A stretch of DNA of 64,000 bases from Eutypella sp. D-1 (lineage: Eukaryota; Ascomycota; Sordariomycetes; Xylariales; Diatrypaceae): assembly GCA_023313575.1 (NCBI GenBank), contig JAJTTP010000010.1, positions 434,001 to 498,000 on the forward strand, read 5' to 3'. Below, piece by piece: positions 1 through 64,000 of the stretch. The notes beneath the pieces were generated by a model that was given only the letters and a program-made list of their open reading frames with translations, was not told the origin of the DNA and ran no database searches. The position numbers and the translations under genes are program-made. Numbering within the stretch: the first letter of the stretch is position 1; each line of letters begins with the position of its first letter.

Positions 1-218
1 GGTGCACAAAATATGAAGCATGCATGGGGGGGAAAAAGCAGCACACACACACACACATGGCGTTACGGTTCAGAGAAGATATTCAAATGTTGAATTGCGT
101 CGCACGTTTTGCCTAGTTCTTCATGCATCGGTCGTATTAATATTGGGAAAAAGGGGGGGTATGGGAAGGGGTTGAGCCCCGAGACGCAGAGCCTCGCTGG
201 GCGTCGAGGCACCACCAC

Positions 219-1103
219 TTACTCGGTATCCTCCTTGGCGGACTCGATGAGCCTGCCATCTCCAAGGAAGACCCCGTCTATCGGCTGGTCGTGGGGTCCA
301 ACGGGGACAGCCTCCCCCGCATCGGGGGGCAGCAGTTGCTCCTTCAAGGCTAGGGCATATAGCAATACAGACGGGCGATGATCGGACGCCTTTCCCGCCG
401 CCGGAGCAGTAGCCAGAGCGTATCGGTGAAGAAAGTAGTCGTAGAACCCCTTACCGTGACCTAACCTCCGGATCGCCCCCGACCGCGGGTCGGTGTCGAA
501 CGCCACCCCGGGCATCAGTATAAGGTCGAGCGATACGTCCTCGGACCGGTCCCCGCCAAGCTCGCCGACACTCCTCCGCCTCTCGTCCACCGTCTCCGCC
601 TCGACGCTGGGAATATCCCACTTATCCCGCCCAAGGGACTCGTAGTCCTCGAGGCCCTTCAGGCTCACCATGTCCATGAGCCGTGCGGGGCCCTCGCCCT
701 TGGGCAAGCCCGACTTATGCAGGTACGGGACGAAGACCTGCTTGCCCGACCGCAGGGCGTGCCTCACGATGGGGTCCGTCTGGATCTCGCCGCCGGGCAT
801 GGACAGGTACACGGCGACGGTCTTCGCGTCGGCGTACGGCTTAAACTTCGATAACGAGTCGAAGACATTCTGGCCTGCGGGCTCTCAAACCGGGTTAACT
901 ACTTAAGTACTCCCTCTCTCTCGCAAGGTTGCCTCTCCTACTACTGGGTGTGAAGTGTGTGAACAACACCGACCGCTGCACGTACTCTGCTGCGTTATCG
1001 ATTCGCGGGTAAGCCCGGCTAGCCTCTGCTTCATCGCCGAGCGGAGCTGCGTCTTGGCGGCATTAAGCGCGGAGCTGTTCATGTCGACGCTCCCCTCGCT
1101 CAT
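219..1103 (-). CDS. 5-formyltetrahydrofolate cyclo-ligase (MTHFS)
   Basis: This enzyme makes 5,10-methenyl-THF from 5-formyl-THF and ATP (EC 6.3.3.2) in folate one-carbon metabolism. I read two exons: 986-1103 and 219-874. The intron has a GTACGT donor and a GCAG acceptor, phase 1. Joined, they give 257 residues, a little longer than the usual ~200-230. The splice restores the family's N-terminal pattern: a basic helix (KTQLRSAMKQRL) leads through TQQSQNVF to the VYLSMPGGEIQTDPIV substrate strand. The C-terminal half carries the hallmark PGVAFD and RLGHGKGFYDYFL, the Mg-ATP loop. The ATG at 1103 was chosen because the conserved N-terminal helix follows it; Met8 is an alternative. An internal stretch (about residues 130-160) rich in acidic residues and Arg is an insertion relative to short homologues. 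It is transcribed away from the OPT transporter. Family assignment is secure; the exact start is less so. Confidence 0.93.
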
Positions 1104-3118
1104 AGCTTATGTACCTAAGTAGCTAATGCAAAGCCGCGCCTCCCTTGGAAAAATCACGGGAAGAAAAAAAAGGAACAAAAAAAAAAGAAAAGTAACCACC
1201 ACCTCAAAATCCCACCCCTCACAATGACGGGCTGCGGCACGGGGCTGCGCTATAATAGCTACGACCGTTAGAGATACGTATGTATGTGTGAGGTGTTCGG
1301 GATAGCGGCGGCAAAACGACTTGCAGTAGGACGGGACCGGGGACCGGGGTGGTTGTAGAAAGTGGGCAGATGTCGGCGAAGAGAAAAAAAAAAGTTGCTA
1401 ACGGCGGGAGGGGCAACTGAGTCTAAGGCCGAAGCCGCTTTAAAAAACTTTACAGCATGTGAGGAGTTATTTTTCACCTAGGTACCTGTATGGAGAAGTG
1501 TTTCATGCAATGTGTAACTTGATATTTGCTAGCTTTAATAGGCTGGGCCGACTGATACAGAATTCAAAATGAAGAAAAGCCAGTCAAATGACTTCTAATT
1601 CCAAGCCTTAGCTTTGCTGCCGTAATAGGTACCAAGGCGGAACGGGGAACTGATTGATTAGATCAAATTGATCAAGTTGATCGATCCAAGAAATCTTATC
1701 AATCAGCGAGTCGGCAGCAAGTCGGGTCCCCGGCCAGGCAGGTGAATGTGAGTTTGGGCAGGTTGGCGAGGCCGGTACGGCGGATCGGTGCATATTTTCT
1801 GGGGCCTATTTTCTGTAGCTATCTGACCTGCCTGCCTAGGTACATACAATAGAGTGAGTACTCGATAAGGTACTCGGCGTTACCAGAGTGGAAGCAGTAA
1901 GCCGCCCCCTTCCCGTTAAGCAGCAGCACGTCAAGAACGTCAAGTACGCCGTGGCTACATCCCACCTACGCAACCGGGCCTGATAACTTGTAACGGTCCT
2001 GTATCGTTGTCATACCAGTAAGCATGGCAAGGTACCTCAATGTACCTCTGACGTCGTATAAAATTTCGCTCTCAGAGGGGTCGTGACTGACCTGCGTCCT
2101 GCAGCAAAGCACAGGAAAGACACCTAACCTGATTCCGTTGCGCTAAAGTCTGCCCTACTGCTGCCCTGCGCTGCTGCTGCTGCTGCTTGCCTTGCCCTGC
2201 ATCTTGCATCCGACCCATGGATCCTCGATTTCCACCTGCAAAGATGGAACGGTTGAGATATTTAAATTAATAAGATAGAGGAGAATGAAAAGAAGCGTTA
2301 TCCCTATTATTTTGTCTTCCTTCCCCCTTTTGCCAGTTACCCTTAACACTTAACATTTACTTAACTCTACGTAAATTAAATATACACTTATTTTCATGTG
2401 AATATCGATTCCACTAGGTACGGGTACAAAAGAAAAAAAGCAACGAAACATACCTAAGTACCTATATAAATTCAGCATATCGGCCGGGCCGGGCGGGCTT
2501 ACTTTTACCTGGGCTATTCAAGGCTATTCGTTACTCGTTACGAAAAGGGAAAAAGTTACGAAATAAAGCCTAATCCACCTATCCTATTCAACCCACCTTT
2601 TCCCTCCCTCCCCTCCCCCCCACCCTCGCAACTTTTCTCGTCGATTTTGTCAATTTTGAGCCAGTGTCCACGGGTTGTCAGTTAATAAGTGAATACCAAG
2701 ACAACCTTGGAAGCCACATGGGAGGGTACAATACATAATAGTATTTTATCACCTACATAATACCCTTGTTCCCTACCTCCTACGTACCCAGGGAATAATA
2801 CTACATCATACACACCTTATATCTGCCTTGGCGGTGGTACTTCTGTCGTCCTTCTCATCCAACGTCGTTTCCACGTTTCCGCGTCCCCGCCCCGGTCACT
2901 CCCGAGTCCGAGCAGGAACAGACAGTGCCCGTCCACTCAGCCACTCACTCTCACCTGACTTCATCTTTCAGGTTTCCTTGCAGGTAGACCTGGCATTCTT
3001 TCTGGTATAGGCTGCCCCCGGTGGTCTCCTTATACGGTATCGCCTACATTCTAGTTTCTACTCTAGGCAGTCAAACCAGTCAAGCCAGTCAAGGTAGTTC
3101 AAGGTAGTCAGTCAGATT
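1104..3118. other. Divergent intergenic region between MTHFS and OPT transporter
   Basis: About 2 kb with no supportable gene, presumably holding the promoters of both flanking genes. It has an imperfect CTG run near 2158-2194 and several TACCT/AGGTA motifs (1840s, 2030s, 2410s, 2450s). Pyrimidine-rich stretches lie near 2590-2630. Immediately before the OPT start, at about 3068-3116, there is an imperfect tandem of CAGTCAA/GGTAGTCA-like units that would lie in the mRNA leader. Short open frames here look random. Confidence 0.6.
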
Positions 3119-6100
3119 ATGCCTATGCACCCACGCCATCCTACCACCACCAGTCCCTCCTCCCACCAGCACAAGACCCAGACCTTCCCTCTTCAACCTA
3201 TAACATCCACTTCATCCACAACACCCACAACACCCACACCCAATACAACCGATACAACCAGTACAACCACCAACAGGAGTCCCTTGAAAAGCGGGAACCC
3301 CACGCTCACTGACGACCATGTGCAACATAATCAGAGCGACCAGGCCAATAATACTCTTTCAGATACCACTTCTTCCAGCTCCCCGGCTATTCCCCAAAAG
3401 TCACCGTCAGCCTTGACCTTGACCTTGGCCTCCCCCACCTCTATCGTCGGATCCTCTGAGCCTCTTTCCCCTTCCCCCTCCTCTTCTGAGACTTCTATAA
3501 AAGCAAGTCATGACCCCGCCGACCCGGATCCCTGGTACGAGTTGGATTCGAACGTCGCTACTCATGGTCGAGGAAATAAGATGTCCAAGGCTCCCCTCTT
3601 GATCCGTCCTTCCCCCGGATTCGGGACAGGGTCCTACGGAGCTGCGCCAATCCATCCCGAGGGCGAAGATGATGAAGCCGCCCTACACGATCTCGATGAG
3701 GCCTCTGCGCGATATAGTTCCGATGTCGGTTACTCGAAACGTCGCAAGTCTGGCAGTACCAGCCATTCCCTAAATTTTCGGACGAGCACCTCGTCCCTGA
3801 GGCATAGACGGAGTCAATCTGATGAGGTCGGCGGCTCCACCACGGTGGGCGGTCTTGAGGGTCGGTTCGGCGTCACTGAGACTTCTGTAATAAATGACAC
3901 CCTCTCCGATGCTAAATCGGACACTTCTGCTGTACTCGACGACGATGATGGTTTGGAGGAGTGCGCCGAGGACGATGGCGAGGATGACGATGACGATGAC
4001 GATGACGACGATGAAGAACTCAGAAACGATCAAGATCCGCCGGACAACTCGCCCTATCCCCAAGTCCGAGCCTCTGTAGCATCAACCGACAACACCTCGC
4101 TTTCTATAAATACACCCCGGATGTGGGCCTTATCCGTTCTCTTTTCCATCATCGGCTCATCAACAAACCTGTTCTTTTCCTTGAGATACCCCAGCGTTGC
4201 TATCACCCCCGTAATTGCTTTACTACTGGTGCACCCACTTGGATTGCTGTGGGACTTCGCGCTCAAACGACCAACGGACCCGAAGGAAGAATTTGTGGAC
4301 GGCTTACGGGCTTCCAGCTCGGGTTCCGTGACTTCGGCGGACCCGTTTAGGGTGAGGAGCCGCTGGCAGAGGCTCCGTCTCTGGCTTGCGCAGGGAACCT
4401 GGAACGAGAAGGAACACAGCTGTGTTTATGTGAGCAGTAATGTGTCGTTCGGGTTTGCGTTCGCCACGGATGTCATTGTTGAGCAGACTCAGTTCTACAA
4501 TCAACCTGCGCCCATCCTCTACCAGCTACTACTTACACTGTCCACCCAGATCCTAGGTTATACGTTCGCCGGGCTGACCAGACGGTTCTTGGTGCGGCCC
4601 AGCGGCATGATCTGGCCCGGCACCCTGATGTCGGCTGCCATGTTCACCACCTTGCATAAGGAGGAGAACAAACCCGCCAATGGGTGGAGAATAAGCCGGT
4701 GGAAATTCTTCTACATCGTCTGGGTGTCGGCCTTCCTCTTCTACTTCCTTCCGGGTCTACTGATGCCGGCCCTCAGCTACTTCAACGTGATCACATGGTT
4801 TGCCCCCGATAACGTCGTGGTGGCTAACCTGTTCGGGGTTGTTTCGGGGCTTGGGCTGTTCCCCTTAACTTTTGACTGGGCTCAGATTGCGTACATCGGC
4901 TCGCCTCTTTTAACGCCATTCTGGGCTGCTATGAATGTCATTGGTGGATTGGTGATCGTCATGTGGATCATCGCCCCGATTGGCTACTATACCAACCTTT
5001 TCTATTCGTCGTACATGCCCATGCTCTCCGCATCGGTCTTCGACAACACCGGGAAGATATACGACGTGGGCAGGATCCTGACGCCAGATTTTCTCTTCGA
5101 TAGAGAGGCCTATTCTCAATATAGCCGCGTGTTCCTGCCGATCACCTATGTTCTCAGCTACGGTTTGCAATTTGCCGGGCTGGCATCGCTACTAACGCAT
5201 ACTGCCTGTTGGCATGGTAAGGACATCTGGAGGCAGTGGAAACGATCCTTACAAGAAGCCGGGGAGGATGGGAAGCCGGCATACCAACCGCTCGATGGTG
5301 AGGCCACCGGACTATCTCCCATCGACCCAACCAGTAGAGGAAGCATCGACAGGATGAATCCCAGCGGCGATGGCCTTTTAACACGCGAAGATGTCCACAA
5401 TAGGCTCATGAGGAGGTACAAGGACGCGCCCATCACGTGGTATCTGATGACGTTCGTCTCCATGACCGCCGTGGGCATCTTCGTCGTGGAATAGTGAGTG
5501 CCGGCAACTCCCCTTTTCAATGCTGAAAGATACTTTTACTAATGTGGCACCCAGCTATCCAATCCACCTCCCCTGGTACGGACTATTACTCGCGCTGGGG
5601 ATCTGCGCCGTACTCTTCATCCCCATCGGCATCGTCATGGCGGTGACCAACCAACACAGCAGTATATACCTGATCTGCCAGCTGATATGCGGCAGCATCT
5701 TCCCCGGGCGGCCGGTGGCCAACATGGTCTTCGTGACGTACGGCTACATCTCGTCGGCGCAAGGGATCAAGTTCGCTGCGGACCTTAAGCTGGGCCACTA
5801 CATGAAGATCCCGCCGCGGATCCTGTTCCTTGTGCAGATGGTGGCGACGGTCGTGTCGTCGCTCACGCAGATCGGCGTGCTCAACTGGATGTTCGCCAAC
5901 GTGCCCGGCATCTGTACCCCCGAGGCCATCAACGGCTTCACCTGCCCCATCGCCCGCGTCCACTTCAACGGCTCCATCCTCTGGGGCGTCGTCGGCCCCG
6001 CCGAGTTCTTCGGTCCTGGCGCCACCTACCACGTGCTGGTATGGTGCTTCCTTCTGGGCGCCGTGGCCCCTATCCCGCTCTGGCTGTACGGGCGCCGGCG

Positions 6101-6458
6101 CCGCGGCAACATCGTCCGCAAGATCAACCTACCCGTGCTGCTGGGGTCACTGAGCTGGATCCCGCCGGCGACGGGCCTCAACTTCTCGGTCTGGGCCCTC
6201 GTGTGCTACGCGTTCAACTACCTGATCAAGAACCGCGCCCCCCGCTGGTGGGCCAAGTACGCGATGACGCTCAGCGCGGCCCTCGACTCCGGCCTCGCCT
6301 TCGGCATCGTCGTCGTCTTCTTCGGCTTCATCTACCCCGGCTGGATGCGCACCTTCTCCTGGTGGGGCACCGAGGTCTACAAGCAGGGCTGCGACTGGCA
6401 AGCCTGCTCCTACCGCTCCGTCCCCGACGGCTCCCACTTCGGCCCCGACACCTGGTGA
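3119..6458 (+). CDS. OPT-family oligopeptide transporter (Isp4/Opt-like)
   Basis: A proton-coupled membrane transporter of small peptides or related solutes (OPT superfamily). Two exons, 3119-5493 and 5555-6458, flank a 61-nt intron (GTGAGT..CCCAG, branch TTTACTAAT). The junction restores FVVEYYPIHLPWYG. The product is 1092 residues, longer than the ~750-900 usual for the family. The excess is a roughly 300-residue cytoplasmic N-terminus rich in Ser, Thr and Pro, with a long Asp/Glu run (nt ~3950-4020) just before the first membrane segment. The OPT entry motif SPYPQVRASVASTDN is at ~310. The EKEH motif follows TM2, and the conserved NLFGVVSGLGLFPLTFDW stretch is present, with many hydrophobic segments to the C-terminus. 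The ATG at 3119 is the first in frame. The substrate cannot be read from sequence. Confidence 0.94.
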
Positions 6459-7522
6459 GATAGGGTGTGTGGTCGGGCAAGGGAGGGATAATTATATATC
6501 CCCTTTTTGGTTTTTATTTATTCTGCTTTTCTTCCTGCGCTTTAGCTTTTTGGGATTCACGAGATAGCCTGCGTATTTTCTTTCCATGCTGTATACATAC
6601 ATATATATACATTTCTTAACGAGCGCACGCGGCGACACGAATGACATTTTGGCATATATTCATGGCGTTGAGAGAGAGACGGCAGGAAACAGGGAGAGCC
6701 TTGGTTGAGTTGGATGCCGCCCCCCGCCCCCTTTCTTTTTCTTCTACGAATGTACGGCATGACGTGTTGATTTGTCGTTACCATCACCATCATCATCATC
6801 ATGAAACTGGAAGCGAATCAATTGGATATAGATGTATTCACGGCGACGGGAGACCATTTTGCTTATTTGACCCTGTGGCGACAACGATCAATTAGCTTAT
6901 ATATGTATATAGATAGTCTCGCGCCTCGGGTTTCTACATACGTATTTTCGTGTTCTTGGATAGATACATGCGAACTAGACTAAGCAGGTTCGACTATTAC
7001 GCGACTTCCACATAGGTGGTGTGAAGAGAAATGACAACAAGAAAGATCAATCACAGTCCCTACCCCCCAAACATTACGACCTTTGTTAGTAGTCTCGTCC
7101 TCTTCTCATCGTGCTCCAACCTAGATGCCATCCTCCCCGCGTCGGTAACAAGATACCTCACAATATCTAAACGACGGTATCATAATCCTGTTCTGCAAAT
7201 ATCATCCCGTGGCTCTCTTTTACGTAGGAAATTGTGATGCGGTAGGTAGGAGATGGTTAAACCTGAATAGGAAATGTTCAAGAGAAAGAAAGTTCTCGAG
7301 TATATGTATGAATGCGGGGCCCGCGCCAATAGCAGGGAAGCGAAAGCAGATCCTCGTCGCACGGCAGAGTCGTGCTGATGCTACTACCCGAGAGGAGTCC
7401 AGTATAAGTAAGTTGTGTTGGTCAAGCTTTCAGCCTCAATCCCACCGGGGTTTCAGCATATCTATTTTCAAGACGGCACCTTAAGTAAACTAGGCCAACT
7501 ATAACTCGTGATGCATCTGATC
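6459..7522. other. Convergent intergenic region, OPT and SLATT genes
   Basis: A tail-to-tail spacer of about 1.06 kb that should hold both 3' UTRs. There is a (CAT)n run at about 6780-6803, and T-rich DNA follows the OPT stop (6495-6550). No coding signal was seen. Confidence 0.55.
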
Positions 7523-8891
7523 TCATCCCCTCTGTTGCATCTGGGGGTGTTGCATCTGCGGGTATGGCTGTGGAGTTTGCTGCGAGTGGTGCTGCTGCTG
7601 TTGCTGTTGTTGCTGTTGCTGCTGCTGCTGTGGATTTGCGGGTTGGTCCGGCCCCGAGCTCTGGTGCTGGGTGAAGAGCTGCGACAGGGCCCTGGCGGCC
7701 GCTGTGGTAGCCGTAGCTGCTGTGGAGGCGGCCGCCGTGGCGATGGGGTTAGGGCCTATAGGACCGCCAGCAGTAGCGCCGCCGTAGGCGGGGGCTGGGG
7801 CGTAGAACGAGGGGACGTTGTTTTCAACAGACTGGTGGGCGGCCCGGAACCGCTCGAAGCAGGCGGCGAGGGCCTCGTGGACGTCCTCGTCAGCACGGAT
7901 CAGGCTCGTGTCCACCACCGAGCGGATGTAATCCTCGAGCCGCTTGAATTCGTTCTGGTTGTTACGGAAACGTTCAGGCACTCCGCTATTGTGCAGCATC
8001 GCCAGAATACCCGCTATGCCTGTATTGATTGCTGCTATAGCGGTCTACAGGGTAGCGAGAGCAAGAGGGAAAATATATGCGTTAGTCGACTAAGTGTCGA
8101 TATACTCCTTATAGAAAAGCCGTGAACTGGGGACAAAGACTCACGATTATCGTGCCGTCCTGCCTGAAAGCTCCGAGCGCGGTCAATATGGCGCCCAGAG
8201 CGATCTGGAGGAGAAGCAGCGCCCAACGGAAGACGCTCAGTATGTGGTACCAGTAGGAGAACTTGGCTTGCTCAACGAGCACACTCTGTTTCAGGGTAAT
8301 AACACGAGCTATCAGATTAGCCCAGGACTCAATCCAGCTTTTCGGGCTCAAGGCCGGGACGTCGTCTTTCTCCACATGAAGAGTGATCGAAACCCCTTAT
8401 AAGTAATGATAATCGTGAGAGCATATCCACGATTGCCATCGAATGATAGCTATTACATGACATCTCTTCCAGTCGAAAGCTTCCTGTAGGGCTATAGTGG
8501 TAGAGCGGTTACAATAAACCGACTCTAGAAGGGCTTTGCTTACCCGGTACAGGCCGTCACGAAACCCACGTGCGGGCCACAATGAAGACTTTGGGTGCAC
8601 CACCTCATGATTCTCATTGTCGCGGAACACGCCAACGCCGCGGCAGAATCGTACCCACTCCTCGGGGGAGAGGAGCCGGTAAGTCTGCTTCTCATTGACG
8701 CCGCCGACGCTGATGTCGATCCCGCTGTCCATGTGGTGTAGGGGTCGGGGGTGGCCATGCTCATGATTGTGCCCGGTCTGTCGATTGTAGCTACTGTCCA
8801 TACCACCTGGGTTCCTCTGCGGGGTAGAGGGCTGGGATACTGCAGGAAGAGAGGGACTGAGGAATATACCACCATTCGACATCCTGTACAT
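7523..8891 (-). CDS. SLATT-fungal domain two-TM membrane protein
   Basis: I recognise the fungal SLATT domain (SMODS and SLOG-associating 2TM effector family). It is typified by two TM helices ending in LLQIALGAILTALGAF and AAINTGIAGILAMLHNSG, then an ERFRNNQNEF...LEDYIR helix. My model has three exons: 8544-8891, 8145-8369 and 7523-8044. The last intron (GTGAGT..CTGTAG, phase 0) is firm. The first is less certain: donor GTAAGC at 8543, acceptor GGAG before 8369, and the ~174-nt gap could hide a further small exon (about 8440-8468). The product is about 364 residues: a His/Pro-rich N-terminus, a conserved entry region (LSPEEWVRFCRGVGV), the TM pair at ~159-209, an Ala-rich linker, and a C-terminal polyglutamine run of about 14 residues followed by Pro/Gln repeats. 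In bacteria SLATT proteins are predicted membrane effectors of nucleotide-signalling conflict systems. The fungal role is not established, and no nucleotide cyclase or sensor gene is adjacent. Confidence 0.82.
7585..7632 (-). repeat. CAG/CAA trinucleotide run encoding polyglutamine
   Basis: On the coding strand this is a mixed CAG/CAA tract near the end of the SLATT gene. It encodes about 14 Gln followed by His. Interruption by CAA suggests modest length instability. Confidence 0.8.
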
Positions 8892-9826
8892 TTTAGATAG
8901 CCGGCCTGATCAGCTGTAGATAGGCGTAATTCGAGTAGACAGTAGGTGAGTATCTCTGCCGAGGATAAATTGAACATATATAGAACTGATTCTACACGAA
9001 TAAAAGAAGACTGCGTATTCGTGCCTTAACAGGAAGACGTATATCGTCTTCAGGTGATGGTGATGTCTGAAAAGTATGAAAGATTGTCCAGCTGGTCAGA
9101 CTCAGACGGGCCCTTTACCCCCCAAACCTCTACGTTTCAAGCACCCTGATTTGCCCTCCTGTCCTCAACGATTTAAAGTTAGGTTATTGTGACTGTCGCC
9201 TACCTCAGTAGTCGCTTTAATATTTAACGTAGGTAGGCTCAACCTCTTCCGGGAAGTGACGACACTGATTTGAGGATTTGCGAGGGAATTCATGATGTAG
9301 TGAATCATGATCTCCCTGGGAACAGAGCCGCTGCTAGAATTACTGTTTCGGGGGATTTCCCTTCCTCCGATACGATTGCCGTCGCTGTTTATATGGGTAA
9401 TTCGCCTTGTACATATATCTCATATAGGCGGCTGGTTGATTTTCTGGTATTCAAGTCCTGAAGCCTGAAGGTAGCTCTACTTGAAGTGGTAGTCTACCTT
9501 GTAAAGTCTAACCTGGGTGCCATAGATGTCCACGATACTTCGTTACCTTCCTACTCCGTACATGTAAGGAATTATATACCATTATGGACTGGTTGTAATT
9601 ATGATGAGAGGAATTCACCGCAGTGACGATGTGGATTGTTCCTTCTTGCGGCAGCCATGATGACGATACCTTCCTGAGGCAGTCATGTTCGTGGTGTTTT
9701 ATGTTTTAAGGGGGCCGACCTATTGAACTCAACAATATGTAAGTTGCGCTTGGACCACCTCCGAGGACTAGAGCAAAGCTTTAGTAGAAACCAGAAATCT
9801 GCCCCACCAAATAACCTCGAAGGTTA
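8892..9826. other. Gene-free stretch upstream of the SLATT gene
   Basis: About 0.9 kb holding the presumed SLATT promoter, up to the left end of the inverted-repeat element. No coding potential was recognised. Confidence 0.5.
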
Positions 9827-10433
9827 CGGTGGGCTACAGCGCTGACTGTCCCAATTCCCTTTTTTTTTGCCTAAAAACGCGTATAGGGCCACCCCTATGT
9901 AGATATATATTTGGACTGCCAGCTGGCACCAAATAGGGTGTGATTTATCTTTTTTAATCACACCCATCCCATTTAATCCCATTTAATCGCACCTATTTAA
10001 TCGCACCTATACCATTTATCCTAAATAGGTTGCAATGGCTGTAATGGCTGCAATGGTTATAATGGTTACAGTGGCTATAGTGGCTGCAGTGGCTGCAGTG
10101 GCTATAATGGGTGCGATTAAATGGGTACGATTGAATGGGTGCGATTAAATGGGTGCGATTGAATAGGTGCGATTAAATAAGATAGATAGGATGGGATAAA
10201 TAGCCTGCGATGGCCCGCGATAGCCCGCGATAGCCCGTAATAGGTTGTAATAAAAAGATATAATATTATGTATTTAAAAGGCATATAGCGGGTACGTTAT
10301 TATTTTAAAAAGTATATGCATTTAAGAAAACGCGCTAAAAATCACCAGCTGGCTGTTAATACACCCTTTACTCGAATTAGGGTGCATGTATTAAAAAAAA
10401 GGGAATTGGGACAGTCAGCGCTGTAGCCCACCG
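9827..10433. mobile_element. 607-bp MITE-like element with 41-bp perfect TIRs and TA target duplication
   Basis: The left end begins CGGTGGGCTACAGCGCTGAC and the right end is its exact reverse complement. The two 41-bp termini (9827-9867 and 10393-10433) match perfectly, including an 8-base T/A run. TA dinucleotides flank both ends, as expected for Tc1/mariner-pogo-type insertion. There is no transposase frame inside, so the element is non-autonomous. Subterminal copies of CCAGCTGG plus a TAGGGTG motif occur near both ends in inverted orientation. The core is made of short tandem arrays, listed separately. The perfect termini suggest a recent insertion or active maintenance. The superfamily is inferred from the TA duplication only. 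Confidence 0.88.
9977..10241. repeat. Tandem-repeat core of the MITE-like element
   Basis: Three arrays sit in the middle of the element. First are about nine 9-bp units of the type YARTGGYTR (10033-10113). Next are about five 14-bp units GGGTGCGATTRAAT (10109-10178), with inverted partial copies of the same unit at 9977-10009. Last are about four 10-bp units of the type GCCCGCGATA (10202-10241). The inverted copies could fold the core into a long hairpin. Confidence 0.82.
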
Positions 10434-10583
10434 TAGAAGGTGGGAGGTACTAGGTACCTAGTTACATGTGAGCAAGTAAGGTTGCTTCAAATAATTTTTC
10501 TTGTTATTGCTATCCATCATCAAGCATAGATATTTCCAACTATTGGAACCTAGGCAGCCATCCAGGTCTTATACCGATCGCAT
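10434..10583 (+). promoter_or_regulatory. Short presumed promoter/leader of TRM1 next to the MITE
   Basis: Only 150 bp separate the right end of the element from the TRM1 start. TRM1 promoter sequence must therefore lie within this stretch or inside or beyond the inserted element. No defined factor site was recognised beyond an ACTAGGTACCTAGT palindrome at about 10449-10462. Confidence 0.35.
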
Positions 10584-12758
10584 ATGCTCCTAGCCTCTTC
10601 GTATGCGATCCAAAAATTCACTCTGAGGCATGTGATTCGACCTCTAACTCGACCTGTGACTAGCAAGTGGCTTTCGCAAGCTCTTCGCAGTAACATGTCA
10701 TCAAAAGCCAAAAACGGCGTCTCGGCCGCGAGCCAGTCCAAGGTAATCACCACCGAGGATGGGCAGGAGTTCACCGAAGTTCGAGAAGGTCTTGCCAAGA
10801 TCCTCATTCCGCCTCCTCCAAAAGGCAAGGATGCAAAGGCCGCCGAGGAGCAGCAGCAAGTTTTCTACAATCCTATTCAGCAGTTCAATCGCGACTTGAC
10901 TGTGCTCGCTATCAAGGCGTATGGAGAGGATGTCGTCGCCCGGAAGCAAGCCCACATGGCCAAGAGGCACAACAAGAACAACAAGAGGAAGCGCGACAAG
11001 TCAGATGTTGTCGATGATAGGCCGAAAAAGCAGCATGATGCGCCTTCAGCTCTCAGTGGCAATGTGGATCCGGGACTGGGCATGGATGCTACGAATCTGA
11101 ATGGAGAGGACACCGCAATGCCCGATGCTGAAAAGGCTCAGAAGGAATCTGTGGCCAATGATGAACCCGAATTAGTAACGACAGCCGATCTTGATGCTCA
11201 AGCTTCGCGTAACGGGGATTCACGTGAAGAGACCAAGCCCATTGAGTCTGGCCACGAGAGGAAGCTCAGCCCGCCGAAATTTACGATACTGGACGCACTT
11301 TCTGCTACTGGTCTGCGAGCACTGCGCTATGCACAAGAATTACCTTTCGTTACCTCCATAACGTCCAACGATCTTACCCCTTCAGCTGTAGAGGCCATCA
11401 AGCGGAACGTCGAGCACAACGGGGTCGGGTCTAAGGTCGTCGTGAAACAGGGTGATGCACGTGCTCACATGTACTCACTTCTTACTGAGGCGCTCCCAGA
11501 AGAGCCGGAAACCTCCAAGGGTCTCAAGAGAGGCGGTCCGAAGCCTCCAAATAATCACTACGATGTAATCGACCTCGACCCTTATGGAACCGCAGCTATT
11601 TTCTTCGATGCCGCCATCAACGCGATACGTGATGATGGTGGACTTCTGTGTGTCACTTGCACCGATTCTGGAGTTTGGGCTTCACATGGATACTCGGAGA
11701 AGTCGTTTGCGCTTTACGGAGGCATACCGGTCAAGGGCTTCCATTCGCACGAGGCTGGAATACGTCTGATCCTTCACGGACTGGCCACGACAGCCGCAAG
11801 ACAAGGCCTGGCCATCGAGCCTCTCCTCAGTCTTTCAATTGATTACTACATCCGGATATTTGTAAAAGTCAAGAAATCCCCGGCGAGCGTTAAGTTCTTG
11901 GCGGGGAAGACCATGATCGTTTACGACTGCGATCATGGGTGCGGAGCATACGAGACGCAGCTTCTACTCCGCAACAAGAAAGTAGCGAACAAGTCAGGCA
12001 AGGGCTCATTCTACAAGCATACCCTATCAGCGGCACCTCGTGTAGACCGAAGCTGCAAGCATTGCGGCTCGTTGATGCACCTCGCTGGGCCCATGTATGC
12101 AGGTCCGCTGCACTCGCCCGATTTTATTAATAAGATTCTGAACGAACTGCCGAACGCCTCAAGGGACATCTACGGCACAATTCCACGGATAGAAGGGATG
12201 CTGCAGACCGCCCTCGAGGAGACCCTCGAGCCACCCGCAGACGATCAGCCCAGCATCAAGGAGGATGAGCTCGCGTCGCTTGAACCATATCCGTTCTTTT
12301 TCCATCCTACGATCCTCGCTCGCGCCATGCATTGCGTTTGCCCCGACGAGGATAGCTTTCGGGGTGCCCTGCGGGGTCTGGGTTACCAGGTCACGCGCAG
12401 CCATTGCAAGCCGGGCAGCATCAAGACGGATGCCCCATGGTCGGTGCTCTGGCACATAATGCGAGAATGGGTCCGCCAAAAGAACCCCGTCAAGGTGGAA
12501 AACATCTCGCCCAACACTCCCGCATACAGGCTCCTAAGGCTAGGTGCAAAGCCAGAATCCGGACCGAAAACCAATGCCGAAGATGATGCCGAACCGGGCG
12601 GTGAGACCGACGAGCATGCCGACAAGGGCAACGAGGTCGATAAACTGGAAGTCGTATTCGATAAGACCCTCGGTCGCGACACTTCTAAGAAGGGCCTGGT
12701 CAGATACCAGGCCAACCCCCGGGAGAACTGGGGGCCCCTGAGTAGGGCGAGCGGATGA
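10584..12758 (+). CDS. TRM1: tRNA (guanine26-N2)-dimethyltransferase Trm1
   Basis: SAM-dependent dimethylation of G26 in cytosolic and mitochondrial tRNAs. A single-exon ORF of 724 residues. The first ~37 residues are basic, hydroxylated and free of acidic residues (mitochondrial presequence-like). A second in-frame ATG at 10695 (Met38, context AACATGTC) starts the conserved region. This is the arrangement used in yeast to make mitochondrial and nuclear forms. Basic clusters KRHNKNNKRKRDK and DRPKKQ (~130-155) look like nuclear localisation signals inside a fungal insertion. Family motifs: FTEVREGLAKILIP, ILDALSATGLRALRYAQE (SAM motif I), VIDLDPYGTAAIFFDAAI (catalytic DPYG), TDSGVWA, and the paired Cys region CDHGCGAYET...CKHCGS. 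The C-terminal tail is acidic and not conserved. The MITE-like element ends about 150 bp upstream. Confidence 0.97.
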   Translation: MLLASSYAIQKFTLRHVIRPLTRPVTSKWLSQALRSNMSSKAKNGVSAASQSKVITTEDGQEFTEVREGLAKILIPPPPKGKDAKAAEEQQQVFYNPIQQFNRDLTVLAIKAYGEDVVARKQAHMAKRHNKNNKRKRDKSDVVDDRPKKQHDAPSALSGNVDPGLGMDATNLNGEDTAMPDAEKAQKESVANDEPELVTTADLDAQASRNGDSREETKPIESGHERKLSPPKFTILDALSATGLRALRYAQELPFVTSITSNDLTPSAVEAIKRNVEHNGVGSKVVVKQGDARAHMYSLLTEALPEEPETSKGLKRGGPKPPNNHYDVIDLDPYGTAAIFFDAAINAIRDDGGLLCVTCTDSGVWASHGYSEKSFALYGGIPVKGFHSHEAGIRLILHGLATTAARQGLAIEPLLSLSIDYYIRIFVKVKKSPASVKFLAGKTMIVYDCDHGCGAYETQLLLRNKKVANKSGKGSFYKHTLSAAPRVDRSCKHCGSLMHLAGPMYAGPLHSPDFINKILNELPNASRDIYGTIPRIEGMLQTALEETLEPPADDQPSIKEDELASLEPYPFFFHPTILARAMHCVCPDEDSFRGALRGLGYQVTRSHCKPGSIKTDAPWSVLWHIMREWVRQKNPVKVENISPNTPAYRLLRLGAKPESGPKTNAEDDAEPGGETDEHADKGNEVDKLEVVFDKTLGRDTSKKGLVRYQANPRENWGPLSRASG

Positions 12759-13448
12759 GGAGTTGATTCAGACTGTATATAATGTGTAAAATATGAAGAG
12801 CTATCTTCAGCTTGAAAATCGAGGAATCGCGATTGATACCCCCATTGTCTCCGTCTTCCTTGTTCCTTATTGTTATGCGCGTCTTGTAAGCGTCAATATG
12901 CATTCATATGGAAAACAAGCGATTATAAGCAGATCTTAGGTGATTATGAGGTCCCGCGCTAACCTAGGTACCTAATGCAAGTAGTATGTCGGTTGGTTAT
13001 TGTTGGTTGGCTCGGTCTCACTACAGGTGGGTGGGCATTCGTAACCGCAACATGCCGAGTTTGGAATCTCATTCACCCATTACATTCTTGCATTTATATA
13101 ACTCATTTCCGCTACCAAGCATGCTTGAACTTTCCCTGCGTCAGACCATATTTTAATACCCTTCGTCTTATATATATATATATATATAGTTTCACCCATG
13201 TCTTAGAGTTTGTTTAGCTGGATAATAATTCCCGATCACCTCGTTCTTTCGTACAATTGTAGTTACAAGATTACTAAAACGCCGACCCATCCGTTCAGTT
13301 AGTGGAGGTATCCAGAAAGGGGTTTATTGTCATCAAGGAGGCTAGAGGCTGAACGAGTCCAGTCTGTCTTAGAAATTAGGCAGCGCAGTGGGTCTAAACA
13401 TTTAGCCAGGGAGTGAACGAAGCGAGAAGGGGAGGGGAAAGAAGAGAA
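12759..13448. other. Spacer between TRM1 and the lipid-kinase-like gene
   Basis: About 0.7 kb, both genes in the same direction. It contains a (TA)n microsatellite at 13169-13188 and a CCTAGGTACCTA motif near 12963. No gene seen. Confidence 0.5.
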
Positions 13449-14918
13449 ATGCCTTCCTTTAAAGAGGATGAGGTAGTCCTCATACGAAAAAGACGAGCAT
13501 CGGAGTCAGATTCGTACGAGTACGAGGTCTTCAGCCTCGTCGAGAGCGAAGGCGAAGGCGAGGGTGAGGGCAATACCAACCCGCTGTTCAGACTAGCGCG
13601 CGAGCACGTATCAGTGGCGGACCTCCAATCGTGGCCCGGACACCGCGGGCTCGTGGTAGAACAGGTCCCGGAGTACCTGCGTTCCGGAGGTGAAAAAGAC
13701 GGCGCTCGCGCGGTTCATGTCCTCGTTTCAACAGGCTCGGGAACTGGACGCGCCGTTGTTTTCTACGACACCGTGTTGGCGCCGCTGCTGCGAGACGCGC
13801 TGGGCCTAGAAGCTGTCAGCCGGGAGGAGGCGAAGGGAAGGAGAAATGGGCTCAAAGGCGGGTACAATCTCTTCATCACGAGGGATGCACAAAGTATCCG
13901 CCGCTTCGCGGCGCAGGACTTAGCCGTCGACGACACGGCCATCGTCCTCGGCGGCGACGGTGGCGTCGTCGAGATCTTGAACGGGAGGCCGGCTCCATCG
14001 GACGATAGTGACAAGCAGAATGGACTGGAGGAGAAGCAAAGTGTTGAGCATGCGAGCGCGCCGCTCCTCGCGCTGCTGCCGCTCGGCACGGGGAACGCCC
14101 TCTTCCACTCACTACACAAGCCTCTACGGGCGGGAGCATCCGACGGCGCCGGGCCCTCGGGTCTCGTACAGGGCCTGCGCACACTGTTCTGCGCAGGCGC
14201 CGCGGCGCCGCTGCCGTCGTTCGTCGCGCGATTCTCGCCCGGTTCGCGGCTGATCACATACGGGGATAAGGACAAAGTCAAGGATGATGTCCGGAGCGAG
14301 GAGGAGCACAGCGACGCCGTGTCCAGCCTCCGCGGCGCCATCGTCGCCAGCTACGGCTTCCACAGCCAGCTGGTATGGGAGAGCGACACGCCAGCGTACC
14401 GGAAGCACGGCGCCAAGCGGTTTGGCATGGTGGCGCGGGAGCTGCTAGGCGAGAGCCACGTGTACGATGCAGTCGTCGAGGTAGACGACAACGGCAACGA
14501 TGCTCAGGAGCCCGCCAGAGGAAGAAGGGTGATACCGAGAGAGCAGCACGCGTATTACGTGCTCACGACACTGGTCTCGAACCTGGAAAGGACGTTCGCG
14601 ATCTCGCCGGCGAGCCGCCCGCTCGACGGCGTCCTGAGACTCGTGCACTTTGGCGACGAAGCCGGCGGTGGTGGTGGCGAGGGAATCATGAGCGTCATGG
14701 GCGCGGCGTACGATGGTGGGCGGCACGTGCAAATGCCAGGCGTCGGATACGGAGAGGTCGCGCGCGTCACAGTTACCATCAGCGAAGAGGACCCCCGCTG
14801 GCGCAAAGTCTGCATCGACGGCACCATCGTGGAGATCCCCATCCACGGTTCCATGTCTGTAGCTGTGGATGGCAAGACCAGGCTCCGGGTCCTGGTCGAT
14901 CGGTCTCTCGTCCCTTAA
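13449..14918 (+). CDS. Diacylglycerol/sphingoid-base kinase-like protein (DAGK catalytic fold)
   Basis: A putative lipid kinase of the ATP-NAD kinase/DAGK superfamily. Single exon, 489 residues from the ATG at 13449; the frame is open further upstream but has no ATG there. Motifs: HVLVSTGSGTG (~90-100, first glycine-rich loop), IVLGGDGGVVEILNG (~166-179, the family's GGDG nucleotide motif) and LPLGTGNALFHSL (~210-222). The C-terminal beta-rich half ends with a conserved-looking CIDGTIVEI and a hydrophobic strand. The order and spacing match lipid kinases, but the N-terminus carries a short Glu-Gly repeat and there is no PH or C1 domain. The substrate is therefore unknown: ceramide, sphingosine or diacylglycerol are all possible. 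GC content is high and uniform, with no sign of transfer. Confidence 0.85.
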   Translation: MPSFKEDEVVLIRKRRASESDSYEYEVFSLVESEGEGEGEGNTNPLFRLAREHVSVADLQSWPGHRGLVVEQVPEYLRSGGEKDGARAVHVLVSTGSGTGRAVVFYDTVLAPLLRDALGLEAVSREEAKGRRNGLKGGYNLFITRDAQSIRRFAAQDLAVDDTAIVLGGDGGVVEILNGRPAPSDDSDKQNGLEEKQSVEHASAPLLALLPLGTGNALFHSLHKPLRAGASDGAGPSGLVQGLRTLFCAGAAAPLPSFVARFSPGSRLITYGDKDKVKDDVRSEEEHSDAVSSLRGAIVASYGFHSQLVWESDTPAYRKHGAKRFGMVARELLGESHVYDAVVEVDDNGNDAQEPARGRRVIPREQHAYYVLTTLVSNLERTFAISPASRPLDGVLRLVHFGDEAGGGGGEGIMSVMGAAYDGGRHVQMPGVGYGEVARVTVTISEEDPRWRKVCIDGTIVEIPIHGSMSVAVDGKTRLRVLVDRSLVP

Positions 14919-15839
14919 GTGACATCGAGTAGCGCAGTGAAGTAGCTGGGGTTTTAAGACAAGGACATACGTGCACTCTGACCATTCATCACGGAACCGG
15001 TAGTTACATCAAGCGGTTGATTCCTACGAAGGGCTAGCTCATCTACTTATGTGGTACCTATATATATATAATACGTCTTTTTGCTACAAAACAACGCTCA
15101 CCCTTAATTCTATATGAACACTGGCATCCGAGTTCCTCAGGGAAGCTGAAACGAATCTCTGATAAGGTCCACCTACCGAGGAAAACTAGTTAGACTATAG
15201 AGCGATGGTAGACTGGATTCCCTGACTGTTAGTAAAACTATATGAATAGTCTAGACATACACTTATTCTCAACAATATCGCCCGATTATTTCTACCCCCT
15301 GAACCTTAATACTGAAGAGTTTCACTAGATAACGGGGAGAATGATCATCTCTTAAGGTCAAACCCTAAAGTTACCTAGATACCGAGGCTACATAAGGGTT
15401 ATCGTATGCCACCACGGCCAGGTGAGTCATCCCCGAGTCTTTAGTGTAGCCGCCTTATCCAATGAACGGGAGCTTCACAGCATTAGCCTAGTTGCAACTT
15501 AGGGAACGAGGGGCGCTCCGGAATACAACCAGGCAATATCTTAACAACTTACGGAGTAGAGCAATAATAACGATAATAGGTAGGCGACACAGAACTGACA
15601 GGGACGACGCTGACCTGCCACTATATATATCTGCTTAGGTGAAGACGGCACTTCCTTTTACAACATCATCACGCTTCACTAGATTAACTGAATCGTGACT
15701 TGTGGTAGGTCGTATAATCAAAGTCAGAATATAGATTCATCTTCATTATCCTCCGCTGTCATAGTCTTCCGTACCCATTATAGTCACTCTATTTGGTTCT
15801 TTGAATTCCGGACCGCTGCGTCTAAACATCAATCCCAAC
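14919..15839. other. Spacer upstream of the ABC-F gene
   Basis: About 0.9 kb between genes in the same direction. It contains (TA)n at ~15061-15071 and one CCAAT near 15459. No coding signal was seen; the ABC-F promoter is presumed to lie here. Confidence 0.5.
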
Positions 15840-18362
15840 ATGACGTCAATGGAGGCAGAGTCTGTGGCGACCATCATGTGCATCAGCAAGCAGACGCGCT
15901 TCAACATCGCGGTGCCGAATTATCGGGAGGTAAGATAGGGCACAGCAGGCTTAATTTAGACACTACAACATAGACGTATCATCATTAACGTTCCCAAATT
16001 CATAGCTAGATATCGAGGGCCTGCATATCACTGTCAAGTCGGGACCAGGGCCAGATTCCAAAGGCAAGGGAAAGGGCAAGGCGAAACGGGGAGAAGGCAC
16101 TGAAATACTTAATAATGCCAAGTTGAGGTTGAAGCCTGGCCAGCGTTATGCTCTGCTTGGGCGGAATGGTACCGGGAAGTCAAGTAAGCCAGGAGATCCC
16201 CCTACCGTCTAAACCCCTTATTTGATTGGACTATGTGGTATTAACCACGTCCCGCAGCTCTCCTCAAGGCAATCGCCGAGAAGCTCATCCCCGGAATACC
16301 AGAGGAAACGCGCATTGCGATCTTACAGCAGACTGATGCCGACAATGTCAACACCGACGAGGTTCCACAAGAGTCCTCGCCTGCTTCCGTCGGAAACGTG
16401 GGGCGCAGTGTTTTAGAGGAGGTCATCGAGCGGGCTACCTCAAAGCAAGAAATCCAGCAAGAAATTGACAGTTCGTGAACGACTATTCCCCTTGATTTCT
16501 TATGTATATAATTGAAAGGCAACGCTAATTCCCACGCAGTTTTATCAGCTGGAATAGACAGTGGTAGTGCCTACGGTGCCTTGAGGGGGTTTCGGAAAAT
16601 CCGCCGCGACCGTTTGCACAAGGAATTATTCCAGAAGGACAAGGATGCCAGGCTCAGAAGTGGAACCAGGGGGCTGCAAGCTAGGAAGGCTTTGACTACG
16701 ATGGAAAAGCAAGTCGCGGAGTTTCAATCACGGTGAGCATACTTAAAATTGGCTATCCCTACTGCTACTAATGTCATACACCCCAGGTATGATCAGAGAG
16801 ATGAGGACATCTCGCCCGAGGACCTTGCCAGAGAGACCAGCGAGGCGGCCGATATGCTCGCCGATTTGCAATTGCAGGTCGAACCTTCCAAGCTGGTCGA
16901 GGTTGAAGCTGGCGCGAGGAGAATCCTCGCAGGTCTCGGCTTTTCCGAACAGTACACCCAGAGGCCAGTATCCAGCCTCTCCGGGGGCTGGAAAATGAGG
17001 ACAAGCCTGGCCGCGGCGCTGCTTCAGGAGGCGGACATTTTAATCTTAGACGAGCCGACGAACTTCCTGGATCTCCTGGGCATCATGTGGCTGCAGCGCC
17101 ACCTTACATCAATCGCGGAATCAGCAGATGCTCCGACACTGATCCTAGTATCCCACGACCGGGACTTCACATCACTCTGCTGCACAGACCTCCTGATCAT
17201 CAAAGACAAGGATCTGACATACTTTCATGGCGACCTCCCCTCGTACGAGGCGTCTCAGGCGGAGCGGAAGATTCACCTGACGAAAATGAAGGAGGCACAG
17301 GACAAGCAGAAGGAGCACGTGCAACAAACGATCCAGAGAAACATGCGCGAAGGCAAGGCCAAGGACGACCAGAACAAGATCAGGCAGGCCAAGTCCCGGC
17401 AGAAGAAGCTCGACGACCGGTGGGGCCTCGAGGTCAGCGCCAAGGGTGGCCGCTTCAAACTGAATCGCGACCTAGTGGGATATCATCTCACGAGCCGCGC
17501 CGAGATAGATGTCCCCCAGGAGCAGAAGCCGGTCAGCCTCTTGCTTCCCCCGCCCCCGGAGCTTCGATTTCCCGGCGCGCTACTATCCCTAGAGAACGTC
17601 TCATTCCGCTACCCACGGTCTGGCGGCGTAGCGGCCTCTCCAACCGTCCTAAAGAACATCACCCTGTCCATTAACGAGGGCGACAGGGTAGGCGTATTAG
17701 GACTCAACGGTAGCGGCAAGTCCACACTGATTAAGCTGCTGGTTGAGGAGGCGCGGCCAACCTCCGGGACGCTCACTGCCCACCCACGGCTAAAGCTGGG
17801 ATATTATGCGCAGCACGCAGTCGAGGATCTGCAACGGGCGGGCCGCGCTGAGCCAGACCTGACAGCGCTCGCGCTGCTTACCAGGGAGGTAGTGGCTGGG
17901 GATCCTGAGCCGGATGAGGGTGCTCTCCGCGGCATCCTCGGTTCCCTCGGCCTGCCGGGGCGGCTGGCATCTGACGTCCCCGTACGCAAACTCTCGGGTG
18001 GGCAGCTGGTACGCCTGGCGTTGGCTCAGATTCTTCGCCGGCGGCCCCAACTACTCGTCCTCGACGAGCCCACTACCCATCTCGACTACGAGACCGTAGC
18101 CGCGTTGAGAACGGCGCTCCGCGCCTGGCCCGGCGCCGTCGTGCTCGTCAGCCATGACCGCTGGTTTGTGCGCGGCGTCGTTGAGGGTCTTGTCGATGAC
18201 GCTGACAGTGACGATGAGGGAGAAGACGAGCACGAAGATGCGGCACCCAGGCGCCGCGCCGTGTTCCAGCTCAAAGCCGGACAGTTGACCGGACAGTTGA
18301 CCCGGCTTGATGGGGGTGTGGATCAGTTTGTCAAGGCGGTATTAAGACGTGTGCCCACGTGA
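15840..18362 (+). CDS. ABC-F family ATPase (two ABC domains, soluble)
   Basis: Soluble twin-ABC ATPases of this family act on ribosomes in translation or its regulation (GCN20/ABCF3-type). I read five exons: 15840-15929, 16006-16183, 16258-16470, 16540-16732 and 16787-18362. All introns are 54-76 nt with good donors (GTAAGA, GTAAGC, GTTCGT, GTGAGC) and consistent phases. The product is 749 residues. ABC1: GRNGTGKST (spans an intron), signature SSLSGGWKMR, Walker B ILILDEPTNFLD, SHDRDF. A charged, helical ABC-F linker (KMKEAQDKQKEHVQ...) follows. ABC2: GLNGSGKST, RKLSGGQLVRLA, LLVLDEPTTHLD, SHDRWF. No membrane segments. The N-terminus before ABC1 is short (~35 residues), so it lacks the long GCN1-binding extension of classical GCN20. 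The paralogue group is therefore open. It ends 71 bp from the convergent fusion gene. Confidence 0.94.
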
Positions 18363-18433
18363 TTGCAATACGGACACTGAACGAAATGACTTTCTAGCAA
18401 TTTAAGATTTCATATAGGCCCTCACTTTCTTCC

Positions 18434-21400
18434 CTAAGCACCATCAAAGACTAGAAGACTTTGGACCCGAAGTTTTCTGCCAGTGGAATCCCCGAGCAGC
18501 ATCTCCCGACCACGGTGAGCCGGAAACTCGGCCACGACCATAATACTCATACTGCTCGGCTCTATGCCAGCTTGGCTCAGCAGATTCACCACGGCACAAA
18601 GCGTTTTCCCCGTAGAAAGCACATCGTCCACCACCACCACTGACTTGGCTCTGGAGATCGCGTCCCACTCCACCTCGATACCCTTCTTTTTTGACTCCCC
18701 AGGTGTTAATGACGATATGTATGACGCAGGCTTCTCCATAGAATGAGTGGGCGGGGGGAGCTTGCCGGTTTCGCGAATCAACACCAAGGGAATATTAACC
18801 CGCGAGGCCAATACGGATGCAAAGATGAAGCCGCCAGCCTCGCAACTCACCACCGCATCAACCTTGGCCCAGTCACCAGTGAATCGTTCCTGCAAGAGAG
18901 AGGCGCACAGGTTCAGCCCACCTGGCTGCTGAGCGATACCGAGACAGTGACGGAACTCCATGCCTGAGCGCGGGAAGTCGGGTACTGAGCGTACCATATT
19001 AGCCAGTCGCCGCAGGTTCTCGTGAAAGAATGGAAGAAGTTTTCGCTCCGCGAACCTTCCTGCGGCTGTATCCCCGACCGTATCGTTAACGAACACATAG
19101 TCAGGGGGGCCGTCCAAAGCGGGCCCCCCGCATGCTTTATATGTATGATCCCAAATGTCGTCGCCACTAACACCGTTACATCTTCGGCGATCGCGAACGG
19201 TTTGTTCACTAGCTTGGACAAATACCTCGAGCATTCTGCTACCTGGTGCCAAATGCGAGAAGGTCGCCACCGGCGCATCGTCTCTCATTCCAGTGATGAG
19301 CAGCACATCCACATCTGCGGCGTCATGCACTACACTTAGAAAATGCTCTTGCTGTAGCCCCGGCCGTTTCTGCATCTGTTCGTGAAAGAATCTCTTCATC
19401 GCCGGTCGATGTTGCTCCTTGTAGGCACGGTCTCGAAGGAGGCGACTTAGATCGGAACCGCTCGACGCTGCGTATTCTCGCTTCGTCTCGTCACTGATGC
19501 TAGATATGCGTACTTTGAGATTATCGTGGGCACACTTGCGGAATACCGAGGCCCAGATCTCTGCGCAATAATCCTTGCCGACGAAACAGTCTCCCGTGAC
19601 AAGAATCACAAGCCTCGGTTCCATCGCCGCTTTTGGGAGCGGGCAGGCGTAAGCCAGTATATTGTCCGGGTCTAGTTTGCGTTTGAGACGGGCTAGGCGC
19701 TGCCGGTTGGGCCCAAAAGCCTTGGTAGCCAGCGTGGCATCCCTTGGGTCCGGCCCAAGATCGGCACCGTAAGTCCCGGCACAACTTGACAACAACTCCC
19801 CGGCGACATTGTACACCCACTCCACGGCAGATTGCGCGACCTCGGAGCCATCTTGATCACGAAACCAGACTCCGGTTATCACGCAGGCGAAGTCCCAGTC
19901 TCGACAGCCGAAGGCAATGGCGTCGGCAGCGACATCGCGGACCGCTCCACCGCCTTGCAAGAGATGTAAATAACAAAGCGATGAGGGGCAGCTCTTGACG
20001 GCCTCCTCCAAGATAAGGGCTACGGGGCCTTTTGCGACATTTCTCAAAAATATACATCGCTTGAACGAGGAAGTCTTGCCACCGCCGTGCCCGCCGTGCA
20101 TCATGGAAACGTACATCTCAGTGTCGAATAGACCGACCCCGTCCACGAGTTTCGAACCAACTTCTGTTCCCAAGATTTCAGTTACAAATTCAGGCGTGGG
20201 AGTTGCAGAGGTGAGTCGTGCCAAGGTAGATTCGATGAGAGTCACCCCAAGGTGGACCTTGCCAGAGTCCCAATACAGATACGCGTCCGCAGAACAACTT
20301 CGAGGAAGTTTGCTGGCGACCAGATTATCGAAGTCGTTCAGCCACGTGCGCATTATGTGGTCGCCCATGGTCAGCGGAATCACCCAGTTCCGGATCAGAT
20401 AGGTCGGAGCCGGGAAAGTCTTGAACGTCACACTGACGACAATGCCAAAGTTGTTCCCGGCGCCTTTGATCGCCCACAACAGATCGGACTCGTTTTCTGG
20501 GCGAACGGCACCATCTGGCCGGTGCTGGATCGGTACAGTACCTACGCAAAGGAGCTGACCAGAGGCGACGCTGACTACGACGGCACCGATAATAGCGTCA
20601 CACGCGAGCCCGTGAAGCCTAGCCAAATGTCCAATGCCGCCCTGCAACCATAGCCCTGCTCCTACGCTTGGGCGAGCCCCTAGGGGCACTGTCAAGCCTG
20701 CCGCCATGGTCTCGCGGATGATGTCTCCCGTCTTGCAGCCGGCCTCGGCCACGACCAAAGTACCAGAATCGCCTTCGCTCTGTCCCGCATGGATGATATG
20801 CAATTGGTCAAACGCACCCATGTCGATCGAGACAACATTGGGCCATAAACAGTGGCCGCTGTGTCCCCCACCAACGACAGTAAGGCCAATCTTGTTCTTC
20901 AGGGCCCATCGAACGCAGATCTGAATTTCTTGGATCTGGGTCGGCCTGACAACCGAGGCGGGACGACGTACACGAGCCTCGCGGTTTTTGACCGTATAAT
21001 TGCCCTTTATTAGTGGCACCTCAGCCTCCAGCTGCGGAATAGTGGTCGCAAATCGGTTGAAGGTCGCCATCACATTGGGCGCACTGAACAAGAGATGGCC
21101 TGGATGGGTTTGCTCACGGCGGCCTAAGGCCCGGCATATCTTACGCCACCCGAGCCGAATAGCCTTGTCCATGCACACATCCTGCATGACAACCCCCGCA
21201 ACGAAAGGGGTGAACTTGTCCAGTACCTCGTCATCATCTGCCACACGAACAACTCCAGTGGGGAAAGACGCCGTTCGATGGCACACCAAGCCATCAACGT
21301 CTAAAGAACCTTCGCGATGGAAAACCACCACTATCCCGTCTCGTGGGGGTTCGGCGAGCATTTCTAGTGCTCGTTCGATGAACCTGCGTTTGGGTTTCAT

Positions 21401-21874
21401 GCCATACATGCTGTGGCAGAATAGTATGATGTCGAACTTTTCATCATCGCACATAAGGATGGCGCTCCCAAAGTCATGCCCTGGAGAGAATGGAAATTGA
21501 TGGATATTGTAAGAGGTCTTCTCGAATTTAGAGTGAAGCCAGTCCTCTAATTCTGCGACAAACAAGCCGTTAGGCTCAAACGCAGTGTAAATCCCGATCT
21601 TGGACCTCAAATAGTCCGGAAGATGTCCCAGTATGCTCTTTGGGCCAGGTCCGATTTCCAAGACGGAGATACTGCCATGTGATTTTATGAGGGGTTCTAG
21701 CAGCTGTGATAGTTGGGGGATGATGAAGTCTTGGTACGTCGTCCATCCTGGACCCTGTAATAGGAGGTTAAAGCCATCACTGTACTGTGTGTCGGTCAAG
21801 GGATGCTTTGGGAACGACGCCATTGCCGTGACGTCCTCCCTCAAGGCCTGCTTCAAGGAGTCGAGGGTAGCCAT
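18434..21874 (-). CDS. Four-domain fusion: methyltransferase + FAD oxidase + PMVK-like P-loop kinase + PRTase
   Basis: One uninterrupted ORF of 1146 residues with four recognisable parts. (1) Residues ~65-265: class I SAM methyltransferase, motif I VLEIGPGPKS at 71-80. (2) ~303-745: PCMH/berberine-bridge FAD oxidoreductase. GGGHSG at 335-340 has the His that normally carries covalent FAD; QGGIGHLAR and the C-terminal RLKRKLDPDNIL match BBE enzymes. The usual second flavin-linking Cys is not in its expected place. (3) ~753-950: P-loop kinase with VTGDCFVGKD (Walker A), a SSISDETKREYA strand and an AYKEQHRPAMKRFF segment. These resemble animal-type phosphomevalonate kinase, whereas fungi normally use the GHMP-type ERG8. 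(4) ~957-1146: type I phosphoribosyltransferase of adenine-PRTase type, PDFPRSGMEFRHCL and PRPP loop VVVVDDVLSTGKT at 1079-1091. The whole reaction is unknown; nucleoside or purine-conjugate chemistry is an inference. The ATG at 21874 is first in frame. Confidence 0.88.
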   Translation of the reverse strand: MATLDSLKQALREDVTAMASFPKHPLTDTQYSDGFNLLLQGPGWTTYQDFIIPQLSQLLEPLIKSHGSISVLEIGPGPKSILGHLPDYLRSKIGIYTAFEPNGLFVAELEDWLHSKFEKTSYNIHQFPFSPGHDFGSAILMCDDEKFDIILFCHSMYGMKPKRRFIERALEMLAEPPRDGIVVVFHREGSLDVDGLVCHRTASFPTGVVRVADDDEVLDKFTPFVAGVVMQDVCMDKAIRLGWRKICRALGRREQTHPGHLLFSAPNVMATFNRFATTIPQLEAEVPLIKGNYTVKNREARVRRPASVVRPTQIQEIQICVRWALKNKIGLTVVGGGHSGHCLWPNVVSIDMGAFDQLHIIHAGQSEGDSGTLVVAEAGCKTGDIIRETMAAGLTVPLGARPSVGAGLWLQGGIGHLARLHGLACDAIIGAVVVSVASGQLLCVGTVPIQHRPDGAVRPENESDLLWAIKGAGNNFGIVVSVTFKTFPAPTYLIRNWVIPLTMGDHIMRTWLNDFDNLVASKLPRSCSADAYLYWDSGKVHLGVTLIESTLARLTSATPTPEFVTEILGTEVGSKLVDGVGLFDTEMYVSMMHGGHGGGKTSSFKRCIFLRNVAKGPVALILEEAVKSCPSSLCYLHLLQGGGAVRDVAADAIAFGCRDWDFACVITGVWFRDQDGSEVAQSAVEWVYNVAGELLSSCAGTYGADLGPDPRDATLATKAFGPNRQRLARLKRKLDPDNILAYACPLPKAAMEPRLVILVTGDCFVGKDYCAEIWASVFRKCAHDNLKVRISSISDETKREYAASSGSDLSRLLRDRAYKEQHRPAMKRFFHEQMQKRPGLQQEHFLSVVHDAADVDVLLITGMRDDAPVATFSHLAPGSRMLEVFVQASEQTVRDRRRCNGVSGDDIWDHTYKACGGPALDGPPDYVFVNDTVGDTAAGRFAERKLLPFFHENLRRLANMVRSVPDFPRSGMEFRHCLGIAQQPGGLNLCASLLQERFTGDWAKVDAVVSCEAGGFIFASVLASRVNIPLVLIRETGKLPPPTHSMEKPASYISSLTPGESKKKGIEVEWDAISRAKSVVVVDDVLSTGKTLCAVVNLLSQAGIEPSSMSIMVVAEFPAHRGREMLLGDSTGRKLRVQSLLVFDGA

Positions 21875-23693
21875 AAGTGATTCGTGCTAAGAGTCGCATA
21901 ACTGCTTGATATGGTGAATGGGAAAAGGCAGTGGGAAGAGGGAACTGTTGGCTATAAGTCATGGAAAGCCCACTGCTCCTGGATACCAACTAGGAAGCAG
22001 AGACCAGACAGTTACATTCACATTAAAGAAGCTATTCCTTGTATGGATACGCTGCAACTATATCATGCTAAGCTAATCTCCTGACGTCGCCGTTTGCAAC
22101 GGTCGCCGGCATTTCCTCCCTTCCCCACCCCCCCCCCCCTTTTTGACTGACTCTACTTGATCTTCAACGTTCTTTCTTCCCGTCTTGACTTGCCAAAACG
22201 TAAGCTTCGTTTAGCTATTATGTTTAGGTCCATGTGACAAGCGTACTGTATGCGGAAAACCACTATATCCAATTGGTGGGATATCCAGCGTCGTCCTTCC
22301 TCCATCGCTGTGCAGCATTCCAACCGATCACGGATCGGGATAGACAAGTAGGAGGTGGAGCTCGGGGGGCCTCCCACAGTTCAAACGAGCGCAGCGGTTT
22401 GACTCACTGGCTGCGAATATCCGAATGACGGACGACTGGCAGGTCATCCTGTTGCAGAATCCCGATCAGACTTCCGCGACTGACGTTCAGTAAGTAAGTA
22501 GTTGGTAGATAAACTAGTCCATATAACTACTTGAACATCAAACGCGAAGCCAGTCTGTCAAACCTCCCTCCTCCTAGACCAGAGCTCAACAACAAGAGCG
22601 ACGGACGCCCGAATGAACCAAGCGTTCTATCCAGAATCGGTGTGCTGTTGGCAACGGCCACAGACGTAAGGTAAATGAGCGCCAGGTATGAAGAGGGAGC
22701 CTCACCGACGGGCACGGCTCGGTACGATCGTGATAATCAGGATGGCTAGCTGTTAGTCCATGTAAGTAGCAAGGTGTAGTAAACGGGCCGGGCCGGTTAC
22801 CCGTACTGAGCGCACCGCTGTAATGCTCCTACCCGCGTGCCTATATAGAAATACACTTAGATGGACCCAAGTGCAAGAAGCAAGCACGATGACAAGCACA
22901 GTTGCCTCTATCTTGTCCAGTTCGCCAGGCGCATCTTTGCTTGTAGACCAAAACCAGGAGTTACTCACTTGTTCCAAAAGATCCGGCCATGGTCTTGTCG
23001 GCCTGCCTGCCTCCTTGAATGCCCATTCCACCTGCCCTCCCAGACCAGGAAGGTCACAAGTGCCTGGACATGGGGGAGAATAGAGGGGGAATAAATATGA
23101 TACCCAATGATACCAGCCAGGTGCGATTTCCTACGACAGGTAACCGATTGCGTGAGCGGGTGTCTAAACTGCGACTGTAAAAGCTCGTAGAGGAGTTTAG
23201 GTGCTAGCCGGTCTAAGACAAAGTGGTCGGTATGAAGTAGCCTGCATAGAACTCCCAAGGGAGCGAAATCGGCTTACGTTACTCTCACACTTGTGACGGT
23301 TTAGAAGAGGCTATCTATGTGGCAAGCTGAGACACTGCCGTGGTGACTTTCACGAATAGCAAAGATACGAGAGATCACCAAAGCTCACACTGTACGCCAA
23401 GAATAGGCGACCATAGTGTTATACATATGTGTATATCATTTCGTTTTTAGGCTATGTCCTGGCCGCGTCGGTTACAAGAAGCGACGGGAGGGTAAGTTAT
23501 GGGGTGTATAGAGCAATCGTACAAGTTACAAGAGCACACGCGGCTGGCTAGCTAGAACAGGAAATTTTCCATGCTCATAAGAATTTCCTCCCCTAAAAAA
23601 GTGCCAATATAAGCGCCCCCTGTTTATACCTTTCGGGTAGTAGCGCACGTGCAAGTATATGGGTGTATGTTGAGGGAGAACAGAATGAATTGT
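21875..23693. other. Gene-free stretch between fusion gene and hexose transporter
   Basis: About 1.8 kb, including the presumed promoter of the fusion gene and the 3' flank of the transporter. A C-run of 12 followed by T-run lies at 22128-22144. Short frames here have no family resemblance. Confidence 0.5.
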
Positions 23694-25474
23694 TCAAACT
23701 TGAGGCTTCTCCTCGATCGTCTCGTTGACGAGGGGCTTGTCGTCCGCGACGTGGTTGAGCTCGGCAGCGAAGGTGTGACTTGGCTTCCAACCGGCTGACT
23801 TGCGCGGAGGAACTTCGGCCATACACATGTCGGCCTGTTCGAGGGAGAGACCCTTGAGCTCGGGAACGAGGAAGTATGCGAACGTGACACTGAGGCAGCA
23901 GAGACTTCCCCAGAGGAAGAACACCTTCGGGCCAAGGGCGGCCTCATCCTCACCAACGAGGTAGGGGGTGATGACGGCTAGCAGAGTAGTCAGTATACAG
24001 GCCTAATATACCTAGTATGTTGGTGATAATCAGACAAGTACTCACCAATAATGGTGTTCCAGAACCAGTTGGCAGACGTGGAGACACCGACTCCACGGGA
24101 TCGGATCGCCAGAGGGAAGATTTCACCGACAACCACCCAGGCAGTAGGGCCCCAGGTAGTGGCGAAGCAGGCAATGTTTATGCATATAAATGCAATCATG
24201 GCCTTGACTGCGACAGGGTTATGCGCAGACTCTCTGCCCTCCGTGACACCAACAGCCCCGACAATAAACTGGGAGACGATCATACCCATACCACCGAACA
24301 AGAGCAGCTTACGACGGCCGAACTTCTCGATCATGACGAAGGAGAAAGGAGTCGTTAAGACGTTAACGAGAGTAGTGACCAGAGAGATAAGGAAAGGGTT
24401 ATCGATCGTACGGAGTTGCTTGAAAAAAGGTGGACCAAAGTAGAAAACAAAGTTGATACCAGTGCATTGCTGCATCATCTGGAGACCGGTTCCCAGGAGA
24501 GTTCGGCGGATAGGGCTGTCACCCCTGCTAAGAGATCCCTTGAAGATTGCGAGCCAGGAGCCGACATATGACGTCTCGGGAATGAGGGCCGACTCGACTT
24601 CGTAGTTGGCAACGATCTCAGCGAGTTCGTCCTTGATATACTCCGACTCAAGTGGTTGGCCACGGACATAGGACAGGGCTTTGGCGGCCTGCTCAATTTT
24701 TCCCTTCTTGACGAAGTAACGAGGAGACTCGGGAAGGATAAACAGACCCACGCCGAGGACAACCGCCCAGACGAACTGCACGCCAATCGGGGTCCGGTAC
24801 GAGCTGGGGTTACTACGGTTCTGGGTGGCGTAGACAACGCAGTTGGCCAGGAGAATACCAATAGTAATGCAGAACTGGTAACCGGAGACCATGGCACCAC
24901 GGACCTTCTTTGGGGCGATCTCGGACATATAAAGGATAACAACGGCGGAGATAAACCCAACACCGAAGCCAGCAATTAAACGGCCGAAGACAAACAAGAC
25001 CTCTTGGTTGGTACTCGCGATCTGCATAACACAACCAGCACAGAAGACAGCACACCCCATGATAATCGTGGGTCGGCGGCCAATGAAGTCGGCAATGTCA
25101 CCGCCCATCAAAGCGCCAAAGAATGTGCCGCAGGACAGAATCGAGGTGAACAGAGAGGCTGTCGACGAGGGAATCACGAATTTTTCACGCTCGACACCGA
25201 TGGGCGCACCCTTCTCGTAATCATACGGGATACCGGTATAGAGGGTAATGAAGTAGGGCATGGCCAGGACACCACCCATCCAACCTTGGAATTATTAGTT
25301 CCATTCCCTAACAACATACCAGAAATGTAAATCATTGGAGGACTTACCCGTATCATAACCAAAGAAGATACCGCCAAAGGCGGCAAAGGCGCAGATCATG
25401 TAGGCCTTGAAGGTAACGGGCGCCTCGACGCGGCCGACGTCGGCAGTGCCCTCGACAACAACTCCGCCAGCCAT
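23694..25474 (-). CDS. MFS sugar/hexose transporter
   Basis: Plasma-membrane sugar:proton symporter of the major facilitator sugar-porter family. Three exons: 25348-25474, 24046-25284 and 23694-23977. The introns are 63 nt (GTAAGT..CCAAG, phase 1) and 68 nt (GTGAGT..GCTAG, phase 1). The junctions restore GYDTGWMGGVLAMPYF and a conserved TM11-12 block (WNTIIA-VITPYLV). The product is 549 residues. Signature motifs: DFIGRRPTIIMG, GRLIAGFGVGFISAV...YMSEIAPKKVRG, PESPRYFVKKG, QQCTGINFVFYFGP, KFGRRKLLL, and the terminal VPELKGLSLEQAD. Twelve hydrophobic segments are expected. It resembles high-affinity glucose transporters of filamentous fungi, but the sugar cannot be fixed from sequence. The closest Saccharomyces equivalents are HXT/RGT type. 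Confidence 0.95.
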
Positions 25475-26734
25475 GTTTGCTTTATTTTTGGCTTTTCTCT
25501 CTTTGGTTCCTTCTTCCCTGTGTATAAATTGGAGTCGATGTCAAGTACTGTGTTTTTGTTTTCTACGGTCTCAGGGTAAGAATTGAACAATTGGACCGTA
25601 GCCAGAGGCGTAACGAGGGGGAAGGAGAAGAGGGGGGAGAAGGTGACGCGGGCGAACTCACGCTGCGTGTGAGTGGACTCACGGGGTTCTTTATAATTAA
25701 TAGGCAGTCATTCTAGGTTGTCCTTATGCAACGGGAGCAAACAACCAGATTTAATAGCTTCCTAGGTCCGCATACGGATGCAACCTTAACAGGCTACCAG
25801 GACTAGGCAGGACCGCAATGGCTCCGAATCTGGGGGAATACCGTTTAGTTACTACCTGCAAGTACTTACTGTATGTATGCTTCTCTTCAGGTGAGCTCTC
25901 CCACTCTCTCCCGTCATCTACTTAGGTATCCAGGTATGAATCTCTCCCTTCCCCGACCTTGGAAGTACGGATAAGTACTAACTATTGAGTACTACCTAGA
26001 GCTCTAGCAGGTACCTACTTACCTTGCCCAACGGTTACACGCCAAGCACGCGTCTTGACTGCTACCCAGGAGGGAGGGAGGTAACCTGTATGATGTACAG
26101 TGTTCCCACACGAGGTTAATTCGGATCGAGTCTGGACTGGCAGACTTGGAACAGGATATTGCTCCAGATCTAGGTGCGGTTGAGGCACCGCCGGTTATTG
26201 GCGAGCGATCTGATGTAGGCAAGGATGTGGGTGCACGGGGACAGGGATGTAAAAGGGCCTTTTTTTTCCCCCTTCCTCTTATTCTTTTTAACTTCTGCTT
26301 CTTCATTCAACAATTCCATACTAGATGTCAGAGCCGGAGATTTCCAGGGGTCTAATAGGATGAGGGGTGGGGGGGTATGGGGGCATGGGGGCAACCCACG
26401 CGCCAACGCGCTTCTACTGCACGCCTATTTCTCTGGTTTGGCCGAGATGTGTTCGATAGCGGCAGCGGATCCACTAAGATCCGAGTGAAGGACTGCGTTT
26501 TTTGAATGTTTCCGAGGTTGAATACTGTCGTGTCGTCTGACTAGTCTGACTAGGTACCTTGGGAAATATCAGGGATTGGGAGAGTGTGGGTTTAGTCGTG
26601 AGCCTCAGGGAGGTTGTCTAGGTCTACTTGAATATTTCCTGGAGTACTCGAGGGTTCTACCAGAGTGAGTACCTTACCTTACCTACTGTATGTAGGTAGG
26701 TAGGCACCTACGCACGTATATAGGCAGATATGGA

Positions 26735-26756
26735 CTCCCAGCTATCCAGCTGGGAG
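26735..26756. repeat. Perfect 9-bp hairpin
   Basis: CTCCCAGCT, a 4-base spacer, then AGCTGGGAG. It lies about 1.3 kb upstream of the hexose transporter start. The role is unknown; a stem this short can occur by chance. Confidence 0.4.
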
Positions 26757-27938
26757 AGCTAGGAAGGGGGGAGGGGCAAAGGGGAAAATGACAGACAACA
26801 TACTGTCGGCTTTCAGTTCTCCTGCTTGTCTCTTACAAGGCTTACCTAAGGTTGTCTACAATTTAGACTCGGAAAGTACTATGGGAATGATTTTGGGGAT
26901 TGGTCCATGGATAGGGGGGAGGAAGTAGCAGGGAACAGGGGAATAAGAAGCTGCAGGGGTCAGAAACGGGGAAGCAAGACGGGGAACATGGAGAAAAAAC
27001 CCGTTTGAGGTCTAGTTCCATGACGCTAATCTGTGTCGGTACTAGATATATATATACCTAAGTATATAATCCATATATCCTTCTTTGTATTCAGGCTTAT
27101 TTTATTTTTCAGCAGCCGATTATAACACGTACCCAAAGCAGAGTTCAGGTGTTACCCGATTATCTGTACTTGTATATATACCCGTGGACATTAGATTAGT
27201 CTACGCTATATTGACACAATATCCTCTGCGATGTACTCTTTCATCCCAGCAGTTCCTGTAGGTATGCACGTACCGCGAAACTGACTAGCCCCTTCCTCGA
27301 CTGTCCAGGTGAACTTACCCCGTCTCAGACCGCTACATCGAGGTTATCATTGACCCGTCAGTCCCCATACTGGTAGCCCGTTGGTTACTTGGTAACCAAG
27401 CGGTAAGAGGGGCCTCAACCGGATCACTGTTGAGCGAGAAAGCTGGTAGCCTTGGGCGGAGTGATGGCTGGTTGGAAACTATTTCATAGGTATAGTATGT
27501 ACTTAATCGGGAATCTAGATGTACCTACGATTATCAGTAAGTCGGGTGGCAGGGTGGTGTATGGGAGAATAAGCCATCCGGGCCATATAGGGCTCGGGAA
27601 GCGAAATGATCTACAACGCCCCTTCCACCCTCCTTCCGTTCTAGAACCCCTATGCTTGTGTCCGGAGGCGAGGGAGACTTAGCGAACGGGAGAACTGCAT
27701 CACGCTTGCTCAGATAGCAACGTGTGTAAATGGGATCGAAGAAGGAATTCAAGAAACAGGAGAGGAAAAAGAGAATGATCGACACGAGGACATGCATATC
27801 ATTTAATTAATCTATCTATCGGCCTACCTGCCAACTTGTTCAATCAAACTTATTCGGCGGCCGCGAGAGGGCTAGGTTACTTACGATATGCATCGATATG
27901 CACTATACATAAAGCGCATATATATATACCTAGGCAAA

Positions 27939-27957
27939 TGTGTGTGTGTGTGTGTGT
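27939..27957. repeat. (TG)n microsatellite
   Basis: Uninterrupted TG dinucleotide run of 19 bases in the gene-poor interval. Confidence 0.95.
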
Positions 27958-30900
27958 CCATAATTACGGGAGGTATCGTGCGCAGGACAGACGCGTGCAT
28001 ATAGGGTTGCCGCATAGGTATATACTTAGGTAGTAATCGTTACACGGATTTCGGATGAGGTTTTGAAGGAAGCATGTCTCTATCGTATTACTATATCAGT
28101 ACAAAAGTACATAGTTGAATTGTAATTACCAGGTACATGTAGGAAGGGCGCATCCCGACGGAAGCAAGGAGTCACGTGTATAAATAATGCACACACTATT
28201 CACACCCTTTCCAGAGTACTCTCCGTTTTGAGGGAGTAGGCATGGAGCAATATCATTCGTTCCTTGACGGCTTCAGCCGCTCAGCTACATGGTCTTCAGC
28301 TAACTGCATAAATATACCCAATCAACCTGTATGGCCTAGTCAAGACAGTCCAGCACCCTTTGTACAGGGTGAATCTGTCAGCATCTTGTGACACCCCCGC
28401 GGCCGCGACCTGACGATCAGACGCTGAGATTGGCCGGATGACCCCGGATTTGGAATACCTACTAGATACCCTGATACCCTGCCCACCTACTTAGGGACCG
28501 GGGTAGGCTAGATGCAGATGTGCTGGGTAGGTACCTACATGAGTAGATATGGCTGGTATAGTAAGTACATATCTTGCAAGGCGACGTTACATCCAGTATG
28601 TATAGACATGATGGCCTTGTGGCTATGAGGGGATTCCAAGACATGACTAGGGCGAAGAGGAAAAGAGGGAGCGGGACAGAGTGCGAAGTTGAGAAAAATC
28701 GAATTGATAAGGACTGATAAATTAATTGTTATCTTTTGGAATGAAGATCTATAAAAAGCGGTGATCACTACTGGATTGAACGTTCAGATAATTATCATGC
28801 AGGAGCAGAAAAGCAGCGGCAGTAGCAGCTTTGGGGCATGCTTCGGCCATGTGGCGTTCCGATGTTGCTATGTGTTAGTTGAGTTGCAGCGCGCAAAGTA
28901 AGGTCTGAAGATCTCTACTCCGTGCTGCACAATACCGCAAGACCTACCTAGGTACCTAGAGGTACCCCTGATTGCCAGGTTGCCAGGTTGTTACATCTAT
29001 AGTAGCTGCATGGTGCGGTGGGACTCGTGCGGTGGTACCCGTTGTTGCCCAGGCGCCTCTCCATTATTCAGGGTTTCTCCGCACTCAACCACTAGCAGGT
29101 AGTGAATCTTCAGCCCGGCTAACTAAAATAGTAGGCCTAGATCTTCGGGGACTAAGTTGTAGCTTAACTTTAAGCAGTTGGTCTATCTACTGGCCTTGGA
29201 ACTAATCGGCTCTATATCTTGATTCTCCCTGGCTTACAGGTCACGTACATAATAAAAGTCTATATACCCTCACTTCCAAATTCAAGTCGGCGGATTATGA
29301 ATTAGGTGGTCGACGGTAACCTGGTGGCGTCGCGGGACCTCCTCTTTCCTTGGCCTACTAAGCTGCCAACACTTTTTTGCCTTTGCACGTGCCCATATGT
29401 AGCCATTGGCGGATCAGGACGCCATCCCATGCTGTCCATGGCAATGGCATTTCTCGGCCGTTTTTCGCCGGGGACCCTACGACATGGATCGCTTCCTTAA
29501 GTCGCACTTGGCATGCCTGATGCAGGCGCCACGCGCCGAGGAGACGCCTAGGTGGGTAGGTGGGCAGCAAGGCAGGTGGGTATGAGGTTGTCAGGGTATT
29601 CCAACCCTACAGATTAGATCGACGTTGCCACAGGTTCGGCTGACAGCCAACTGGAAGCTCTAGTAAGCCCACTTCATGATAAGCTTTTTAGGCTTGGATG
29701 TCACCTTCGTATACTTCAGACATAGTAATCAACAATATCTTGACAAATATGCAGGCTAGATGGACAAGGACCCAGGGTAGCCACAGAGTCAAGCTTTCCT
29801 TTCTGTCTTGCGGGCTGTTGCGGTTATTCACATCAATGGGTGCCAGTGACTCAAGCAGACCTAAACATGGACACTTTAGGCTCTCTATGTAGGTATCTAG
29901 ATAGGTGTCCATGATAGAGAATATCCCGAGGCGTCTGTATACGGAGCTACCCATGTATGTACGTGCTTCGTGGCCAAGAGGCTTTGACTACCCAGGTGGT
30001 CATTCAAGGATACCACAGTACAGCAGTTCCAGGTTAAGAGTGATACCCCGAGGCAGTTGGCATTTGTTCTGTCTTATCCGTCTTTTCCGGCCGAGAACTG
30101 GTTCGTTTTCAACATGAACGAAATACAACTCTTCAAAAATTTCTCTACTATTTCCTATACAGGCAGGTCCCTTACAGCATCTCAAGCGAATCTCCCCTCC
30201 TATACATACCAGGGGTACGTAGGTACGTAGGTACATGTAGGTAGCCATTCCGCAGTGATAGGTCAGATGTACATAGTTACATACGTTTGGTCGTTATACC
30301 GATCGTGATAACGTGGCAACGGGAAGTCCTAGGAAGCGCGCGTTGCCGCGCTCTTCCCAGTACGCACACAAGCACACTAACTCTAACTAAGTACAGCTCT
30401 AGACTAGCGTCTGGTCAAGTGGGACCCCCTTTATTAGTGGACCTGGGGTTTCCCCAAGGGGCTGGAGGGGCTTCCTAGTCGGGGGACGGGGTCTCATCCA
30501 CCTTCTCCAAGGGTACAACAGGATCGGCCCGATTTGAATATGCGTAGCACCAACGCGATCATACTTGTAGATGGTCTCGATAGGTAGTATCATTAAAATT
30601 CAATATCCGCGTCTCGGAATTGATTAACTAGTCTTGAATTGGTGTTGGTCTGAAGATAGCTGAATGACTTAAAAGTTGTGTAAGTCAGGTGAAGACCTGG
30701 TAGGTAAGTACCTGAACATGTGCGTGCGGTTGCTTGAAGCTTAATGCTTAAGAATTTCCACTGAGGTTCAACTTGCTATCAATAATCACGACTCTAACTT
30801 GATTGGGCAACTAAAGACCTGGTGAGAGCTTCATCTAACATTGCCCCGGCAAGCCCAGGTGGACATGCATACTGAAATCCCTTCCAGGGCTTCAAGGTCG

Positions 30901-33900
30901 GACATGAGTTTGAGACTTACGCTTCTTATTCGAGTTCTTCGAAACTCGTACTATTATGTATAGAAGCGTTTACTAGCGTATGCTGACCATCCCTCGTGCC
31001 TTGACTTAGCCAGGAACGTTGGATCGCCCTAGGCTGGAGGGAACAAGACGGATTAGGTATCCCCCGACTAAGATACGTACCTCGAGCTGAATATATGAGT
31101 ATTTCACCGGGTTAATCATAAGTTATTTACCTCTTCCTGGACATGTTATATTTACGATGAACGATACCTGAGTACCAAGGGGGTTTTCAGACAAAATCGG
31201 CCAATCTGGAACCGAATGAATGAATCATGGATGAGTACCTACATGGATAAGTACTTGTCCATACAGACTAAGACGTTCGCGCCTCGTTCTGATCCGCAAC
31301 GTCGTCGAGACTCGATTGACGTGCTCGACCTTGGTGGCTTTTGTCTTTCCCGAAGGGGACTTCTCCAGCCAAGGCCAAAAAGCTTTTACAGACACGCGCC
31401 TAAATTAAGTGCTCAGGTATAATGGCGTTACTCCGGCCTTTCTTGCTCCCGCCGAAATGCAGGTGATAATGAAATGGCGCGCGAAGCGTCCGGCGTTTGC
31501 CGCCCGATTGGCGCAGGACCGGCGCTTAGTGGCCGATGTGCGTGATACGATCATGGCGTCCGTGGTTTAAGAGGTGGCTTTTTCTGATTCATCATTCCAC
31601 GCGCGGAGGTCTCACTTCCCAACTAGGTCAGAAGCTAGGTAGGTAGCAGAGCAAAAGTACCGAGGTAGGCAAGCAGGATTGACGATGGACTCTTTGTCAG
31701 TCTCGTGACGGCGCTGTACCGATTCCTCGGGACACCCCAACTTCCTGGCAGCGGGGTTCCTCTATCTGTACTCCAACCCGGCTACAGGGAAACTCTTGCA
31801 CGCGAGAAGTCGGGACTTGTTCATGGGCACGATCCTCCTCACAGGTTTCCTTGCACCAGGCCACCGGCGCTGGTACTGTACGGTCGTATCGCTCCTGGGC
31901 CGGGTGTCACGCAGCACAGCACCTTACGTACGGGGACTTGGGTCTGGGCAGCCTGCGGCTCAACGCTGACTCGCGGCCAACAAATGAGCCAACCGCCTCG
32001 AGGTAACCTGGCCTCCCTTCCTCGTGTCCAAGACAGTCTCACAACGTGTCGTGATACGGGATTTCGCGTACAAGTCCATCTAGAATAACGCCCAAACGCC
32101 TTTGTGCCTCCAACCCGTATTGTCACACCTAGGGGCGTATCTAGGGGGGCGCAACCGCGTCGTTTTCCATCATCCCTTCGATAGATTCTTCAAAGATTGA
32201 TAAACAAACAATCGCCGTGTCAGCCCGCCTCCCACCCGTTTTCACGTAATGAGACATGCGGCCGCGTACACACCGCTACCGATCGGGCTGCCGCTCAATC
32301 GCCTCGAACGCGGCTGCGCGGGTGGCAGTCTGGAAGTAAACATAACTCGGATAGGAGTTGCTTCTTTTATCCCTTGAAACTTATCCATCGCCGATTCCTG
32401 GAATCTTTGGATTTGCCGCGGCGTTCTGTGGCTGAGCACCACATGGCGGTGAATTTAAAAACAAAAGACGTGGCTCCGCCTTCTCTTGATTTACATCACT
32501 ACTGACAACGTCGCTGCCCCGAATCGTGCGGATCTACCCATCATGGCTTGAGATCTCGATGGCATGCCACGCAGGCAGGCCGCGGAGACGAGTTTCCTTT
32601 CTACACGTGCGGTCTCCGTCACCACCTAGGCCAGCCGCGTGCGGACAGCGTGCGGAAAAGTGAACTTGAAAACACGCGGTATCCAGATGATCATTCACCG
32701 TTAAGGGAAGTCATTCGAAGATCCTCTCCATGGCAACGGCTGAAGTAGTGCAAAGAGAACACATTTGCCCCCTTTCCCCTTCATATGGCCTCTGTTACCG
32801 AGAATTGCGCTGAGGGACGATAGGCCCACTCTGAATCTAGGGATGGAGTAGGTGTCAATAAACATCATGTGTTGCACAGATTAGGCGGCATTAAACACGC
32901 AATTTTACATTTCTTTTACTTCCAGCTGGGCGCGTCAACATGACGCCCACATATCAAGTGAGCTATGGGCATCTTATACAGCCAATTTTATGTCGCCAGC
33001 TATGCAGCTATATATTGCTTATTTTAAGACCTGTCGCCTTAACCAGATGGGTTTGGGGGCTTTCGTAGACGCAGATCACGTATAAGAGCAAAAGCATAAC
33101 TAAATTCGAACCAGGCTCGCTTTTGGCTCCTGTTTCCAAGCTGACATACGAGGTATAGAGACAACTCAATGTTGAACCGCGCGGTGTACATTTACCTGTA
33201 TCTGCTGCCAGCAGTACGAGGAGGACGCCATAGAATATCCAATCGACCGAATTCATACCCGTCTATGATGGCAATCTACCACGGCGATGCAAGAAAGGAT
33301 TTTGGCCGCGTTTCAGGGGGAAATCGGTCTGCACCCTCGCGGAGAGCAGCCGTAGCTTCCCTTTACCGCGGTGAACGTCGGAGGTGGATGATCGTCCTAT
33401 GACAGTAGGATCACCGATCTTACCGGGAACGCGGCCTCCTTCCAGTTCACACGCTGCTATACAGCACATCGGAAATTAAACAAGGAGTAGTGGGCCACCA
33501 AATCTGGATTCTACATCATACGGCATACTTCATAGCCCAATGGACGAGGCCTCTAGGCAACAAAGCAATGAGGATTCATCGCCCATCACGTTCATTCTGA
33601 GTCCCCCAAGCCATATATGAAAGCACATGAACTTAATGGCGATTCTATCTTCGGCGTGCTCACTATATACCGACATGTGTCCGTATGATGCCGCTCTGCA
33701 TGATATGCGGAACAGGCACGATGGACTAATCCGACTTTTTTCGACCCGGGGAAGTGTTGCCGGGGACTATGTGGACTCATATCGTAGAAGTTCTTGAGGC
33801 CAGCGGCTCCTGGGAATACATCCCGGGTTGAGTGTACCTCAGATCTCAACGTATCACGACACATACGCCCTCCTATAGTTAGAGAGGGTGGGCTTATGGT

Positions 33901-34348
33901 GAGAAATTGGGAAGCTGTGATTCCGTAACTCCATCTGTACAAAATCCCCGATGACGTATATTACATTTAATAATTTTGGTTCATAAAGAAATACTGACTG
34001 GTGTTTTGTTTTAATTTTTCATGAATATTCACATGCAATAGTAGACATCAACCCCTTAAGGAGAGCGAACACCGTGTGATATACCGTATGAGAACCGGAC
34101 TGCACACAGTATTTCCGGTTCTTCCGCCCCTCCGTCTAGACCCCGTAGCCCCTGAAACTCTGCAGGGTATTTGTGGTCCTACTGCGCTAATTACGTAGAA
34201 GCTTAGGTAACCAAGCTACCCTAAGTTGCTTAATTACAGTTACCAATTACCAAGTAACTTGGGTGGCCTCGGGATTAATGGAACTTCAACTTGCTAACCT
34301 TCAATTGCGACAACGTGAGTACAGCAGAGACGACGAGATACACGAAGA

Positions 34349-35091
34349 ATGTTGTCCTTCATATTAATACAAAACCGACAGTGAGTTTATTACTACCAAT
34401 CCGCTCCACTACCAATCGCTCCCTGTTCCCCGACTTTTTTTTTTTTTTAATATTTCTTCCTCGCGCGATTTGCTTGCCATTCATTCCGTCTTTTGCCATG
34501 ACTGCGCTAACCGGGGTGGGCTCGCCATTATCCGTGATTCAGGGGCAAGACGCGGCTGGCGAAATGGTACGCGCCGTACAGCGACGACGAGAAGATCAAG
34601 CTTAAAGGAGAGGTACGACAAATACACGCTCATCTTATTACCCTTCGCGCAACACGAGCCCGGAAAAACGCCGAACCTGCACAGCATAGAGAGAGAGAGA
34701 GAGAGAGAGAGAGCGAACCATTGTACTAACCCCAAAGCCTCTGGCGTCGTGATGTTTCTAGGTGCACCGGCTCGTGGCGCCGCGGGACCAGAAATACCAG
34801 TCGAACTTCGTGGAGTTCCGGACGAACAAGATCGTGTACCGGCGGTACGCGGGGCTTTTCTTCTGCGCCTGCGTCGACACCAACGATAACGAGCTGGCCT
34901 ACCTCGAGGCGATCCACTTCTTCGTCGAGGTCCTCGACGCCTTTTTCGGCAACGTTTGCGAGCTCGACCTCGTCTTCAACTTCTACAAGGTCTACGCCAT
35001 CCTCGACGAGGTCTTCCTCGCCGGTGAGATCGAGGAGACCTCCAAGCAGGTCGTCCTCACGCGCCTCGAACATCTCGACAAGTTAGAATAA
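34349..35091 (+). CDS. APS2: AP-2 clathrin adaptor complex subunit sigma
   Basis: Small subunit of the AP-2 adaptor, which links cargo and clathrin at the plasma membrane during endocytosis. Three exons: 34349-34380 (only 32 nt, encoding [11 protein letters not shown] with a split last codon), 34543-34612 and 34762-35091. Donors are GTGAGT and GTACGA; acceptors are ATTCAG and TTCTAG. The product is 143 residues, the family's usual length. Diagnostic features: [50 protein letters not shown] and [15 protein letters not shown]. The VNDN-type segment (here [14 protein letters not shown]) separates it from AP-1 sigma. The first in-frame ATG with a matching N-terminus was missed by simple ORF reading because the exon is so short. 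Intron 2 holds a (GA)n run. Confidence 0.97.
34688..34713. repeat. (AG)n microsatellite in APS2 intron 2
   Basis: Perfect 26-base AG run between exons 2 and 3 of the AP-2 sigma gene. Confidence 0.95.
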
Positions 35092-35857
35092 ATGAGAAGG
35101 GGTAGTGGCGACCAAGTCAGGAGGCGGAGTAGTATTCAAGCAAGCGTTGGGGTATTTTTACCGGAAGTCGAATTCAGAATATAGAAGGCAGGGACGGATA
35201 TGGCGATGAGGCCGCCATAAATTCAAGGAGCACGAGGTATACAACAGCCAGGAGACCCTATCTCAGCCGACCATACGTTTTCCTCTACGGATACGATGTT
35301 CCTTACCTATAATACCATCATACACAGTCAGGGCGAAGGCGTCAGGCGTTTCTGAACGAACAAACCGATATTCTACGAAGCTAAACTACCTAGAGTTCCA
35401 AATATCCTTGTAAAATCAAAGGGCGGGACAGGACGGGCATGTCAAATGGAGGAGCCATTCCGTTGAAACCATTACATTCTTCAGTGGTTTCCAGATCCCA
35501 CCCCTCAAATCAGCGGTAACAACAAGCTCCTAAAACGCAAATCATAGTCAGAGAAGAGCAAGCAAAGAACTAGTCCACCCCGCGGACGTCGCGATCAGAG
35601 TTGGTGGTAAATCATGAGAATAAGGCAACAACAGTGTGACGTTAATTTCGCTTCGTCCTCAAGTCATGTGAATTTGGTACCAGAGGATAGTCGTTTCGTC
35701 GCATCTGCTTACGTTTAGTAAGGGCGCAGTGGTTCCCTTTCTCCAAGCATGATATGGTGTATCTTGGACGATATTGATATCCTGCTGCGCGCAAAGCCGC
35801 ATATCCTGATTACGAGTAGAAGTAGAGTCGTATTTGTGACCGCTAGGCTGCGTTCTC
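35092..35857. other. Convergent spacer between APS2 and zinc-knuckle gene
   Basis: About 0.77 kb, tail to tail, expected to hold both 3' UTRs. No coding signal. Confidence 0.5.
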
Positions 35858-37330
35858 TTAGGTCTCGTCCATCATCTGGAGCGCAGTCGTTCTGCTCGGT
35901 TTCTTGGCCAGTCTATCAAACTTGCCCCGGAACATGGAAACAACTTCCGGAGTGAAGTGAGGTGGGGAAACACGGCGGTAATAAAATCCATCCGATGCTT
36001 GAAACACTGTAGGGGTTCCTTCTGGCGGGGAATCATCGTTTGCCATCGATATGCAATCGTCATCTTGTGAGGAGTCACGGTCATCAGAGGTAATCGTATC
36101 CTCAAGGACATCAACTGCTGCCAGACCTTGAAGAAACGCATGGACGTCACGTGTAACCTTCTCATCATCTTCTAGGATAGATTCCCCGTGTACTGATTCA
36201 ATATCCATAGGGCCGCCTTCGATCACGGCCTCTCTCTCGTCTTGAACAGCGCTCAAGTCATTATAGATATCGTCGTGGAAAGACAAACGCCCCTCCTGAT
36301 GTTTGATCCGTCGTGCTGGGCCTCCGTAACCGAGGTGACCACGAGCTTTTGCAGAAATTTCCTTATCGAATTCAAAGTCACGCCCAGCATCTAGCCCGGA
36401 TCGCTTTTTCTCCATTGGGCTCGAGAATCGGGCCTGGCGACGTTCCCTGGGGCGGTAGGAGTCATATTCGCGCGCTCGATGAGTCTCTCTGTAGGGGCTT
36501 CTAGAACGGGTTCTAGGGCGAGTTCTGGAGCGAGAGTCCTCGTCGCTAAAGTCTTCATAGTGATGGCCATGGCGGTGTTCACCGACCAGCTGTCGACTTG
36601 GAGAGATAGAGGTGATTCGAGCCTTCCGCCGTAGCTGAGTCAAAGAAATGTCCATCTTGTTTTGCGGACACAAAGTTGCAAAGTGGTCGCCTTTCGCCTT
36701 ACATATTTCACATCGATACTTGGGCGGCGGACGTTTATCCATGCTGGGATCCATGTTCGTCGGACAAACTTGGATCCAGTGTCCTATAGCCATAGTTAGC
36801 AGAGCACCCCATCGCACATATATATAGACCGCTTACCTGGCTTGTTACACCGATGACATATGTAGTGAAGGGGTGGCGGTCGGGAGAATGGGCGATACCC
36901 ATTAGGCTTTTGATCATCTACATAGCCCTGGGCCTTACCTCCAGAGCCATAGCGAGAGCCCTGATCTGAACTCGATTCCATGGGCAGTCTCTCTGGGGTA
37001 CGCAAGTGGCTCTTATCTTGAGGCCCAAGCGCATATCCAATCATATGGGGTTCTTGGGAGGAACGAATTAATCCAGCCTGGTCTCTTGCTTGTTTCTCTT
37101 TGCGCCCAGGGAAGTCTTTAAGCTGATATTTCTCATCAGGTTCTGTAGATGTCGGGTTGCCTCCTGGATTAAAGAAGAAGTCAGTCAGATAGGATCCAGT
37201 TAGTATCCATCTTGACTGATATATACTTGCCTGCTTCTTTGTCATGGCCTGGCTCTTGCAAAAGGAATCTACGGTCCTCATGCATGTGCAGATATGGTGA
37301 CATTGTTGAGTCTAGGGGGGTTGCTGTCAT
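35858..37330 (-). CDS. Two-CCHC zinc-knuckle protein
   Basis: Probable RNA-binding nuclear protein. Exons 37231-37330, 36837-37163 and 35858-36783 give 450 residues. Intron 2 is standard (GTAAGC..TATAG, branch GCTAAC) and splits the first knuckle exactly between PG and H. Knuckle 1: CHRCNKPGHWIQVC (~136-149, C-x2-C-x4-H-x4-C, as in Mpe1/RBBP6). Knuckle 2: CEICKAKGDHFATLC (~167-181). An Arg/Ser-rich stretch follows (~225-255, SRSRTRPRTRSRS), then an acidic C-terminal half. Intron 1 appears to be a GC-AG intron (AAGCAG/GCAAGT..CTAAC..CCAG). Alternatively translation starts at the ATG at 37281 with that segment unspliced and in frame. Compared with RBBP6/Mpe1 there is no DWNN or RING domain, so it is a separate fungal family. 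The function is not known to me. Confidence 0.8.
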
Positions 37331-37363
37331 GGTCTGGTTGCGTTGGCCTTCCTCAAAGGTTCT

Positions 37364-37714
37364 CTAGACCTCTGATAGCAATAAGTGATGCCGGGCATAA
37401 CCATCGACTGTTCTCTTATCCACCTCGCTGTGAAGCTTTCCATAGGCATTCTTCAACCGGGCCATCCTGAAAACACCCACCTTCAAAGCGCCGGGTCTCA
37501 CAAGCCTGTTCAGTAAACCACAGAGAATTGGTTTTCGCTGCATGGCATCCTCACTCTCCATCTGTTCACGTAGCCACGCAATGGAGACCTTTAGGACCTG
37601 TGCACTTTTGATCTTGTCTGAAGTGACATTGTTGAATATGGAGACAAGATCTTCCAGACTTAGATCACGCAGATTATGGATGCCCATAATCTTGAGGGCT
37701 GTTTGGAATTTCAT
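37364..37714 (-). CDS. Small hypothetical protein, 116 residues, just upstream of zinc-knuckle gene
   Basis: ORF with ATG at 37714 and TAG at 37364-37366. The protein is not low-complexity: amphipathic helices (FQTALKIMGIHNLRDLSLED, SDKIKSAQVLKVSIAWLREQ) and a basic C-terminal half (RLKNAYGKLHSEVDKRT). This looks like real coding sequence. I do not recognise a family. The stop lies only 33 nt before the proposed start of the zinc-knuckle gene on the same strand. No splice site joins the two frames convincingly. It could be an independent gene with a very short spacer, the first cistron of a shared transcript, or the remnant of a longer gene whose 5' exons lie beyond 37714. Confidence 0.45.
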   Translation of the reverse strand: MKFQTALKIMGIHNLRDLSLEDLVSIFNNVTSDKIKSAQVLKVSIAWLREQMESEDAMQRKPILCGLLNRLVRPGALKVGVFRMARLKNAYGKLHSEVDKRTVDGYARHHLLLSEV

Positions 37715-38888
37715 AATAGGGCGCGAAGTGGGCTACCACCCCACTAGTTTATGTGAGAGTTACCTAGAAGTCATTGTTAGCATCATTGAATGATAGATTT
37801 GCCTAAGATGAGCTTGGGATTGAGGTTCTTGAATAACACACAACATGAAAATGAAGGGGGGAGCCAGTAGAGGCCTCCGCTGATATGTGTGCCCAACTTA
37901 CTTTAAAATGATCTGTGAAAGGTTACTAGATGAGGCTCTCTGGGTGAAGCTTCAAGTGTTAGAACTATCTCATATTCGTTTGCTGTTTACCATGGGTGTA
38001 TATGCGATCGATTTCAGCACAGCCCTTGGCATAAGGTCAACGCAAGAAACTCACAAGAACCGAGGCTCTAGTACTCATCAGATATCTCTGAAAGGAAATG
38101 TTGGAAGAGAAAGAGAGAATATGAGAGATTCCAGTGAGAGCTGCAGAAGGACAAATGAGGAAGGCAGTGCCGATTAGATCAGCATTGAGGATAATGAATA
38201 GTGCTTGGTAGTAGTAGGAGTCATAGGCAAGAACGTGCAAGTAAATATGGGACAGCTTACATAAGGTCTACATCAATTCTCTCCTAAATATATGTCCCGG
38301 TATCTACATATTTCATATTTACCTACCTGCATGCCCGTGGGCTAGGTACTATTACCTACTAGGTACCTGGTAGGTAAGCATATTTACGGCAGCCTGCCTG
38401 AACTGCTGAGGAAGGAGCGAACCTTTATATCAACGCTAAACCCATTTTGCCAAATAGGGGTTGGAGTTGTAAGACAAGCAAATAAGACATCATATCTCCA
38501 ATTGCTCTGCCAGTCGTCCAGTGACTGGTTAGTTTCTATAGACTTAGCTAAGCATATGTGTAAATTTATACAGGTAACTGGCCAGCTTGGCGGGTATTTC
38601 TAACACTGAACCTCAATACCTAGGTCTCTGTCCGTGTAGGCTGAACTGTCTGCAGTGGATAGACCTGTAATATATATACGATAATACTACTTCATAAAGT
38701 ATACCTATAAAGAATGCCAAGCAATAGAGGGGTTGGGCTAATAGCTATTGAAGAACACATAGCGATACTAAGTTGGCTTAACAACAATGCACGGGCAAAC
38801 AGGCCATGAGAACCACTAAGTTCACAACTTTCAAAGAGGCGAGCGACTAACCCCTATGCTGGCCTGTTCCTTCTGTTATGAGCACGTA
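37715..38888. other. Gene-free stretch upstream of the 116-codon ORF
   Basis: About 1.2 kb with a cluster of TACCTA motifs around 38320-38380. Small frames here show no family resemblance. Confidence 0.45.
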
Positions 38889-39849
38889 TCATCGCTTAAG
38901 AGCAGCGAAGCGTGCGGCCAGCTCGTTGACATCCGGTATCCCGTCCTGAATACCACCTTTCCGATCTGGAGTTCTCTTTGCTATGCCGGCATCCACCATC
39001 TTCTGATTTGGTTTAAGTTCCATCGAGTTGAGGGTGACCTTTGGCCTGGGATTATCGGTAGAGGGACTCGATGGGTTGACATGAACTGGACCATGAGCCC
39101 GTGGCGGAGTTGCACGACTCAGATCTTCCCTGTTCTGGATATCTTTGTCGTCTGAAGAAACCTCGGACTCAGCGACCTTCTGTGCCTGACCGCCGCCTGG
39201 GCTATTGTCATTCTCGTCATCGTCATCGGCATATTTGGGCGGGGCACCTAAGTCTTTCGGTTTTTTAGGCCAATCAACTCCATAGGTTCTCGCGATCTCC
39301 TCAAGGTATCCCTGGACCAGTTCCTCCCTCGGTGGCTCAACACTCAGCTTCTTCACCACCTTCTCTGAAACCTTCCCATCGGAGTTCTCCATAGCGGTAT
39401 GCACGAACTCCTTCCCAAACTTCTCTCCGAGAAGGACACGGACCTGGTGTAGCTCCTTGATCTCGGTCTTAGGCGCAGAGTAGATGACGCTCTTGACGGC
39501 CTCCTCTAGGCCGGGATCACATGTGGGCGCATCTAGTAGACCGGCGCGGGCTAGGAGTAGCTCGCAGTATAGCTCAAGAATCTCATGAAGCTCGGTGGTA
39601 ATGTCGGAACGGATGATGTTCTCGACTCTGATTCTGGCTGAATCTATCTTGCCAGTTTCTAAGAGCTGAGCCATCGCCCGCCTCTGGGTTTTGCCAGTGG
39701 CGTCATCTCGCTGCTGTATCATGCGCAGGCGGGCTATAGACAGCTTGAGCTGAACCTTAAGCCTTGCCTGAAAGGGGGGCCATTAGCGATAGCAAGGCAC
39801 TACTGTGCATAATCGTGATACTTACTTGGAATGTCGCCGACGGGGCCAT
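38889..39849 (-). CDS. IST1: IST1 homologue, ESCRT-III/Vps4 regulator
   Basis: Binds ESCRT-III (Did2/CHMP1) and Vps4 on endosomes during multivesicular-body sorting. Two exons: 39826-39849 (24 nt, MAPSATFQ) and 38889-39767, with a 58-nt GTAAGT..TTTCAG intron, phase 0. The product is 300 residues. The N-terminal ESCRT-III-like helical core shows RLKVQLKLSIARLRMIQQRD, RRAMAQLLETGKIDSARIRV, ENIIRSDITTELHEILELYC and LLLARAGLL, which are near-invariant in the family. After ~170 the chain is acidic and disordered. It ends DVNELAARFAALKR, which fits a MIM1-type MIT-interacting motif and matches the Vps4-binding tail of Ist1. The tiny first exon was needed to complete the conserved N-terminus. Confidence 0.95.
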
Positions 39850-40869
39850 GATCGCCGGTTACTATGATTTAACGATTGTTGTTGATAAGTGTTCTGATAC
39901 GTTGCTAAGAGCCCCTCCGCAGGAAGGGTGTGATAAGTGTCGTCAGTCTGTCAGTCTACGAAATACATGTGACATGCCCCGCAACTCTAACCCCACTTAG
40001 TACATGCATGGAGAAGCTTGCGTGGGGCTAGTTGCTGACTGGCCAATTGGCTTTGTTTGAGATGCAATTATCCAATAACCATCTACGTGATAAATTAATG
40101 AGTTAGTATATATATGCACGTATCATTGTATATGCTTATTGCAAGCATATATGTATCTAACAGCCTAATCTACCTGGGAAGGTGCGAATTCCAAGGGCTT
40201 TAATGGCCAAAGCACCGGGTACCCGGACGGACCAAAGAGGTATATACATGTGCTGCTATTTCAATTGCTATCAACTGATTGGTACCTTGACCCAAAACCA
40301 AACAACAGCTATTCCATTCCATGCTCCTATAAACGACCTGACGGCATGTTACATCAGGAATCAGCTATGGAATTTACAAGACCTACACTGTTCAAGGAGT
40401 ACCAACCTTGTCGTATTCACTTATTGATGTCACTAGTCAAGATGGATCGGGTCCCTGTTGATACCCGATGTTGCATTAGTCCCAGGACCAGGCAGAGCCA
40501 AGTGTTTTGAATGACATCGATTTTTCTTGGGACAAAAATAGTCTACACCTCCTTTTGGTAATATGATCTATATACACGCGAGACACGCAAGATACGCGAG
40601 ATCGACGGCCGCGTTACGCACGGGGGAGCAAAGACTTCAACCACATCATCATTTTGGACGTTCGTTATATGAGTTGTCAACCGGCATTCATAAGTAGTTG
40701 TTGCACAGGTTTCCTTGCTAGGTAATGCTCGGTTGAGACTTTTGACATCATCTGCTTCAGAGGTGTCAGTCGCGGATGCCATCATGGAATTTGACCGTGA
40801 ACTTTATTAGAGTCGGGCGCCAGATTTGGGGGACACTTTGGACGAGCTGAATGAGCGAGAAAACAAAAC
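39850..40869. other. Divergent promoter region, IST1 and ArAE-like gene
   Basis: About 1.0 kb between divergent starts. A minus-strand frame of 80 codons at 40543-40785 begins with tandem ATGs (MMASATDTSEADDVK) but has no recognisable relatives. I leave it unassigned. Confidence 0.45.
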
Positions 40870-43800
40870 ATGACGTTCTCCCCTACATCGTTGAAGCGAT
40901 GGCTCCATGAAACATTTGCTGGCATCATCGCGAATCTGGAAAAGAATCATCTATGGCAAAGGGTGCTGAAAAACACAATATGCACAACCATCACCCTTAT
41001 CATAGGTGTCGCCCCAAGCGTACTAGCCGTATATGGCCACTTCACCTTCCTGGGCTCTATGGTCTCCGTCTTTGGACATCCGGGACGGCGTTTCGGCCAG
41101 GTTGCCGAAGCCCTCATTCTCATTCTCCTTGGAACCTTCACTGGGTTTGCCTGGTCCCTCCTCGGTCTCTACTTGTCCAGCCTGGTCTTCCATAGCAACG
41201 TAGATGCCGCCTATGCCATTCGCGCCATATTCTTTGCTTTGACGGTAATTCTTCACGGTCTTCTTCGGTCTTCCACTCCCAGGCTTTTTCTATTCGTTTT
41301 CTTGATGGTGATTGTCAGCCTGACCATCTTGACAAGTACCGCTACTGCCGTTTCCAAACAAACATTCACGCAAATCGCATACCCTATTCTAACAGCAGTG
41401 GCGGTAGTAATCACCGTGAACATCTCGATTTTTCCAGAATTCTCCAACGACTTCCTTGGGAAGACAACCATTGAGACACTATGCGAGACGGTACAATGCT
41501 TCCGAGACGCCGGAGACTGGTTCTTGTCAACTTCCATGGAGACCAATCCCGATACTGGCGTGAAAACGATATCCACAGATTTGCGGGCCAAACTCGTTTC
41601 ATTGACGGATAAGAAGGCGAAGGTGAGGTCGAGACTCACGAGTTGCAAGGCAGCCCAGGCTGAGTGCAATTTCGAGCTCGTCTTCGCGGTCCTCCCTCCG
41701 CGGTCACTGAAAAGGATCAGCACCACGGCCATGACCCGCTTCGTCAACACCACAATCTCCCTCATTAATGCGTGTGAGAGCAAGTATGCCTTGATAGGGG
41801 ATAACGATAATTCTACCCAGGAAGCGAAAAAGGACAGTGATGACAGTGACGCCGAAAGTACGTCCACGAGTTCGAGTTCTAGCTCGAGTTCTAGCTCGAG
41901 TTCGGATTCTTCAGAGGACGAAGAGGAGAAGCACCAACGCAAGATCAAGCTCATCAAGCCTGTCCGAGAGATTGAATCGGGAGATAGTGAGCTTCTGGAG
42001 CATATCCTCAGTCAAGTACAGGCCCCAACTAAGGCTTTACAGGATCAGATGTTCAGCGCGGTCCAGGTGATCTCCGTGGCACTGGCCGAGTGCTACGATG
42101 TAACGAAGCTCCCTGACGGTTTCCCCAGGCCTGACGGCATTATTCTAGAGGAGATAGACGTACGCATGGCTATATTTGTAGAGGCCCTGGCCCAATTTGA
42201 CCGAGACTCCTCGCAGGCTCTCGAAAATGTGGCGGATTCCATGGCTGACGGCAATGGCTGGAGTGAGGATCTGATGCCAAAAATGGAAACACACCTCATC
42301 GCCTCTTTCCTCACGAACGCGCGCCAGGCTGCTGCGGAGATCTTGGATATGCTAAGATATTCCAGGAATCTTGTTGAAAAGAAAGAGGCTAGGTCTAATC
42401 GGCGGAGGTTTTATTTCCCCCATATCAGCTGGAAAAAGTGGTTGACGACCGGTGGTGAAAGTGACGCCCATGCCCTGCCCGAAGATGCAAGGAAAGCAGC
42501 TAGAGCAGGCCGTGGACTACAGGAGGACCGTAAGAATCACGAGGATGAGTCGGCTAATAATAGCAGCGCGAATTCATTGCGGGGCTGCAAAGATGAAGAG
42601 AGTGGTCTACCAAGCACGAAACGTCCGACCACCCCCCGGAAAGAAGAAACCCCGAGGCGCAAGGGACCCCGAATATCCGAAGCGAGCACCGTGCTGTGGC
42701 TACGGGGTTTGGCAGCTGATGCTGTCGAGCTTTTCGCCGACTCAGACGATCTGAATTACGCGCTCAAAATGGGCACCGCCGTATTTCTCTTAACATGGCC
42801 GGCATTTGTGCCTAGTTGGAATTCTTGGTTTGGCGAAATACGTGGCTCATGGGCCTCCCTCCAACTGATTATTGTGTTCGAGGTGTCAGTAGGCACGTCC
42901 TTTCAGGGGTTTTTCGTACGTGTATTTGGCGTGATCTTTGGGTGTGTCTGGGGCTTCCTCGCCTACATAATAGGGAATGGAAACCGTGCTGTGGCTGTGG
43001 TGATTCTCGCCATCGGTGTTCTGCCTTCGTCCTACGTGCAACTAGGCACCCCTCACGTCAAGAACGGCATAATCGCAATCACTACTATGTCCGTCGTCAC
43101 GCTATGTGAGTACCCCCATGTGGTAACTGATAATACCCAACTAATTTGGACCAGCAACGATCTTTCAGACGAACGGCGATGGCCCTTGGAAGATTTTCGT
43201 TCTGCGAATGGTCTGCTTCCTCGTGGGCGGTGTTGTGGCACTCTTCGTAGAACTGTGCCTCTTCCCAGTCCGTGCCCGGGACAGGCTAGTGGAGTCCCTC
43301 GCTTCAAGTATCCAACAGATCCTGCAGATGGAGGCATCTATAGCCGTGGCCATCGACTCGCCGCTGGGCGGCGATATCCGGTCGCACGCCCAGAACGCGC
43401 ACTTTAGGCGGGCGAAGGGGAAAGCAGAGCAGGCGCTCTCGGCGGCCCGTATCTTCCTACCGGTGTGCCTTGCGGAGCCGCGGCTCAAGGGCAGCTTTCG
43501 GGGCCAGTCGATCATCTACGGGGAGATGATCTACGTGCTGTTCCAGATCATCGAGCGCATGGACAACTCGCTCTACTTGCGCGAGGCCTACGGCAACAGC
43601 ATCGTGGAGGACCTTAACTCCGAGGTCATGGCCTACCGCCGCAACATCGCTGCCAGCATCACCATCACCCTTTTCGCCGTCCACGAGGCCCTAACTACCA
43701 GGCTGCCGCTCCCGCAGTTCCTCCCCTCATGCCGCGTCGCACAGCTTCGCTACATTAGTCGCGTGCGAGAGCTACTTCTTGAGAGGGCAGCGATAACTGC

Positions 43801-44506
43801 TTCCGCCTCTGGCGAGCCTTCCGCAGCCACGAAAACCAGACCCAAGTACAGAAGAGAACGATCATCCGCCTGGCTGTCGAGCCACTTCCTACGGTCGATG
43901 ACGAAGCGGGGGTTTTTGGCGTGGCACGCGGCGTCGGCGGGGTCGATGGAGATCATCGAGTACCTCGAGGAGCTGGTGGACCTGGCGAAGCTACTTGTGG
44001 GTGTCAACGCCTTCCGTTCCGGTATGCTCGAGCGCCCCAACTTCCACGAGTACGTCAAGCGGATCCGCGAGCGCGAGGCGGCCGTGCTCGCCGCCACCAC
44101 CTCCCGCCGCACCGCAGAGTCCGCCGCCTCCGAGCCCGCCCCGCCTGGCCCCCGCAGGAGGCTTAGCATCGCGTTCAGGAAGCGCGGATTCTCCATCGGC
44201 GGCAAGAGGGAGCTTCCGGCGCTCAGAAGGCGGTCCGCCGCGGTCGGGGCGGGCGGTTCGTCGGGCACCGTTGGAGACGCAGCGTCCGACCCTGTTGCTA
44301 GAGTCGGCAGCGGCTCTACAGCCAGTGCCGCGAAAAAGGATGATAGTAGCGACATCGTCGTCGTCGAGGATGATCTCCCCATGAGTCTGCAGAGGGTTAG
44401 GACGAGGCGACTAGAGGAGAGGGAGTCCGGGAGACTGAGGAGGGCGAGCACCATCGACCCTAAGGGAAAGAACGTCCTTAAGCATGCTGAGACGTGGGCT
44501 ATGTGA
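40870..44506 (+). CDS. ArAE-2 / DUF2421-type multi-TM protein (brefeldin-sensitivity-related)
   Basis: Large fungal membrane protein related to aromatic-acid exporters (FUSC superfamily). Exons 40870-43105 and 43155-44506 flank a 49-nt intron (GTGAGT..GACCAG, phase 1); total 1195 residues. The first ArAE-2 N-terminal block has about six TM helices (residues ~33-195: TITLIIGVAPSVLAVYGHF, EALILILLGTFTGFAWSLLG, LFLFVFLMVIVSLTILTSTA). A cytoplasmic helical region with a polyserine/acidic stretch at ~330-355 follows. A second FUSC-like TM block (~633-795) ends with LRMVCFLVGGVVALFVELCL across the intron. A DUF2421-like helical C-terminus and a disordered Arg/Ser-rich tail complete it. Yeast relatives were linked to brefeldin A sensitivity; actual transport substrates are unknown. 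The start ATG precedes a conserved amphipathic segment. Confidence 0.92.
41860..41910 (+). repeat. Serine-codon repeat (TCG AGT/TCT) in the ArAE-like gene
   Basis: AGTTCGAGTTCTAGCTCGAG-like repeat. It encodes about 14 Ser followed by an acidic stretch, in the cytoplasmic linker. Confidence 0.85.
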
Positions 44507-44837
44507 TAATGCGAAATGAGAAGCGCGGGTGAAGGGGTACTTCGGGTTGCCTAAGAGCTGGTCTTTGGTTATGTATTAGTTATTTGTCATATTATCATAT
44601 AAGAGTCCCATTCATGTAAAGTTAGTAGCGGTTGGTTTATGGGGGCTCTGTACTATTTAAGCGGCATAGTGATGACTTATGTAGCCAGATGGATGGTATA
44701 AACTGAGTAAGGACATTTCCGTGCAAACCCCATTCATCCAGGAATCGCATGTGTGAAAGAAGGGCTGTATATTAGGGACAGATGAAACACATAACGTATT
44801 ATCTAGTCTAGATGGGGTTGTTTCGTGTTACCCGCGT
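44507..44837. other. 3' flank of ArAE-like gene
   Basis: About 0.33 kb of AT-rich 3' flank with no coding signal, up to the decayed frame. Confidence 0.5.
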
Positions 44838-45629
44838 TCAAACCATCTTGTAAACGTCATCACGCCCTATCGTCCATCCTAGGCACTCAGCGGGTCCTTC
44901 GGGGGTTCCCTCAATAGGCTGCACCAACACCTCGAGGCTGATGTTCTCTACATCGCGGCCGTTGACGCGGGCGACATATCTCACAAGCTTGCAACCTTCC
45001 TAGCCGGGGGGCTAGCAGACAGGTTTTGGACTGGGCATTCCGCAGCGTCCTGGATATGTACCCAGCAGGTATCGGGGATCCGCAAGGATGAAATTGTTAT
45101 TCTTCGAGGGGCCGAGCCGCTTGTCGATGTTCGCCTCGCCCACGATCTTCTACACGAGATTGGGTCTGGGGAACTGGACTAGCTCCCGCTTGGAGGCGTT
45201 GCAGTCGGTCGAGTTGAGCAGACCCGAGGTCAGGTAGTAGATGGGACCGCGGCCGTGGGCCAGGATGACCTCCGGTGACGGGCGTGTCGAGTATACAGCG
45301 GCCGGAATTGTCGTGCAGGTGCAGTAAACGTGGCCAGCCCCAGGGTGGAGGATCGCTGCGCTAATGTAAATACATCCTTCTGCCACTTGTTTGATTAACA
45401 GTGGCATCATTTCATCTGACGTCGAGGTTGAAGAAGGCTAGAAGGCCCTGTATTCCATGTTGGCCGGGAGCGGCGGGCAAGCATTCTGGAAGTAAATCAA
45501 GTTCCCTAAACCAATGAACGCGTGGTCGGCCATAAACAAGTAGCTATAAGGGAGCCAAGCTTTCTTCCTTGATTCCGCAAAGTGTACGAGTGTTGTCATG
45601 AAGGAATGAATGGGAAGAAATCTACTCAA
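44838..45629 (-). pseudogene. Decayed reading frame of unknown family, four in-frame TAG stops
   Basis: A single frame on the minus strand reads as plausible protein from about 45629 to a TGA at 44838. It is broken only by TAG at 45438, 45150, 45012 and 45000. Segments between stops look protein-like: GLGNLIYFQNACPPLPANME, KIVGEANIDKRLGPSKNNNF, ILADPRYLLGTYPG, CKLVRYVARVNGRDVENISL, ECLGWTIGRDDVYKMV. Around 45410-45438 another frame (GLLAFFNLDV) reads better, so a frameshift pair is possible there. I do not recognise the family. All four stops could come from CAG by a C-to-T change in a CpA context, the pattern of repeat-induced point mutation, but the region is not strongly AT-rich. An unusual intron structure is the alternative. 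Confidence 0.5.
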
Positions 45630-46917
45630 GAGAAATTTGCACTAGATATATTAACTATATTGCGGTGAAGAGGATGGGCGACAGGAGTATAGCCCGAGCC
45701 GACACGCACGCGTGCGCTCTCGCGCGTGCTCGTGGCGATAGGGGCACCAAGCATCAAGTCACATGTGGTGACCGCACTCTGACACTGGCACATACGATTA
45801 TATAATAAGCGCTTACCAACCATCTTTGACATTGAATTCCATGTTTCTTCGTGAGAATGCCTGGTAGAAAATTTTGAAGGCCTGCAGTGCAGTCCTACTG
45901 TTGAAATCTAGAGATGGGTACGAAGTGTGTATGTATATAAGCCATCATAGCCCGATATTACTCGGATACATCTTATAGATTCACGGCTGCCACTGAAAAA
46001 TAATAACTATAGCGAAAGTGTGTGCTATAGTTTATATACTGAACTTCATTTTCGGAATGTAGCGGGTCAACGATGGCATGTGAGTATGCCTACCTACAAT
46101 TTCTTGATAGCCTGTACAGGCTGCCGAACTAGGACGAGCTTACAGTGAAATTACCTTCGTAATATAGTGACACAATTATCTACCTACATATACCTAGGTA
46201 GAGAATCATGCTGTATATTTTTCAAGTACTGCATAGTGGCTTTGAGTCCACGACACTTTTTGACGCTGACAAAGGAACCTCCCGAGCATGAATGAAGTCC
46301 AAGTTTTGGAGCCTGTAGCTGATTTATCCGTAGGTACGTAAGATACTTCTACTCCATAGGTGCATTCTATTGGGCGGGCACGGACCATCTTGAATATATG
46401 TATCTGGGAACCTAAGTACCTAGGTGTGTATGTACCGGCGAATTCAGTTTTAGCGTCAAAGAATCCGTAACCTTGAATTGAAGCCGCCCCGTTGTCACTG
46501 AACTCTAGATGCGGCCTCAAAACTTACCATCCTCTTCATTTTTACATTTTACTGTCACAGGTATTGCTGAATAGCTTTTGGGTCTGAGAAGGTTCCGTAT
46601 TCTATTCATATTATCAAATGTGCCATATATAGCTGATCCAAACTCCTCTGGAGATCGCGTTTCTCATTCGTATTCGTGAGTCATTCGCTTCTCCTGGTCA
46701 CTTTTTTGGAATATCTGTTAGCCTCACCTGGAGCGCCGCGCCGCGGTCGTATCATTATTATCATTTTTACCTCTCATTCATAGCTTATAGCTCTACACAC
46801 CATTATTCTCCCTTCCGGCTCGTCGGGCAACGAATCAGGAAGTGGCAGTAGCTAGCTTGAACAGGAGCAGTAGTGATAGTACAGTACGACCCGGCAAAAC
46901 ACGTACACACATCCAAC
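45630..46917. other. Gene-free stretch upstream of SPT3
   Basis: About 1.3 kb, holding the presumed SPT3 promoter. A 105-codon minus-strand frame (46206-46520) has no ATG start and no recognisable relatives. TACCTAGGTA motifs occur at ~46190 and ~46414. Confidence 0.45.
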
Positions 46918-47931
46918 ATGGCGGACAAGGATAAGGGGCAGCAGCAGAAGTACCGGCAGGAGATCCAGCAGATGATGTACGTGTCGGGGGAGACGGGCGA
47001 GCCGTCGGTGGAGACGACGACGATAATCGAGGAGATCGTGCGGCAACAGGTGGTCGAGTTGCTGCGGGCGTGCACGGAGCTGGCGGCGCGGCGCGGCGTG
47101 CGCACCATCACCATCAACGACCTGATCTTCCAGATTCGGGACGACGCGCCCAAGGTCTCGCGCCTGCGCACCTTCCTCTCATGGAAGGACGTGCGCAAGA
47201 GCGCCAAGGACTCCGACGAGAAGGGTGCCGATGCCGATATCGGCGTTGCCGCCGACGACCCCGTCCCCGGCGGCGGGGGCCTGTCTGCCGGCGGCCCTGC
47301 CGTCGAGGAGGCCACCAAGAAGAACAAGAAGAATAAGGTCAAGCTGCCCTGGGAGCCTACCTCCTTCTTCAGCCAGGAGGTCCCCGAGCGCGACGACGAG
47401 GAGGACGAGGAAGAGGAGGAGATGAACTTCATCACCTTGCAGCGCTTGCAGAAGGCCGACGAGCGCACCAAGGCCATGACCCGCGAGGAGTACGTGACCT
47501 GGTCCGAGTACCGGCAGGCCTCCTTCACTTATCGCAAGGGGAAGCGCTTCCGCGAGTGGGCCGGCTTCGGCATCGTGACCGACAGCAAACCCTCAGACGA
47601 TATCGTCGACATCCTGGGTTTCCTGACCTTCGAGATGGTGCAGACCCTGACCGAGGAGGCTCTGAAGATCAAGGAACAGGAGGACCTCTGGAAGGAGCGC
47701 AGCGGTGCCGGTCCTAACGGCACCGGGAACGCCAACGGCGACGGCCCCAACGCCGGCAAGAAGCGCAAGCTCTCCCAGGGCCTCTTCACCCTCCCCAGCG
47801 AGGGCCGCACCCCCGTCGAGACCCGCCACGTCCAGGAGGCCTTCCGCAGACTCCAGGCCCGCCCCACCAAGTCGAGAGCCATGCTCAACGGCACGCGGCT
47901 GCCGCAAAAGACGAACCTGAAACTTTTCTAA
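46918..47931 (+). CDS. SPT3: SPT3, SAGA complex histone-fold subunit
   Basis: SAGA coactivator subunit that helps deliver TBP to promoters. Single exon, 337 residues, the same size as the yeast protein. The ATG at 46918 begins [14 protein letters not shown]; the open frame upstream lacks an ATG. Histone fold 1 (~13-75): [31 protein letters not shown] and [20 protein letters not shown]3 family motifs follow: [32 protein letters not shown], and after an acidic linker ([11 protein letters not shown]) the second histone fold with [29 protein letters not shown] and [19 protein letters not shown]. The C-terminus ([16 protein letters not shown]) is also conserved. It converges with the LCMT gene. 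Confidence 0.97.
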
Positions 47932-48407
47932 CCGCACCCGGCGTTGCGCAGTCGACGAGGACGGTTGGATATTTTTCGGGAGGGAGGTTCGCACGGTAAA
48001 ATGGCTTGCCGAGTCGAGATAGGGGAGAGCCTGATGGCGTGGATATTTGCTCAATGTACTTTTCCGGTATACCCTGGTTTGGATTGGCGTCGGCCGGGAC
48101 TTTGGCGTTGGTTAGATGGTGTTACTTGGGACATGGGTTTTAATGGCATTACAGTAATAGTTACCGAGGTATGAAATAACAAAAGTCTATTATTACAGTT
48201 CTTTCACTAGTCAACTCTAGACGGAACAAATCTAGCGAAATAGACATGAACGAGACACAGGGGCTAAGCAATTCACGGTTTGACAGAAGAAGCATGGTGG
48301 ATAGTTTAGGCTGAGCAATTCCCTTTGAGACTATAGACAATGCAATAATGACTGGCGCCTAACAGGCGATGACATTGCTCTCGCTCGATATAGCATGCAC
48401 GGGACCA
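47932..48407. other. Convergent spacer, SPT3 and LCMT
   Basis: About 0.48 kb tail-to-tail spacer with no coding signal; both 3' UTRs are expected here. Confidence 0.5.
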
Positions 48408-49743
48408 TTAACGCTCACCGTCCTCCCAGCCCTCGAAGCCGCGGCCGCGCCAGGCCCACGCCACGACGTAGTGGGCGGCGAGGAGGCTCCACTCCTCGAC
48501 CTCATCGAGGCCCTCGAGGGCGTCCACGCGGTCCTTTTCGTGGTCGGGGACCCAGGCGCGCCAGACATCCTCGACGGAGAGGGCGCGAGCGCTCTCGAAA
48601 CCGGCGTCGCGGAGCCGGGCGCGCTGGAGGTCCGGGTCGCCGTAGGCGTCGAGCGTCGGCATGCGGATGCGCCGCGCCGCCAGGTTCGCCACCATCTGCC
48701 GCCCGAACGGATCGTGCGGCCGCATCGGCTCGTACAGCACCACGCCGAGCCCCCTTCCATCGCCATCACCGCCGCCGTTGCCAGTGATCCGCTCAGCGAA
48801 GTGCGCCACCACCGCTCGCGCCTGCTCGACCTCCAGGTAGCACAGGCAGCACTCGGAGACCAGCAGCGTGGGCAGGTCTGTGCGGAGCCTCGCGGGGGGC
48901 TTGGCGCCGGGCCTCGCGAGGTCTCGCAGGTCGCGCCCGTGGCACCAGTACTCAGAGCCGTTGGGAAGTTTCTGGCCCCAGGTCTGCTCGTCCTCGTGCT
49001 CGACCCCCTGTTCCTTCCCTTCCTCGTCCCATGGGAGAGTCGCGGCCTCGAGCATGACGGCTGCGAGCGGCGGCGCGGCCCGGACGAGGCGCAACTTCTT
49101 GGCGGCGATGGCCGGGAAGTCGATCTCGTGGTAGACGAGCCCGGCGGGGCCGCCGCCCGGCCGCGAAAACAGCCGGAAGCATCGCGTGTCGGTGCCGGCT
49201 CCAAGCGACACGATCTGCCGCTCCCCGCCGCCCGCGAGGAACGAGTCGATCAGCCGGTCGAGCGCCGTCGTCCGCGCGTACGTCCCTGTTTCAAGCCCCC
49301 AACATTTTTTTCCACCTCAGCGACTCTACGGGGATTCGCTTGTAGAAGACAAAGGGGGAAAGGAAAGCGGGAAGAATACAGCGACGTCTCCACGAGCCGG
49401 TCCTAGGAAAAAGACAACGAACTTAAACATACATACCTCGGTTGATGATGGGGAGTCTCCTGGGCACGCCACCGCCGGGCCCGTGTTGGTGTGGCTGCTG
49501 GTGCGGCTGCTGCACAAAGAACTGGGCAAACGGATCGTCGAGGTAGCCCATGTCGACGGCGCTCATGCGCGACACGGCAGCGTCAGTGTCGGTGCCCTGA
49601 ATGACGGTGTCTTGGCTGATGGTGGCGGAAGAGGGCGACGAAGATGACGAATGGCCGCCGCGGCCCCGCCCACGACCCCGGCCCCTTGCCCCTCCCCGTG
49701 AACCTCGCAGGGAGAGCAGATTTGGTATTGACGGTGCTGACAT
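48408..49743 (-). CDS. PPM1: Leucine carboxyl methyltransferase 1 (PP2A methylation)
   Basis: Methylates the C-terminal Leu of the PP2A catalytic subunit using SAM, steering holoenzyme assembly. Exons 49437-49743 and 48408-49285 are joined across a 151-nt intron (GTATGT..AAACAG, phase 1), restoring [20 protein letters not shown]. The product is 394 residues. Motifs: [16 protein letters not shown] (SAM motif I), [45 protein letters not shown] and the terminal VAWAWRGRG. The N-terminus carries an unusual RG-rich tract ([15 protein letters not shown]) plus a Ser-rich segment before the conserved [10 protein letters not shown], and a His/Gln/Pro stretch ([10 protein letters not shown]). These are insertions not typical of the yeast or human enzyme. 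The ATG at 49743 is the only in-frame start upstream of the conserved core that keeps the RG tract. Confidence 0.95.
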
Positions 49744-51395
49744 AGTTCCTTGTAGGTGGTGGAGGAAGGGGAACTTTCTGCTTTTAGAGGGAGACGACTT
49801 TCTTGGCTTATTGCATAATCAATTCTCCTGCTTTCAAGCGCGAGACCATTTACCTATCATGCCTTGCAATCTACCTAAGTAGGTAGGTAGACGTTGCCCA
49901 GTAGCGTTACCAAATGAGAGGATTCCCTAGGTCCACGGGTACATGTTATAACCCATAATTACATAGTAGTAGGGAAGTGCCCCACAGTGAACCGCCTAGG
50001 TACTTAGGTACAGTAGGTAGCTGCCATGCTGCTAATAATAAGCCCCAGAGCCCTCGGCTAGAGATGCGTTTCATTCAGGTGTCAAGTCGCTTAACCGAAA
50101 GCTATCAAAAGCTGTAGTTATTTACTACTTAGTTCTTTCTTCACTCAACTTGAGTGAAATCAGAGACTTGAATATATCGAATTACCTAAGTAGGTAGATA
50201 TCAATTCACTGCTAACTGATTATGACAACCAAGACTCAATTAATGCCACTCTGGCTAGGTAGTTAGGTAGATGTCGTCCTCTCAGAATCCAGCCGGGACT
50301 GGTACCCGAAATGAAGTTGCCCGGCTTTCAGGCGCAAGGTCCGTAGCCAGGCCAACACAGCCAGCACTCCGGGCTTCAAGTCTTTGGAAGCGATAATATG
50401 ATAGTTATAAGTGTGCACTGCTAGATCTGACATTGCTCGACAGGCCAGCAATTTCTACAGGGCATACTGACAACGTAAAATTTATCCTATCCACTCTAGC
50501 TACTCCTGCCTGCCACTCTAGATCGCAGTTTGGTACGATTCTAAGAATATCTCAAGGTAAGGACCAACAGCCTACCTACTCTGGGTTAGTACAGTCTAAC
50601 TATCCACCTCTCTTGCAAGGGTTAAGCGAAGACATATCGGATCCGAGGTGATCAGTTTCCGAATCGCGAAGGCCTATCTATCGACCTTATCCAGGCAGCC
50701 TAGGTAGCCTAGCACTCCTTCCACCGTTTAGGTGCAGTAGATAGACAAAATAGATACCTAGGACTATGACGACCCTGCAACTGCAACCGTAGCGCATAGG
50801 CGCCTGACTGGGAACTCTTGTCGGCCTGGTTGACGTGCAGGTGCGCTAACCACTCGTGAACTGGTTATGTAGTAGACACCACCAACAAGCCAACTGCAGA
50901 GGCGCCCGGATTCTATGAAGACCAACAAGTACACTGCAAATACACAGCCCGGATCGTCGGGACTCGGGGCTGAGAAGGGCTAGTACGGCGCAAGTCGCAA
51001 GGCAACAGCGTCCAGAGCGTCGTAGCCCTGACAATTCTGGGGAGGTGGGCTCTAAAATTACCTAGATATGGACCTATCTGGAACTGGAACGGACCTCCAT
51101 TACTCCCCTGCCAGACTCCTTTTGTAGTGTGACCAGCAACACCAGTCAGCCCATACCCCCTGTCCCCTTGTCCTTCCTCCCAAGTCATAAAGAGTGGGTG
51201 GCCGTCAGCTCTCCCTCTCACGTCACATTTCCTTCCGTCGTTCCCGTTCTTCACTTTTTACCCCATCACTTTTCTCTTCTTCCTTTGCCCCATATACGGG
51301 ACATTTAAATCTTTCAGACCTGTTGGCTTCATCACTCTGCTTCGTTCTTTTCAAATTGACACCTACGTAGTGACCGAGACCATCAAACCATAACG
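49744..51395. other. Divergent spacer, LCMT and multi-TM gene
   Basis: About 1.65 kb between divergent starts. It has many TAGGTA/TACCTA motifs (49870-49890, 49995-50020, 50185-50200, 50255-50270). No gene recognised. Confidence 0.5.
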
Positions 51396-52560
51396 ATGTA
51401 TAGCGAGGTCATCCACGCCGTGTACCGGCGGGGAGAGAACCATGTGGCGGGTTACCAGCTCCCTGGCTGGGGCTGGGGTCTTCTCTTTCTGGACCTCCTG
51501 ATCTTCCTACCGGTGTTCCTCATAGTACGTACAATGCACACACGCAGACAAGGAAAGGAGAAACAGGAAATACGAATGTCTGAGCTGACAAACGCGAATG
51601 TAGGTGAGCTACACGCTCGGTGACATCGTCACGGTCCTCGCCATGATCGAGGACCCCGCTCCGCCGGCGTATGAGCCCGTGTCCCTCAACGACGACGACG
51701 CACAGTCGCTGCCGGATGACGCGGCCGCCACGGCCACCGTCACCGCCGACGAGGCCGGCGCTGTCTCCGCGGCGCCCGTCACCTCCTCGCTGCGAACCAC
51801 ACTCCGCACGCTGCGGTCCGTGGGCGGGTGGAAGTCGTTCCTGCGAGGGTTCGGCTGCCGGGTAGCGGCGGGGTTAGCGACGTCGTTTGTGTACGGGCTG
51901 ATGGTATCGGCGTACGTGCCGCGCCTGATCGCGGGCCCTGCGTGCGCCGTGGCGCTCATCCAGCTACACACCGCCTGGGTGCACGTGGTGATCTCGGCGC
52001 CGAGCCCGCTGCCGTTCTGGCGACGTCTGCCGCCCTTCCGCCGCGTCTTCAACGCCGCCGCCCTGCCGTTCCTCGCCTACTTCCTCGCGCTCGAAATCTC
52101 GACGTTTGTGCCGCAGCTGCTCGCGCGCGTGCTGGGCCTGATGCAGTGGGACACACACACGGACCAGCCGGGCATGGTGGTGCCGTACCCCGACGGCAGT
52201 GACGCGTGGAAGGCGGTAGTGGTGTTCGTTGTGATGGCGGCGCTGCGCGTGTTCCTCGCGATCCCCGCGCACGTGGTGCTGACGCGGGTGCAGGCGTCGC
52301 TGCTGCCCGAGGAAGATGAGACCATCGTGGCGTTCGACCGCTCGTTCCGGGGCCGCGTCGAGCCCGCTGTCGTCGGCGGCAAGGGATACGTCTCCCCCCT
52401 CGACGCCTGGCGCACCTTCTCCCGCGCCTCCTGGGTCCGCCTCCTCAAGCTCTACGTCAAGCTCTTTGCTGTCGGCGTCGCCGTCACCTTCGCCTGGGCC
52501 CTCGTCGTCGTCCCCGAGCTGCTCGTCATGTTCCGCTACGCCAAGAAGATCGAGGAGTAA
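51396..52560 (+). CDS. Fungal multi-TM membrane protein of unknown function
   Basis: Two exons, 51396-51524 and 51604-52560, flank a 79-nt intron (GTACGT..ATGTAG, phase 0). The product is 361 residues. Hydrophobic segments: ~27-52 (WGLLFLDLLIFLPVFLIVSY), ~133-160 (CRVAAGLATSFVYGLMVSAY), ~165-190, ~200-232 (AALPFLAYFLALEISTFVPQ), ~255-280 (AVVVFVVMAALRVFLAIPAH) and ~330-352 (LYVKLFAVGVAVTFAWALVV). The loop at ~60-105 is acidic and Ala/Thr-rich. I recognise this architecture from uncharacterised ascomycete proteins, sometimes labelled ubiquitin-carrier-related without support. No E2 or other enzyme motif is visible. The GC-rich second exon and in-phase splice make the coding call firm even though the function is not known. 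Confidence 0.85.
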
Positions 52561-54420
52561 GGCCTCCTGGAGAAAGAGGCGGTGCTCGCAATGTTGTCCT
52601 TGACGACCCTCCGCTGTCTCTCTGCCCCGACAAATATACCGCTGTCATTGTCACCACTTCTAGAGAGGGGCCGTTCTCTTAGATGTAAGGATTGTATATA
52701 AGTTTCTGCGTATCCCTAGATTGTAGGCCGGGCCTATCTTGCTGGTGGGCGCAATGCGGTGTAGTTGGTTGGCCTTAACAGCACATATACATTACCTTGG
52801 TAGTGCGCGTGTATCCTATACTGGCAATTGCTTGGACTATGAGAGGATTAGTGAGCTAGGAAAGTAAATGAAAAAGATGGATTAAAGCACATTACCTTCC
52901 CCCCCCCCCCACACTTCCCCGTCCCCCTTTCGAACGAAGTGAATAGAAATAAATGGCATGGTTCTCATTTTAACTAAATCTTCACGGGACCCTGTAAGCT
53001 GAAATGGACCAGCCACGTGCAAGGGGCGAGTCCCGAATGATCCCCATCTGCTGGGCTCGATAACGGGTGACTACTCCCCCTTTCCCACCCAATTCACTCA
53101 CGAGAATACGATGGCAAGGACGGGTGGATCGGAGCATTTAATCAGTTGTATGACACAAGAGCTGTTTCTAGCATAGGCAAGGCGGGTGCTCAGATTCAAG
53201 AATGTCTAGACTGACCGACCATCCATAGTGGTAGAATTTGTCGAGGCGAAGAAACCAAACGCAAGAGAAAGTGCAGATGCCCCTGATACGCGTTGTGCCG
53301 AGCCTCTCCCCTCAAATCTCTGCCATTCCGTCTATTACATGCTACCAACCAGGCTATCGTATCACATCGTGTCCCAAGGGCAGAAATTCAGATCCCTCAC
53401 CCCCCCCCTCTGTCTTCATGTCTGTGTTCATGCCCATTCTCATCCCTCACTTACCGGACGTGACGAAGAAAAGAAATAAGATGGATCTGTGGGCAGTGCA
53501 TTATCAAATGACGTGGACTTACCCCGCGGCCCATCCAGGCGGGAGAACCTAACCCTCGTGTCGGAATCCGTATCCCCATTTATCGTTCACTCATCCATCT
53601 AGCCGGATACCAAGTGACCAAGCCAGTGGGCAGAACAACGGGTTCCTTGCTCGTAATGCATTACCGACAAGCAAGCATAATATGTAAGCAAGCAGGCCTC
53701 GACGTGCCCATTCCAGTGGTTCGGGGAGTCAAAAACGGGGCGGGTTGGTATAATAATGACGCGGCAAGATATATGGATACTTGATAGCGAGGGAACAGGA
53801 AAAGAATATCACGATATTCATTCAATGTCGAAATACAGTTAGAATTTCTCTCGGATTGATGATAATAGCTTGCATGCATGGATCTATCGAACGATGAATG
53901 AATCGATGGGTGGTTAAAAGGGGGGGTGGGGGTGTTTGGGGGTATAATCCTGTATATCTTTCTTCTCTTTCGACAAGGTCTTTTTTGTCTTGTTCTTTTA
54001 CTCTTTTTCTTGTCTTTTTCTTTACTCTTTATTTCTCTCCTCTCCTCTTTCCTTGCTAGTCACACAACAGACGGGCATGATAGAGCAACACCGCCACACC
54101 GCACGCAAACAAAACCAGGGCGGTATCGACTTGAACTCCTCGCGGCCTGATATAGTATTGGTTTGGGGTGGTGGGCGCGGACCCTCCCCCTTCGCAGTCA
54201 CACACTGCTCGCCGTGCTCCTCTCCTCTCCCTGGGCATAGTGGTCATTATCACGTTAGAAAAAAGAAAAACAAGGAGGCCCCTCAGCGCAAGTCACCCGC
54301 ACCGCGGCGCCCCCGTACCGGAGGAACGACGACACGTGACCTGGCGCCCGACCCGTAAAATCTCCCACCACAGTCCGGATCCAGTTTCCCGTCACGTCAC
54401 ATCGCATCTCGTCCGCGGAG
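52561..54420. other. Convergent gene-free stretch, multi-TM gene and kinesin
   Basis: About 1.86 kb, tail to tail. It contains C-tracts near 52899-52911, pyrimidine-rich blocks near 53960-54060 and a few short frames without relatives. No gene supported. Confidence 0.5.
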
Positions 54421-57400
54421 TTAGCCCTTCTGGAAGAACCAGCTGCTGCGCTTGTTGGCTGGGGGGGCGCCCTCGTTCTGCAGGCTCGTGATGGTGGGTA
54501 CGTGGGGCGGGGCGTCGCCGGCGGCACCGCCGCCGCGGAGGGGCTTGGCGATGCGGCTTCCGGCGCCGGAGAAGCTGAAGCCGCCGGCGCCGCCGGGGGA
54601 GTTGAGGCCGCGGGTCGACCCGGCCTTGGCGGCCTCGAGGCGCTCCTTGACGGCCGTGAGTTGGGACTCGAATCTGCGGGGGACGCGCGGGGCGGTTAGT
54701 ATTGGCAACGGAACGTACTACGGGATGAGCGCCAGGGGCGCGAGATGTCTACGTACCTGTGGTTCGCGGCGGTTAGCTTCTCCTGGCTATCTTGCAACAG
54801 GCTCTCCAGGCTCGAGATGCGCTCGTTCCGGGCGATGAGCTTCCGCTCCGCGATGGCCACCTCCTTCTTCAGGGCCCCGTTCTGCTCCACGAGCTGCCGC
54901 TGCACCTGGGTGAGCTGCTCCAGGTTGCGCTCGAGGAACGCCATCTTCTTCTGCTGGGCGCGGTTGTTCGAGGACCGCAGCACGTTGTTGTACTGCTCTC
55001 GGGTCTCGTCAAGGGAAATCTCGAGCTCGACGACGCGCTCGCACCGGTTCTGCAGGTCGCGCATGAGACTCTTCTTCATGACGTCGAACTCGGCAATCTG
55101 CTGCTGGATCGTCTTGCCATTGGCCAAGCCGGGCGCCGCGACGGCACCGGACTTGATCCGGCTCTGCAGGTCGTCGATGAGCGTCTTCATGCGGGAGTTC
55201 TCCGATGACTTCTGGGCGATGTCCGCCTTGAGCTCGTCGACCAGCTCCATCTTGGTAGTCTGCTTGTCGGCATAGGCCTTCTGCAGACGCTCCTTGACCT
55301 CCTCGACGTCGGCCTCGCTGAGATTCCGGGTGAGGAGATCCTCGTACTCCTGCTGCAGGGTGTCGAGACGAGTCTCGAGCTCCATCCTTCGCCGCGCCTC
55401 GGAGTCGCCCGACACACCGCTGTAGAGGGACAGCTCCGTCTGCCGGACAATGCCTTGCGTCTCCACCAGCTTCTCTTTCAGATCCTTCAAGTCGTCCGGC
55501 GGGATAGGGTCACCCGCCGAGCTCTGTTCGAACAAGGCCTCGACTTGGCGAATAGCATTGGCGATGGACTGCTCGTTGGCGCTGAAAACGTCGCCGCCCA
55601 GGTCGAAGCCCGCCATCATCTGGGCCATCTTCTCCGCCTTCTTCTTCTCCTTCTCGTCCAGGACCGCAGTCGTCTCCTTGGCGCTCATCTTGACGTCCAG
55701 CAGCTGCTGCTTCACCTCATCGAGCTCCGTCGTCAGCTCGGAATTGGCCTCCTTGAGGGCGTCCATGGTAATCTGCGCCTCCTTGCTCTCAAACGTCAGG
55801 CGTTCGAGCTGCATCTTGGCCTCGTTGATCTCCGTCGTGAGCTTCTCGTTCTCCTTACCAAGCTTGCTGTCGTGCTCCTTCAAGAAGGCCATCTCCTCCT
55901 TGGTCTCCTGTAGGCTCTTCTCAGCTGCCGCGACGGCAGACTCCTTCTCCGCGAGTTGGTCCTGAAGCTCGTTCTCCCTCCTGAGGAACTCTTCCCTCTC
56001 ATCTTTATCCAAAGGCAGGCTGGGCGTGCCTGAGCGCTCGGTTAAGGCGGGAGTCTCAGCCCGGCTCTCCGGTATCAGGCGGGAAGGCGTCGAGGGTCGT
56101 GCGGGCCTGGAATCCGCCTTGGTCGAGGCAACGGTATCGGCCGACATGGGCGGTACCCAGCGGTCCTTGGGCACCGTGTCACCAGCACGCCACTGCTGGA
56201 TCTCGCCCTCCAAGTTGGAGATGTAGTTTTCGAAATTCGTCATGTTGGCCTTGGCCTTGGCCAACATAGCCTTGAGCTCGGCAGGGCTGAGTTCCGCATT
56301 GACCTTTGCCTTGTTCTTGATCGACTTGGCCCGCATACCGAAGCGTAGGGTGCTAAGAGTTTCGGCATCGTTATAGCTGCTAGGCGAACAGTTGATAATA
56401 AGCGTTGTCCGACTGTTACCACCAAGCGACTCTTGCAATATTCTCGTAAGTTTCGAATCACGATACGGGACGTGGGAGGATCTGCCGTCGGTCAGGGCAT
56501 TGATGACCATTCCCAGGGCACTCAAACTCTTGTTGATCTTCTTGGCCTCCTCGAGGGTCTGACCGCTGGCGCCGGTCTTGCCGACCTTCTCGCTACCGGC
56601 CAAATCGACGAGGAAGAGCTGACCGCTTTTGGAGGAGCCGGTTTCGAGGTTCTTCTGGGTGACGGTGATGACGAAGATGGAGTGAGAACGGGAGGACTCC
56701 TGGTTCATATTGGTGGCGGCGACTGCGCGGGCATTTCCTCCCCTCTTCATGACCTCGAAAACCTCCTCGACGCTGGAGACGTAGATCTCGAGAAGACCCT
56801 TGACATATACACCACGGTTCCTCTCTTCGTGCACGGGTAGGTTGTCGTTCTGCGGGGCTAGAAGATCGCGAATGCGCTCCATGTAGATCTCCATGTAGCT
56901 TACTCTGACAGTGTATTCGATAGTCGGCGGGCTCGACATGATACTACTAAAGATCTGTTCAATAATACGCGGAGTGACACCCTTGCCCTCATCATCTTCT
57001 ATGCTGGTACCCATCATGGTATATGATTTTCCGGCGCCGGTCTGGCCGTATGCGAAAACGGTTCCGTTGTAGCCATTGAGGATGTCGTCTACTGTAGGTC
57101 TAATAGAATATTCAAAGATATCGGCTTGCCGCCCTGACATGTCAAAGACACGATCAAAGGTAAAGGTACCGGCAGCCTCGGTAGACTATATAACCGCAGA
57201 GAGAAAGAGAGGTGTTCGTCAGTATCAAAATTTCGGAGAAGCAACAAAAAGATGACTAGTCACATGCAAATAAACATGTGTAAGAGAGCTATCTACCTAG
57301 GTACTTAGGTAGGATAGGGAGATAGCTAACTGGTAACTGGCTGGCTGGTTGCCTCATGAAGGAGAACCTACATTTATAGCACAGGTATCATCATCAGGGA

Positions 57401-57491
57401 AGGTAACAATAGGTTGGCCGCCGGATGCCAGTTCGACCTTATTTTGAGGTCGGAACCGGGCGACGACCTTGATACTGTTGGCGTTGGACAT
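54421..57491 (-). CDS. Conventional kinesin heavy chain (kinesin-1)
   Basis: Plus-end microtubule motor for vesicle and organelle transport in hyphae. Exons 57372-57491, 54757-57185 and 54421-54673 give 933 residues, as expected for fungal kinesin-1. Introns: 186 nt (GTAGGT..TATAG, phase 0) and 83 nt (GTACGT..CCGCAG, phase 2, branch TACTAAC). Motor domain (~1-330): SIKVVARFRPQN, P-loop GQTGAGKSYTM, switch I NQESSRSHS, switch II LVDLAGSEKVGKTGASG, and HVPYRDSKLTRILQESLGGN. A neck and hinge follow, with KDRWVPPM at ~390 and a short Ser/Thr/Pro segment, then a long coiled coil (~430-860). The tail has SRIAKPLRGG, the conserved IAK autoinhibitory motif, and ends SSWFFQKG. Light chains are absent in fungi. 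Exon 3 supplies the whole regulatory tail. Confidence 0.97.
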
Positions 57492-59285
57492 GGTGACAGA
57501 TAAGGGGGTTGGGGGGGTTATAGAAGAGAAAGAGAAAGAGAAAGAGAGAGGGGATAGGAGTTGGAAGAGTTCCTAAGCAAAGAGAACTTAAAATAATGGC
57601 TGTAACGGCTATGCGCAGCAGCAGAAGCGGCACAAGCCAGACGAGGTCATATTATGAATGACAAACAACAATGAATAAACAAGAAGGGGGGGCAGAAGGG
57701 GAGAAGGGGGAAAGGAGGGAAAGGAGGGAAAGGAGGGAAAGGCGGAGGGAATTTGAAGGACTCAGCTCAGCCGATAAACGGCGGCGAACATAAAAACCAA
57801 AACAATTCAAAGGATCTATTCAATAAAAAGCTGTAGTGAATATGATGATGATGGTCGTCGTAAAAGTCGTACGGTCGTGAATTTCGTCGTCGTTTTTTTG
57901 CTGCTACTACTTATTCTTCTTCTACTACTGTATACTACATAAATAAGTGTGTATGGAAAAGGTGGAAGAGATTTGGTTGATCGCGTTAACTATAACAAAT
58001 GAATAAATCAATAAAGCACTGTTGTTGTTGTATCTAAACAGTACCTAGCAGCCCTAGGAGGTAGGTAGCCTAAAGCCGAGTTTGGTAGGAACTATACGTA
58101 CTTATGTACCTAGATACATAGCCAGTCTATGTAACTCATTCTAGCTTTGTACAGAAGTGCCTACTAGGTACATATACATAACTACACCTGGGCATGATTG
58201 GCTGAATCTCTGATTCCCGAGGTCATGTTCCACCCCGCCAAAACCAATACAAAGTTCATACATAATCTGTCAATGCAATAAAGATAACATATGCTGTTTC
58301 ATCCTTATTATACATACCCATATGGAGTATAGCACCCTATGCAGGGTAATTCACAAGTGGTGTACACCTACTCCATGCATCTTAGGTACTTTATGCGTTA
58401 TACTAACGCCCTCTCCCCTAGGGAATGATACTTACCTAAGGTCCGGGTTGTTACCTTAGGTATTTAGGTACTTACGGTAGTATTGGCATCTACTGGTATA
58501 CACTCAGAACTGCCAGACTCATTAGGCTGTTCAGGACTGTCATCTAGATGTCAGGGTTACTTGCAAATCCACCTAAACAACCAGACAGCCATGCCCTACT
58601 GTCTAGCATCATACTTTGACTCACCATACCTCCGTAGCTCAGCCTTTCTGTCTCTCTAGCCAGGTGAATTGGGAACACTAGAAGGTGCTCCGGCCCTCAC
58701 TCGAATTTACTGCAGCACACCTCTCACTCATGCATCTCCTTTCTCTAATAGCCTATCAAGCAGGGTGGAATGGGTCAGATTTCTATGGATCGTAACAACT
58801 CTCTCCTTTTCTCCTTAGGTGTCAATTTCACCCCTCCAACCCTCATGATATCAAGAACAGCTGAAAAGAAAAAAGGGAGAAAGAAAGAAAGAAAAGACCC
58901 CGAGTCAGTGCGCCAGTTGCTATGCGATCCCCAACGAACAAACTACGAGAAACGACGAGGGGGTGGCCATCAGGAGGTGAATACATGTTCCTTAGACGAC
59001 GGCAGGTTCAGTAGAGTGCCAAAGCACTATTTGAATCATACCACTTGCTGACCAAAACTGCTCTTCGAACCCGAGGAGAACTTTTGCCGGCATCGTTTTT
59101 CGTGCCCATCCTATCTCGTATCTTCCAAAACGCCAGAAAACGAATGAACCAGAAGTGCGTGGGGTATCAGACGACTGCGACCAAATGACGTAGCTTATCA
59201 TAATCATCATCCATGCCGGAAGCGAGGTGATCGTAATGTAGCATGAGAGCTGTACTTCGAATCCGGATAGCAGCAGTGGCGTAGC
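57492..59285. other. Gene-free stretch between kinesin start and UBC2 3' end
   Basis: About 1.8 kb. It has a purine-rich leader region with GAGAAAGAGAAA units (57525-57550), a 9-bp AAAGGAGGG tandem (57709-57745) and TACCTA motifs (58040-58480). It should contain the kinesin promoter. No gene recognised. Confidence 0.5.
57709..57745. repeat. 9-bp tandem repeat AAAGGAGGG
   Basis: About four copies of a purine-only unit, roughly 220 bp upstream of the kinesin start codon. Confidence 0.85.
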
Positions 59286-59936
59286 CTAGTCCTCCCAGCT
59301 CTTCTCCACTGTCTCTCGCACTCTCTTGGTGTATTCCTTGCGGTTGTCCTTATAGAGGTTCGATGCCTCTACGTTGGCAGGCGAGCTGGTGTTGGGATCG
59401 TTCAGCAGGCTAGATTAAGCAGTTCTTTGTCAGCACACAAACCCCACTTTGGCACAGACTGTGTGTGTTCTTACCTCTGAATGCTCGTTAAGACAGCAGC
59501 AACGTCATAGGTGGGACTCCACCGGTTCTGCAGGATATCGAGGCACAGCTCGCCCGTTGCATAGACGTTGGGGTGAAACATCTGGCTGATGAACTTGACA
59601 GCAGGCGGCTTGTTCGGATACTGCTCCTCGAAGTGCATCACGAGTCGAAAGGTGCCGTCCTCAAATGGGGTGTCGGCAGGGCCGATGATGACAGCGTTCC
59701 TTAAAGAAGCAGATGTGTCAGTACAAACCTTGATGGTCAGGGTGACAACCTTTGGCCAGCTTACCAAGTCATGACATTGTCGGGTACCGGAGAGGCGGAG
59801 ACGCCAGCGGGGGGGTCAGTCTGCATGCGCTGTCGTATCGTTAGTTAACAATGTTCACCGTGATCTAGAATGGATGCGGCAGGGTCGGAATTACCTTGAA
59901 GTCTCGCATCAGACGGCGACGGGCGGCGGTAGACAT
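59286..59936 (-). CDS. UBC2: RAD6/UBC2 ubiquitin-conjugating enzyme E2
   Basis: E2 for histone H2B and PCNA ubiquitination in transcription, DNA-damage tolerance and N-degron turnover. Four exons: 59895-59936, 59765-59829, 59475-59699 and 59286-59409. Donors are GTAATT, GTAAGC and GTAAGA; acceptors are ACAG, TTTAAG and TCTAG, with all phases consistent. The product is 151 residues, matching Rad6 of most fungi and animals and lacking the polyacidic tail of the S. cerevisiae protein. Features: N-terminal [20 protein letters not shown] (Rad18/Ubr1 contact region), [39 protein letters not shown] and [18 protein letters not shown], in which the active-site Cys is in LCLDIL. The C-terminus is [20 protein letters not shown]. 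Central residues replace a few otherwise fixed positions (for example MHFEEQ) but the catalytic core is intact. Confidence 0.98.
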
Positions 59937-61047
59937 CTTGAGTCTGCGATTGGGAGTGAGAGAACTCGGATTCAGAGAGTTATTGTCGTTGAAGTTGTCT
60001 GGCTTTATTTTGCCTTCGGAAGAGGTGCCGTTTATATCGAATAAACGAGGAGAGAAGGGTAGAGATGGAGAGGGTAATGTAGGGTCGAGGTGCTTGAAAT
60101 ATTGAAATGGGTGCAGATGGAAAGAGTTTTAAAAGAATCAAATGCGAAGTCGGAATCACAACACTGGAAGTGTCGTGTTGGTGTGTCAATGGCGTTAGGT
60201 TAGGTAGATAATATGTACTTGTAGGTAGGTAGAGTAAGATGAGTACTTTTAGTTGAGTTCCAACTACCTACCAGGTAGTACCCTTTCCCAACCTACCTAA
60301 GTACCTACTCATAGGGCAAGAGCAATTCGAGTGGAACTCAACCGATTACTGTGGTACCTAGGTACTTCGCAAGCTTATCGATCATTGGTAGGTTCCATCC
60401 CTCCCATTATACATGTCCAACGCCGATTCTGATAAGGAGTGTTATCAAATTGTCCCGCTAGCACTTAACAGATGTTCTCGATGAGTGCTGAGTAATCTGG
60501 TATCTAGGAGGTTAGTTAGTCTTAGAAGTACTAGGTAGTTAAAGTTGGCAGGTGCCAGGCGCAGGTACCTATGCAGGTACCTGCCTTCAAAGTTGGTAGG
60601 TAGAACCCACTGGCAGGAACTCGCCTACTTGTGCTATACGCGTAGGTAGCCTGGTAGCAAGCAGGCAATTATGTTGACAGCCATACTTCGACCTACCTAG
60701 TAGCATCCCTACCTGGATAGATACCAGTAGACAGGCAAGGTATTTAATACCAAGCTTCGGCTTAAGGCCCCGGGATCCACATAAGGCTTCGGCTAACCCG
60801 CTGACATCACCCCGCTTCAAGCCGAGAGTAAGGATAGCGCCGGATGTAAGTATGCTGGTACGCTTGGTACATAGCTGGTCCTCGGCATATGATAGCTAGA
60901 AGCTGCTAAACATGTCTCCCATTTCCATCTGTTTCACTCAAATTTCCTTCACCTTCTCACATTTCATACATTTTCCTCTGGGCCAACAGCGGTAGTAATC
61001 CTGCGACCGTATCTTCGTACTTTCCCACTTAAGTGTCGTTCACAACA
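59937..61047. other. Divergent promoter region, UBC2 and thiolase
   Basis: About 1.1 kb between divergent starts. It is very rich in TACCTA/TAGGTA motifs (60205-60230, 60265-60310, 60352-60364, 60500-60580, 60595-60650). No gene recognised. Confidence 0.5.
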
Positions 61048-62500
<1,453 letters not shown>

Positions 62501-63238
62501 ACGTAGTAATATCTCCAGTTTTCGATCCCCCATGCTTAGCCATCAAACATCGCAAAGATGGATATACCTGGGGGCTTAAATATAATTTACGATATACACT
62601 CATGTTCCGGTGGAAGACATTTCAATTTAAGGCCCAAACATGCCATTTATTTATATACTCAGCATTTTCTACATGGCAAAGAAGAACCTAATTTGTAGAC
62701 TGTTCTAGTCCAAATAAGACCCTGGGTATATTCTACTGGTCAGACGTAGCTTATGCATACACATCAACTCAAAGTACTACTTAGGTTCTATACAGATATA
62801 TAATGATGAAGTGAACAGCAAGTTGCAATATTTTCGAGAAACACGCATTCGGGTATTCAAAGTATTTTACAGGATCCGGTCCCAACTCGAGTGCTCTGTC
62901 ACATGTCGGAGGATTTGTCGAGGGCCGGCGGGGCTTGTTGTGATGTCACTGGGTAGAATAGCCACTAATCTGGAAATAGCTAGTGTCATATGTTAAAGCC
63001 GTATGTGGGTTCAACCCATGCTCTCGATCCAATTAGGTAAGGAATACTCCACAAGCGTGTATGTACAGTACATCCACAACACGCTACGAAGCTTCTAATA
63101 AGCTTGCTTCTAAGAGGTAAAGTACTTGTATTGTAATGCAAGCTCGCCTGCCTTTCTAACTGGCGTTTCCAAGGTTATAGATTCCTTTCATACTACGATT
63201 ACAACCTCCTTTGACATTTCCGTGCTTCAAACTGGAAC
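62501..63238. other. Spacer downstream of the thiolase gene
   Basis: About 0.74 kb, AT-rich, with no gene recognised. Confidence 0.45.
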
Positions 63239-63598
63239 GTGGGTGCGAGGCCATTCACCGTCGGTGAAAGCTTCCAACCAATCATTACCGACGGGACTGA
63301 AGTGAGGACTCGGCACCGCTTCCCTTACATAGACGAAGGCGTCTGGCGTCTCGAAAAGACACCCGATCATCTCAAGATACCCGATCCTCTATATGCGCGA
63401 CGACTCGAAACGCTCAATCGATTCTTGATCAACCGCGAAAGAAAAAAAAAAGGGGGACAAAAAATTGCACGACGATATCAGGATCGCAATGCACTAATAC
63501 GATTCCGGACGAAGGAGCGACTGAATAAGAGAAAGTACAAGATCTGTCTGGCTCGGTTGGCACAGCTCAGCTTGTCCTTGAAGACGGGAGTCGTGTGA
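63239..63598 (+). pseudogene. Open frame without ATG, possible gene relic
   Basis: A 119-codon open frame lacking an ATG. Its composition looks protein-like (RFPYIDEGVWRLEKTPDHLK, IPDPLYARRLETLNRFL) up to an A10-G5 homopolymer at about 63444-63460, then a basic stretch (RRYQDRNALIRFRTKERLNK). It could be the remnant of a gene disturbed at the homopolymer, or a spliced exon of an upstream gene. I do not recognise a family. It ends 52 nt before the next gene's start, within what should be that gene's leader. Confidence 0.25.
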
Positions 63599-63650
63599 AG
63601 GAGGCCTGTCTGCCGCCGCCGCCACCACCGCCGACGCCGACGCCGTCGCG

Positions 63651-64000
63651 ATGGCGCTGACCATCAAGTACCTGACAAGCATCCGTAGCTTCCTCAAGGC
63701 CCGGAATGGCGAAGGACTACGCGACTGGCTGCGGGTTGAACCGCCTGTGCCGCAGGAGTACCTCAACCTCGCTAATGAGCTCAAAAATGGATACCGGGAC
63801 AACGATGCTATCCTCCAGATTGTTGACAAGTGCCTCCCGGACGAAGATGATCTCCCCGACGATCAAGGCACTGCTTGGGGCGGCTTCCGGGCCTTCATGA
63901 AAGAGTACTTCGCCTACTGGAGGGACGTGGATTTCGGCGACCTTCTTGGTGCTCACCAGCTGCTCGTTTCGCTGACTACGTACGCCTTTCTCCTTTTATT
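63651..64000 (+). CDS. N-terminal part of a putative PCI-type protein (cut by window end)
   Basis: The ATG at 63651 follows a CCG/ACG-rich leader. The first exon probably ends at 63979, where ACTAC/GTACGC gives a donor, and the rest lies outside the window. The visible ~110 residues are helical: YLTSIRSFLKARNGEGLRDW, LRVEPPVPQEYLNLANEL, then QIVDKCLPDEDDLPDDQGTA and a FRAFMKEYFAYWRDVDFGDL segment. This resembles the N-terminal helical repeats of fungal PCI proteins of the PCID2/Thp1/CSN12 kind (mRNA export or COP9-associated). The PCI domain itself would be downstream and is not visible, so the assignment is tentative. Confidence 0.55.
   Translation, partial: MALTIKYLTSIRSFLKARNGEGLRDWLRVEPPVPQEYLNLANELKNGYRDNDAILQIVDKCLPDEDDLPDDQGTAWGGFRAFMKEYFAYWRDVDFGDLLGAHQLLVSLTTYAFLLL

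What the first reader, a model, noticed from the sequence alone, without database searches (positions are those of the whole stretch)
18434..21874. Four-enzyme fusion: methyltransferase, BBE-like oxidase, PMVK-like kinase and adenine-PRTase-like domain in one ORF
A single intronless 1146-codon ORF carries VLEIGPGPKS (SAM MT), GGGHSG plus a BBE tail (covalent-FAD oxidase), VTGDCFVGKD followed by features of animal-type phosphomevalonate kinase, and a PRPP loop VVVVDDVLSTGKT with an APRT-like PDFPRSG. Fungi normally phosphorylate mevalonate-5-P with the unrelated GHMP kinase ERG8, so a PMVK-like P-loop domain here likely has a different substrate. Joining it to a PRTase and two tailoring activities suggests a self-contained route to a modified ribosylated/phosphorylated metabolite. 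I know of no described pathway with this arrangement. The product is inference.
Basis: partly seen in the sequence, partly recalled or inferred. Interest (0 to 1): 0.9.

Follow-up and report, generated by a model that had tools for sequence, protein, structure and literature searches.

The report
Conserved fungal four-enzyme fusion protein
One long fungal gene joins four different enzymes in a single protein; the same protein, with its active sites kept, occurs in many mould and lichen fungi, which points to a shared metabolic pathway for which no description was found.

The parts
18434..21874 (-). Whole ORF, 1146 codons plus stop; four-domain fusion protein
   Evidence: homologues; only full-length copy in its genome
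21020..21874 (-). Residues 1-285: conserved leader and SAM-dependent methyltransferase domain, histamine-N-methyltransferase-like by fold
21635..21661 (-). Residues 72-80 LEIGPGPKS, SAM-binding motif I
   Evidence: E73 205 of 205, G75 208 of 209
19640..21007 (-). Residues 290-745: FAD_binding_4/BBE-type oxidase domain, nearest to EncM and 6-hydroxy-D-nicotine oxidase
20861..20863 (-). His338 in GGGHSGH, predicted 8-alpha-histidyl FAD attachment
   Evidence: H in 239 of 241; alignment with EncM
19160..19618 (-). Residues 753-905: P-loop kinase of the phosphomevalonate-kinase family PF04275
19571..19597 (-). Residues 760-768 TGDCFVGKD, P-loop; G766, K767, D768 conserved
   Evidence: G 281 of 284, K 280 of 284, D 281 of 285
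18437..19027 (-). Residues 950-1146: APRT-like phosphoribosyltransferase domain
18599..18640 (-). Residues 1079-1092 VVVVDDVLSTGKTL, PRPP-binding loop
   Evidence: D1083 260 of 262, D1084 257 of 262, G1089 259 of 260

Best explanation
The gene encodes a tetrafunctional enzyme conserved in Pezizomycotina. Its C-terminal half makes a nucleotide: the APRT-like domain transfers 5-phosphoribose from PRPP to a ring nitrogen of a small N-heterocycle (probably not adenine itself), and the adjacent PMVK/NMP-kinase-type domain phosphorylates that phosphomonoester with ATP. Its N-terminal half tailors the same compound: an HNMT-like domain N-methylates it and a mono-covalent FAD oxidase (EncM/6-HDNO type) oxidises it with O2. 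Shown: one ORF, four folds, intact and conserved catalytic residues, conserved linkers, wide conservation as a fusion. Inferred: that all four act on one molecule, the order of steps, and the substrate class.
Against: No substrate, expression or activity data. Pathway coherence rests on the fusion alone. Some proteins lack MT and/or FAD (P0210, P0221, P0172, P0180, P0186, P0238), so the halves may be separable, or those are decayed copies or wrong gene models. The 240 proteins listed are nearly all shortened, split or internally deleted, so the gene is often damaged, mis-assembled or mis-annotated. Some positions I picked vary (K79 181 of 210, R837 244 of 281). The full-length structure model is only moderate (pLDDT 67, pTM 0.41). 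No gene-cluster context supports a pathway.
Confidence: 0.45

Rival explanations
1. Base recycling or detoxification. The FAD oxidase and methyltransferase remove or alter a side group of an N-substituted purine (cytokinin-like or damaged base), then PRTase and kinase return the base to the nucleotide pool as mono- and diphosphate.
For: APRT-like PRTase next to an NMP-kinase-type P-loop domain (kinship of PMVK with NMP kinases recalled); FAD_binding_4 oxidases include amine oxidisers such as 6-HDNO; strong conservation would suit a maintenance role.
Against: The catalytic E-Y pair of human APRT is not kept, and the genome has a separate APRT-like gene. A methyltransferase is hard to place in a degradation route.
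Confidence: 0.2
2. The domains act on different substrates, or one or more are regulatory sensors, and were joined only for co-expression or localisation.
For: Variants without MT and/or FAD but with kinase-PRTase exist.
Against: Near-invariant catalytic residues in all four domains and conserved linkers; fusion kept across classes.
Confidence: 0.15
3. Histamine/imidazole-type metabolism: HNMT-like methylation, FAD oxidation of the side-chain amine, and ATP plus PRPP dependent ribosylation of an imidazole, the reaction of imidazoleacetate-phosphoribosyldiphosphate ligase (EC 6.3.4.8, recalled as an activity without a known gene).
For: HNMT is the best fold match of the MT domain by more than 3 Z units; EncM and 6-HDNO are among the nearest solved oxidases; APRT attaches ribose to an imidazole nitrogen (established knowledge), and the adenine-PRTase loop is changed.
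Against: HNMT residues E28 and Q143 (histamine contacts, recalled) align with G43 and H154 here (low-probability alignment), so histamine itself is unlikely; in Foldseek the lead of HNMT over other methyltransferases is small (E 3.4e-9 against 9.4e-9); a shared fold shows no function.
Confidence: 0.07
4. The P-loop domain is a working phosphomevalonate kinase and the protein belongs to isoprenoid synthesis.
For: PF04275 above its cut-off; G-K-D of the P-loop and the YKE-R motif shared with human PMVK.
Against: ERG8-type gene in the same genome: three exon-like matches to TIGR01219 (positions 1-83, 74-321, 355-452 of 456; 75, 197 and 73 bits; none alone reaches the whole-protein cut-off of 377); P-loop KRKS replaced mostly by E/S/C/A; TIGR01223 31.9 against 188.15 bits; PRTase partner unexplained.
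Confidence: 0.03
5. Chimeric artefact or pseudogene: the fusion is an assembly or annotation accident.
For: Many shortened or split homologues exist.
Against: Full-length fusion in many independent sources with catalytic residues conserved; single intact ORF with native codon usage.
Confidence: 0.02

Closest known systems
Animal-type phosphomevalonate kinase (PF04275/TIGR01223; human PMVK 3ch4)
   Same: Family profile, GKD P-loop, YKE-R substrate-side motif
   Different: Basic P-loop residues KRKS lost, equivalog cut-off far missed, fused to three other domains
Adenine phosphoribosyltransferase (human APRT, TIGR01090)
   Different: Every APRT equivalog cut-off among the 25 of 37 families shown is missed; E104-Y105 pair and the R of DSRGF not kept
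BBE-like/VAO-type FAD oxidases: EncM, 6-hydroxy-D-nicotine oxidase
   Same: FAD_binding_4, His attachment site, fold
   Different: About 20% identity; Arg401 where bicovalent members have Cys (family motif recalled); conserved MHGGHGGGKTSSFKR motif of its own (G597 and G598 are not in its 90% list)
Histamine N-methyltransferase (HNMT, 1jqe)
   Same: Best fold match, over 233 residues
   Different: 15% identity; E28 and Q143 equivalents differ; fused to an oxidase
Fungal multi-enzyme fusions such as the pentafunctional AROM protein (recalled)
   Same: Several enzymes in one polypeptide, conserved through filamentous fungi
   Different: AROM's five steps and product are known; here substrate and order are not

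Membership tests
Phosphomevalonate kinase, animal type | PF04275 gathering score | tested here: met
   77.5 against 33.8 bits
Phosphomevalonate kinase, animal type | TIGR01223 equivalog cut-off | tested here: not met
   31.9 against 188.15 bits
Phosphomevalonate kinase, animal type | P-loop with basic KRKS before GKD | tested here: not met
   GKD kept 121 of 121; the four preceding positions are mostly E, S, C, A, against KRKS in 3ch4
Phosphomevalonate kinase, animal type | Activity on mevalonate-5-phosphate | not testable with these tools
   Needs an assay; ERG8-type gene present in the genome
Adenine phosphoribosyltransferase | TIGR01090 or NF002636 equivalog cut-off | tested here: not met
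   91.6 against 185.85; 107 against 125 bits
Adenine phosphoribosyltransferase | PRPP-binding loop DD..STG.T | tested here: met
   D1084, G1089 and T1091 each 121 of 121
Adenine phosphoribosyltransferase | Catalytic E104-Y105 of human APRT | tested here: not met
   Aligned with 1057-1058 (mostly A/T and S) or with 1060-1061 (mostly N/D and S); counts. The loop has an insertion, so exact alignment is uncertain, but neither keeps the pair
BBE-like / FAD_binding_4 oxidase | PF01565 gathering score | tested here: met
   54.7 against 26.4 bits
BBE-like / FAD_binding_4 oxidase | 8-alpha-histidyl FAD histidine | tested here: met
   H338 in 239 of 241
BBE-like / FAD_binding_4 oxidase | Second covalent link, 6-S-cysteine (bicovalent subgroup) | tested here: not met
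   Position 401 is Arg in 241 of 243; placement of the Cys by recalled family motif
Histamine N-methyltransferase | HNMT fold including the extra substrate-binding part | tested here: met
Histamine N-methyltransferase | Histamine contacts E28 and Q143 (roles recalled) | tested here: not met
   Aligned with G43 and H154 (hhalign probability only 1.3%, so alignment uncertain)
Histamine N-methyltransferase | SAM motif and methyl transfer | tested here: inconclusive
   E73 205 of 205, G77 209 of 210, E100 215 of 215; activity needs an assay

The most novel reading that the evidence does not exclude
The protein is a self-contained four-step assembly line for an undescribed methylated, oxidised, ribosylated and phosphorylated N-heterocycle made by many filamentous ascomycetes, possibly including the unassigned gene for ATP- and PRPP-dependent imidazole ribosylation (EC 6.3.4.8 type chemistry).
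Probability: 0.12. Interest if true: 0.85.

Novelty: new variant of a known kind. Interest (0 to 1): 0.6.

Why it matters
A four-enzyme protein found in six classes of filamentous ascomycetes, with the main active-site residues kept in all four domains, very probably does something useful to these fungi; yet databases name it only piecemeal (adenine phosphoribosyltransferase, phosphomevalonate kinase, 6-hydroxy-D-nicotine oxidase). If the steps are sequential, the domain set itself states the chemistry to look for (PRPP, ATP, SAM, O2), which makes an unknown pathway directly testable by expressing one gene.

Tried and rejected
Horizontal transfer or mobility: open, not rejected. A FastTree tree of 31 named members plus the query, P0001 and P0002 looked scrambled between classes, with cross-class identities up to 0.91. 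In the 43-row tree the class labels need 15 changes (least possible 6; shuffled mean 27.1), and starred branches force at least 2 for Dothideomycetes and 3 each for Sordariomycetes, Eurotiomycetes and Leotiomycetes. AU tests on 22 rows: Leotiomycetes as one clade rejected (p 7e-6), also without Hyaloscypha finlandica (p 0.018; that subset was chosen after seeing the tree); the two Hyaloscypha rejected (p 0.003 on 43 rows; 0.026 on 22); Sordariomycetes, Eurotiomycetes, Lecanoromycetes and Xylographa not rejected (p 0.53, 0.71, 0.17, 0.41); Dothideomycetes already one side of a branch (support about 61). So descent does not look purely vertical; old paralogues with losses, transfer, and wrong names or mixed MAGs cannot be told apart. 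Rows were chosen by me from named proteins. Around this copy, repeats and a DNA search of its upstream flank in the genome showed no mobile element; one search found only another sugar-transporter-like stretch.

Gene fission. At least nine pairs of listed proteins seem to be neighbours (same source and contig length; two pairs also have consecutive locus numbers, Endocarpon GJ744_006070/006071 and Diaporthe Daus18300_004010/004011). Their breaks are scattered (left parts end at consensus positions 455 to 765), which suits frameshifts, decay or gene-model splits more than a true fission. Only Endocarpon breaks at the module boundary (765, query residue 751).

Prokaryotic relatives of the kinase-PRTase half: one scan of genome contigs gave 50 pattern matches, none confirmed. 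PF04275 rang in 0 of 14 control genomes. Sequence search of the MT part against PDB gave only 8 chance-level matches, seven of them galectin-8. Biosynthetic cluster: 27 window ORFs were scanned besides the fusion and its pieces (7, 10, 10); 12 gave matches, to transporters and housekeeping-type proteins plus one weak zinc knuckle, and 15 gave none. ORF-based scanning can miss intron-rich genes. Literature: open-licence papers only; I saw listings (titles and starts of abstracts) and read no paper; one search listed 20 of 59 papers, none about such a protein by title; two searches listed 1 and 4 unrelated papers; the other seven listed none.

A Walker-A-like string in the FAD domain (GGHGGGKT) was judged not a P-loop, since the model has helix-loop-strand there, at low confidence.

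Limits: protein searches list only the best 120; two searches exclude the usual full-length fusion by length, so they cannot give the ratio of fused to split genes. No DNA of fungal relatives was at hand, so synteny, introns and dN/dS were not tested.

Full report
Observation. Window 18434-21874, minus strand, is a single ATG-started ORF of 1146 codons without introns. Simulated sequence of the same composition gives stop-free runs of at most 337 codons in 20 trials, and codon usage resembles that of five neighbours. It is the only full-length copy in its 48.5-Mb genome (19 matches, of which one is full-length, 17 lie in the FAD domain alone and one is a separate APRT-like gene). Pfam finds PF01565, PF08031 (barely), PF04275 and PF00156 in order; NCBIfam adds APRT-type matches below cut-off.

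The oxidase. The nearest solved sequences are EncM and, further down, 6-hydroxy-D-nicotine oxidase; the full-length model agrees, though with modest confidence (pLDDT 67). His338, the expected flavin attachment, is kept in 239 of 241; the place of the second, cysteinyl link (recalled motif) is Arg401 in 241 of 243.

The kinase. PF04275 is clear, and the family profile aligns to human PMVK at E 5e-11. G-K-D of the P-loop, K798, K819, E820 and R823 are nearly invariant. But the basic KRKS of PMVK is replaced mostly by E/S/C/A, and the animal-PMVK equivalog score is missed by far. The genome has an ERG8-type gene in three exon-like pieces, none of which alone reaches the whole-protein cut-off, and no other PF04275 match. 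A mevalonate role is therefore unlikely.

The phosphoribosyltransferase. Fold and profile are APRT-like and the PRPP loop is intact, but the APRT equivalog cut-offs shown are missed (25 of 37 families shown) and the E104-Y105 pair is not kept under either alignment. The base is probably not plain adenine.

Distribution. One search found 1100 proteins; the 120 listed are all 1110-1178 aa and carry PF04275, PF00156 and PF01565. The 31 named ones that I used come from Lecanoromycetes, Geoglossomycetes, Dothideomycetes, Leotiomycetes and Sordariomycetes (class labels recalled, five of them checked). Eurotiomycetes appear (Endocarpon and Aspergillus glaucus checked). Median between-class identities of those 31 are 0.79-0.86; being drawn from the best 120, they favour slow lineages. 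Members listed only in the other searches are more divergent on the whole (best matches to the family consensus 53-97%'s set and 46-92%'s). The query with P0001 and P0002 forms a divergent branch at about 66-69% to the named members. Searches, whose length limits exclude the usual full-length form, returned only relatives of the same family among the 240 listed, nearly all shortened, split or internally deleted. Among these, P0210 and P0221 have MT plus kinase-PRTase without FAD, and P0172, P0180, P0186 and P0238 have a leader plus kinase-PRTase (for P0172 and P0180 the leader was read by eye from the printed N-terminus). They may be true deletions or gene-model effects. A protein labelled Sphingomonadales (P0209) is probably fungal contamination (inference).

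Evolution. The gene tree is star-like and conflicts with taxonomy in places: Leotiomycetes as one clade is rejected (p 7e-6; p 0.018 without H. finlandica), as are the two Hyaloscypha, while Sordariomycetes, Eurotiomycetes, Lecanoromycetes and Xylographa are not rejected. So the family probably has old paralogues or has been transferred between classes; mislabelled or mixed assemblies could add to it. I claim strong conservation, and leave the mode of descent open.

Context. Neighbours with Pfam matches are OPT transporter, TRM1, a diacylglycerol-kinase-like protein, an ABC ATPase whose stop codon lies 71 bases from that of the fusion, a sugar transporter, an aromatic-acid-exporter-like protein (ArAE_2_N/FUSC), a sub-threshold zinc knuckle, Ist1, TFIID-18kDa, kinesin and thiolase. 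Ten further ORFs of the stretch 25.4-37.7 kb gave none (10 of the 28 ORFs listed). No biosynthetic core gene was seen, but ORF-based scanning can miss genes with many introns.

Mechanism. A PRTase next to an NMP-kinase-type domain, both with intact active sites, suggests base to ribotide to a further phosphorylated product; the HNMT-like MT and the FAD oxidase would tailor the base. This is inference from domain chemistry. The bolder imidazole reading rests on the HNMT fold and on APRT's attack by an imidazole nitrogen, and stays speculative.

Verdict. Real, widespread and apparently undescribed in the literature that I could search (ten searches of open-licence papers, named under Tried and rejected; listings only). 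Each domain belongs to a known superfamily, so I rate it a new variant of a known kind (fungal multi-enzyme fusion), interest 0.6.

Noticed in passing
window 18362-18434: The fusion gene and the ABC ATPase gene (16749-18362, +) converge with only 71 bases between their stop codons, so their transcripts probably overlap.
   Followed up: no
window 20057-20095: The FAD domain carries GGHGGGKTSSFKR, which fits the Walker A pattern and is strongly conserved in the family; the predicted order helix-loop-strand (low confidence) argues against a true P-loop, but the Lys/Gly cluster could bind a phosphate of the substrate.
   Followed up: partly
window 9981-10243: Cluster of short tandem repeats (14- and 28-base units AATGGGTGCGATTA, then AATAGCCCGCG-like units) between the OPT and TRM1 genes.
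   Followed up: no
window 35858-36817: 319-aa ORF (GTG start) with a weak zinc-knuckle match (zf-CCHC_2, below cut-off).
   Followed up: no
protein P0316 (Colletotrichum tamarilloi), residues 162-377: Gene model joins a tyrosinase to the MT-FAD half; probably a merged neighbouring gene, a hint at local context in that species.
   Followed up: partly
proteins P0210, P0221, P0172, P0180, P0186, P0238: Forms in which a leader or the MT domain is joined directly to the start of the kinase domain, skipping FAD or MT plus FAD, with differing left-hand ends but nearly the same right-hand end (consensus about 755-766). Unexplained; could be deletions or predicted introns.
   Followed up: partly
proteins P0048, P0114, P0051, P0084, P0094 (Leotiomycetes): Leotiomycetes copies fall in at least two places of the gene tree; their monophyly is rejected (p 7e-6). 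Old paralogy or transfer between classes.
   Followed up: partly
G000:C56:1552556-1554094: A second sugar-transporter-like locus, 67-85% identical in DNA to the transporter region upstream of the fusion gene.
   Followed up: no
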